From Fibrobacteria bacterium AD312 (GTDB lineage: Bacteria > Fibrobacterota > Fibrobacteria > Fibrobacterales > Fibrobacteraceae): a stretch of DNA of 37,364 nt. This document shows positions 1 to 37,364 of this stretch, one piece after another. The position numbers and the translations under genes were made by a program. The notes under the pieces were generated by a model. It saw only the letters and a list, made by a program, of their open reading frames with translations, was not told the origin of the DNA and did no database searches. The DNA lies in the NCBI GenBank assembly GCA_001462345.1, contig LIUM01000021.1:1-37364 (forward strand). Reading direction: 5' to 3'. Positions within the stretch are counted from its first letter, which is position 1; each line of letters opens with the position of its first letter.

Positions 1-198
1 CTTTATGATATGGCTGGTCTTGTTTGTGAGAATGTGATGCTTCCTGGAAAGAGTATTTTTAATCATGAAATCACGACGTGTAAGGGTGGCTTTTTGTATG
101 ATTCATTGATAAACTTAAATTTTGGGGCCCACAAGGATAATTTTAAATCTGGATACGGCGGATATCAAGGGCTTCGATTAGTGAGAAAGTTAAACTAA
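1..198 (+). CDS. FGE-sulfatase (SUMF1-type) domain protein, C-terminal part
   Basis: The frame is open from base 1, so the 5' end lies outside the window. The 65 visible residues begin LYDMAGLVCENV and end GYGGYQGLRLVRKLN. In the formylglycine-generating-enzyme/SUMF1 superfamily the C-terminus reads LYDMAGNVWEW and then a Gly-rich stretch ending GFRLVR, which matches in order and spacing. Here the usual N-V-W-E-W is L-V-C-E-N, so this copy is divergent. Many bacterial members are exported proteins of unknown role rather than true sulfatase activators, and nothing visible shows catalysis. The stop codon is followed at once by the ATG of a small lipoprotein gene, suggesting co-transcription. 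Confidence 0.7.
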   Translation, partial: LYDMAGLVCENVMLPGKSIFNHEITTCKGGFLYDSLINLNFGAHKDNFKSGYGGYQGLRLVRKLN

Positions 199-375
199 AT
201 GTTCAAATTATTGCTTTTTGCACTTTTTATTTTTCTTACATCATGTACCACAAATGTTTCTGATGAAGATGCGTTTGGAATGGTGGATGTGGATCAAAAT
301 TATACGGAAAAAGACATTGTTTTTTTTAGTGAGGTAATTAAAGATTCAAAAAAAATGGATCGTTGTGGAACTTGA
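199..375 (+). CDS. Small putative lipoprotein (58 aa)
   Basis: The ATG directly follows the TAA of the upstream gene. The product begins MFKLLLFALFIFLTSC, a short hydrophobic signal peptide with an L-T-S-C lipobox that would be lipidated at Cys16 by Lgt/Lsp. The mature part is only about 42 residues, acidic and without a recognisable domain (TTNVSDEDAFGMVDVDQNY, then a tail ending MDRCGT). An IS3 transposase remnant starts about 60 bp downstream, so the gene may be the truncated 5' part of a longer lipoprotein gene. The tight coupling to the upstream gene supports expression; function is unknown. Confidence 0.5.
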   Translation: MFKLLLFALFIFLTSCTTNVSDEDAFGMVDVDQNYTEKDIVFFSEVIKDSKKMDRCGT

Positions 376-436
376 TAAGAGGGGTGTCGCATGAACGTAC
401 TCATTGTTAAATTGCCTAAAAGAAAGGAAAGTAACA

Positions 437-646
437 ATGCCAAAACACCACTATAACGAAGAAATGCGGCTCCAAACCGTAAAATTGCAAAGGATCTTGG
501 AATCAACCAGAACACAGAATAACCTTCCTACCTATGTGGAAGAACGCCGTATTATGCGTGAGAACGGACTGTATTCCGTCGTCGAAAAAAGAGTATATTC
601 AAACTATCAAATTAATGAATATTTCTTGCGAAAAGCCCTCTATTAA
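437..646 (+). pseudogene. IS3-family transposase remnant (orfA start joined to orfB-like piece)
   Basis: The reading frame starts MPKHHYNEEMRLQTVK, like the N-terminus of an IS3-type OrfA (helix-turn-helix protein). It then leaves frame: the +2 frame of the same bases continues IAKDLGINQNT, the expected second helix of the HTH. After that, the first frame resumes with RRIMRENGLYSVVEKR, which resembles the IS3 OrfB motif RIMRENGL upstream of the DDE domain. No DDE core is present. This is therefore a decayed element with an internal deletion and frameshift, not a working transposase. A purine-rich SD (AAAGGAAAGTAAC) before the ATG is still visible. Confidence 0.7.
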
Positions 647-818
647 AAAATCAACAAGTCCATTTTTAAGATGAAATATTTTTTCAAGTGATTCTGTTTT
701 TTACAAAAATCACGATTTTATCTTTGTTTGTAAACTTGAATTAATCAACGAATGCCAAAAATGATTTTTAAAGAAAACTGAAAGTACACTTGGTTGGAAG
801 AGTACTAGCAGTATACAA

Positions 819-2204
819 CTAAGTGTTCTCAGAAGCTAGTTTCCCGAAAAATAGTGTTTCGGCGATCATCGTCTTTTTAAAGTCTGCTAAGTCTAAGCTT
901 TCATTTTCGCTATGAGGGTTGCTCTCTGGATCTTCAAGGCCAATCAATAAAATAGGGATCTCTCCAAAAGTTTCTCTGAATAAAACAGCTCCTGGAATAG
1001 AAGCCCCACAACCAATAAATTTTGCTTCTTTATTAAAGGATTCTGTCATCGCTTCTTTCATTTTCTGAAAATAAGGATGGTTGGTATTGGTGGTAAAGGG
1101 ATCTGCGCCACTTTCTTTTTCTATAGTGGCATGAAGCCCATAAGGAATATTTTTTTGGACGTGATCAATCAATTTTTGGGTGGAGCGTTCGGCATCCATG
1201 CCTGGCGCGAGTCGAATGGAAATGCGTGCATAAGCCGTATTTTGTAATACGTTCCCTGCGATTTTTTTATTGCCCGATTCAAGTGCCGTAATCACAATGG
1301 AAGGGCGTCTCCAGAGGGCGAGAGGAATTTCAGATTCTTTAACAAGTAAAGCGACGTTTTCTAAAAGATGAGAATCTTTTTTGAAAATAGAAGCCCCTAG
1401 TGGTAGTTTGGAGTAGGAGTCGAGTTCTTCTGCTGTTGGGGGGATAATATCATCATAAAACCCCTCAATCACAATATCTCCTTGTTCATTCGTGAGGCTT
1501 GTAATGACGCGGCAAAGTGCTTGAGCTGGGTCTGGAATAGGGCCAGACCAAGAACCCGAATGTAAAGGCGTTTCGGTAGAAGACAACGTCACTTCAATCG
1601 CACTCATGCCTCTAAGACTAGTGGTGATACAGGGAGTCCCTTTTTCAATATTATTTAAGTCAGCGACAATCACTGCATCGGCTTTTAATAAATCCTTGTG
1701 CTCAGCAAGCAACACTTCTAACCCAGAACTCCCAGCTTCTTCTTCACCTTCGATTAAAAACTTGAAATTGGGTGCGTTTTTGCCCCATAACTCGCGTGCT
1801 AAAGAAACGGCGGCAAGATGCACTATAATCCCTGCTTTATCGTCGGCAGTGCCCCTGCCATATAAACGTCCATCCCGTTCTTCTGGTAAAAATGGATCAC
1901 TTTGCCAAAGCTCGCGCCTCATTTCTGGTTGTACATCGTGATGGGCATACAGTAAAATGGTGGGGTGGCTAGGGGAGACCATTAGTTCTGCATAAACAGA
2001 GGGCTTTCCGCTGGGTGGCATTAAAAATTGTGCCTTACTAAAACCAGCTTTTTCAAATAGTTCTTTGACGCTTTCAGCGGAGCGAAGTACCTCTTGAACA
2101 TCAAAATGATCAAAACTAATTGAGGGAATTTTTACTAGTTCTTTTAATTGGTCAAGATAATAGGGGAAAAGCTTCTCAAACGCTTGTTCTATGTTGTTTT
2201 TCAT
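819..2204 (-). CDS. M20 family metallopeptidase (dipeptidase-like)
   Basis: The 461-residue product is a zinc-dependent exo- or dipeptidase of the M20 (ArgE/DapE/CPG2/carnosinase) family, cytoplasmic since no signal peptide is seen. Metal-site motifs appear in order: YAHHDVQP (residues 86-93), GTADDKAG (119-126), IEGEEEAGS (151-159), VADLNN and a late NPHSENE His. The length fits the M20 dipeptidase group with an inserted dimerisation domain. The likely role is hydrolysis of peptides or N-acylated amino acids; the substrate cannot be read from sequence. The start is only 34 bp from the divergent pyrD start. A 10/11-bp inverted repeat (785-795 against 817-827) overlaps the stop codon. Confidence 0.9.
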   Translation of the reverse strand: MKNNIEQAFEKLFPYYLDQLKELVKIPSISFDHFDVQEVLRSAESVKELFEKAGFSKAQFLMPPSGKPSVYAELMVSPSHPTILLYAHHDVQPEMRRELWQSDPFLPEERDGRLYGRGTADDKAGIIVHLAAVSLARELWGKNAPNFKFLIEGEEEAGSSGLEVLLAEHKDLLKADAVIVADLNNIEKGTPCITTSLRGMSAIEVTLSSTETPLHSGSWSGPIPDPAQALCRVITSLTNEQGDIVIEGFYDDIIPPTAEELDSYSKLPLGASIFKKDSHLLENVALLVKESEIPLALWRRPSIVITALESGNKKIAGNVLQNTAYARISIRLAPGMDAERSTQKLIDHVQKNIPYGLHATIEKESGADPFTTNTNHPYFQKMKEAMTESFNKEAKFIGCGASIPGAVLFRETFGEIPILLIGLEDPESNPHSENESLDLADFKKTMIAETLFFGKLASENT

Positions 2205-2238
2205 ATTCTAGCACCCTTTTTTTTGTAAATTTAAGAAT

Positions 2239-3405
2239 ATGGTGAACTTTAAGTGTATTAATCACGAGTATTATCTCTTAAAAGGAGATAAAATATTAGC
2301 TCTCATTCGGCGTATTTTTCATAAGTACCCTGAATTTAGGCATAATTCCTTTAAGTATGCAGCGCGTTTTGCTCCTTGGATTCCTTTTTTAGGGGCTCGT
2401 GCCGATTTAAGCAAGAATTTGAAACGTGTGATTACGTTCCCTGATCATAGTAATTCTTTGTATTTAGGTAACCCCATCATTTTAGCTGCTGGTGCAAATA
2501 AAACAGCGAAGCGCATTATGGATTACTCCAATATTGGATTTGGTGGTATTTGTGTGGGCACAGCGACTCGTCATTTTCGAGAAGGAAACACGCATCGCCC
2601 AAGAATTGGTTTTTTAGAACATGATCGAGCCATTCATAATAGCATGGGCTTAAATAATGAAGGCATTGAAGTTATTTCAAAACGAGTGGACGATCAACTG
2701 ATACAAGCTCACAAAAAAGGGCTTTGTGTTGGTGTTTCTATTGCTGAAACTCCAGGGTTAACAGACCCAGATGAAAAGTTAAAAGACATTATTGAAAGTT
2801 TTTCTATTGCCTATAAAAGTGCCGATTACATAGAAATCAATGTGAGCTGCCCAAATACAGGCGAAGATCGAATTGATCTCGATACTAATTTTGCAGAAAA
2901 AGTGTTCTCTCAGATAATGGAGTTTAGAAATACACGTGGTTTAAGAAAAGCGGTGTACGCTAAATTAAGCCCTGATTTATCGGAACGTCAATTGATGGTG
3001 ATGATGGATATGCTTGTGCGTAATGGCGTGAATGGTGTCGTTTTAGGGAACACATTTCCAACGGCTCAAATATCCGCTTTACCCATGCGTGCTCAATATG
3101 AAGACCTTATTCCTCTCCGTGCTGATGGGAACAAGGGCGGACTTTCTGGCCGTCCTTTATATGAGAATATGTTTTGGACTGTAAGCTATGTCAAAAAGCA
3201 TTACCCTTCTATAAGTATCATGGCCTGCGGGGGAATTGATCACGGCTATAAAATTTATGATTTATTGAAATTAGGGGTCGATGCCGTTCAATGCTATTCT
3301 GTTGTAGCTTTCCGTTGGATGGCGGCTCATGCGATGAGAAAAGAATTACAAGAGGCTTTAATCGCTAACGGTTATAAAAACCTTTCTGATTTTTATGGTG
3401 AATAG
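2239..3405 (+). CDS. pyrD: Dihydroorotate dehydrogenase
   Basis: The 388-residue TIM-barrel flavoprotein oxidises dihydroorotate to orotate in pyrimidine synthesis. Visible signatures are IILAAGANKTA, NSMGLNNEG, ADYIEINVSCPNTGED (about 195-210), VYAKLSPDLS with the FMN-binding Lys242, GGLSGRPLYE (300-309) and a C-terminal phosphate-binding ACGGID. The catalytic-base position in INVSCPN is Cys204, as in class 1 enzymes; quinone-linked class 2 enzymes normally have Ser. The N-terminal extension looks more like class 2, so the electron acceptor is uncertain. The ATG used has a weak ribosome site; a strong AAAGGAG at 2281-2287 precedes only an in-frame ATA. The next gene overlaps the last 11 bases. 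Confidence 0.85.
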   Translation: MVNFKCINHEYYLLKGDKILALIRRIFHKYPEFRHNSFKYAARFAPWIPFLGARADLSKNLKRVITFPDHSNSLYLGNPIILAAGANKTAKRIMDYSNIGFGGICVGTATRHFREGNTHRPRIGFLEHDRAIHNSMGLNNEGIEVISKRVDDQLIQAHKKGLCVGVSIAETPGLTDPDEKLKDIIESFSIAYKSADYIEINVSCPNTGEDRIDLDTNFAEKVFSQIMEFRNTRGLRKAVYAKLSPDLSERQLMVMMDMLVRNGVNGVVLGNTFPTAQISALPMRAQYEDLIPLRADGNKGGLSGRPLYENMFWTVSYVKKHYPSISIMACGGIDHGYKIYDLLKLGVDAVQCYSVVAFRWMAAHAMRKELQEALIANGYKNLSDFYGE

Positions 3406-3934
3406 GCTCTTACTGATTATTCTATTATTCTGTTCGATGTCTATGGCATCTGGTTTTTTTTTAGAGGACGAGCGACCTGTTCCTATTAAAGAAGAAAAAT
3501 CGAATTGGAGTTATGGTTTTGGTACGGGCTTTTCTTTTTTGTTTCGTCAATTAGACTTATCTCTTTATGGTACTTTACAGTATCGAATCAATAATCAGTG
3601 GGCAATTTCAGGGGTCATCGCTTCTGATATTTTAGAATCGCGCTATGATTTTGGGGCTCGAGGCTTATGGTATTTTTATCCTGAAGACTTTTTGATGGCA
3701 GGCGTCTCTGGCGTTTTATTAGTACAAGAGTCTGAAACGGTGTTTCCTCCCAGAATTTCTTTTGGTTATGGCAAAGATTTTTTGCCGTGGGAGAATGCTC
3801 ACTTTTTTTTAAGAACGGTAATTAGTATTTCTTATGTAATTGGAGACTATATAGAGAGTTCTCCAACGGAGTTAGGCATTATAGAAATCAATCAAGTGGT
3901 ACTTCATGGTGAATTCTCAATTCTATTCTTTTAA
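3395..3934 (+). CDS. Exported beta-barrel-like outer membrane protein
   Basis: This 179-residue product starts with a signal peptide (MVNRLLLIILLFCSMSMASG). It continues with alternating hydrophobic and polar, aromatic-rich segments such as SNWSYGFGTGFSFLF, DLSLYGTLQYRIN and ARGLWYFYP. It ends in a short strand closing with Phe (GEFSILFF), the typical C-terminal signal of outer-membrane barrels. It is small enough for an eight-stranded barrel. The gene overlaps pyrD by 11 bp and the following PDZ-thioredoxin gene by 29 bp, so it is translated within the same operon. No specific family is recognised; assignment rests on sequence character only. Confidence 0.6.
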   Translation: MVNRLLLIILLFCSMSMASGFFLEDERPVPIKEEKSNWSYGFGTGFSFLFRQLDLSLYGTLQYRINNQWAISGVIASDILESRYDFGARGLWYFYPEDFLMAGVSGVLLVQESETVFPPRISFGYGKDFLPWENAHFFLRTVISISYVIGDYIESSPTELGIIEINQVVLHGEFSILFF

Positions 3935-4691
3935 AAAATCATTTTTAATTGTAGCAATCGTATTCTTCACTTTTTCTCCGCTAATGGCGGCACCTTGGCT
4001 AGGCTTCTCTTTTAAAAAAGAACCCTATCAAAACCAGATTGCCTTAGTGGTAGAAGGCATCCATCCTTCTTCTGGGGCCCTTGCCGCTGGCCTTTCTAGC
4101 GGAGATAAGGTTATTTCAGTCAATGAAAAACCGATTTCCTCAGTGGCCGTCATTCAAGAGGTCTTAAAGAAAAAAAAGTCTGGCGAATCGATATCCATTG
4201 GTTTTATTCGAGATGGTAAAACACAAAAAGTCAAAATAAAGCTAACGGATCGTCCAGATGATATTTCTAGTTGGACTGGTTCTGCGATTGGCAGTAAAAT
4301 GGTCAGTTTTGGTCAAAATTTTTATGCGAACGGAGAAAAGCGTCAGGCAAAACCAAAAGTCGTTCTACTTGATTTCTGGGCCACGTGGTGTATGCCTTGT
4401 CGGCAAACCATTCCTATTCTTGAAAGGCTTTATAACAAGTATGCAAAAGATGGCTTAGAAGTCGTTGGCATTTCTAAAGAATCGTTGAATGAACTCAATG
4501 CCTTTAACAAAAAACATCCTTCTCCTTACCCATTGTATCGAGATGCCGATTTTAAATTTTCAAATCACTATCGAATTACATCAATACCTACACTCATGCT
4601 TTTGGATCAGAATGGTTATATACAAAAAGTCTGGGCGGGCGTTCCAAATGAAGCGCAGCTAGATCAAATTATACGGGAGAAGCTCCGTTGA
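3906..4691 (+). CDS. Exported PDZ-thioredoxin (TlpA-like) fusion protein
   Basis: The 261-residue product has a hydrophobic N-terminal signal ending near FSPLMAA. A PDZ domain follows at about 30-115 (LVVEGIHPSSGALAAGLSSGDKVISVN, here seen as GxxAxGLxxGDxIxxV-type spacing). A TlpA/ResA-type thioredoxin domain fills 140-261 with the redox motif W-C-M-P-C (Cys162, Cys165) and the cis-Pro segment RITSIPTLML. It should act in the periplasm as a disulfide reductase or oxidase, with the PDZ domain binding a client C-terminus. Gene overlaps on both sides point to translational coupling with the barrel-like protein and the exported protein downstream, which may be clients. Confidence 0.88.
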   Translation: MVNSQFYSFKKSFLIVAIVFFTFSPLMAAPWLGFSFKKEPYQNQIALVVEGIHPSSGALAAGLSSGDKVISVNEKPISSVAVIQEVLKKKKSGESISIGFIRDGKTQKVKIKLTDRPDDISSWTGSAIGSKMVSFGQNFYANGEKRQAKPKVVLLDFWATWCMPCRQTIPILERLYNKYAKDGLEVVGISKESLNELNAFNKKHPSPYPLYRDADFKFSNHYRITSIPTLMLLDQNGYIQKVWAGVPNEAQLDQIIREKLR

Positions 4692-5518
4692 AAAAGGTAG
4701 CCCTATTTTTTGTTATTTGCTTTGCACTATTATCACAAGCATCGGCATCCACTGTGGTGGCTGAATGGAAGTCGCCGACTCCTTTTTCTTCAACTTCTTT
4801 ATTTTCAAAATTAGATTCCATTGGAAAAAATGGAAACTGGATGCAATATGATTCCACTGGAGTTTTAGATGCATTTATGTTAAAGTTCGAAAAGAAACAA
4901 CTCGCTTCTTGGGTTTTAAAAGAACCTTCAGGCTCTTATCTTTTGGCTGTTTTATCGAACGCCTCCAAAGGAGAGCGTCTTTCGGTTTATCGTTTTAAGG
5001 AAATCAATACAACTCCAGAGGCATTAAAAGTTCATTCTGTTTTAGATCCCAATCGTTTATTTTTAGACTACAAGCAGACAAGTGAAACGGAGTTTGTACA
5101 TTTAGATAACACCAATTTAAAAATATCAGTACTTTCGGATCGAATTCGATTTACTTATAAAAATGAAGACCCAAACAACATTTATTTTCCAACCAATTTT
5201 AGAGAACTAAATGATCAAGAAAAAAAGTCTTTAGTGGATCAATATCTCGATTTTTTTGAATATGAATATTCATTAATGCTTCGCTCTTTTGTACAATCCA
5301 CGCGCGGCCTTTTTAATTGGCAACCATGGCATTGGTACTTAAAGCCTTGGACAAGAGGATTGAAGATCTCTCGCCATGAATTAGAGGCCATTTTAGAGCG
5401 TGGAGTGGCTCCTTCTTCTTTTCGTTTATTTTACACAAAAACAAAAAATGGCGAAATTGTTCAATTTAGCACAAACGGGAACGGATACTACTTGATGGAG
5501 GTTCTTTTACCTCGTTGA
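4688..5518 (+). CDS. Exported protein of unknown function (276 aa)
   Basis: The TTG start at 4688 overlaps the TGA of the preceding gene and has a GGGAG ribosome site about 9 bases upstream. The product begins MKKVALFFVICFALLSQASAS, a typical signal peptide. The remainder is a soluble-looking protein with a Trp-rich stretch near residue 215 (FNWQPWHWYLKPWTRG) and no family I recognise. Its position between an exported thioredoxin and the C25 peptidase suggests an envelope role. About 80 bp of gene-free DNA separates it from the peptidase gene, so the operon may continue or a new promoter may start there. Confidence 0.65.
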   Translation: MKKVALFFVICFALLSQASASTVVAEWKSPTPFSSTSLFSKLDSIGKNGNWMQYDSTGVLDAFMLKFEKKQLASWVLKEPSGSYLLAVLSNASKGERLSVYRFKEINTTPEALKVHSVLDPNRLFLDYKQTSETEFVHLDNTNLKISVLSDRIRFTYKNEDPNNIYFPTNFRELNDQEKKSLVDQYLDFFEYEYSLMLRSFVQSTRGLFNWQPWHWYLKPWTRGLKISRHELEAILERGVAPSSFRLFYTKTKNGEIVQFSTNGNGYYLMEVLLPR

Positions 5519-5601
5519 ATTTTTTATCTTGTTATAGATTCCTTATTTTTTATGACATATCACATTGCTACGTCAAAAACTCTTTTAGAGGTACTTTATA
5601 G

Positions 5602-8600
5602 ATGATTCTCTTTCTGCTAATCAGTTTTCTATTCATGTCATCTGCTTTTGCACTTGGGGTTGTTGAAGAATTAGACTCTCGATTTGTAGTTAGAGATACT
5701 GTTTTCGATTTTTCTCCTATGTCTTGTGCTGATGGTGGTGTAAGGTTAGTACCAGAAAATGTTTTTTATGTAGATGATACGGATTTGCCTTATCGAGTGT
5801 ATCGAGTGGCCTTACCCGATTCTATGATGCCATCTGTTGCTGTTCGAGACTTAAAAACAAAAAAAATGACAACGCTATGGTGTCAAGGGGATTCCATCCC
5901 TGCAATACAAGTAAAAGTCGCAAAGCCTATTCTTCGCGATGGGCTTTGGATGACCGACATTTCTGTTCCGATGATTATCAACAAATCATCCTTTAATACC
6001 ATAAGAGAACAATTTGAAATTCAGGTCCAATTTAAAACTTCAAAAGTGAAAGGGTATAATCCTGGAAAAAGAGCTTTAGCTAAAGTGTTGAATTCTAAAT
6101 CCGCCTCAAAATGGGGTGTGTCTCGAAATCAAAATGTCCTTCGTCGAGCTGCCGTTTCTGAGCTTTCCAATGTAGAATGGATTGCTCGTTTTTCTATTGG
6201 TGATAGAAGTGTCGATAATTTAAGTGAAGACGGCTTGTACGCTGTTCCCTATATTTCTATACGAAACGCGTTGTTTGCTGCTGGGTTACAAGATAAAATG
6301 AGTGGTGTGTCTGTTTCAAAATGGCGCCTTTATGGAGTCTCTGCCGATACTCTTCAAGAAGAAATCACCTCTACTTCTGATATTTTACCAGCCCAACTAT
6401 TTCAGATTCCTATAGAAATCCGAGATCATAATGGCGTTGACCCAACACCGAATGGTATTTTTGATGATGGAGATACGCTCGTATTTGTCGGATATGGTAG
6501 TTCTTTCTGGAAAAAATCATCTATCAATCATGAAGCTCCTTATTACTTCTCAACCTCTCCCTATAGTTTTTTCCAATATTTTCAATTAGGATGGACTGAT
6601 CAAGGTTCTGTCAAACGCTTAGAAAATTTAAATGAACCTTCTTATTCAAACCCCAAAGACATAAATTGGAAACGTTATGTTCGTGTGGAGAAAGAAGATA
6701 TTTTAAGAGATACTTATTTTGGTAAAGACCTTTTTTGGGAAGCGGCTACTGGCAAAGAGTGGTTTTGGTTTTGGCATAGTTTTAATGATACTCTAAAATT
6801 ATCTTCTTCTGATATTTATTCTCCTAGTACATCTAATTTAAAGGCTTTTAAAGAAGGTGGAAATGGCGTAGTGTCTTTTTCTTTTTTGCCTCATCGTTCT
6901 GCTTCTATTTCTAGTGTAGGAGAAAATCTTTCTCAGTCTACGGATCAGTTATATTCTGATTCTACTTATGAATATCGCATGAGCAGAATCAACTTTACTG
7001 CTTCAGTGAACGGTTCTTTATTACCAGATCGCGATACGTTACTACCTGGAGGTAATTTTGTTTATACGGTATCTAACTTAAAAGCAAACGGAAATGAATT
7101 TGCCTTGACTATGTTACCAAACTATGGTTTCTTTGATCGTTTTGAGGGCTATAGCGTAGCTTATGATTGGAATACAGGGGGGGTTGATTCTGTAGAATGG
7201 TTTTTACCAGGACATGTTAGCGGCGTTATTCGTATTCCAGTTTCAGAGGCATCACTTCGAGTATTAAAGTTTAGAAATGGAGAGCCTTTAGGGCTTTTAC
7301 GTGTTCAAAATGGCTACGCCATAGATAGCCTCTCTCTTTCAGAGGATGTGCGTTACTTAGTTTATAGAAACAATCAATATAAATCGGGATTACAAATAGA
7401 AGCGATTCCCGAACGAATGAAGGGTATATTAACGCGCATAGAAAATATTTCCTCTAAAACAGAATATTTGATTATCACATCGGAAAAATTTCAGGTGCCT
7501 GGATTAGAATTAGCAGAATTTCGTTCTGGTGAAGAAGCTCTTAAATCTATTCCAACGACAATTGTATTAACAGAAGATATCTATAAAGTGTATTCTGGAG
7601 GAAGTTTAAGTCCAATTGCTATTCGTAATTATATTGCTTATGCAAGGTCTGTTTGTCCAAACTTAAAGTATGTGTTACTTGGAGGTTCGGGTCATTATGA
7701 TTATCGAAGAATTAACTCCAACTTACCTGAAATAATTATTCCTCCCTTTGAAAGAGAAGATAAGACTTCTGATGATTTTTTTGCGGTTCTTGATAGTGGG
7801 GAGATAATCATGTATGGGGATTACGACATAGATCTTGTAGTTGGTCGTCTTCCTGTTTCATCTGTTTCGGCTTTTCATTCTTATAATGAAAAAGCAAAAG
7901 ACCATGAACAAATAGGTTTATTTGATAACGGTCCGTGGCGTAATAAATTAATACTTGCGGCAGATGATACTCTTAACGGAACAACGCCTGATGCTACTGG
8001 TCATGTATCAGCTCAAGAAAGATTGTCTAAAACTTTAGATAGCATTGCTAAAGAAAAAAAGACACGTCTGGATTATGCAAAGATTTACCTACTAGATTAC
8101 GCTCCCGATGCACTAAATCAAAAGCCAGAGGCCGCGACGGATTTAATTAATAGCATCAATCAAGGCGCACTTTTTACTATTTATTTTGGTCATGGATCTA
8201 TTTCGGATTGGGCTGGAGAAGGGCTAATGAAACCCTCTTACATTGATCGATTGTCAAATCAAGGGCGTTATACCATTATAAGCTCTTTTTCTTGTACCGT
8301 AGGGCGTTTTGATAAAGGAGATGAAATGTCTCTTTCGGAGTCATTTATTGCCGCTCCAAAAAAAGGAGCTATTGCTTCTATAGGTGCCACAAGAGAAACC
8401 TTTGCTTCTTATAATGAAAACTTTGCTAGAGCTCTTTTTTCTAATTCTATTTTTAAAGAAAACCAATTCTTTGGTGATTCCTATTGGGATGCAAAAGGAC
8501 GTCATAAAATGTCATATTCTCGGCAACGATATAACAATGAACGATATGCATTATTAGGAGAACCTGTTTTATCTATACCTTCTTCTAATTTAAGCGTCAA

Positions 8601-15049: not shown

Positions 15050-16381
15050 TTAGGGATCAAAAGCGAGAATGTTTTTGCCTAATTCTCTATCGAAAACAGT
15101 TTGAGAAAGGGATTCGCCGCTATAAGAGATAGTAGGGGATATTTCATAAAGTTTTCTTGGATCTACAGAAACGCCCGCTCGTTCAAGCCAGTATTTATGA
15201 AGGCTTCCAAGCATCACGCGTGCAGACTTAGGAGAATCATCGCCATCGGCATTTTTTACAGGAGCAAATTCATCTTCACGAGAGACACCATACAATGTCA
15301 TAGAACCTAGTAAAGGGAACGCATCAAATAAAAATTGTTCAAACTTCCAAGCATTATTAACACCAAAAACGGTCTTTTTAGCAGAGTGCCATGGGAGAGG
15401 TGTATTTTGCAATTTTTTTAATGCATCTATTCTAAACAAGTGGATTGCAATGTTTGCGCCATCATAAAGAGGAGAACCATCGGGGTATGTTTCTGAGCGA
15501 AGGTCCTCTGGCAAATCACTGTACTCAATCACGCTAGGCTTTTTATTTTTGATCACAAAGACGCCCACCTTTTCTTGCGGGTGTTTTTTCCGAACGACTT
15601 TTGACGAAGAAAGCGCGCGCCCATCACTCGCGAGAGCCCCAACAAAAGCAGGGTCTGCGACTTTCACTAAAACGTTATCGACACTATATAAAAATACATA
15701 GCGAACGCCTTTTTCAATAAGCCAAGCAAGTGTACCGCTTTGGGCCAGGGCTCTGAAACAGCCTCCGTTGCCATCGGGAACAAGTGCTAAGTGCTCTTTA
15801 GAACTCTTAATGGCTTTTCCGTTAGGATCCAGAGCGCACATAGTGCCTTGCGAGAAGAATCGGATAGAATCACGGGGGAGACCAAAAAAATGATGGTCTT
15901 CAAAATGAGTGATCGTGTCTTCATGATTTAGGGGGCTAGTCATGATGCACCAAGGAATAGGATGCCCGGCACGTGCTGAAAGATTAGAAATACGTTCGGC
16001 TTGAATCTGAAAAAGACTTTTCCCGCTAGGTAAGCCAATATCATAAGCGCCTTTAGGGCCTTCAAAACCAAGACGAGAACCTTGTCCACCAGCCACTAAG
16101 AAAGCGGCCACTTGCCCTTGTTCTAAAAGGAGAAATCCAGTTTCTTCCCACATGTCTTGCTTGATATTATTTTCAGCTAAGTCAAAAGTAAGTGGAAGAA
16201 TCTCATCATCTGTAGAGATAATAGGTTTAGAAGAGTGTTCTTTGAAAAGTTGATTCAAAAGATGGAAATCTTGAGAGGCAATTTCTTTTTCTAACTGTAG
16301 GCGTTCGGCTTCAGATAAAGAGTCTATGTTTTCTAAAAGATGATCTTGCCCAACCTGCAAAAGAGAGTTTTTTAGATCCAT
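15050..16381 (-). CDS. UDPGP-family sugar-1-phosphate uridylyltransferase (UAP1-like)
   Basis: The 443-residue enzyme belongs to the eukaryote-type UDPGP family, which makes UDP-sugars from UTP and a sugar 1-phosphate. The nucleotide-binding loop is LVAGGQGSRLGFEGPKG (95-111). It is followed by GLPSGKSLFQIQAERI, the uridine-site segment PDGNGG, Y-S-V-D-N-V-L-V-K-V-A-D-P and a Lys-containing VRKKHPQEKVGVF. These features fit UDP-N-acetylglucosamine pyrophosphorylase (UAP1/AGX) better than UDP-glucose pyrophosphorylase. It starts 5 bp after mraY ends, so the two are co-transcribed. Supplying UDP-GlcNAc beside a peptidoglycan lipid-I synthase makes metabolic sense. Confidence 0.85.
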   Translation of the reverse strand: MDLKNSLLQVGQDHLLENIDSLSEAERLQLEKEIASQDFHLLNQLFKEHSSKPIISTDDEILPLTFDLAENNIKQDMWEETGFLLLEQGQVAAFLVAGGQGSRLGFEGPKGAYDIGLPSGKSLFQIQAERISNLSARAGHPIPWCIMTSPLNHEDTITHFEDHHFFGLPRDSIRFFSQGTMCALDPNGKAIKSSKEHLALVPDGNGGCFRALAQSGTLAWLIEKGVRYVFLYSVDNVLVKVADPAFVGALASDGRALSSSKVVRKKHPQEKVGVFVIKNKKPSVIEYSDLPEDLRSETYPDGSPLYDGANIAIHLFRIDALKKLQNTPLPWHSAKKTVFGVNNAWKFEQFLFDAFPLLGSMTLYGVSREDEFAPVKNADGDDSPKSARVMLGSLHKYWLERAGVSVDPRKLYEISPTISYSGESLSQTVFDRELGKNILAFDP

Positions 16382-16386
16382 TATGA

Positions 16387-17535
16387 CTACCTAATTCCAA
16401 AGAAAATAACCATGCCCACGATTAAAGCAAAAATAGAGACGAGATGCATACGCCAGGCTATTTTTGAATTGAGAAGAGATTTAGAAGCAAAATTGCCAGC
16501 CCATTTCTTTTGATAATGATGGTGGAGAGGGGCGCATAAGAAAAGGCGTTTCCCAGTACCAGTTGTTTTTTTAGTGAACTTAAACCAGCTAATTTGGAAT
16601 ATGACAGAGAATGCTTCTGCAATAATGATAATCCCAATAATAGGTAAAAATAAACCAGCTTGCACTAAAATAAACATGATACCAATAGTCGCTCCAAAGC
16701 CTACAGAACCAGCGTCTCCCATGTAAATCTCAGCCGGAGGGCTATTAAACCAAAGGTACGCTAGCAAAGACCCTGCAATCGACATCGCTAAAATAAAAAG
16801 CTCATCACAACCAGGAAGATAAGGCACATGTAGGTAAGAACTAAAAATAAAGTTTCCACTCACATAAGCCACAAGGCCAACAAAAACCATACTCGTTAAA
16901 ATGGGAACAGAAACTAAGCTGTCGAGACCATCTGTAAAGTTAGTCCCATTGGCTGTGGCCGCAATAACAAAAGTCATAAAACCAATAAAGGCCCAGTTAG
17001 GAAGTTGTATCTGGAAAAAAGAAATAGGGCAAAATGGAACAGTTAAATTGCCGCGAAGATCAGGGATAAACTTATAACAAAAAATAGCGACGACAAAGCT
17101 AAACAAGAAATAAAGCCCAAGGCGTATTGTGCTAGATAACCCATCGGCCTTGTCCATATAATCAGCGGCGGCGAGCTTGCCTTGTACAATAAGGCGTTTG
17201 GCTCTTACTTTAGCGATATCGTCAATGGCGCCAACAGAAGAAAATAAAACTAAAATCACAAGAGTGGAAATGGTATAGCCATTCATTTTACAAGTGATTA
17301 GTGAAACGAATGCGACGACTACGACAAGTAAAAGACCGCCCATAATGGGAGGAGATTTTGTCTTTCCATCTTTATCAAGATCCGAAGTGGCATCAAGACC
17401 TTGTAAAAGACGAATGTATTTGGGCATAAAAGTGATCACGAGAATGATGGAGAGGAGAGCGGCAAATCCAGCTCTGAATAAACGACCATCAAACAATTCA
17501 ACGCCAGTTGTATGATATAACCATTGAAAAAGCAT
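16387..17535 (-). CDS. mraY: Phospho-N-acetylmuramoyl-pentapeptide-transferase
   Basis: MraY transfers phospho-MurNAc-pentapeptide from UDP to undecaprenyl phosphate, forming lipid I at the inner membrane. The 382-residue protein has about ten membrane segments and all family motifs: the D-D-x-x-K site (Asp105-Asp106, DDIAK), NGTNFTDGLDSL (about 197-208), Y-M-G-D-A-G-S-V-G-F-G (271-281) and the cytoplasmic HHH loop APLHHHYQKK (335-344). The length is slightly above the usual 360. It is not in a classical dcw cluster here, being followed only by the UAP1-like gene. No clear ribosome site precedes the ATG. Confidence 0.95.
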   Translation of the reverse strand: MLFQWLYHTTGVELFDGRLFRAGFAALLSIILVITFMPKYIRLLQGLDATSDLDKDGKTKSPPIMGGLLLVVVVAFVSLITCKMNGYTISTLVILVLFSSVGAIDDIAKVRAKRLIVQGKLAAADYMDKADGLSSTIRLGLYFLFSFVVAIFCYKFIPDLRGNLTVPFCPISFFQIQLPNWAFIGFMTFVIAATANGTNFTDGLDSLVSVPILTSMVFVGLVAYVSGNFIFSSYLHVPYLPGCDELFILAMSIAGSLLAYLWFNSPPAEIYMGDAGSVGFGATIGIMFILVQAGLFLPIIGIIIIAEAFSVIFQISWFKFTKKTTGTGKRLFLCAPLHHHYQKKWAGNFASKSLLNSKIAWRMHLVSIFALIVGMVIFFGIR

Positions 17536-17582
17536 TTTATAAATCTCTGAAAATAAAGGAAAAGGGCATTATTAAATTTAAT

Positions 17583-17604
17583 AAAAAAGTATTACTTCGT
17601 AATA
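17583..17604 (-). terminator. Possible weak terminator downstream of the CPBP protease gene
   Basis: The minus strand reads TATTAC-GAA-GTAATA followed by CTTTTTT. A 6-bp AT-rich stem and a T run lie between the end of the CPBP gene and the start of mraY. The stem is weak, so efficiency is doubtful. Confidence 0.35.
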
Positions 17605-17670
17605 ACATCTATATACAGAATACCCTGATTCTAAGAACTAAAAAAGTTATAAAAAACGCGGAAAAAACGA

Positions 17671-18585
17671 TTATAGCGAATCCATTACCTTTTTGGTCAT
17701 GATGTTTTCTTTGCTTACTTTATGGTCATAGAAGAAAACGGCAAGGAAAATGGCAAACAAAGAAATAAATCCTGCTAAACCCGTTACCCCGACTGTTAAA
17801 TCGTTACCGCCGCTGATGACCATAATGGAGATTCCAGCAGTAGCATTCATCGTCCCGTGCAAAATGGCTGCTGCGATGACCGATTTTGCTTTAATGGTGA
17901 CATATAGAAATAGTGGCGTAAGCAAAATGCACCAAAGAGTCATCATCAATACGCCAATTTGTGGATGTTGAGGATAATTATGGCCCATCAAAATAAGAGG
18001 AGAGTGCCAGACACCCCATATTAATCCAATGATTACAGAAGCTTTTAGAAAACTCATTTCCTTAAAGGCTTTTAATAAAAAACCACGCCAGCCAAGCTCT
18101 TCACCAAAAGCAGCTACCGCATTAATGGTTATTCCAGCAAATAGCCCTTGTAATAAAGTAAGCAAAATAGGATGCATAGGCAAAGTTTCTAATGACGCTT
18201 TCATTTCCGCCATTTGTTCTGGATTAAGCATGGCTTCATATCGTTTGAATAATCCAGCCATATCAGGAGTGAAAATCACATCAGGGAATAATAAGCTAAC
18301 ACCAATTGTTATAAAAGCTAGAATAGGCATTGAAAGCCAGGCAATGACAAACCATTTGTTAATCTTAAATGAAATCAATAGATTTTTTTGTAATGGTAGT
18401 TTGTGGATTAACTTTTCGACAATGAGAACACAAATGGCGGGGATAAACATATAAATTACCCCGAGAGTTGTATAAGCAGCTTGGTTGCTAATATCTCCAC
18501 CCAAAAGCTTAAATATGAGAGCTAAGGAAAAACTAATACTAAAAACGAGTATTAGAAATAGAACGGTCTTGTTCATCTTTTTCAT
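17671..18585 (-). CDS. CPBP family intramembrane metalloprotease
   Basis: This multi-spanning inner-membrane protein of 304 residues (from ATG 18583-18585) carries the CAAX-protease/bacteriocin-processing (CPBP/Abi) signature. The E-E-x-x-x-R motif is in F-G-E-E-L-G-W-R-G (Glu162, Glu163, Arg167). The second motif His is in G-V-W-H-S-P-L (His194), and the third motif is H-G-T-M-N (His243, Asn247). In-frame translation could begin at an upstream TTG (18615), but the AAAAAAGGAAA ribosome site favours the ATG. Bacterial members are linked to bacteriocin maturation or immunity and signalling. No bacteriocin gene is seen next to it, so the substrate is unknown. Confidence 0.88.
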   Translation of the reverse strand: MKKMNKTVLFLILVFSISFSLALIFKLLGGDISNQAAYTTLGVIYMFIPAICVLIVEKLIHKLPLQKNLLISFKINKWFVIAWLSMPILAFITIGVSLLFPDVIFTPDMAGLFKRYEAMLNPEQMAEMKASLETLPMHPILLTLLQGLFAGITINAVAAFGEELGWRGFLLKAFKEMSFLKASVIIGLIWGVWHSPLILMGHNYPQHPQIGVLMMTLWCILLTPLFLYVTIKAKSVIAAAILHGTMNATAGISIMVISGGNDLTVGVTGLAGFISLFAIFLAVFFYDHKVSKENIMTKKVMDSL

Positions 18586-18920
18586 AATGAGATGGATTTC
18601 CTTTTTTATCTGCAAATAATATAGACATTTTCTGCGATTATTTTGTCAGGAGTTTTATAAAGCTTATCATTATCCCAACCTTTATAAACGGAAGAGGCGT
18701 TTTGCATTGCAAAGGTTAATTTTCTGGATTATTCGATGCACATTAATGAAATTCATCATCATTACCTTAAAACAAGTATTTTTCACCCCCATTTTATTTT
18801 TTTCATTTTATACAAACGAAAGTAAAAAAAGAATGTTATTTTAAGATGAACCAAAAAACGATGGTATTATCTTAAGGACTAATTAATTCTAAAATAATAC
18901 TACACAAATACGGAGTGAAA
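18586..18920. other. Gene-free spacer between divergent CPBP and M48 protease genes
   Basis: This stretch of about 335 bp separates two divergently transcribed protease genes and must hold both promoters. It is AT-rich. A TATTAT at 18862-18867 is a possible -10 for the M48 gene but lacks a convincing -35. No ORF with coding character, RNA gene or repeat was recognised. Confidence 0.5.
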
Positions 18921-19688
18921 ATGACCCAGCAGTTTCCTGAAATTGTAATTAATGGCGACCAAATTGATGCAAAGAAATGCATTGAGGAAGGCACAAGCTT
19001 TGCCAAATTTCTTGCTACTATAGTAGCGGTTTTTAGCACTCTTCTCTTCATTGTTGTTACCTATGGTGGCTTCTTGATCGTTCTCCTTTTCTATCCAATT
19101 ATTGCAGCTATTATGCGGAAAAAAGCACTCGCCATGGTTCATGGTTCCGGTATTCGTGTGAGTGATAAGCAGTTTCCAGAAATTCAGAAATGCTTAATCA
19201 AATTCAAAGAAAGGCTTGGTATTACAGATGATGTTTCTGTTTACATCGTAGAAGATAATATAGCCAATGCTTTTGTTGTGAAGTATGGCAAAAAAAATGT
19301 GGTTTTACTAACAGACGATATTATTCATGGCTGCATTGCTTCTGGTAACCCAAAAGCATTGTCTTTTGTGATTGGTCATGAACTTGGTCATATTGCATTG
19401 AAACACAACGGTGTTCTTCGTTCTTGGCTCTCAAAACGCTTTAAGAAATTAAGTCGCTTAGATGAATATTCTGCTGATGCCGTAGGTAATGCGTTAGTAC
19501 AAGATAAGACGATTGCTTTCAATGGCTTGCTTTTGCTAACAGTTGGGTATTCAATGATGCCCTATGTCAATTATGAAACTGTGATCGCTCAAGCTCAAGA
19601 AGTGGCATCGAATAAATACTCAAAGAAGGCAGAGAGATCCCTTACACATCCTCTTCTTCTAAACAGATTGTATAGAATATTACGCTAA
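18921..19688 (+). CDS. M48 family metalloprotease (membrane-anchored)
   Basis: The 255-residue protein has two N-terminal hydrophobic segments (about 28-65) and a peptidase domain with the zinc motif H-E-L-G-H (His153, Glu154, His157) and downstream third ligand Glu in L-D-E-Y-S-A-D-A-V-G. It ends with T-H-P-L-L-L-N-R-L, the conserved S/T-HP segment of the family. M48 proteins such as HtpX and Ste24 cleave membrane or misfolded envelope proteins. I chose ATG 18921, since GGAG (18912-18915) gives it proper spacing and overlaps the alternative GTG. A strong terminator follows, so the gene is probably monocistronic. Confidence 0.88.
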   Translation: MTQQFPEIVINGDQIDAKKCIEEGTSFAKFLATIVAVFSTLLFIVVTYGGFLIVLLFYPIIAAIMRKKALAMVHGSGIRVSDKQFPEIQKCLIKFKERLGITDDVSVYIVEDNIANAFVVKYGKKNVVLLTDDIIHGCIASGNPKALSFVIGHELGHIALKHNGVLRSWLSKRFKKLSRLDEYSADAVGNALVQDKTIAFNGLLLLTVGYSMMPYVNYETVIAQAQEVASNKYSKKAERSLTHPLLLNRLYRILR

Positions 19689-19715
19689 ATATTCTCTTTC
19701 AATCATGGAATGCGA

Positions 19716-19749
19716 CCTTATAATCTGTTGATTATAAGGCCTTTTTTTT
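19716..19749 (+). terminator. Rho-independent terminator after the M48 gene
   Basis: A perfect 10-bp stem (ccttataatc/gattataagg) with loop tgtt is followed by cctttttttt. It lies 27 bases past the stop codon. Confidence 0.85.
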
Positions 19750-19795
19750 AGAGAAACAGTTAGATAGTAAATGATGCGATTATTAATTAAACGGA

Positions 19796-20281
19796 TCAAA
19801 TAAAAGCTTCGATGTCGTCAATGAATGTGAATACTTCTTTTGCAATACGAGAAACGATATTTTGCTTGTTATTAAAGTCGTTCACCCCTTTAAGAACCTT
19901 TTCAATAATCGCATCTGGATTTCCGTTGTTTTGAACGGTCTTGTATTTTTTCCATTGACGCTTTGAAATCATTTCTAAAACTTCAATTCTTTTTTGGCGA
20001 TTTATTGCCGAAAGCCATATCTCAAATTGAAATAAAGAGTAATTGAAAACAACTGCAATTTTTAACCCGTTATTATTTAACATCTCTGTAGTCACAGGCA
20101 AATAAGTCATATCAAGATAGCCGTGATATAATGAGGCATAAGAAATCGTTTTATGATTCCCATTTTTGAGTTCTTTTTTTAAATCAGAAAATAAATCAAA
20201 AATCAATTGATAGGCTTTTTGAATATTCTTATTACTAAGAACCTCTTTAAATTCATCCATTAAATCATTGTTGTTTTTCAC
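19796..20281 (-). CDS. DUF7000-like protein
   Basis: The 161-residue product resembles small cytoplasmic proteins of the DUF7000 type, by recall of the pattern Y-x-G-Y-x-D-M-T-Y followed by LKIAVVFNYSLFQFEIWLSA-like and NRQKR segments, all present here. The function of that family is not known. The start is set at GTG 20279-20281, because AGGAG lies five bases upstream and the longer frame has no ribosome site. No signal peptide or membrane segment is seen. It stands alone between the M48 terminator and the SDR gene. Confidence 0.6.
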   Translation of the reverse strand: MKNNNDLMDEFKEVLSNKNIQKAYQLIFDLFSDLKKELKNGNHKTISYASLYHGYLDMTYLPVTTEMLNNNGLKIAVVFNYSLFQFEIWLSAINRQKRIEVLEMISKRQWKKYKTVQNNGNPDAIIEKVLKGVNDFNNKQNIVSRIAKEVFTFIDDIEAFI

Positions 20282-20367
20282 GACCACTCCTGTCATTGAC
20301 GTAATGCTCACTTACTGATGGAAATAATGCATTTAATAGTTTTTTTATAACCCGCTTTTTGAATGCT

Positions 20368-21066
20368 TTATCTTGGAAACGCTCCATCATTAATATCTAT
20401 ACAGGTTCCATTGATATACATAGGGCTTTCTGTGGATAGCCATAAAATAGTATTGGCAATTTCTTCTGAACGAGCAAATCGGCCAGATTGAACCGATCTT
20501 AAAATAGATTCTTGACGATCTTTGGGTATAGAGTTTAACATGCTTGTTTCAACAATCCCAGGGGCTATTGCATTCACAATTATACCATGCTTACCTAAAA
20601 TTTTGGCAAAACTTTTTGTCATATTGATGATGCCTGCTTTAGATATCCCATACCAAATATCAGGATGCCCGATTTGACCAGCAATAGAAGCGATATTAAT
20701 AATTCTACCCGCTTTTTTTTCAATCATCCCTTTAGAAAAATGGGTAATAAGCTCAACAGGGGCTTCAAGATTAATTTTAAGCAAATCCTCTTTATTTTCA
20801 GTTGAATATTGATCAAAACTACAAGTATTCATGATGCCCGCATTATTGACTAAAACATCAATATCACCAATTTCGGACACCAATTTTGAAATTCCTTGAA
20901 TATCACGCAAATCATAGGTTATAAAATGACAGTCATCAAATTTTTGCACTTTAGAAAAGTCTCTTGCAATAATAGTCACCTTAAAACCAGCTTTTAAGAA
21001 TAGCTTCGTGGCATCAAGTCCAATTCCTTTGGTGCCTCCAGTGATTACAACATGTTTTTTTGCCAT
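20368..21066 (-). CDS. Short-chain dehydrogenase/reductase (FabG-like)
   Basis: The 232-residue classical SDR has the NAD(P)-binding T-G-G-T-K-G-I-G (9-16), N-N-A-G (74-77) and the catalytic Ser127, Tyr139, Lys143 (Y-G-I-S-K). It also has A-P-G-I-V-E-T after the active site and the C-terminal G-x-x-I-D-I-N-D-G, as in 3-oxoacyl-ACP reductases. It would reduce a ketone or oxidise an alcohol in the cytoplasm; the substrate cannot be told. It is somewhat shorter than FabG (about 245). AAAAAGG precedes the ATG. The neighbour upstream is divergent, so it is likely transcribed alone, and FabG itself is usually found with other fab genes, which are absent here. Confidence 0.85.
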   Translation of the reverse strand: MAKKHVVITGGTKGIGLDATKLFLKAGFKVTIIARDFSKVQKFDDCHFITYDLRDIQGISKLVSEIGDIDVLVNNAGIMNTCSFDQYSTENKEDLLKINLEAPVELITHFSKGMIEKKAGRIINIASIAGQIGHPDIWYGISKAGIINMTKSFAKILGKHGIIVNAIAPGIVETSMLNSIPKDRQESILRSVQSGRFARSEEIANTILWLSTESPMYINGTCIDINDGAFPR

Positions 21067-21161
21067 AAATTAACCTTTTTGCATTTAAAATAGTTTATTT
21101 TCTAGTTTTAATAATGACAATATTTTGCATTAAGTTAATTTATTTCTTTGGTAAGGGAAAA

Positions 21162-22142
21162 ATGAAAAAAAAGACGAACGTAATTTTAAAAGTAGCCATA
21201 TTATTATTTGCTTTATTTGTTGTTTCTTGCGCCGATTCTAAAGCATTACTCCAAACGACTTCAAATGCACAAGGTGGAGAATTGCTTGGTAGTGCCAAAA
21301 ACAATAGGCCAGAGCATTTAAAAATCAGTGAGATTCCAGATCGAGTAAGATATGTTTCAATTGATGATGACGATATGGTTATGGCAGAAGCAATACTCAA
21401 TGCAAGGCTTACAAGAAAAGAGGAAGCAGAATTTGTTCCCGATTTACTTGTCTTTCCAGGACTAATGAATACAATGATTGAGCGTGTTGATACGGTAGGT
21501 CTTGGTGGAAAAAAAATGAAAATTCAAGGAAATTTTCGTGATGGCCAAAAAATATTTTTTGGTTCAGTTTATCAGCAAGAGAATGCAAAATCCTATATAT
21601 GGGAAGCATTCTTGCAAGTAATTGGAACGGATTCTATTAAAATTCGAACATTGAAATCAGAGGAATTGAGTCTTTGGTGGGTGTACATCCCTTTCGATAT
21701 TATGGAACCAATCTTTATGGTTAATAATCGATATATAATCGGGATGAATAAGGACAATGAAATATTCGTAATGGATGATATATCGAATTACACATTTTCT
21801 GGAATGGTCAGTGATGCTGCTGTTCAAAGCTCGGTTAAGCTAGAGTCAATAACACTACTCAATACGGATGACATAATAGAACGAAATTTTACTGTTGAAG
21901 AACTTGCTAACATTGTGACGAAAATAGACACAATTGTATCAAGCAATATAAATAAGCCAAATATTAATGGCCGTCTTAAGGTTATTGTGAAAATTAAAAA
22001 TAACGATGATCCAGAACTCGTTTATTCTGGAGATATTAATGCTCTTGGTGTAAATATAAATGAGATCGAAAATGCGATACGCATAAAGAAGTATAGATCA
22101 AAGACTGATGATATAACCTTTTTATTGTTATATCAAAAATAG
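21162..22142 (+). CDS. Putative lipoprotein (326 aa)
   Basis: Starting at ATG 21162 (AAGGGAAAA upstream), the product opens MKKKTNVILKVAILLFALFVVSC, a lipoprotein signal with the lipobox V-V-S-C. The longer frame from 21114 would hide this signal. The mature protein of about 300 residues has no motif I recognise. Its last part (from DDIIERNFTVEELANIVTKID to KIKNNDDPELVYSGDIN) looks like an alpha/beta domain, perhaps a repeat-type or TonB-C-like fold, but this is a guess. It is divergent from the SDR gene with about 95 bp between the starts. Confidence 0.65.
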   Translation: MKKKTNVILKVAILLFALFVVSCADSKALLQTTSNAQGGELLGSAKNNRPEHLKISEIPDRVRYVSIDDDDMVMAEAILNARLTRKEEAEFVPDLLVFPGLMNTMIERVDTVGLGGKKMKIQGNFRDGQKIFFGSVYQQENAKSYIWEAFLQVIGTDSIKIRTLKSEELSLWWVYIPFDIMEPIFMVNNRYIIGMNKDNEIFVMDDISNYTFSGMVSDAAVQSSVKLESITLLNTDDIIERNFTVEELANIVTKIDTIVSSNINKPNINGRLKVIVKIKNNDDPELVYSGDINALGVNINEIENAIRIKKYRSKTDDITFLLLYQK

Positions 22143-22182
22143 CCTATCCAATTACCGCTCACACTTGATAACCAGAAACAAT

Positions 22183-22210
22183 AAAAAAGCGTATCCCTTT
22201 CGAGATGCGC
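22183..22210 (-). terminator. Terminator downstream of the rSAM-partner gene
   Basis: On the minus strand GCGCATCTC-GAAA-GGGATACGC forms a stem with one mismatch and one G-T pair, then TTTTTT. It lies 31 bases after the stop of the Lys-rich protein gene. Confidence 0.7.
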
Positions 22211-22240
22211 CTTGCTCTATAAGAAAGAAAATGTTACGAC

Positions 22241-22759
22241 TTACTTTGCCTTCATTTGCTTTTTGACATAAGCTTTTGCATGGGCTTCCACAGCAGTTGC
22301 TTTGATAGCACTTGCCGAGGATATCTTTTTCTTATTGAAATCTTTGATAGCAATATTCACTACATTATTGATGAAATTACTATTTTCTAAAACTGCAATT
22401 TCTTTAAGGATAAGCTGGTTGCTGTTGATAATTTTGGAGTTCTTCGAACGGAATTTTTTAAGGCTGCTGGTGAAAATTGCCTGATATTTATCGATCGCTG
22501 GAATACCCGCAAGCTCATTAGGAAATTTCTTCAATTTAGCAGCCAAGGCATTGAAAGATTTCATTAAATCGTCCAAAACTATACCACCGCAAGTGCCATC
22601 GATAATGATTATCTTTTTTTTAAGGGCTGCGATTTGGCGATTCTTGTAGGTAGTGAGCAGGCTAGTCACCTTTTTACTAATCAGTAGATCATTCTGTGAT
22701 GCTTTTGCAGTAAGGACCTTTGATTTTGTGACTGCCTTGGTCTTTTTTGTTGTAGCCAT
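22241..22759 (-). CDS. Lys-rich 172-aa protein downstream of the radical SAM enzyme (candidate substrate)
   Basis: The start is fixed by a strong AAAAGGAGAACAAA before ATG 22757-22759; the open frame upstream of it belongs to the 3' end of the rSAM gene. The product opens with a histone-tail-like run (MATTKKTKAVTKSKVLTAKA), has a single Cys (Cys57) in IIDGTCGGIVLDD, and ends AHAKAYVKKQMKAK. No signal peptide, membrane segment or known domain is seen. The gene follows the radical SAM/SPASM gene by 17 bp and a terminator closes the pair, so both are made together. I infer that it may be the protein the enzyme modifies. A nucleoid-like basic protein is the alternative. Confidence 0.6.
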   Translation of the reverse strand: MATTKKTKAVTKSKVLTAKASQNDLLISKKVTSLLTTYKNRQIAALKKKIIIIDGTCGGIVLDDLMKSFNALAAKLKKFPNELAGIPAIDKYQAIFTSSLKKFRSKNSKIINSNQLILKEIAVLENSNFINNVVNIAIKDFNKKKISSASAIKATAVEAHAKAYVKKQMKAK

Positions 22760-22776
22760 TTTGTTCTCCTTTTGAG

Positions 22777-23883
22777 TTATGGTTTGTTTTGTGAAAATTT
22801 TGCAAAGGTGTCGTCGCAGATGGCGGCGAGAATTTTTTCGTGGATGCAAACTTCGGGGGATATTCCTTCGATTGTCCCAGTAGTATAAAAGGCGGTGCAG
22901 GCGCACTCATGGGCGATACAGCGATATCTGATGGGGCAGCTCTTGCATTGATGCTTATCTCGATCTAGAAACGTGTAGATGTTTTTTGCCACGGCGTTAG
23001 TAAAAATTCTTGGCTTACTGTTTAAGACATTGCCGAGCTTGTACTTTGCGTTTTCTTTACTAGAAATAAAACGAGTGCAGGGGAAAACATTTCCGTTGGT
23101 GGAAACACTGATCCCGCCTTTTAGAATATGACAGGTGAGCCCCCTTTTGCGAAAACCCGTGCTCTCTATGAAGATCTTGTCGTAGATGGTGCCAAGGTAG
23201 ATATTGTTGCCTTGTTGCATGTTTTTTATCCAGAACAGCGCCATTTTTTGGTATTCTTGGGATAGTTTGTCAAAGTCTTCTGTTGTCCAGTTGCCGTCAA
23301 AGTCGACAGCTGTAGTCATTTGCCTAAAGCCCTGCTTGAAAATCCATTCTACGGATTTTGCGAGTCTCTTGACATGTGCCGGCGTTACCACGGAAAGTAC
23401 TGTAGCGTCTAAATCTACGAGCGTTTGGATGTGTGGAAGAATAAGTCTGAAACTTCCCTTGCCATTTTGCTGCCTTCGTGCAATGTTGTGACTTCGTTCG
23501 GGCCCATCAAGCGAAAGGTATATCTTGAATTTTTCTCGTTTCAAGAAAGCCACAATCTTATCATTTAGTAAAGTACCGTTGGTGTTGATTACAAAATGCA
23601 AATTGAAATATTTTGCCAGTTCACTGCGGCGTTCTTTTACCAAAGCCTTTGCAATCTTTACGCCTTTGCGGATTGAATCAAAACGGAGCAGCGGTTCACC
23701 ACCAAAAAAAGTGATGTTAAAAAAATCTTGGTTCAGCTCAATGGTACGATCCAGTGCAAGGCTAATCGACTTTTCGAGAACCTCATTGGACATGACTAAT
23801 TCGCGTTCGACATGACTAACGTTGTAATAGCAATAAGTGCAACGGAGATTACATTGTTCTGTAAGACTGAGTACTAAATTCAT
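22777..23883 (-). CDS. Radical SAM/SPASM peptide-maturase-like enzyme
   Basis: This 368-residue iron-sulfur enzyme has the radical SAM triad C-N-L-R-C-T-Y-C (Cys11, Cys15, Cys18), F-F-G-G-E-P (59-64), I-N-T-N-G-T and L-S-L-D-G-P. The C-terminal SPASM domain holds Cys251, 269, 313, 316, 322, 327, 329 and 346, enough for two auxiliary clusters. The end C-x-x-C-P-I-R-Y-R-C, then TTGTIEGISPEVC, resembles RiPP maturases rather than sulfatase maturases. A maturase group called FibroRumin is, from memory, known in Fibrobacter and Ruminococcus; membership is untested. Start ATG 23881-23883 is chosen over a longer frame because it begins directly at the SAM domain. Tandem palindromes lie upstream. Confidence 0.88.
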   Translation of the reverse strand: MNLVLSLTEQCNLRCTYCYYNVSHVERELVMSNEVLEKSISLALDRTIELNQDFFNITFFGGEPLLRFDSIRKGVKIAKALVKERRSELAKYFNLHFVINTNGTLLNDKIVAFLKREKFKIYLSLDGPERSHNIARRQQNGKGSFRLILPHIQTLVDLDATVLSVVTPAHVKRLAKSVEWIFKQGFRQMTTAVDFDGNWTTEDFDKLSQEYQKMALFWIKNMQQGNNIYLGTIYDKIFIESTGFRKRGLTCHILKGGISVSTNGNVFPCTRFISSKENAKYKLGNVLNSKPRIFTNAVAKNIYTFLDRDKHQCKSCPIRYRCIAHECACTAFYTTGTIEGISPEVCIHEKILAAICDDTFAKFSQNKP

Positions 23884-23945
23884 GATATAATAAATTGAAA
23901 AGTTTAAAATAAAATAGTATTGAGTTTTCCGTAATAAAAACATTA

Positions 23946-23983
23946 TTACATGTAAATAAAACTTTTACATGTAAATGATTATA
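23946..23983 (-). promoter_or_regulatory. Tandem palindromes and -10 box upstream of the radical SAM gene
   Basis: Two copies of a palindrome, ttacatgtaa (23946-23955) and tttacatgtaaa (23964-23975), are centred 19 bp apart. On the minus strand a perfect TATAAT (978-983 of the 23-kb block, i.e. 23978-23983) lies just before them, so they would cover the first transcribed bases. This fits binding of a dimeric repressor at two adjacent sites. No -35 of good quality was found. Confidence 0.5.
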
Positions 23984-24045
23984 CACTTTGTGGTGGGAAA
24001 GCTATTCTCGAATTATGATTGAATGCATCGCTTTTTTTTAATTCA

Positions 24046-24201
24046 ATGGGAGAGTTATCAACAGAAAATTTATTTCCTGATAAAGTATATTATGAAAATG
24101 TTGGTTTTGAACTTTTGGGGAATAATTTTGAACGATTAGCGAGGATATATCGCCTTGGAATAAAGCAAATAGTCGTTATTGGCGAAGCATTTTTTAACTG
24201 A
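24046..24201 (+). CDS. Short uncertain ORF (51 aa)
   Basis: An ATG-started frame (MGELSTENLFPDKVYYENVG, then FELLGNNFERLARIYRLGIKQIVVIGEAFFN) has plausible protein composition but no ribosome site of note. It overlaps the 3' end of arfB by 8 bp in convergent orientation. It could be a remnant of a longer gene, since the composition looks coding but no start context is convincing. No family is recognised. Confidence 0.25.
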   Translation: MGELSTENLFPDKVYYENVGFELLGNNFERLARIYRLGIKQIVVIGEAFFN

Positions 24202-24604
24202 TTTTACCGCGGTTCTTTTTGATGTCGGAGCGGATTTTCTTGGCTTTGAGAGTACGTTCTTTGCTCGCGTGGGTGGGCTTTGTTTTTTTTCGTTTGCGTA
24301 CTACTTTTAAGGCGTTAACGATTTTTTCTTCAATGCGTTGGAGTGCAATTGCACGGTTCTTTTCTTGATAGCGTTCGTCATCAGCGTCAATGAATAAATC
24401 GTCGTTTTTGTTAAGCATAGAGGCGAGCTTTAGACGCAGTTTATCTCGCTCTTCCTCTGTGATACCTTCAATGTTTTCTAAGGGTAGAACAAGATGCACC
24501 TTCGTATTCACCTTGTTCACGTTCTGCCCGCCATTGCCGCCGCTCCTTGCAAAAGTCATCTGCGAGTTTTGAAGAATAGAAGCATGAAGTTCAGAAATAT
24601 TCAT
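24194..24604 (-). CDS. arfB: Alternative ribosome-rescue factor B (aminoacyl-tRNA hydrolase)
   Basis: The 136-residue protein is the YaeJ/ArfB type of release-factor homologue. It has the catalytic G-G-Q in S-G-G-N-G-G-Q-N-V-N-K (22-31) and a basic C-terminal tail (KVVRKRKKTKPTHASKERTL, then KAKKIRS) that would thread into the empty mRNA channel of a stalled ribosome. It lacks the stop-codon-reading domains of true RF1/RF2. It hydrolyses peptidyl-tRNA on ribosomes stuck at message ends. Its ATG overlaps the TAA of the upstream lipoprotein gene (TAATG), an odd coupling of a housekeeping rescue factor to lipoprotein genes. Confidence 0.93.
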   Translation of the reverse strand: MNISELHASILQNSQMTFARSGGNGGQNVNKVNTKVHLVLPLENIEGITEEERDKLRLKLASMLNKNDDLFIDADDERYQEKNRAIALQRIEEKIVNALKVVRKRKKTKPTHASKERTLKAKKIRSDIKKNRGKIS

Positions 24605-25185
24605 TATTGACGAATAATAGAAATTGTATCTAGTAAATCGATTTTTAGAAGCCCGAATTTTGCTGCAAAGTAAAGCTTATCAAAACTGCAGCGATCTCCC
24701 TTGCCCTCGGTGCCATCAAAAACAATTACGTCTTTATACATTTTCCCATTAACCTTGAGCGAGTCTTCGAATGAAAGAGAATAGCCGTCGTTGAACAATG
24801 TATCTTTCCAACGATTTATAAATTCAATACCGTCGTAATCCTTTTCCTCGCAAGATATACCGATACGACCTCCATAGAAGTCGCTTTGCATCGAGAGAGT
24901 CGCGTAGATATCGTTTAGCGTTGCTTTTGCTCTATAGTCATAATAATGAGGTTGGGAAATATCGATTTCTTCGTTGAACTGGTCTTTTATTCCAAGATTA
25001 TCCATTGTCGAAAACGATTTCTTAATATAATAATAGCCATCAGCATCTGATTCTTCGCTGAATTCATCTAAATATCTTTTAAATTTTCCACCTATAAATT
25101 CTTCGTCAAAGAAATTATTGCATGACGTTAAGAAAAGACAAGCTGCGATACCTACTAAAAGAAAAGATCTGTATAAATTATTCAT
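24604..25185 (-). CDS. Putative lipoprotein (193 aa), first of a related pair
   Basis: From ATG 25183-25185 (GGAGAAGACA upstream) the product begins MNNLYRSFLLVGIAACLFLTSC, a lipoprotein signal with lipobox L-T-S-C. The mature part has no known domain. Its C-terminal pattern DSLKVNGKMYKDVIVFDG then LYFAAKFGLLKIDLLDT parallels the end of the next lipoprotein (DSVTIGNVKYNDVYKIKK then YYSEKDGILKIYENDS), so the two are distant tandem relatives. The gene overlaps the upstream member by 8 bp and touches arfB, forming an operon. Confidence 0.65.
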   Translation of the reverse strand: MNNLYRSFLLVGIAACLFLTSCNNFFDEEFIGGKFKRYLDEFSEESDADGYYYIKKSFSTMDNLGIKDQFNEEIDISQPHYYDYRAKATLNDIYATLSMQSDFYGGRIGISCEEKDYDGIEFINRWKDTLFNDGYSLSFEDSLKVNGKMYKDVIVFDGTEGKGDRCSFDKLYFAAKFGLLKIDLLDTISIIRQ

Positions 25186-25771
25186 TGTCTTCTCCAATTA
25201 TTTCAAAGTAGGTACTATCGTTTTCATAAATTTTTAGAATACCATCTTTTTCAGAATAGTAGATGTAGTCATCGGATTCGTATTTTTTAATCTTATAAAC
25301 ATCATTGTATTTTACATTGCCTATGGTCACAGAATCTAATAAATCCAGATAATCATCATACTCTTTGTGAAATCCGGTGGAATCGTAATAGGTCCAAAAC
25401 TCGTTGCCTTTGTAATGGATTGACAGATAATCATCGTGAAAAGTCATATTCACTGAGACAATGGGATATGTAGATTCTAACTTGACTGAGCGAATTTGCT
25501 CATCACCAAAATGACAGATGTCAATGATATCTTGCCAGAATAAAGTGTCTTTCGTCACTTTTAAGTCGAAATTGAATCCATAGGAATGCTTGTAATGGTA
25601 TAAATCACCTTTTGAAAAGTGCCCAGATTCTTTTTGAACACTGCCTAAGGTTTGATGTAGGGTAGGTTCAACGTCTGAACATTCTCCGCCGATAATGGGG
25701 CCATCACAGGAAGTAAGAAAAAACATCAAAATAAAAACGGCTGAAAAAAAAGATAACCAGAAAAACTTCAT
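25178..25771 (-). CDS. Putative lipoprotein (197 aa), second of a related pair
   Basis: The product opens MKFFWLSFFSAVFILMFFLTSC with lipobox L-T-S-C and a mature N-terminus DGPIIGGE. It is beta-rich and ends with the same Y-x-D-V ... G-I-L-K-I-Y layout as the neighbouring lipoprotein. Such families of small variable lipoproteins expand in some diderm lineages; function is unknown. It is probably the first gene of the three-gene lipoprotein-lipoprotein-arfB unit, with an AT-rich upstream spacer of about 130 bp. Confidence 0.65.
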   Translation of the reverse strand: MKFFWLSFFSAVFILMFFLTSCDGPIIGGECSDVEPTLHQTLGSVQKESGHFSKGDLYHYKHSYGFNFDLKVTKDTLFWQDIIDICHFGDEQIRSVKLESTYPIVSVNMTFHDDYLSIHYKGNEFWTYYDSTGFHKEYDDYLDLLDSVTIGNVKYNDVYKIKKYESDDYIYYSEKDGILKIYENDSTYFEIIGEDNE

Positions 25772-25907
25772 TCACTCTCCTCTATTGTAGTATAAGCCAC
25801 AATCAAAAGAAAATATAAGTTTTATTCCTTCGATACAAAGTAAAATATTTAATACGTGCAATTGTGGATAAAAAATGAATAGAATAAAATGCAGGGGGGG
25901 AGAAGAA

Positions 25908-26123
25908 TTAAGGCAATGCTTCGATTGCTTTTAATTGTTCTGATATTTGTTTTGCACTGATAGGAAGATATAAATCATGTCCAGACTTTGAAGATGCTTT
26001 TATTGTGAAACCGTTTTTATGTTCCTTAAGGTACTTATCTGATAATGTGATTCCAAAGTCTTCATAATATCTACAAAAATCAGGAGAACATTTATAATAT
26101 TTGTCAATTTTTTTGATTTCCAA
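25908..26123 (-). CDS. Small hypothetical protein, possibly 5'-truncated (about 71 aa)
   Basis: The frame begins at a TTG (26121-26123) with no good ribosome site. The reading frame stays open upstream for about 24 more codons (AWRIYNRAYVPKNNLLEIKK), ending at a stop without an ATG, so the gene may have lost its start. The visible protein (KCSPDFCRYYEDFGITLSDK, then YLKEHKNGFTIKASSKSGHD) looks like a real soluble domain but is not recognised. A degraded gene fragment is as likely as a functional small protein. Confidence 0.35.
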   Translation of the reverse strand: MEIKKIDKYYKCSPDFCRYYEDFGITLSDKYLKEHKNGFTIKASSKSGHDLYLPISAKQISEQLKAIEALP

Positions 26124-26209
26124 TAAGTTGTTTTTTGGTACATATGCACGATTATAAATACGCCATGCTTTGCTTGAATAAATGCACCGTTATTTAGAAT
26201 CGTTTCGAT

Positions 26210-26911
26210 TTATTTTAAGTTTCCGTTTTCATCCCAGACACTGCAGCTATTCTGATCAAGTTCAAAATCCGATATATCGCATTTCATTCCTAATTTACCG
26301 TTTTCGCGAAATACTGATAATGTGCCATTGTACCTTACCATTCCAGAAGTATTATTTAATAGAGTTCCACGGAATTCTGTTTTTACATTACCATTTTCGT
26401 AATATTCCAACTCATATCCTTGTTCTACATCTGCATCATAAGTCAAGTTGTTTTCATTACCCTTGATTATCTTAGTTGTTCGGCCCCCAATTTGCCATAC
26501 ATCAAACATAGATTGGGGCTTATTCCTCGAAGAAAATGTGTCATCACCCCCATAATTTACATGAAGCAGGTGAAGTGTTGAATCTGTATGATTTCCGTTT
26601 AAAAATACATCCATAACATAGCCATTGACTAATGTAAGGCTCATAATATCCATTATATTTTCGAAAGAAGATAAAACACCAGAAAGGTATTCTCTTGCTG
26701 GGAATGGAGTTTTTTCAAGAAAGTCTCTTTCACTTAAAGTATTTGCTTTTACATTATATGTTGTATCTAAGCCGATGTTTTTCTTGTAGGCATTTACTAG
26801 TTCAGGTGCAAAGGGTGATTCTTCAAATCGGGTCAATTTATAGGCGAGCCCCATGCAACCAGAAAGAGTAAACGCTAATAATATCAGTGAAACAAGAAAA
26901 AATTTAGGCAT
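26210..26911 (-). CDS. Putative lipoprotein with MORN_2-like repeats
   Basis: From ATG 26909-26911 (AGGGG eight bases upstream) the product starts MPKFFLVSLILLAFTLSGC, a lipoprotein signal with lipobox L-S-G-C. The C-terminal quarter carries three short G-N-(V/L)-K-type repeats: ELEYYENGNVKTEFRG, LSVFRENGKLGMKCD and VWDENGNLK. These are typical of the MORN_2/YwqK group, often labelled antitoxin-like although proof is thin. The role is unknown and probably periplasmic. It lies 14 bp after the DUF4405 gene end and may be co-transcribed with it. Confidence 0.65.
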   Translation of the reverse strand: MPKFFLVSLILLAFTLSGCMGLAYKLTRFEESPFAPELVNAYKKNIGLDTTYNVKANTLSERDFLEKTPFPAREYLSGVLSSFENIMDIMSLTLVNGYVMDVFLNGNHTDSTLHLLHVNYGGDDTFSSRNKPQSMFDVWQIGGRTTKIIKGNENNLTYDADVEQGYELEYYENGNVKTEFRGTLLNNTSGMVRYNGTLSVFRENGKLGMKCDISDFELDQNSCSVWDENGNLK

Positions 26912-26925
26912 TATCATTACCCCTT

Positions 26926-27420
26926 TTAATTATTTTTTCTAAGCTGTTTGTACGTTTTAAAATACCATTTAATTCTTGTGACAATATGCAAAATGAGGAA
27001 AATGGAAAGGATCATGGAGCTTATATCGTGAAACTCAATGATTGTTCTACGTAGTGTTCGGTTGCCTTCTAATAAATCAATAGACCAAGATGTTAATCCG
27101 GTGATGGTCACTAAAACAAATAGTACTGAAAAAATCAAGACTTGTATATTTTTTCTAAAGAGCTTTTTGGCAAGGACATTTTTATACCATTTCCAGTGCT
27201 TATAGATATGATAAATCATTAGTAAAGAGAGTACAATGATTGAAACTTTATGGAAGAGAGACCAATCGTGATGATTTAACCCAAGTACGACTGGATTGAT
27301 TCCGTCGCCATGAGGGCCTCCATGAAACCCTACTTTCATCAGTATTCCAGAGAACATGGACAAAAAACCGAAAATAATAAGGCCTATATTTACTAGAAAC
27401 TGGTTGATGGTGTTTTTCAT
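26926..27420 (-). CDS. DUF4405 (cytochrome b561-like) membrane protein
   Basis: The 164-residue protein has four hydrophobic segments. It has His residues placed as in DUF4405 and b561-type haem proteins: L-N-H-H-D-W-S-L-F-H-K in the first loop, IYHIYKHWKWYK after the second segment, F-H-D-I-S-S before the fourth and L-H-I-V-T-R-I-K-W-Y at the end. Such proteins are thought to bind haem and move electrons in the membrane, sometimes paired with nitrite/sulfite-type or FMN-binding partners. No partner is visible here. A periplasmic Gly/His-rich loop (VGFHGGPHGDGIN) is notable. Confidence 0.7.
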   Translation of the reverse strand: MKNTINQFLVNIGLIIFGFLSMFSGILMKVGFHGGPHGDGINPVVLGLNHHDWSLFHKVSIIVLSLLMIYHIYKHWKWYKNVLAKKLFRKNIQVLIFSVLFVLVTITGLTSWSIDLLEGNRTLRRTIIEFHDISSMILSIFLILHIVTRIKWYFKTYKQLRKNN

Positions 27421-27453
27421 TTTTTATGCCCTGTTTTAAGATCTGGTTTTATT

Positions 27454-27825
27454 TTACTCGGGTTCTTCCCAACCATAAACCAAATCTCGAATGAAAGATA
27501 CATAGCTATGTGAAATATCTTTTGAATAGTACCAATTTGTAACACCGCCACTATTAATTCTTAATGGCTCTCCTAAGATATCAATCACGTCATCAAAAGT
27601 CATGTTCTTTTTTAATTTACGCCATGACTGTAATTTTGGTGCTACTGCAGTTACGTTTGCTTGTTTCGATTTCTTTTTATTAGAATTCGCAATAATGGAT
27701 TCGAGGATTGAAACTCTATTTTCGAGTTGCTCGATTTTTTGATTTAGTTGCTCTATTGTAGCTTCTTGTGCATTAGCAGAAAAAGCAAGCGTTATCAAGA
27801 AAAAAAATATCATCGGGGTTTTCAT
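27454..27825 (-). CDS. Exported coiled-coil protein with BamE/SmpA-like domain
   Basis: From ATG 27823-27825 (GAGGAAAA upstream) the product has a signal peptide (MKTPMIFFFLITLAFSANA). A coiled coil follows at about 20-45 (TIEQLNQKIEQLENRVSILE). A small domain W-R-K-L-K-K-N-M-T-F-D-D-V-I-D-I-L-G-E-P, then INSGGVTNWYYS, resembles the SmpA/OmlA (BamE-fold) pattern of a short helix pair plus sheet. It is periplasmic and not lipidated (no Cys). Its target is unknown. The downstream DUF4405 gene starts 33 bp after it. Confidence 0.6.
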   Translation of the reverse strand: MKTPMIFFFLITLAFSANAQEATIEQLNQKIEQLENRVSILESIIANSNKKKSKQANVTAVAPKLQSWRKLKKNMTFDDVIDILGEPLRINSGGVTNWYYSKDISHSYVSFIRDLVYGWEEPE

Positions 27826-27914
27826 TTTTCCTCGCATTTATAAGGATAATATAAAATAAATATTGTAGCCCATGAAATAAGAAACGCACGAAACGGTGTG
27901 TTTTTCACTGGGTC

Positions 27915-28514
27915 TTATTTTGTTAAGCTGCAGACGGAGCCAATTTTTAGTGAAAATGGATTGTGCCGCCATAAGTCGTTAATTTTCCTTAGCATATTTT
28001 TCAGATCTTTTTTGATTAAAAACCGATGAAATGGTTTTACAAAGAAAAAATAAAATCGTCCAAAGAAATTGTTATACTGGACAATCGTAGTTTGATATAC
28101 ATCAGTGCTTTTTTCTTTTTTTTCTATCATTACTGACGTTTTAAAATTAAGGTGCTTGTCATTCTCGGCCATTACAATTTCTTTTTCATTGCGGTCAATC
28201 ACTGTGAAAAAGACGGCTTTACTGCCTATTGAATAGTGGGCTTCAACATCGGTCTTAAAGGCCTCTTTAAATTCATCACTGGTTTTAATTCCAAATGGTT
28301 TGATAATATAATCTCTAATTTTTAGTAAGTATTTAAACAATGGAGTTAGTTTAAAAAGGTCCGAGGTTATTTTATCTACAGAATATTTATTTGTTGAAAT
28401 TGTGATTTTGTAAGTATCATGATAGTCGACTTTTCCAAAACCATTTAATATGATGGAGCTATCAGGGATTTGGTCTAGTTCAGAGATTTTCTTTTTTTGA
28501 TTTTTAAATGCCAT
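27915..28514 (-). CDS. DUF2867-like protein (about 199 aa)
   Basis: From ATG 28512-28514 the cytoplasmic-looking protein shows the DUF2867 layout: Y-H-D-T-Y-K-I-T-I, then LTPLFKYLLKIRDYIIKPFG-I-K-T. A segment E-I-V-M-A-E-N-D-K-H-L-N-F-K-T-S matches the family's conserved D-K-H-L-D-F-R-x-S. Members are START-like proteins of unknown ligand, often fused to or near NAD-dependent epimerases, absent here. A longer start at 28538 is possible but has no better ribosome site. The C-terminus is basic (RRFYF-type helices then a KDLKNML tail). Confidence 0.6.
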   Translation of the reverse strand: MAFKNQKKKISELDQIPDSSIILNGFGKVDYHDTYKITISTNKYSVDKITSDLFKLTPLFKYLLKIRDYIIKPFGIKTSDEFKEAFKTDVEAHYSIGSKAVFFTVIDRNEKEIVMAENDKHLNFKTSVMIEKKEKSTDVYQTTIVQYNNFFGRFYFFFVKPFHRFLIKKDLKNMLRKINDLWRHNPFSLKIGSVCSLTK

Positions 28515-28792
28515 ACAAGATACCTGTTTAATGGTCACTTTTCAATTTATATAAAATAATTAATATCAAAAATATATTAAAAGAAAATACGCACAAAAAA
28601 TGGACTTTTTGTAAGTAAGTTTAGCCCTATATATTCCTTATCACCTTAGTCAGAGCTTGATGCATTTTGTTTTCATGACCACTAAATCCATAAAAATTCT
28701 CCTCCAAATAAAATTAAAAAAAAGACAAAATAAGAATAATATGGGGGTTGAGGGCCGATTATTCTAAATAGATTTATGACGCTTTTACTTCA

Positions 28793-29185
28793 TTAATAGC
28801 GAGAAAGAAATTCATCACACATTTCTTGGAAGTCAAGGGCTTCATCTTCAATACTCATTTCATTAAAATCTTGGTAAGTAATGGTGTTTCCAGAACATAC
28901 AACATTATCATACCAAGAATCATTTTGTAATCTATTACAATTTGAAATAGCGTCTTCGCTTTGAACGTAGGTTTCTTCGTAGTAATTGACTATACCATCA
29001 TATTTGCTACTATATACCCCTTCTACTTCATAAGTGACTACACCTGAAAGACTTTGATATACGTTAAGAGATGTAGCATCGTAGGTAACAGTGCATGTTA
29101 CGTCATCACTTGCATTATTGCTATCGCATGCTATAAAAGAAAGGGAGGCTATGATGATTGCTACAAACATGATATTGGTTTTCAT
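28793..29185 (-). CDS. Small putative lipoprotein (130 aa)
   Basis: The start is ATG 29183-29185, with AAGGAT upstream; the longer frame from 29314 lies in spacer. The product begins MKTNIMFVAIIIASLSFIAC, a lipoprotein signal with lipobox F-I-A-C. The mature part has four further Cys residues (V-T-C-T, S-N-C-N, V-V-C-S, E-M-C-D), which could form two periplasmic disulfides, and is acidic at the end. No family is recognised. It sits at the edge of the defence island. Confidence 0.6.
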   Translation of the reverse strand: MKTNIMFVAIIIASLSFIACDSNNASDDVTCTVTYDATSLNVYQSLSGVVTYEVEGVYSSKYDGIVNYYEETYVQSEDAISNCNRLQNDSWYDNVVCSGNTITYQDFNEMSIEDEALDFQEMCDEFLSRY

Positions 29186-29300
29186 TTTTAATCCTTTTTT
29201 AGTCAAAAGGGAGGCCATATTGTTCCAACTCTTAAATATGCTCCACTTGTGATGTTTAATTGATGGGATAAATATAAGTTTTTTTGAGGAAAGATTGGTG

Positions 29301-30011
29301 CTAATTTTCGACATTAACCTTTTCAGGATGTCTTAATTCAAGAATTAATGCATCAACGTTAGTGCAAGGATTCTGCTTGCAGAAAGGTTTCCCAGAGGTA
29401 TTAAATAATGCCTTGAGCTTAGATGCTCTAGTTATTGCATCTTCTTCATTACCTAACGTATTTACTCGGTAATATATTTCTGAATCACCCTTCGATAGAT
29501 CAAAACAAACATTCTGATTGCTTTTAGACAATGCTTTACGAATAGAGGTTTCTAATTTATTGAAAAGGTTTTTTCTTCCCATTTGTTCGGAAATATCCTC
29601 AAAATGTAATAATAGCCATAGTTCAAAACATTCATTTGACCAAGCACAATTCACATTGTGTTCTTTAGCTAATTCTATTGCCGCATCAAAATCCTCAAAA
29701 TCATCTTTATCAAAAACAGCCCAGATACGATCATATTCCTGATGATTATTTTCTATTTGTCGGATTACTTTTTTAACAAGGGCTGTTGTAGATTTACCTT
29801 TGCCTTCGATTGAAATGTCTATATTAAATCGTTTAGTTTTTTCTAGTTCTTCTTTGAGAGCATTAAAATAATTGGGTTCAGTTTTTGTCCCTTCAGTGGC
29901 GATAAAAAAAGTGAGTTTAATATATCTTTCGTTAGAAGACTTGGTTGTCTCTTTTTGCAAAGTTCGACGTTCTTCTTCTACTTTGATTTCTTCAAACGAA
30001 AGTTTATTCAT
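29301..30011 (-). CDS. rloB: RloB/AbiLii-type Toprim-like protein
   Basis: The 236-residue protein matches the RloB family. FFIATEGTKTEPNYFNALK (35-53) carries the acidic Glu40-Gly41 and Glu45. DRIWAVFDKDDFEDF (94-108) carries the Toprim-like Asp101, Asp103 and Asp104. C-A-W-S-N-E-C-F-E-L-W-L-L-L-H-F is the family's signature. RloB pairs with an AAA15 ATPase (RloA), as AbiLi/AbiLii in abortive-infection loci and, more distantly, PARIS and OLD. The likely job is to cleave nucleic acid once released by the ATPase during phage attack. The start lies one base after the RloA stop, so the pair is translationally linked. Confidence 0.85.
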   Translation of the reverse strand: MNKLSFEEIKVEEERRTLQKETTKSSNERYIKLTFFIATEGTKTEPNYFNALKEELEKTKRFNIDISIEGKGKSTTALVKKVIRQIENNHQEYDRIWAVFDKDDFEDFDAAIELAKEHNVNCAWSNECFELWLLLHFEDISEQMGRKNLFNKLETSIRKALSKSNQNVCFDLSKGDSEIYYRVNTLGNEEDAITRASKLKALFNTSGKPFCKQNPCTNVDALILELRHPEKVNVEN

Positions 30012-30012
30012 A

Positions 30013-31311
30013 TCAGCCTTTTAAATAGGGTATGGCGCCGTATTTCCCATTGATATAGTCTTTTTCGTAAACACGGTCATTTCTTATTTTTTCACCGTTT
30101 TGTTCCTTAATTTCACTAAGAGGATAAATATCAGTGGATTCATTATCTCGATTTTTTTCGGCAAACCAAATTTGATCTCTGCGAAGTATTTTATTGCTGA
30201 GTAGGTTTGTATCGTGGGTGGCAAATATCAGTTGTGCATTGTTCGGATTAGTATCTGGTGAATTGAAAATCTCGATAATCTTCTTAGTAAGCAAAGGATG
30301 TAATTTTGCATCTAATTCATCTATAACGAATGTTTCGCCCTTAGATAAGGCTTCTACAATTGGACCAGAGATATTTATAATTTTCTTTGTTCCTTCCGAC
30401 TCCATTTTATCATTGCGAAAGAAAACTTCGGTGACGGTTCCATCACTTTTGCGAAATAAATGCCCCGTTTTAAAAATAGGAATATTTGTTTCGTTCCATT
30501 TAGGGGGAAGAAGCTTATCCCAAAAATTCGGAATTTCTTGCTCAATTGTTTCCTTCATTTCAGGATTTATTCCTGAAAAAGCATAATCTTTGACGTCCGT
30601 TTCTGCTTTTTGAATATCTGTGAACCCTAAGTCCATGCTTTTAATAAAATCTTTTGCTTTTAAGGAATTTTCATTATTTTCAAATAGATAATTACAGGAA
30701 TATAATTTAAAATCTGAATCGGTTATACCTGAAAAACATTTCAGTTTTTCAAACCAATTCATGACGGCCAAAGAAATCTTTCCGTTTAATTGTGCCACTA
30801 AAGACAAAAATAAGCGATTGTCTGCAGTAGAACTTTCTTTGTCAACCCCTTCAGGGAAATCTTTGGATACAACACCTATCCCGTTGTCGTTTCTTATAAA
30901 AAGTAATTTTTCGCGTTCATTTTTTATGGTGTATAGCCATTCAGCATTGATTTTATCTTTGCTATACTCAAAACCATATTTGTATGTATTGCCTTCTGAT
31001 AAAAAGACAACTTCAAAAAAGGTTGGTTTATGCTTATTTTGCTCGTCTAACAAAAAAGGATCAGTTATTAATATTTCCGTAGGATTTGTTTTTACTGAAA
31101 AGAGCAGAATTTTTTTCATCATTTGCAAGGCCGAAAGCAAATTGCTTTTACCGCTCGAGTTTGCTCCATAAATTGCAACTACTGGCAAAAACTTGATACC
31201 ATTACCTTCTCGAATGAACTCTTTGTGTTCTTGAAAGGAAGTTGCATTCAGAGAAAATGTTTTATTCTCTTTGAAAGATCGGTAATTACCAACAGTGAAA
31301 TTTATTAACAT
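30013..31311 (-). CDS. rloA: RloA/AbiLi-type AAA15 ATPase
   Basis: The 432-residue ABC-type ATPase has Walker A I-Y-G-A-N-S-S-G-K-S-N (about 47-57), Walker B T-F-V-I-D-E-L-D-A-K-L-H-P (Asp331, Glu332) and an H-loop L-I-F-A-T-H-D-T-N-L-L (about 361-371). The N-terminus LINFTVGNYRSFKENKTFSL is typical of AAA15/AAA21 proteins of the Rlo/AbiL group. It likely senses infection through ATP-driven conformational change and controls RloB. Order and spacing (rloA then rloB, one base apart) match the known pair. CGGAG precedes the ATG. Confidence 0.87.
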   Translation of the reverse strand: MLINFTVGNYRSFKENKTFSLNATSFQEHKEFIREGNGIKFLPVVAIYGANSSGKSNLLSALQMMKKILLFSVKTNPTEILITDPFLLDEQNKHKPTFFEVVFLSEGNTYKYGFEYSKDKINAEWLYTIKNEREKLLFIRNDNGIGVVSKDFPEGVDKESSTADNRLFLSLVAQLNGKISLAVMNWFEKLKCFSGITDSDFKLYSCNYLFENNENSLKAKDFIKSMDLGFTDIQKAETDVKDYAFSGINPEMKETIEQEIPNFWDKLLPPKWNETNIPIFKTGHLFRKSDGTVTEVFFRNDKMESEGTKKIINISGPIVEALSKGETFVIDELDAKLHPLLTKKIIEIFNSPDTNPNNAQLIFATHDTNLLSNKILRRDQIWFAEKNRDNESTDIYPLSEIKEQNGEKIRNDRVYEKDYINGKYGAIPYLKG

Positions 31312-31645
31312 TTTATAAAAACTCCGAAAAAGAGGTTTTCACTCAAAAAATATTACTTTTAACGTAAAAAAACAAGGTTATTGGCTAAAAAGTGTGAAAA
31401 AATCTCAAAATCTTAAATAAATTGATCGATTGTTATTTAAAAAGAGGAATACACAGAGTATCTATGTACTTAAGTCGCTTAAAGTAAAATAAGAGAATAA
31501 ATAGTTTGTTCACTACTGTCCAAAACAGCTAAGCGACGAAAGTAAAGCATTGTTATTTGAGTTAAAATTATCATTTTTCTTATTTCTCTGAAAACAACCC
31601 CCTTGTCAGCTACCCATTCTTAGGACTGATCTGAAGTTTACAAAA
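31312..31645. other. Gene-free spacer upstream of rloA, holding IS debris at one end
   Basis: This 334-bp AT-rich stretch must hold the rloA promoter. The end near 31600-31645 is probably the right flank of a decayed IS3 element, as it directly follows the transposase stop. No gene, RNA or repeat was recognised in the rest. Confidence 0.45.
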
Positions 31646-31729
31646 TCATCCTGTTTTTGCCAAACGATATTGCATGGGAGCTTTATTATTTAGCGCATCA
31701 TGTGGGCGTTCATTATTATAATACTCAAT
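31646..31729 (-). pseudogene. IS3-family orfB C-terminal remnant
   Basis: The minus strand encodes I-E-Y-Y-N-N-E-R-P-H-D-A-L-N-N-K-A-P-M-Q-Y-R-L-A-K-T-G-stop. This is the conserved end of IS3 OrfB transposases (Y-N-x-x-R-P-H). Nothing of the DDE core lies upstream; instead the sequence runs into an hsdM start. It is a dead tail left by insertion and deletion. Confidence 0.85.
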
Positions 31730-31817
31730 CCTTGTACTGACTGGCATCCATTCCGCCTCTTAGCTCGTCGCAACTTGCCCAAATGGAGCTGTATAATTCT
31801 GATTTCTTAATTGCCAT
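31725..31817 (-). pseudogene. hsdM: hsdM 5' stump (type I methyltransferase)
   Basis: From ATG 31815-31817, with AAAGAGGAAT upstream, the frame reads MAIKKSELYSSIWASCDELR then GGMDASQYKD and stops. This is the very conserved N-terminus of type I HsdM subunits. The other 480 or so residues, including the methylase domain, are missing: the IS3 transposase tail begins at the break, sharing a few bases with it. The stump lies on the same strand downstream of hsdR and may be what is left of the original partner gene or of another locus. Confidence 0.8.
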
Positions 31818-31847
31818 TAATTATTCCTCTTTAAAAAGTTCTTCTCT

Positions 31848-31916
31848 TTAGCCCGCCATGGACTTGACGCGATTCGATGAGCGTCAATGGCGTTCTTGGG
31901 GCGGGGTTAAGAAATG
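31848..31916. repeat. GC-rich attC-like palindrome A
   Basis: The bases agcccgccatgg ... ggcgttcttggggcggggtt can fold with a TGACGC/GCGTCA inner stem and CCAT/ATGG outer stem with unpaired bases on one side. The end GGGGCGGGGTTAAGAAATG (31898-31916) reappears inverted at 32738-32757 with one change. GC content is far above the neighbourhood. Confidence 0.5.
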
Positions 31917-31964
31917 TATTTATCATCAATCCATTTTCCTTTTCACTGTCTTGTCGCTCTGCCT

Positions 31965-32110
31965 GTCGCACAACGTTCCGGGCGTAAATGACGTTTTGCT
32001 GAGCGGATGCGAGAGCAAAATGTGCCGAAGGCCAAGGAGCGTAGCGTAGGGCAATTTGGGAGAGGGCGGTACTCCGCCCGAAACGCATAGCTGCTGTTGT
32101 ATGATGTAGC
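31965..32110. repeat. GC-rich attC-like palindrome B (R-box GCACAAC)
   Basis: The element starts TCGCACAACGTTCCGGGCG and ends CTGCTGTTGTATGATG. GCACAAC and GTTGTAT are nearly complementary outer boxes, and GACGTTTTGCT pairs with AGCAAAATGT inside. The layout, with outer boxes, inner stems and single-stranded spacers, is like an integron attC site, though the boxes do not fit the strict RYYYAAC/GTTRRRY rule. Confidence 0.5.
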
Positions 32111-32126
32111 GCGCCAATCCATAAAT

Positions 32127-32555
32127 TCATTTTTGCAATTCGTAAAATTTATTTCTTAAAGCTTTCATTGAATCTTTTGTAATTTGTCTCTGAGCATATG
32201 AATCAGATCGAGTTTCAATTTGTATTGCTGTCCAGCCAAAAATATTTCCAAATAATGTTTCGTCTTCTCTTATGTTATCAACACCTTTAAGAGTTAGCTC
32301 GATTTTATCTTTTGTAAATAATTTTGGACTAACCGAAGCAATTATTCTTTTATTGGTTATAATAATTACTTCATTTTTAATGGTATGTAGCTTATACAAA
32401 AATAATAAACCAAGTGTGCAAATACCTAAAATTAGATTTATTGGATTTAACCACCAGCCAAGTATCCATAGGCTATGTTTTTTGGTTACTGCCAATACCT
32501 CTTCGTCATTCATTAAAACCTTCTGAAAAGCTTTGGGGATTGAATTTTTGTCCAT
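32127..32555 (-). CDS. PH-domain (bPH2-like) membrane protein
   Basis: The 142-residue protein has a hydrophobic hairpin at about 27-56 (LWILGWWLNPINLILGICTL then GLLFLYKL). A bacterial pleckstrin-homology domain follows (NEVIITNKRIIASVS-like strand pattern I-I-I-T-N-K-R-I-I, then IELTLKGVDNIREDETLFGN, GWTAIQIET). Such small bPH2 proteins are membrane-associated and of unknown role. A strong AAGGAGAACGTA precedes the ATG. The gene is flanked on both sides by GC-rich palindromic elements, so it looks like a captured gene cassette. Its AT-rich coding sequence contrasts with those flanks. Confidence 0.75.
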   Translation of the reverse strand: MDKNSIPKAFQKVLMNDEEVLAVTKKHSLWILGWWLNPINLILGICTLGLLFLYKLHTIKNEVIIITNKRIIASVSPKLFTKDKIELTLKGVDNIREDETLFGNIFGWTAIQIETRSDSYAQRQITKDSMKALRNKFYELQK

Positions 32556-32596
32556 TACGTTCTCCTTTGTTTTGATTTGTTATTTAAGGAAAGATT

Positions 32597-32724
32597 TGGC
32601 GCTCTGCCTTGCACCCAGCGTTCCGCGGCTATATGAAGTTTTTGCGGAACGCAGTGGAGCAAAAATTTGGGTGAAGCGTAGCGGAGCCATATAGCCGCTG
32701 TTGTGCGATGGGCAGAGTGCCTCT
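32597..32724. repeat. GC-rich attC-like palindrome C
   Basis: A perfect 11-bp outer stem GCGGCTATATG/CATATAGCCGC encloses an inner TTTTTGC/GCAAAAA stem and unpaired spacers. The outside boxes are CTCTGCC...GCACCCAGC and TGTTGTGCGATGGGCAGAG. Read on the minus strand, its CTCTGCCCATCGCACAAC parallels the CTCTGCCTGTCGCACAAC of palindrome B, so the two are inverted relative to each other around the PH gene. Confidence 0.6.
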
Positions 32725-32737
32725 TCAGTATTTGTAT

Positions 32738-32796
32738 TCATTTCTTAACCTCGCCCCAACTGCCGGAGCACATGGACGTGCGTAGGCGGTTTTCCG
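32738..32796. repeat. GC-rich attC-like palindrome D
   Basis: Begins CATTTCTTAACCTCGCCCC (inverted match to palindrome A) and continues to a hairpin GCCGGAGCAC-ATGGAC-GTGCGTAGGC. It ends directly next to the hsdR stop codon, so the cassette boundary abuts the restriction gene. Confidence 0.45.
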
Positions 32797-32797
32797 A

Positions 32798-35700
32798 TTA
32801 ATTCTCATGGGTCAATTCCTCAGCAATTAATTCTGCTTGCTTGAGAACGGTTTCCGTGGCCAGCATTTGCATATCTGGTGGGTAGCCGTATTGCCGTAGA
32901 ATACGCTTTACGATCACTTTTAGCTTGGCTTTTACACTTTCCTTAATAGTCCAGTCTATTGAAGCGTTTTCTTTTACCTTTTCGTATAAAACTACGGCAA
33001 GCTCGCGCAATTTATCTTTTTCCATGACTTGTTTTGCGCTGTCATTATTGGCGATGGCTGTATAGAACGCATATTCATAATCAGATAAGCCCATTTCTTT
33101 TGGTTCTTTATCCATTTCATGAATTTCTTTAGAAAGATTAATGAGTTCTTCAATGACTTCTGCGGCTGTCAATATTTTGTTGTGATACTTATGAATTGAA
33201 GATTCAAGCATTTCAATCAATTTGTGGCTTTGAATTAGATTTTTCTTTGTTCTGGCCTTTATTTCATCATTCAATATTTTCTTAAGTACTTCTAGAGCCA
33301 AATTTTTGTGTTCCATGTTTTTGACTTCAACTAAAAAGTCTTCAGATAGAACAGAAATATCTGGCTTCTTGATTCCAGCGGCATCATAGATGTCAATTAC
33401 TTGTTCGGAGACCAAAGCCTGATCAATTACTTGGCGAATCGCTGTTTCTATTTCTTCATTGGATTTCCCTGAGTGAGTACTTTCGCCAAATTTTATTAAG
33501 CGAGATTTGACCGCTTGGAAAAAGGCCACTTCATCTTTTGCATCCATGGCTTGATCGTGTGGGATTGCTATGGAAAACGCTTGAGAAAGAGCTGAGACCT
33601 CGTCAATAAAACGTTTTTTGCCTTTTTCTAAAGATAAAATGTGTTCTTCAGCGGCTAATATCAAAGACAGTTTTTTGCTTGTGTCGGCGGTAAAGTACGA
33701 TTCATAAGGGAACCCGTGGAACATTTGCGAAACTACTTCTAGTTTTTCAAGCATTAATTGTACGGCTTGTTCCTGAGTATTGGCTGGGTCTCCTTTGCCA
33801 CCAGCATCTGAATAAAAAGACAAAGCCTTTTTTAAGTCAGAGGCAATGCCTAAATAATCGACAATCAAGCCACCAGTTTTGTCTTTGTAAACTCGGTTGA
33901 CTCTTGCAATGGCCTGCATCAGGTTATGCCCTTTCATGGGTTTATCAATATAGAGCGTGTGCATCGAAGGAGCATCAAATCCAGTGAGCCACATATCACG
34001 AACAATGACTAATTTGAGTTCATCATCGGGGGCTTTCATGCGTTCAGCAAGGGCTCGCCTTTGCTCTTTTGAGGTGTGGTGTTTCGAAATTTCAGGGCCA
34101 TCGGCAGAGGCAGAGGTCATCACGACTTTGATTACCCCTTTTTTGAGGTCATCGTTATGCCATTCAGGGCGCAAAGCGATAATTTCACTATACAGCTCTG
34201 CTGCAATGCGGCGACTCATCGTCACAATCATGCCTTTCCCATCTATGACTGATTGTCGCAATTCAAAATGAGTAATAATGTCTTTCGCTACTTGTTTGAT
34301 TCTGTTTTTACTACCAATAAGAGCTTCTAATTGAGTCCATTTCGCTTTTATTTTTTCAAAACCCTCATCCCCATCCCTTCTCCCAAGGGAAGAAGGGAGT
34401 ATATTCTCCTCTCCCTCTGGGAGAGGCTGGGTGAGGGTATCATCAAATGATGATATGAGTTTTTTGCCTTCTTCACTGAGTGATATTTTTGCAAGCCGGC
34501 TTTCATAATAAATACGAACAGTCGCACCATCTTCTACTGCTTGGGCAATATCATACACATCGACATAGTTTCCAAACACAGCAGGGGTATTCACATCGGT
34601 ATTTTCAATAGGCGTACCTGTAAAACCCAGATAAGTCGCATTAGGCAAAGCATCGCGCATGTATTTGGCAAAACCATACACTACTTTTTTACCAATCACG
34701 TTGCCGTCTTTGTCTTTGTCGTCGATCGTTTTGGCCTTAAAACCATATTGGGTACGATGGGCTTCATCAGCAATGACAATGATATTGGTTCTATCACTCA
34801 GCTTTTCGTAGACGTTGCCTTCTTCTGGCTGGAATTTTTGGATGGTGGTAAAAACCACGCCACCCGAGGCGACTTTGAGAAGTTCTTTGAGCTGGTCGCG
34901 ATTTTCGGCCTGAACAGGTTCTTGACGCAAGAGTTGTTTAGAGGCAGCGAAGGTATCAAAAAGTTGATCGTCTAAGTCATTGCGGTCTGTAATGACAAGG
35001 ATCGTGGGGTTATCCATGGCAAGGACAATTTTCCCTGTATAGAACACCATCGAAAGCGATTTGCCAGAACCTTGCGTATGCCAAATCACACCGCCTTTTT
35101 TATCACCTATCGGTTGCTTTTTAACACTTGGCAAACCATAACTTTCAGGGCTTTCACAAACCCGTAAGGCGTTCCCTACGGGATCTTTTTTCACATAACC
35201 CGATGCCCGCAAGGTCGATTCTACCGCTCGGTTTACGGCATAATACTGATGATACGCGGCCAGTTTCTTGATGGTAGTCACTGTCGTGATACCACCCTCT
35301 CTTCCGTCTCTCCCAGAGGGAGAGAGACTATTTTCAATTTTATTTAATACATTTTCGGGCTTATTGAGTAGTTCTTCATTGCAGAATCTTAATACTTTAT
35401 TTCCCAGACTAGTCAGATATTTATCTCTTTTTTTATCTTTTTTCTGCTGTTCCGGCAACTCATGCACAGAACCGTCAAATTCAATTACAACTTTCTCTGA
35501 ATTACAGAAAAAATCCACAATATAATGCCCAATCTGATGCTGCCTTCTGAATTTTAACCCAAGAAATTGTTTGTTTCTTACGAGGGCCCAGAAAATTTCC
35601 TCAGCTTTTGTCTGATTTTTTCTTAGTTCCCTGATCTGTTCTATCATTCCAGCATAATTCATACCCGCCCGGTAATGTCCTCCCTCCCGCCGGGAGGGAT

Positions 35701-36529
35701 TGAGGGAGGGGGTCAACTTTGTTGACCTTTCAAACACAATAAAATGGCGCACCAAGTCTAGCAAAGTGGCTTTATTTAACATTCCCTGAATCAAGATTTC
35801 CATTTGGTTTACCAAATGAGAGGCCTCGATTTTACCATTGACTGTTTTCCAGGCCATAAAACGGCTCAACCCGGCGGAAAGCGTTCCTGCCTTTGCCTCT
35901 AATCCATCGGAAATAATTAGAAACGCATTATAAGGGAATAAAGAAGGAATCGCTTGTTTATAAGTTTGCAGTTGATTAAATGCAGAATGAATAGTCGCGT
36001 TTTCATCAGCAGGGTTTTTCAACTCAATCACCACTAAGGGTAAGCCATTCACAAATAGAATAATATCAGGGCGTTTATTGACGTGATTTTCGATGATGGT
36101 AAATTGATTGACGACATAAAAATCGTTGTTTTCTGGATTGTGAAAATCTACCAGCCAAACGAGATCCCCTCGGCTTTGCCCGTCTTTTTGATAATTGACT
36201 TTGACCCCTTCTGTAAGCAGACGATGAAACGCCTCGTTATTGGCAATGAGATCAGGGGAGCTTAAACGTTCAATTTGCTTGATGGCATCTTCTCTAGCAT
36301 CTTCAGAAACAGTGGGATTAATTCGAGCCACAGCCGATTTTAGGCGATCGAGTAAGAGAACGTCTTCGAAGCTTCGTCTTGCAGAGCCCCTCACCCCCGC
36401 CTCTCCCAAAGGGAGAGGGGTTTCAGTGTCGGGAGCTATATCAGGGCCGTAAATGTATTGATAACCCTGATTTTCTAGTAGCTCAATCGCTAAAGCTTCG
36501 ATGTCGAATTCGGTGATTTTACTGCTCAT
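32798..36529 (-). CDS. hsdR: Type I restriction enzyme R subunit with inserted DUF559 nuclease domain
   Basis: HsdR translocates and cuts unmodified DNA as part of an HsdR2M2S complex. The N-terminal nuclease has the PD-ExK site R-P-D-I-I-L-F, then VVIELKNP (153-173). The SF2 motor has H-T-Q-G-S-G-K-S (Walker A, Lys490), I-V-I-A-D-E-A-H-R-T-Q (DEAH box), Y-L-G-F-T-G-T-P and Q-A-I-A-R-V-N-R. At 1243 residues it is longer than usual (about 1000-1050) because of three in-frame insertions: about residues 36-51, 272-416 and a third at 34362-34437. The second holds a complete DUF559 domain. The start overlaps the rhuM stop by 11 bp. Without a visible intact hsdM or hsdS here, activity depends on genes outside the window. 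Confidence 0.93.
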   Translation of the reverse strand: MSSKITEFDIEALAIELLENQGYQYIYGPDIAPDTETPLPLGEAGVRGSARRSFEDVLLLDRLKSAVARINPTVSEDAREDAIKQIERLSSPDLIANNEAFHRLLTEGVKVNYQKDGQSRGDLVWLVDFHNPENNDFYVVNQFTIIENHVNKRPDIILFVNGLPLVVIELKNPADENATIHSAFNQLQTYKQAIPSLFPYNAFLIISDGLEAKAGTLSAGLSRFMAWKTVNGKIEASHLVNQMEILIQGMLNKATLLDLVRHFIVFERSTKLTPSLNPSRREGGHYRAGMNYAGMIEQIRELRKNQTKAEEIFWALVRNKQFLGLKFRRQHQIGHYIVDFFCNSEKVVIEFDGSVHELPEQQKKDKKRDKYLTSLGNKVLRFCNEELLNKPENVLNKIENSLSPSGRDGREGGITTVTTIKKLAAYHQYYAVNRAVESTLRASGYVKKDPVGNALRVCESPESYGLPSVKKQPIGDKKGGVIWHTQGSGKSLSMVFYTGKIVLAMDNPTILVITDRNDLDDQLFDTFAASKQLLRQEPVQAENRDQLKELLKVASGGVVFTTIQKFQPEEGNVYEKLSDRTNIIVIADEAHRTQYGFKAKTIDDKDKDGNVIGKKVVYGFAKYMRDALPNATYLGFTGTPIENTDVNTPAVFGNYVDVYDIAQAVEDGATVRIYYESRLAKISLSEEGKKLISSFDDTLTQPLPEGEENILPSSLGRRDGDEGFEKIKAKWTQLEALIGSKNRIKQVAKDIITHFELRQSVIDGKGMIVTMSRRIAAELYSEIIALRPEWHNDDLKKGVIKVVMTSASADGPEISKHHTSKEQRRALAERMKAPDDELKLVIVRDMWLTGFDAPSMHTLYIDKPMKGHNLMQAIARVNRVYKDKTGGLIVDYLGIASDLKKALSFYSDAGGKGDPANTQEQAVQLMLEKLEVVSQMFHGFPYESYFTADTSKKLSLILAAEEHILSLEKGKKRFIDEVSALSQAFSIAIPHDQAMDAKDEVAFFQAVKSRLIKFGESTHSGKSNEEIETAIRQVIDQALVSEQVIDIYDAAGIKKPDISVLSEDFLVEVKNMEHKNLALEVLKKILNDEIKARTKKNLIQSHKLIEMLESSIHKYHNKILTAAEVIEELINLSKEIHEMDKEPKEMGLSDYEYAFYTAIANNDSAKQVMEKDKLRELAVVLYEKVKENASIDWTIKESVKAKLKVIVKRILRQYGYPPDMQMLATETVLKQAELIAEELTHEN
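34362..34437. repeat. Palindromic GC-rich element 3 inside hsdR
   Basis: This 76-bp segment has ends CCCTCATCCCC and GGGTGAGGG in inverted order, with internal CTTCTCCC/GGGAAGAAG and CTCTCCCTC/GGGAGAG hairpins. It encodes a loop (LTQPLPEGEENILPSSLGRR) between helicase segments. Orthologous HsdR proteins, as I know the family, lack such a Pro/Gly/Glu loop here. Confidence 0.75.
35282..35727 (-). mobile_element. DUF559 nuclease cassette flanked by palindromes, inserted in hsdR
   Basis: Residues about 272-416 of HsdR are an insertion between the nuclease domain (ends F-I-V-F-E) and the helicase (restarts T-T-I-K-K-L-A-A-Y-H-Q). Its two ends are GC-rich palindromes: 35294-35328 (ACCCTCTCTTCC...CTCTCCCAGAGGGAGAG) and 35679-35713 (CCTCCCTCCCGCCGGGAGGGAT...GAGGGAGGGGG). 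Next to the latter is a perfect GGTCAAC-TTT-GTTGACC (35711-35727). Between them a full DUF559 (Vsr-like, PD-(D/E)xK) domain is encoded (about 291-395), with K-F-R-R-Q-H-Q-I-G-H-Y-I-V-D-F-F (Asp339) and V-V-I-E-F-D-G-S-V-H (Glu350, Asp352). An internal ATG (GMNYAGM) after a purine-rich GGGAGGGAGG could also start the domain separately. Confidence 0.75.
36377..36425. repeat. Palindromic GC-rich element 1 inside hsdR
   Basis: About 48 bp with CCCCTCACCCCCGCCTCTCCC-type ends and a CTCTCCC-AAA-GGGAGAG hairpin encode TETPLPLGEAGVRGSAR in a loop where HsdR relatives run from Y-G-P-D-I-A-P-D directly to R-R-S-F-E-D-V. It is the same family as the elements at 34362 and 35282. Confidence 0.75.
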
Positions 36530-37364
36530 TAGAACCCTCTATTTGCTTGACTACTCTGTCAAAATCAGATTCGAAGAGTCGGTCTTGAATCAGGCGATAT
36601 TTTTCATATTCCGTTTCTGCATGCAATTTTGCCTCTTCATGTGAAATTTTACCCGGGCCTGTCAATATTTCATTTCCGTTGAATTCGAGAAATCCATCCA
36701 GTCTCTTGGCCCAATCTTCCATGGACATGGGGATTTTTCTTTCTGCCTGCAATTCCGCATAATCCAGATACATAGAAACAATTCGTTCAAGGTACTTCAT
36801 TTCTTCAGGGTTTAAATAATTTTTAGCTATGCTGACATCGGCTTTGATGATTTTCTTGTCGGGAGAACCATCCCAAGTGGTTAAGCCCATGTTTGTTTTT
36901 TTGGCATCTGCACGAGCCACAATCAATTCTGCTGCCGTATGACGATGTACGGCATAGTGTAGTTTGTTTTGTACCAGTTTAAAAAAGGTCTGGGTTGTTT
37001 TTGCGTCCTTATCGTAATCAAAGGACGTGGCGTAGATATCGGTAATTTTTTGATAGAACTTCCGTTCAGACAAACGGATTTCTCTAATATATTGCAGCTG
37101 ACGCTCAAAGTAATCATCTGTAAAGAGATGTCCTTTTTTGAGCCGATCCTTATCCATGGTCCAGCCCTGAATGGTGTAATCCTTTACTATTTGACCCGCC
37201 CATTTTCTGAAGCGAACAGCGCGTTCATTGTTGATTTTAAAGCCAACGGCGATGATCAACTGCAAATTATAGTGTTTTGTGGTGTACTTCTTACCATCAG
37301 CGGCAGTTGTTAAGTATTCCTTAATAACTGAATCGGGTGCTAATTCACCATCATTAAAAATGGT
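36519..37364 (-). CDS. RhuM-family protein, 5' end outside the window
   Basis: The frame is open to the end of the window; residues TIFNDGELAPDSVIKEYLTT lead into A-D-G-K-K-Y-T-T-K-H-Y-N-L-Q-L-I-I-A-V-G and R-A-V-R-F-R-K-W-A, typical of RhuM. A DUF-like helical C-terminal part follows (SERKFYQKITDIYATSFDYD, TQTFFKLVQNKLHYAVHRHT, A-A-E-L-I). The TTG at 37263-37265 is not the real start. RhuM proteins are often found inside type I restriction operons beside hsdR or hsdS, and their role is unknown; a virulence link in Salmonella gave the name. The stop overlaps the hsdR start by 11 bp. Confidence 0.85.
   Translation of the reverse strand, partial: TIFNDGELAPDSVIKEYLTTAADGKKYTTKHYNLQLIIAVGFKINNERAVRFRKWAGQIVKDYTIQGWTMDKDRLKKGHLFTDDYFERQLQYIREIRLSERKFYQKITDIYATSFDYDKDAKTTQTFFKLVQNKLHYAVHRHTAAELIVARADAKKTNMGLTTWDGSPDKKIIKADVSIAKNYLNPEEMKYLERIVSMYLDYAELQAERKIPMSMEDWAKRLDGFLEFNGNEILTGPGKISHEEAKLHAETEYEKYRLIQDRLFESDFDRVVKQIEGSNEQ

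Follow-up and report, generated by a model that had tools for sequence, protein, structure and literature searches.

A radical SAM/SPASM enzyme and its lysine-rich partner as a probable cysteine-independent protein-modification pair in Fibrobacteraceae, with lipoprotein-type relatives

We describe a gene pair that probably forms a two-gene protein-modification unit, in which a radical SAM (rSAM)/SPASM enzyme would act, independently of cysteine, on Gly-centred motifs of the basic protein encoded directly after it, within a family that appears to have switched from lipoprotein substrates. The pair lies in the window, by which we mean the whole stretch of 37,364 nucleotides analysed (contig C21 of a 2.83 Mb genome, 99.3% complete). 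We regard the enzyme-substrate family as real and, within the rSAM-modified ribosomal products, as apparently undescribed and probably new. No NCBIfam model reaches its cut-off with the enzyme, and a search of the mostly open-access literature, by titles and the starts of abstracts, returned no description of this enzyme-partner family. What is unusual here is the type of substrate proposed, together with the switch from a surface lipoprotein to a cytosolic basic protein.

The gene for the enzyme (368 aa; 22777..23883, minus strand) is followed after 17 bp by that for the Lys-rich partner, the proposed substrate (172 aa; 22241..22759, minus strand), and both ORFs were recovered where the initial annotation had placed them. 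That annotation had read the genes as a possible modification pair with a long, atypical substrate, ending in one terminator and with a strong ribosome site for the partner. The layout is borne out by a Shine-Dalgarno sequence, AAGGAG (22766..22771, minus strand), 6 nt 5′ of the partner ATG, and by a terminator-like hairpin with a U run 3′ of the partner stop (22186..22213, minus strand; -12.5 kcal/mol, z -2.2, equalled in 6/200 shuffles), which was found by folding and was not detected by a simple terminator scan. As had also been noted, the window ORF list holds no peptidase or transporter beside the pair. Its neighbours, which include an upstream gene for an RF-1-domain protein and, downstream on the opposite strand, a lipoprotein-like gene, are not obvious partners. 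Elsewhere in the window, a type I restriction subunit HsdR (32798-36529, minus strand) carries a DUF559 nuclease-like domain (residues 298-402, 7e-36) between its N-terminal domain and the SWI2/SNF2 ATPase; this domain is flanked in frame by the repeat-like strings LPLGEAGVRG, SLNPSRREGG and SPSGRDGREGG and looks like an in-frame insertion of a repeated element. An AAA_21 ATPase (30013-31311) adjoins RloB (29301-30011) on the minus strand (29301-31311 in all), a possible RloAB-like defence pair.

The enzyme matches PF04055 (Radical_SAM) at 58.5 bits, against a Pfam cut-off of 29.5, and PF13186 (SPASM) at 28.7, against 21.5. The CX3CX2C triad for the SAM-binding 4Fe-4S cluster (residues 11/15/18; 23830..23853, minus strand) is present in 59/59 aligned relatives. 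Eight cysteines of the SPASM region (251, 269, 313, 316, 322, 327, 329 and 346; residues 251-346, 22846..23133, minus strand) are each kept in 58 or 59 of the same 59, so that the triad and eight SPASM-region cysteines first reported for this enzyme stand. C356 is a ninth, at least 90% conserved among 22 Fibrobacteraceae sequences. The spacing in this region is CX2CX5CX4CXC in the window enzyme and CX2CX5CX3CXC in more distant relatives. AlphaFold2, given 59 sequences, models the enzyme with confidence (pLDDT 93.1, pTM 0.91), and the PDB folds closest to this model are CteB (Z 37.2), ChlB (33.0), an anaerobic sulfatase maturase (32.5) and TigE (27.2). By Pfam and the model alike, the rSAM and SPASM parts take up the whole length of the enzyme and leave no room for a separate recognition domain.

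Searching other genomes for the gene pair was a check proposed beforehand, and it was run. Homologues at E <= 1e-60 occur in 64 of 111 Fibrobacteraceae genomes; at E <= 1e-40 they occur in 54 of 150 genomes drawn from the phylum, every one of them in Fibrobacteraceae. When named genomes were scanned with an alignment, 80 loci emerged, with Brevinematales at 36-37% identity and, at about 30%, Saprospiraceae, Planctomycetota and others, while viral contigs gave relatives at 24-31% identity only and a single-protein scan of genome contigs confirmed no relative. The Fibrobacteraceae enzyme ORFs, 192 in number, were reduced to 114 genes, uniqueness being judged on the first 330 residues, so that near copies are still in the set. 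Matches to rSAM proteins below 200 bits were left out before counting (larger rSAM proteins near L060, L067 and L123, and a 69-aa fragment of the split gene L108), and the split gene L112 was counted once. A partner gene is present beside all 114 tabulated enzyme genes, a pairing that far exceeds chance and the linkage of enzyme to candidate precursor by which a RiPP pair is recognised. In 79 cases (type A) it is the gene of a Ser-rich, lipoprotein-like precursor upstream of the enzyme, and most of these genes overlap the enzyme gene or lie no more than 85 nt from it; the precursor begins M[KDNE]I[EKRQST] in 78/79, followed by a hydrophobic stretch that ends in Cys in the manner of a lipoprotein signal. 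In the other 35 (type B), the window pair included, the partner is a basic protein of 69-183 aa, starting MA or MP in 26/35, without a signal-like segment and always encoded 11-41 nt downstream of the enzyme; 24 of these loci have flanks of at least 2 kb on both sides. The type B label was lenient, accepting any ORF of at least 45 aa that starts within about 75 nt, and such an ORF also occurs in 15/79 type A rows; the case for type B therefore rests also on common composition and motif. The labels of L228 and L168 were corrected by hand.

The window genome holds one system of each type, the type A system lying on contig C46 (L027/L224), where two tandem lipoprotein-like precursors with repeats such as SGDPVMPE, GGEIQMPE and AGIVEIPE precede the rSAM gene; a precursor gene of L027 lies at 952-1488 of that locus. 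Three loci (L162, L169, L213) carry two type B pairs each, either arranged in tandem or separated by about 6 kb, which suggests local duplication. In three others (L060, L067, L123) a larger second rSAM protein (~690 aa) is encoded on the opposite strand upstream of the type B pair, and at L067 and L123 its gene has a 130-aa gene of its own 14 nt downstream.

In a quick IQ-TREE analysis of 113 of the 114 enzymes (the split gene being excluded) and two Brevinematales outgroup sequences, type B forms a single clade (SH-aLRT 99) nested within type A, and the A, B and outgroup labels require 2 changes on the tree against 31.5 in shuffles. The outgroup has its partner upstream, like type A. Given this nesting and the position of the outgroup partner, the simplest history is a single switch from an upstream lipoprotein to a downstream basic protein. 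The remaining type B rows belong to genus g2 or to records titled Fibrobacter and the window genome to another genus, which suggests horizontal transfer.

The partner accords with its first description as long and basic with one cysteine: it has 172 residues, 19% Lys, a net charge of +24 and C57 as its only Cys. It matches no family in Pfam (E up to 10) or NCBIfam, and 10 other partners gave only weak, unrelated Pfam matches, with E above 0.01. Kinship with phasins or histone H1, an idea that came from composition alone, found no support in Pfam. A partner search among 60 relatives returned three weak matches besides self, one being the true partner adjoining the G033 enzyme and two containing stops. 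The window enzyme is 78% identical to its nearest relative, from genome G094, and their partners are 35% identical; faster divergence of the partner than of the enzyme is a pattern often seen in substrates.

Partners of type B align weakly owing to their Lys-rich composition, and a motif was sought de novo by EM in 22 representatives at most 40% identical. This gave x-G-[I/D/L]-[P/I/V]-[V/A/F], with a log-likelihood ratio (LLR) of 146; the highest value among 30 shuffles, each given as many restarts, was 97. Run over 33 type A precursors, none of which had gone into its training, the matrix scored above 4 at 16 sites, where 200 shuffles gave 1.4 +/- 1.1 and at most 4. The short form G[ID][PIV] occurs 18 times in type B (shuffle mean 3.0, maximum 11) and 35 times in type A (mean 7.4, maximum 17), an enrichment of about five to six times in both types. 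Across 10 orthologue pairs identity is 78% in the motif and 58% elsewhere (random windows, p 0.0018), but in 2 of the 10 the motif does not exceed most other windows in conservation. It is a short motif and a degenerate one; a broad regular expression for it is absent from 2/22 type B representatives, and in one large type A clade many precursors get low scores from the type B matrix. That clade accounts for the C-terminal signature SMVTTFE..DI in 40/79 type A precursors, and in these the signature might be what the enzyme really targets. The pattern [AST]G[DIVEL][IVPM] is found in 58/79 type A precursors, either element in 74/79 and neither in 5. Together with the two type B representatives that lack the motif, this clade indicates that the modification site may differ between branches.

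The window partner carries two copies of the motif. Copy 2, NELAGIPAID (LAGIPA for short; residues 81-90; 22490..22519, minus strand), is the best PSSM site, and the overlapping string FPNExAGIP is kept in the orthologue. Copy 1, DGTCGGIVLD (TCGGIV for short; residues 54-63; 22571..22600, minus strand), is a weaker PSSM site that aligns with the motif of seven other partners (e.g. GLIHEKW, GDLVVDD and GGISAEK). Both copies fall in loops between helices in a partner model of low confidence (pLDDT 54.9, pTM 0.27), which was used solely for possible loop positions. By eye, similar sites occur among the wider relatives, such as PLLGEPVAMP and KDGDIAMFPE in Brevinematales and FGTGLP in Saprospiraceae, and these motif-like sites of distant relatives adjoin a hydrophobic N-terminal segment. 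Two deltaproteobacterial MAGs show several LAGDIAQEE-like repeats; their precursors (L132, 3395-3988; L133, 3434-3994) lie upstream of the rSAM gene and have several repeats of the [LM][AM]G[DVIM] type with Asp/Thr-rich linkers between them. In Saprospiraceae and their kin (L113, L114, L117, L121, L122, L124, L125, L130) a distant rSAM gene is followed by one for a protein of 443-549 aa that has a hydrophobic segment at its N terminus and, ahead of a conserved stretch, a motif of the FGTGxP type; NCBIfam gave no match to the downstream proteins of L114 and L117.

Since the motif is common to type A and type B partners and conserved between orthologues, we read the window partner as the probable substrate of the enzyme. 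It might instead be a helper, which would either carry or recognise a substrate that is not linked to the pair or, as a basic protein binding nucleic acid, regulate the operon. The partner is long and basic, with no recognisable core peptide, and the enzyme brings no recognition domain beyond its rSAM and SPASM parts, both of which would suit a helper. However, the sole conserved motif of the partner is shared with the exported, lipoprotein-type partners of sister enzymes, many of which contain it several times, and the partner diverges fast; we therefore consider a helper unlikely.

The initial annotation had pointed to Cys57-Gly-Gly as a modification site, and this found no support: the position is Ala in the closest orthologue (G094), 24/35 type B partners have no Cys at all, and the conserved element is Gly-centred and occurs twice in this protein. 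These observations make Cys chemistry improbable, and they bear directly on a ranthipeptide or sactipeptide reading, in which the enzyme would act like PapB or CteB and link Cys57 with an Asp close by. The top NCBIfam model for the enzyme is indeed the PapB ranthipeptide maturase, at 210 bits, and its top PDB match is CteB (28% identity), but the curated PapB cut-off of 340 is not reached and the cysteine that would supply the thioether is mostly missing. Such a thioether product is thus quite improbable. That the two genes are co-transcribed and otherwise unrelated is exceedingly improbable, for although either can be explained by itself and no other conserved neighbour joins them, every one of the 114 relatives is paired and the 35 type B partners share both position and composition; chance neighbourhood is in practice ruled out by this conserved linkage.

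On our preferred reading of the partner as a Cys-independent substrate, the enzyme would bind the basic partner through its basic N-terminal part and alter residues in or beside TCGGIV and LAGIPA; we infer both the modification and its site. A reaction independent of Cys would differ from the thioether formation of the closest relatives that have been characterised, and could instead form a C-C, C-N or C-O bond, or bring about epimerisation or dehydrogenation, at the residue that follows Gly, which is aliphatic or acidic. The family would have begun with exported Ser-rich lipoproteins encoded before the enzyme, each displaying several modified motifs outside the membrane, and one branch would have moved to a Lys-rich protein of the cytosol whose gene follows that of the enzyme. 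With no signal peptide, the type B product should stay in the cytosol, in line with the intracellular role first suggested. A bolder version, which we hold to be rather doubtful, is that the modified, histone-tail-like protein resides in the cytosol and works at full length instead of being released as a peptide, with DNA or some other polyanion as one conceivable target, and that a re-targeted, ancestrally lipoprotein-modifying enzyme modifies G-[I/D]-[P/I/V] in a new way that needs no Cys. Taken together, these data uphold the idea of a dedicated pair with a long, atypical substrate, and add the relation to lipoprotein-type systems that the initial annotation had missed. The family is compact and widespread in Fibrobacteraceae, and its defined candidate motif lacks Cys, so that the reaction is likely unlike those of PapB and CteB. 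Moreover, a single switch on one enzyme scaffold would give a handle on substrate choice by rSAM enzymes.

Lastly, we compared the pair with known systems. FibroRumin (TIGR04136) is an rSAM peptide maturase family whose name points to Fibrobacter and Ruminococcus; with 69.4 bits against a cut-off of 400, the window enzyme does not belong to it. The PapB maturases (NF047865) are the best curated match of both the enzyme and its wider relatives (199-230 bits) and share the small layout. However, the score of the enzyme and the lack of a conserved Cys donor in substrates that are long and basic or lipoproteins place the pair outside that family. CteB (SCIFF maturase, PDB 5wgg) is the closest solved fold, with an rmsd of 2.6 over 338 residues and a SPASM domain with auxiliary clusters; in contrast to our enzyme, it has about 90 residues before its matched part (chain range 94-450) and forms thioether bonds on Cys, a requirement that is unlikely here. 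In TvgA/TvgB, one rSAM enzyme converts Val to cyclopropylglycine in a repeated TVGG motif (PMC9062424). There, too, a Cys-free, Gly-containing motif is repeated along the precursor, as G-[DIVE]-[PIV] is in type A. In contrast, the motif here differs, the window locus has no oxidase, peptidase or transporter genes, and type B carries one or two copies within a larger basic protein. TvgA/TvgB offers a precedent, by analogy and not by kinship, for the modification of a Cys-free motif by an rSAM enzyme.

Follow-up and report, generated by a model that had tools for sequence, protein, structure and literature searches.

Three in-frame inserts in hsdR

The window (the whole stretch of DNA analysed, 37,364 nt of contig LIUM01000021.1 from Fibrobacteria bacterium AD312, GCA_001462345.1) carries an hsdR gene, here called the window allele, in which Pfam profiles identify HSDR_N (residues 5-220), DUF559 (298-402), SWI2_SNF2 (427-697) and T1RH-like_C (910-1237), with the HSDR_N, SWI2/SNF2 and C-terminal domains in the order expected of a type I restriction-modification HsdR (Table 1). 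An earlier note on this DNA had proposed that the gene holds three palindromic inserts in frame, the middle one bearing a DUF559 domain that ends in palindromes, and our analysis bore out both points. The four palindrome pieces have 4 to 6 of their six frames open and hence hold few stop codons, so that the element can persist as a protein loop or domain. The alignment with EcoR124 HsdR ends at chain residue 269 and restarts at 300, placing insert 2 between the nuclease and helicase parts. By eye, none of the hsdR inserts showed a target duplication, and a search for an Rfam family in them returned only a miRNA match far below the gathering score.

Table 1. Positions of hsdR and its inserts in the window
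Feature	Position	Strand	Remarks
hsdR, type I restriction enzyme R subunit, 1243 aa	32798..36529	-	Frame intact despite three inserts
Insert 1: one GC-rich hairpin, CCCTCACCC tail, +11 aa	36387..36420		Window allele only, among alleles compared
Insert 2: hairpin, DUF559, hairpin	35295-35712		Within hsdR
Insert 2, gene-5' end: hairpin CCCTCCC-GGC-GGGAGGG, tail CCCTCCCTCAAT	35680..35712		DNA-level conservation, 5 alleles
DUF559 (PF04480) nuclease domain in hsdR	35324..35638	-	Core residues intact
Insert 2, gene-3' end: hairpin TCTCTCCC-TCT-GGGAGAGA, tail GAAGAGAGGG	35295..35327		DNA-level conservation, 5 alleles
Insert 3: two inverted hairpins, CCCTCA-type tails outward; REPIN-like doublet without nuclease	34362..34437		Also in L005

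The inserts were gained stepwise: insert 2 occurs in the window allele, L005, L020 and L029, and also in L202, and inserts 3 and 1 in two and one of these alleles, respectively. Empty-site alleles, which the earlier note had suggested looking for, are common, with DUF559 absent at the insert 2 site from 76 of 79 related HsdR loci (from the best 80 of 575 relatives; L082 ends short of the site and was left out). Distant HsdR proteins hence do not all share a palindrome-free DUF559, the outcome that the note had said would tell against it, and the carriers retain their palindromes.

The ends of insert 2 are under DNA-level constraint, as in five hsdR alleles (10 pairs) the palindromes have identical codons at 179 of 201 positions of the same residue type, compared to 1164 of 3334 in the host gene. 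Between the window allele and L005, third positions are identical at 65 of 90 sites in DUF559 (p = 6e-7) and at 15 of 17 sites of the flank to the right of insert 2 (p = 3e-4), the host gene having 369 of 830 identical; this raised identity of element and right flank is that of one allele pair; in insert 3 they are identical at 21 of 22 sites, and in its flanks at 7 of 14 and 5 of 13. Another hsdR allele, L022, has a nested GIY-YIG domain with inverted ends, and no target duplication was seen there by eye.

In the 2.83-Mb source genome, the pattern CTCTCCCN{2,8}GGGAGAG was found at three places, all three in hsdR, and its reversed control at none; a looser pattern gave six places against two in the control, of which only the three in hsdR were family-like. 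We therefore rejected dispersal of the palindrome in this genome, where hsdR is its sole location, a result that counts against a mobile palindrome and that the earlier note had named beforehand as contrary to its proposal. Since the palindrome is confined to hsdR, the gene probably reached this genome by horizontal transfer with the inserts already aboard, and such an arrival would explain the undispersed palindrome, given that the best 80 of 575 relatives are 77-89% identical to the window hsdR and span many phyla, and that other genomes have members of the family scattered through them.

The DUF559 nuclease and its nested copies

The window domain scores 122.9 bits against PF04480 (curated cut-off 20.6) and hence belongs to this family, in which residues D, E, D, H and D are near invariant (148 domains). 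The nuclease tends to be kept: of 51 nested domains 47 have all thirteen core residues, as do 87 of 97 solo ones, the core having been defined on the same set. The dN/dS of DUF559 was 0.12 between the window allele and L005 and 0.08 in a pair of LeuRS copies, while dS was mostly saturated among hsdR alleles and such values were set aside; solo pairs were less clear (0.25, 0.30 and 0.70 in genome G208, with dS near 0.05; 0.26 in G030; 0.07 in G487). A DUF559 profile matched PDB 3HRL, which has the same domain (E = 1e-22), and, as the second best of 177,635 PDB sequences, the EDxHD homing endonuclease I-Bth0305I (3R3P), weakly (E = 0.028). A structure model of the domain was poor (pLDDT 62.5) and its Foldseek match to 3R3P (rank 39, E = 0.7, TM 0.54) carries little weight, no Foldseek match reaching E <= 0.001; the resemblance to I-Bth0305I is therefore distant and the link weak. 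We know of no joining activity in DUF559.

Domains of this family lie in frame, usually with hairpins, in LeuRS, MetRS, MetH, RecG, HsdR, HsdM, HsdS and others, including a BioF-like enzyme and UvrD. We analysed 41 long frames from 40 regions, picked for frame length and hence not a random sample. Hairpins with a stem of at least 7 within 250 nt flanked the domain on both sides in 24 frames, on one side in 13 and on neither in 4 (20, 10 and 11, respectively, with a stem of at least 8), while control positions (stem 7) had them on both sides in 8 of 820 cases and on one side in 95. Pfam host domains lay on both sides of DUF559 in 22 of the 41 frames. The earlier note had also held that splicing is absent and that the nuclease would be an additional domain for good, and this agrees with our profile searches, which found no Hint or intein family in the window hsdR (E <= 0.001) or in the 41 frames (E <= 1e-5); with no intein domain or sign of splicing, the nuclease should remain in the protein. 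Among Bacteroidota, frames of at least 400 aa were counted by hand at 28 of 150 places listed, the total being at least 150.

Nesting seems to have been gained repeatedly: on a DUF559 tree the nested state needs 18 changes, at least 12 of them forced by well-supported branches, although the alignment has few columns and bootstrap values are unsettled. Copies also multiply within genomes. In G575, the UvrD-nested copy groups in a single clade with two solo copies and with one that ends a GATase_5 gene, and the three copies in G208 are 89-98% alike across 534-638 nt. In the LeuRS survey (41 genomes searched, 30 loci inspected, including the query genome), one gene, L269, has decayed nuclease residues and palindromes but keeps its frame. 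Mobility of the palindrome-bounded element is well supported.

A selective explanation, in which DUF559 is an adaptive extra nuclease of HsdR kept for defence and the palindromes are incidental, could draw on the 22 of 41 long frames that Pfam assigns to restriction-modification genes and on one DUF559 clade of 10 that is confined to HsdR and HsdM over several phyla. We consider it very improbable, as the same module sits in LeuRS, MetRS, MetH, RecG and a BioF-like enzyme, most HsdR relatives examined (76 of 79, from the best 80 of 575) do without it, its palindromes are conserved as DNA, and the LeuRS frame of L269 outlived both nuclease residues and palindromes.

Hairpins and DUF559 across genomes

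We next examined 101 DUF559 loci (112 loci, 104 with a tblastn match, minus three hsdR copies; best matches, not a random set). GC-rich hairpins occurred at 4.0, 5.4 and 4.1 per kb at 0-50, 50-100 and 100-150 bp from the domain, at 0.2 per kb at 600-1400 bp and not at all inside it, an enrichment of about 25-fold within 150 bp. A hairpin lay within 200 bp on at least one side at 76 of these loci and on both sides at 38, leaving 25, against our preferred reading, with none. Control nucleases had hairpins at 1 of 24 loci for Vsr (30 minus 6 near contig ends) and 2 of 24 for GIY-YIG (30 minus one UvrC-like locus, judged by frame length, and 5 near contig ends), so that a general hairpin link was not seen for either. 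These mostly hairpin-free matched controls, the many hairpins within open coding frames and the same inserts in independent assemblies (L005, L020, L029, L202) leave almost no room for an assembly or annotation artefact, or for chance GC-rich hairpins such as terminators by small genes, even though several sources are MAGs and the record names of L005 and L006 look mislabelled.

At the genome level, using lists of DUF559, palindromes and Vsr compiled by hand, the palindrome was present in 43 of 53 genomes with a strong DUF559 match (E < 1e-15) and in 33 of 179 others (23 of these with weak matches only), an odds ratio of 19 (p = 8e-17, 232 genomes, uncorrected for phylogeny) compared to 2.1 (p = 0.054) for Vsr. 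At least five copies occurred in 32 of the 53 and 13 of the 179 genomes, respectively. The association makes it likely that DUF559 is the mobilising agent. The idea, raised in the earlier note, of a palindrome family that enters coding sequence held in part: DUF559 is bounded by palindromes many times in unrelated genes, but 14 of 20 dispersed places in other genomes have no open frame spanning them, and coding sequence is therefore one target and not the rule. Doublets 66-119 nt apart were found at 13 of these 20 places, which were chosen partly for doublets. The direction of the palindrome tails, outward or inward, varies between elements, and a fixed tail direction was dropped as a rule of the family.

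In E. coli, ycjD is a member of the DUF559 family; the K-12 gene is annotated as such, although PF04480 found no match in the E. coli genome among 14 control genomes. A CCCTCTCC-like hairpin repeat lies next to K-12 ycjD on the downstream side only. The CCCCTC repeat is present in 5375 of 5426 E. coli genomes, and a ycjD-locus query matched over at least 80% of its length in 3362. No clean empty site for ycjD turned up in three alternative E. coli alleles, where sapF is followed by an efflux operon instead. We know of no function or mobility of YcjD.

The one-sided K-12 hairpin and the near-universal repeat, set against the many E. coli genomes that have no ycjD locus, do not sit easily with DUF559 as the mover, and neither do palindrome-rich genomes without a DUF559 match (79 copies in G258, 57 in G221 and 39 in G219) or the G208 copies, which have a further inverted repeat on their outside as well as direct repeats, 9 bp at the L327 border and 11 bp, 2 nt off, at the L328 border (L326 has an imperfect target repeat, by eye only), as if another transposase could move them. 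The palindromes might thus be ordinary REP-like elements moved in trans by a RAYT-like HUH or IS transposase with DUF559 as carried cargo, an account with precedent in REP/RAYT (PMC3733652, in excerpt). We regard it as rather unlikely, because an odds ratio of 19 and the local enrichment, shared by neither Vsr nor GIY-YIG, argue otherwise, and cargo without a role would not need the complete core of 47 of 51 nested copies.

A probable palindrome-ended, homing-like element

An in-frame nuclease framed by palindromes, in a restriction enzyme here and in many unrelated genes of other bacteria, suggests mobile DNA of a type not yet described, which becomes a lasting part of the proteins it enters. 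It is probably a homing-like nuclease element with palindromic ends, together with REP-like palindromes, which persists as an extra domain and has DUF559 as its mover. The inserts would be copies of a REP-like family (tail CCCTCACCC, hairpin CCCTCTCC..GGAGAGGG) able to enter genes in frame, insert 2 being the nuclease-bearing form, a DUF559 gene with two palindromes as its DNA ends. DUF559 would cut palindromes or empty sites, or the DNA close by, after which repair would copy the palindrome-bounded element in; the element would home from one allele of a gene to another, with an occasional jump to a new gene, while nuclease-free palindromes would be moved in trans. Being unspliced, the nuclease-bearing element would stay on as an added loop or domain of the protein, and may decay later.

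Like I-Bth0305I and the intein and intron homing endonucleases, the element has a nuclease gene nested in that of a host, with alleles that lack it and possible traces of exchange between alleles that took in a short conserved flank, and its nuclease weakly resembles 3R3P in sequence and fold; unlike them, it is bounded by palindromes of a dispersed family. YcjD has the same domain but, in contrast to the window DUF559, is encoded by a gene of its own, which has the repeat at one end only. Rickettsia palindromic elements (RPE) are reportedly inserted in frame in diverse genes and retained in the protein (papers by Ogata and Claverie), as are the three palindromes in the one 1243-aa frame here; RPE, however, occupy many genes of the same genome, as opposed to three places all in hsdR, and differ in sequence, and some copies of our element hold a whole enzyme domain. 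RPE are mentioned in the excerpted text of PMC3733652, which names no nuclease within the element.

In the same excerpt, REPs with a RAYT transposase (REPtrons) are described as short GC-rich tailed hairpins, genome-dispersed and frequently in inverted doublets (REPINs), with an enzyme gene that may sit between copies and some copies within genes (PMC3733652). Insert 3 is such a doublet, but the inserts have a CCCTCAC-type tail instead of the GTAG or CGTC tag, only DUF559 and no HUH tyrosine transposase lies between the hsdR palindromes, and the nuclease-bearing form is itself in frame inside host proteins.

A broader reading, to which we give even chances, is that DUF559 and palindromes form a widespread mobile class, neither transposon nor intein, which invades protein genes including essential ones, its nuclease-free copies being the dispersed CCCTCAC-tailed palindromes, among them the E. 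coli CCCCTC repeat, with YcjD-type nucleases as mobiliser. Other nucleases, such as the GIY-YIG of L022 hsdR, may on this view use their own inverted repeats likewise. The palindrome-bounded DUF559 element itself would supply a candidate agent for a large dispersed palindrome family with one member in nearly all E. coli examined. It shows how an entire enzyme domain can become part of LeuRS, MetRS, MetH and similar proteins with no splicing, and it suggests what DUF559/YcjD, whose function is unknown and which is seldom named in the literature, may do.

Anatomy and alleles of the window's hsdR

The palindrome-bounded, in-frame inserts that the earlier note described in hsdR are real, and the frame is open through all three. 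The gene product has the domain set of a type I R subunit plus DUF559 at aa 298-402. G+C content is 0.63 in the palindromes, 0.416 in hsdR and 0.370 in the window, and the four palindrome pieces are each stop-free in 4 to 6 of the 6 reading frames (a count made without a control). The AD312 assembly (2.83 Mb) holds a single DUF559 copy and has CTCTCCCN{2,8}GGGAGAG at three places, all within hsdR (reversed control, 0); a looser pattern adds three further places, unlike the family, and its control gives two.

Positions of hsdR, its inserts and other features of the window
Feature	Position	Strand	Description
hsdR	36529..32798	minus	single uninterrupted frame, 1243 aa
Insert 1	36387-36420		one hairpin with CCCTCACCC tail
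Insert 2	35295-35712		in order, hairpin, DUF559, hairpin
Insert 3	34362-34437		inverted hairpin pair, CCCTCA-type tails pointing outward
RhuM-family gene	36519-37364		adjoins hsdR and overlaps its start
Repeats	12449-13887		~256-nt repeats (4 copies) and 130-nt repeats (4 copies) around tRNA-Pro(cgg); 130-nt units include pieces of tRNA-Pro(cgg)

Genome contigs were scanned with the helicase part for relatives, and the best 80 of 575 were taken. These are 77-89% identical across many phyla and archaea (records include a Brocadiaceae MAG, a Methanophagales archaeon MAG and a MAG filed as Borreliella garinii), and the hsdR lineage has therefore been widely transferred. Of these best 80, 79 loci extend to the insert 2 point; DUF559 is absent there from 76 and present in L005, L020 and L029; L202, a locus from a separate search, has DUF559 at the identical point. 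In the alleles compared, insert 3 occurs in the window and L005 only and insert 1 in the window only, from which it follows that DUF559 was gained first, and the doublet (insert 3) and single hairpin later.

The five insert 2 alleles give 10 pairs, not independent of one another, in which codons at common S, R, P, G, L, T, N and E residues are identical in 179/201 cases in the palindromes versus 1164/3334 in the host gene. Between the window and L005, third positions agree at 369/830 in the host gene, 65/90 in DUF559, 13/13 in the right palindrome, 15/17 in the right flank and 21/22 in insert 3, falling to 7/14 and 5/13 beside the latter. This is most simply read as an exchange of the inserts, plus a short stretch of flank, between alleles whose host genes were already divergent, in the manner of homing or gene conversion. 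In the remaining nine pairs, third-position identity of DUF559 (0.38-0.55) is close to that of the host (0.33-0.49), and that of the palindromes is high (0.69-0.86 left, 0.89-1.00 right).

Other in-frame inserts were seen in hsdR relatives. In a Nitrospirae MAG (L022:572-3916) the gene contains a GIY-YIG nuclease at aa 817-886 with GCCTCCACC/GGTGGAGCC ends in inverted orientation, and the relatives it was compared with have cleanly empty alleles; the hsdR genes of L006, L031 and L070 carry different REP-like palindromes, among them a CCCC..GGGG doublet and TTCGACTCCGCTCAACC-type repeats.

DUF559 and palindromes across genomes

DUF559 is generally associated with palindromes. The 101 DUF559 loci used came from four genome searches; around them, perfect GC-rich hairpins (stem of at least 8) number 4.0-5.4 per kb out to 150 bp from the domain versus 0.2 at 600-1400 bp, with none inside the domain itself. 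In 76 of the 101 a hairpin lies no more than 200 bp away on one side or both (both in 38), and in 25 neither side has one; the same test gave 1/24 for Vsr and 2/24 for GIY-YIG, the control nucleases. Across 232 genomes from the taxonomic class that includes Ferriphaselus sp. R-1 (G171, genome of locus L057), CCCTCTCCN{2,10}GGAGAGGG is present in 43/53 with strong DUF559 versus 33/179 others (odds ratio 19, p 8e-17, a statistic that ignores kinship), with mean copies of 22.0 versus 1.75; for Vsr presence the odds ratio is 2.1 (p 0.054). Palindrome-rich genomes without any DUF559 match also occur (G258, 79; G221, 57; G219, 39). Thirteen of the 20 dispersed palindrome places inspected are doublets and often have CCTCACCCC-type tails, which is the anatomy of insert 3, and 14 have no spanning open frame. 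In G383, with 195 palindromes, the DUF559 inside a DUF1156 methylase has the genome's own dispersed palindrome at its borders.

Escherichia coli K-12 ycjD (b1289), an annotated DUF559 gene between sapF and fabI, has a CCCCTC..GAGGGTTAGGGTGAGGGG repeat downstream and none upstream. This repeat, presumably box C, was found in 5375/5426 E. coli genomes (median 16 places), compared with 3362 in which the ycjD-locus query was covered to at least 80%.

Nesting in unrelated proteins and repeated movement

Forty regions picked for long open frames around DUF559 yielded 41 frames, whose hosts were assigned by Pfam. They include LeuRS (two sites), MetRS (Ferriphaselus sp. R-1), MetH, RecG, a UvrD-type helicase and an aminotransferase, BioF-like by reading. 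HsdR (entered at several points), HsdM, HsdS and methylases of type ISP, Eco57I-type and other kinds are also among the hosts, and 22 of the 41 frames are restriction-modification genes. Host domain flanks DUF559 on both sides in 22 of the 41, and DUF559 stands at one end of the frame with coproporphyrinogen oxidase, GATase_5, AIRS, N-formylglutamate amidohydrolase and QueG. Hairpins (stem of at least 7) lie on both sides of the nested domain in 24 frames and on one side in 13, while 4 have none, the figures for 820 control positions being 8, 95 and 717; Pfam reported no intein domain in the 41 frames. In LeuRS of the taxonomic family to which G512 belongs, DUF559 occupies the linker ahead of the editing domain in 4/30 loci inspected (query genome included), and other loci have short loops or small repeat-like inserts there (e.g. 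L280, L282, L289); this linker looks like an insertion hotspot. The L269 LeuRS has lost catalytic residues and palindromes and kept the frame. On a Synechocystis sp. B12 plasmid (L368), DUF559 with CCCCCTCTCC-type palindromes directly follows a short DUF1156 gene, as if a methylase had been split by DUF559.

In a tree of 148 DUF559 domains the nested state requires 18 changes, at least 12 of them forced by well-supported branches (columns are few and the bootstrap unsettled). One clade comprises ten inserts in HsdR or HsdM, drawn from several phyla; another unites, within genome G575, a UvrD-nested copy, a GATase_5-end copy and two stand-alone copies. Genome G208 has three copies with inverted ends, 89-98% alike across 534-638 nt, two with direct repeats of 9 and 11 bp at or 2 nt off their borders and the third with an imperfect one, judged by eye; these copies have an additional outer inverted repeat and may therefore owe their movement to a different transposase. 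All thirteen core residues (a core defined on the same set) are present in 47/51 nested and 87/97 stand-alone domains. dN/dS is 0.12 for the window versus L005, 0.08 for a LeuRS pair, 0.07 for G487, 0.26 for G030 and 0.25-0.70 for the little-diverged G208 copies.

The nuclease and its standing

The solved chain nearest to DUF559 is 3HRL, the endonuclease-like NGO0050 of Neisseria gonorrhoeae (E 1e-22), followed by a weak match (E 0.028) to 3R3P, the catalytic domain of the homing endonuclease I-Bth0305I; EDxHD enzymes are counted as a homing family in a review (PMC3943268). DUF559-bearing segments of Legionella pneumophila are reported to be mutation and recombination hotspots (PMC12308824), and REPs are described within genes, those for DNA repair and tRNA synthetases included (PMC3733652). 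Of the 5.39 million papers searched, mostly from outside the subscription literature, 14 mention DUF559; none of the titles and abstract openings that came up for palindromes, repeats, nesting or housekeeping genes together with DUF559 or an endonuclease domain describes the element. Mobility of the palindrome-nuclease unit is well supported, and we infer that the DUF559 nuclease is the agent and homing the route of movement. What lies in the window's hsdR is one allele of a widespread nuclease element with palindromic borders, able to enter genes in frame.
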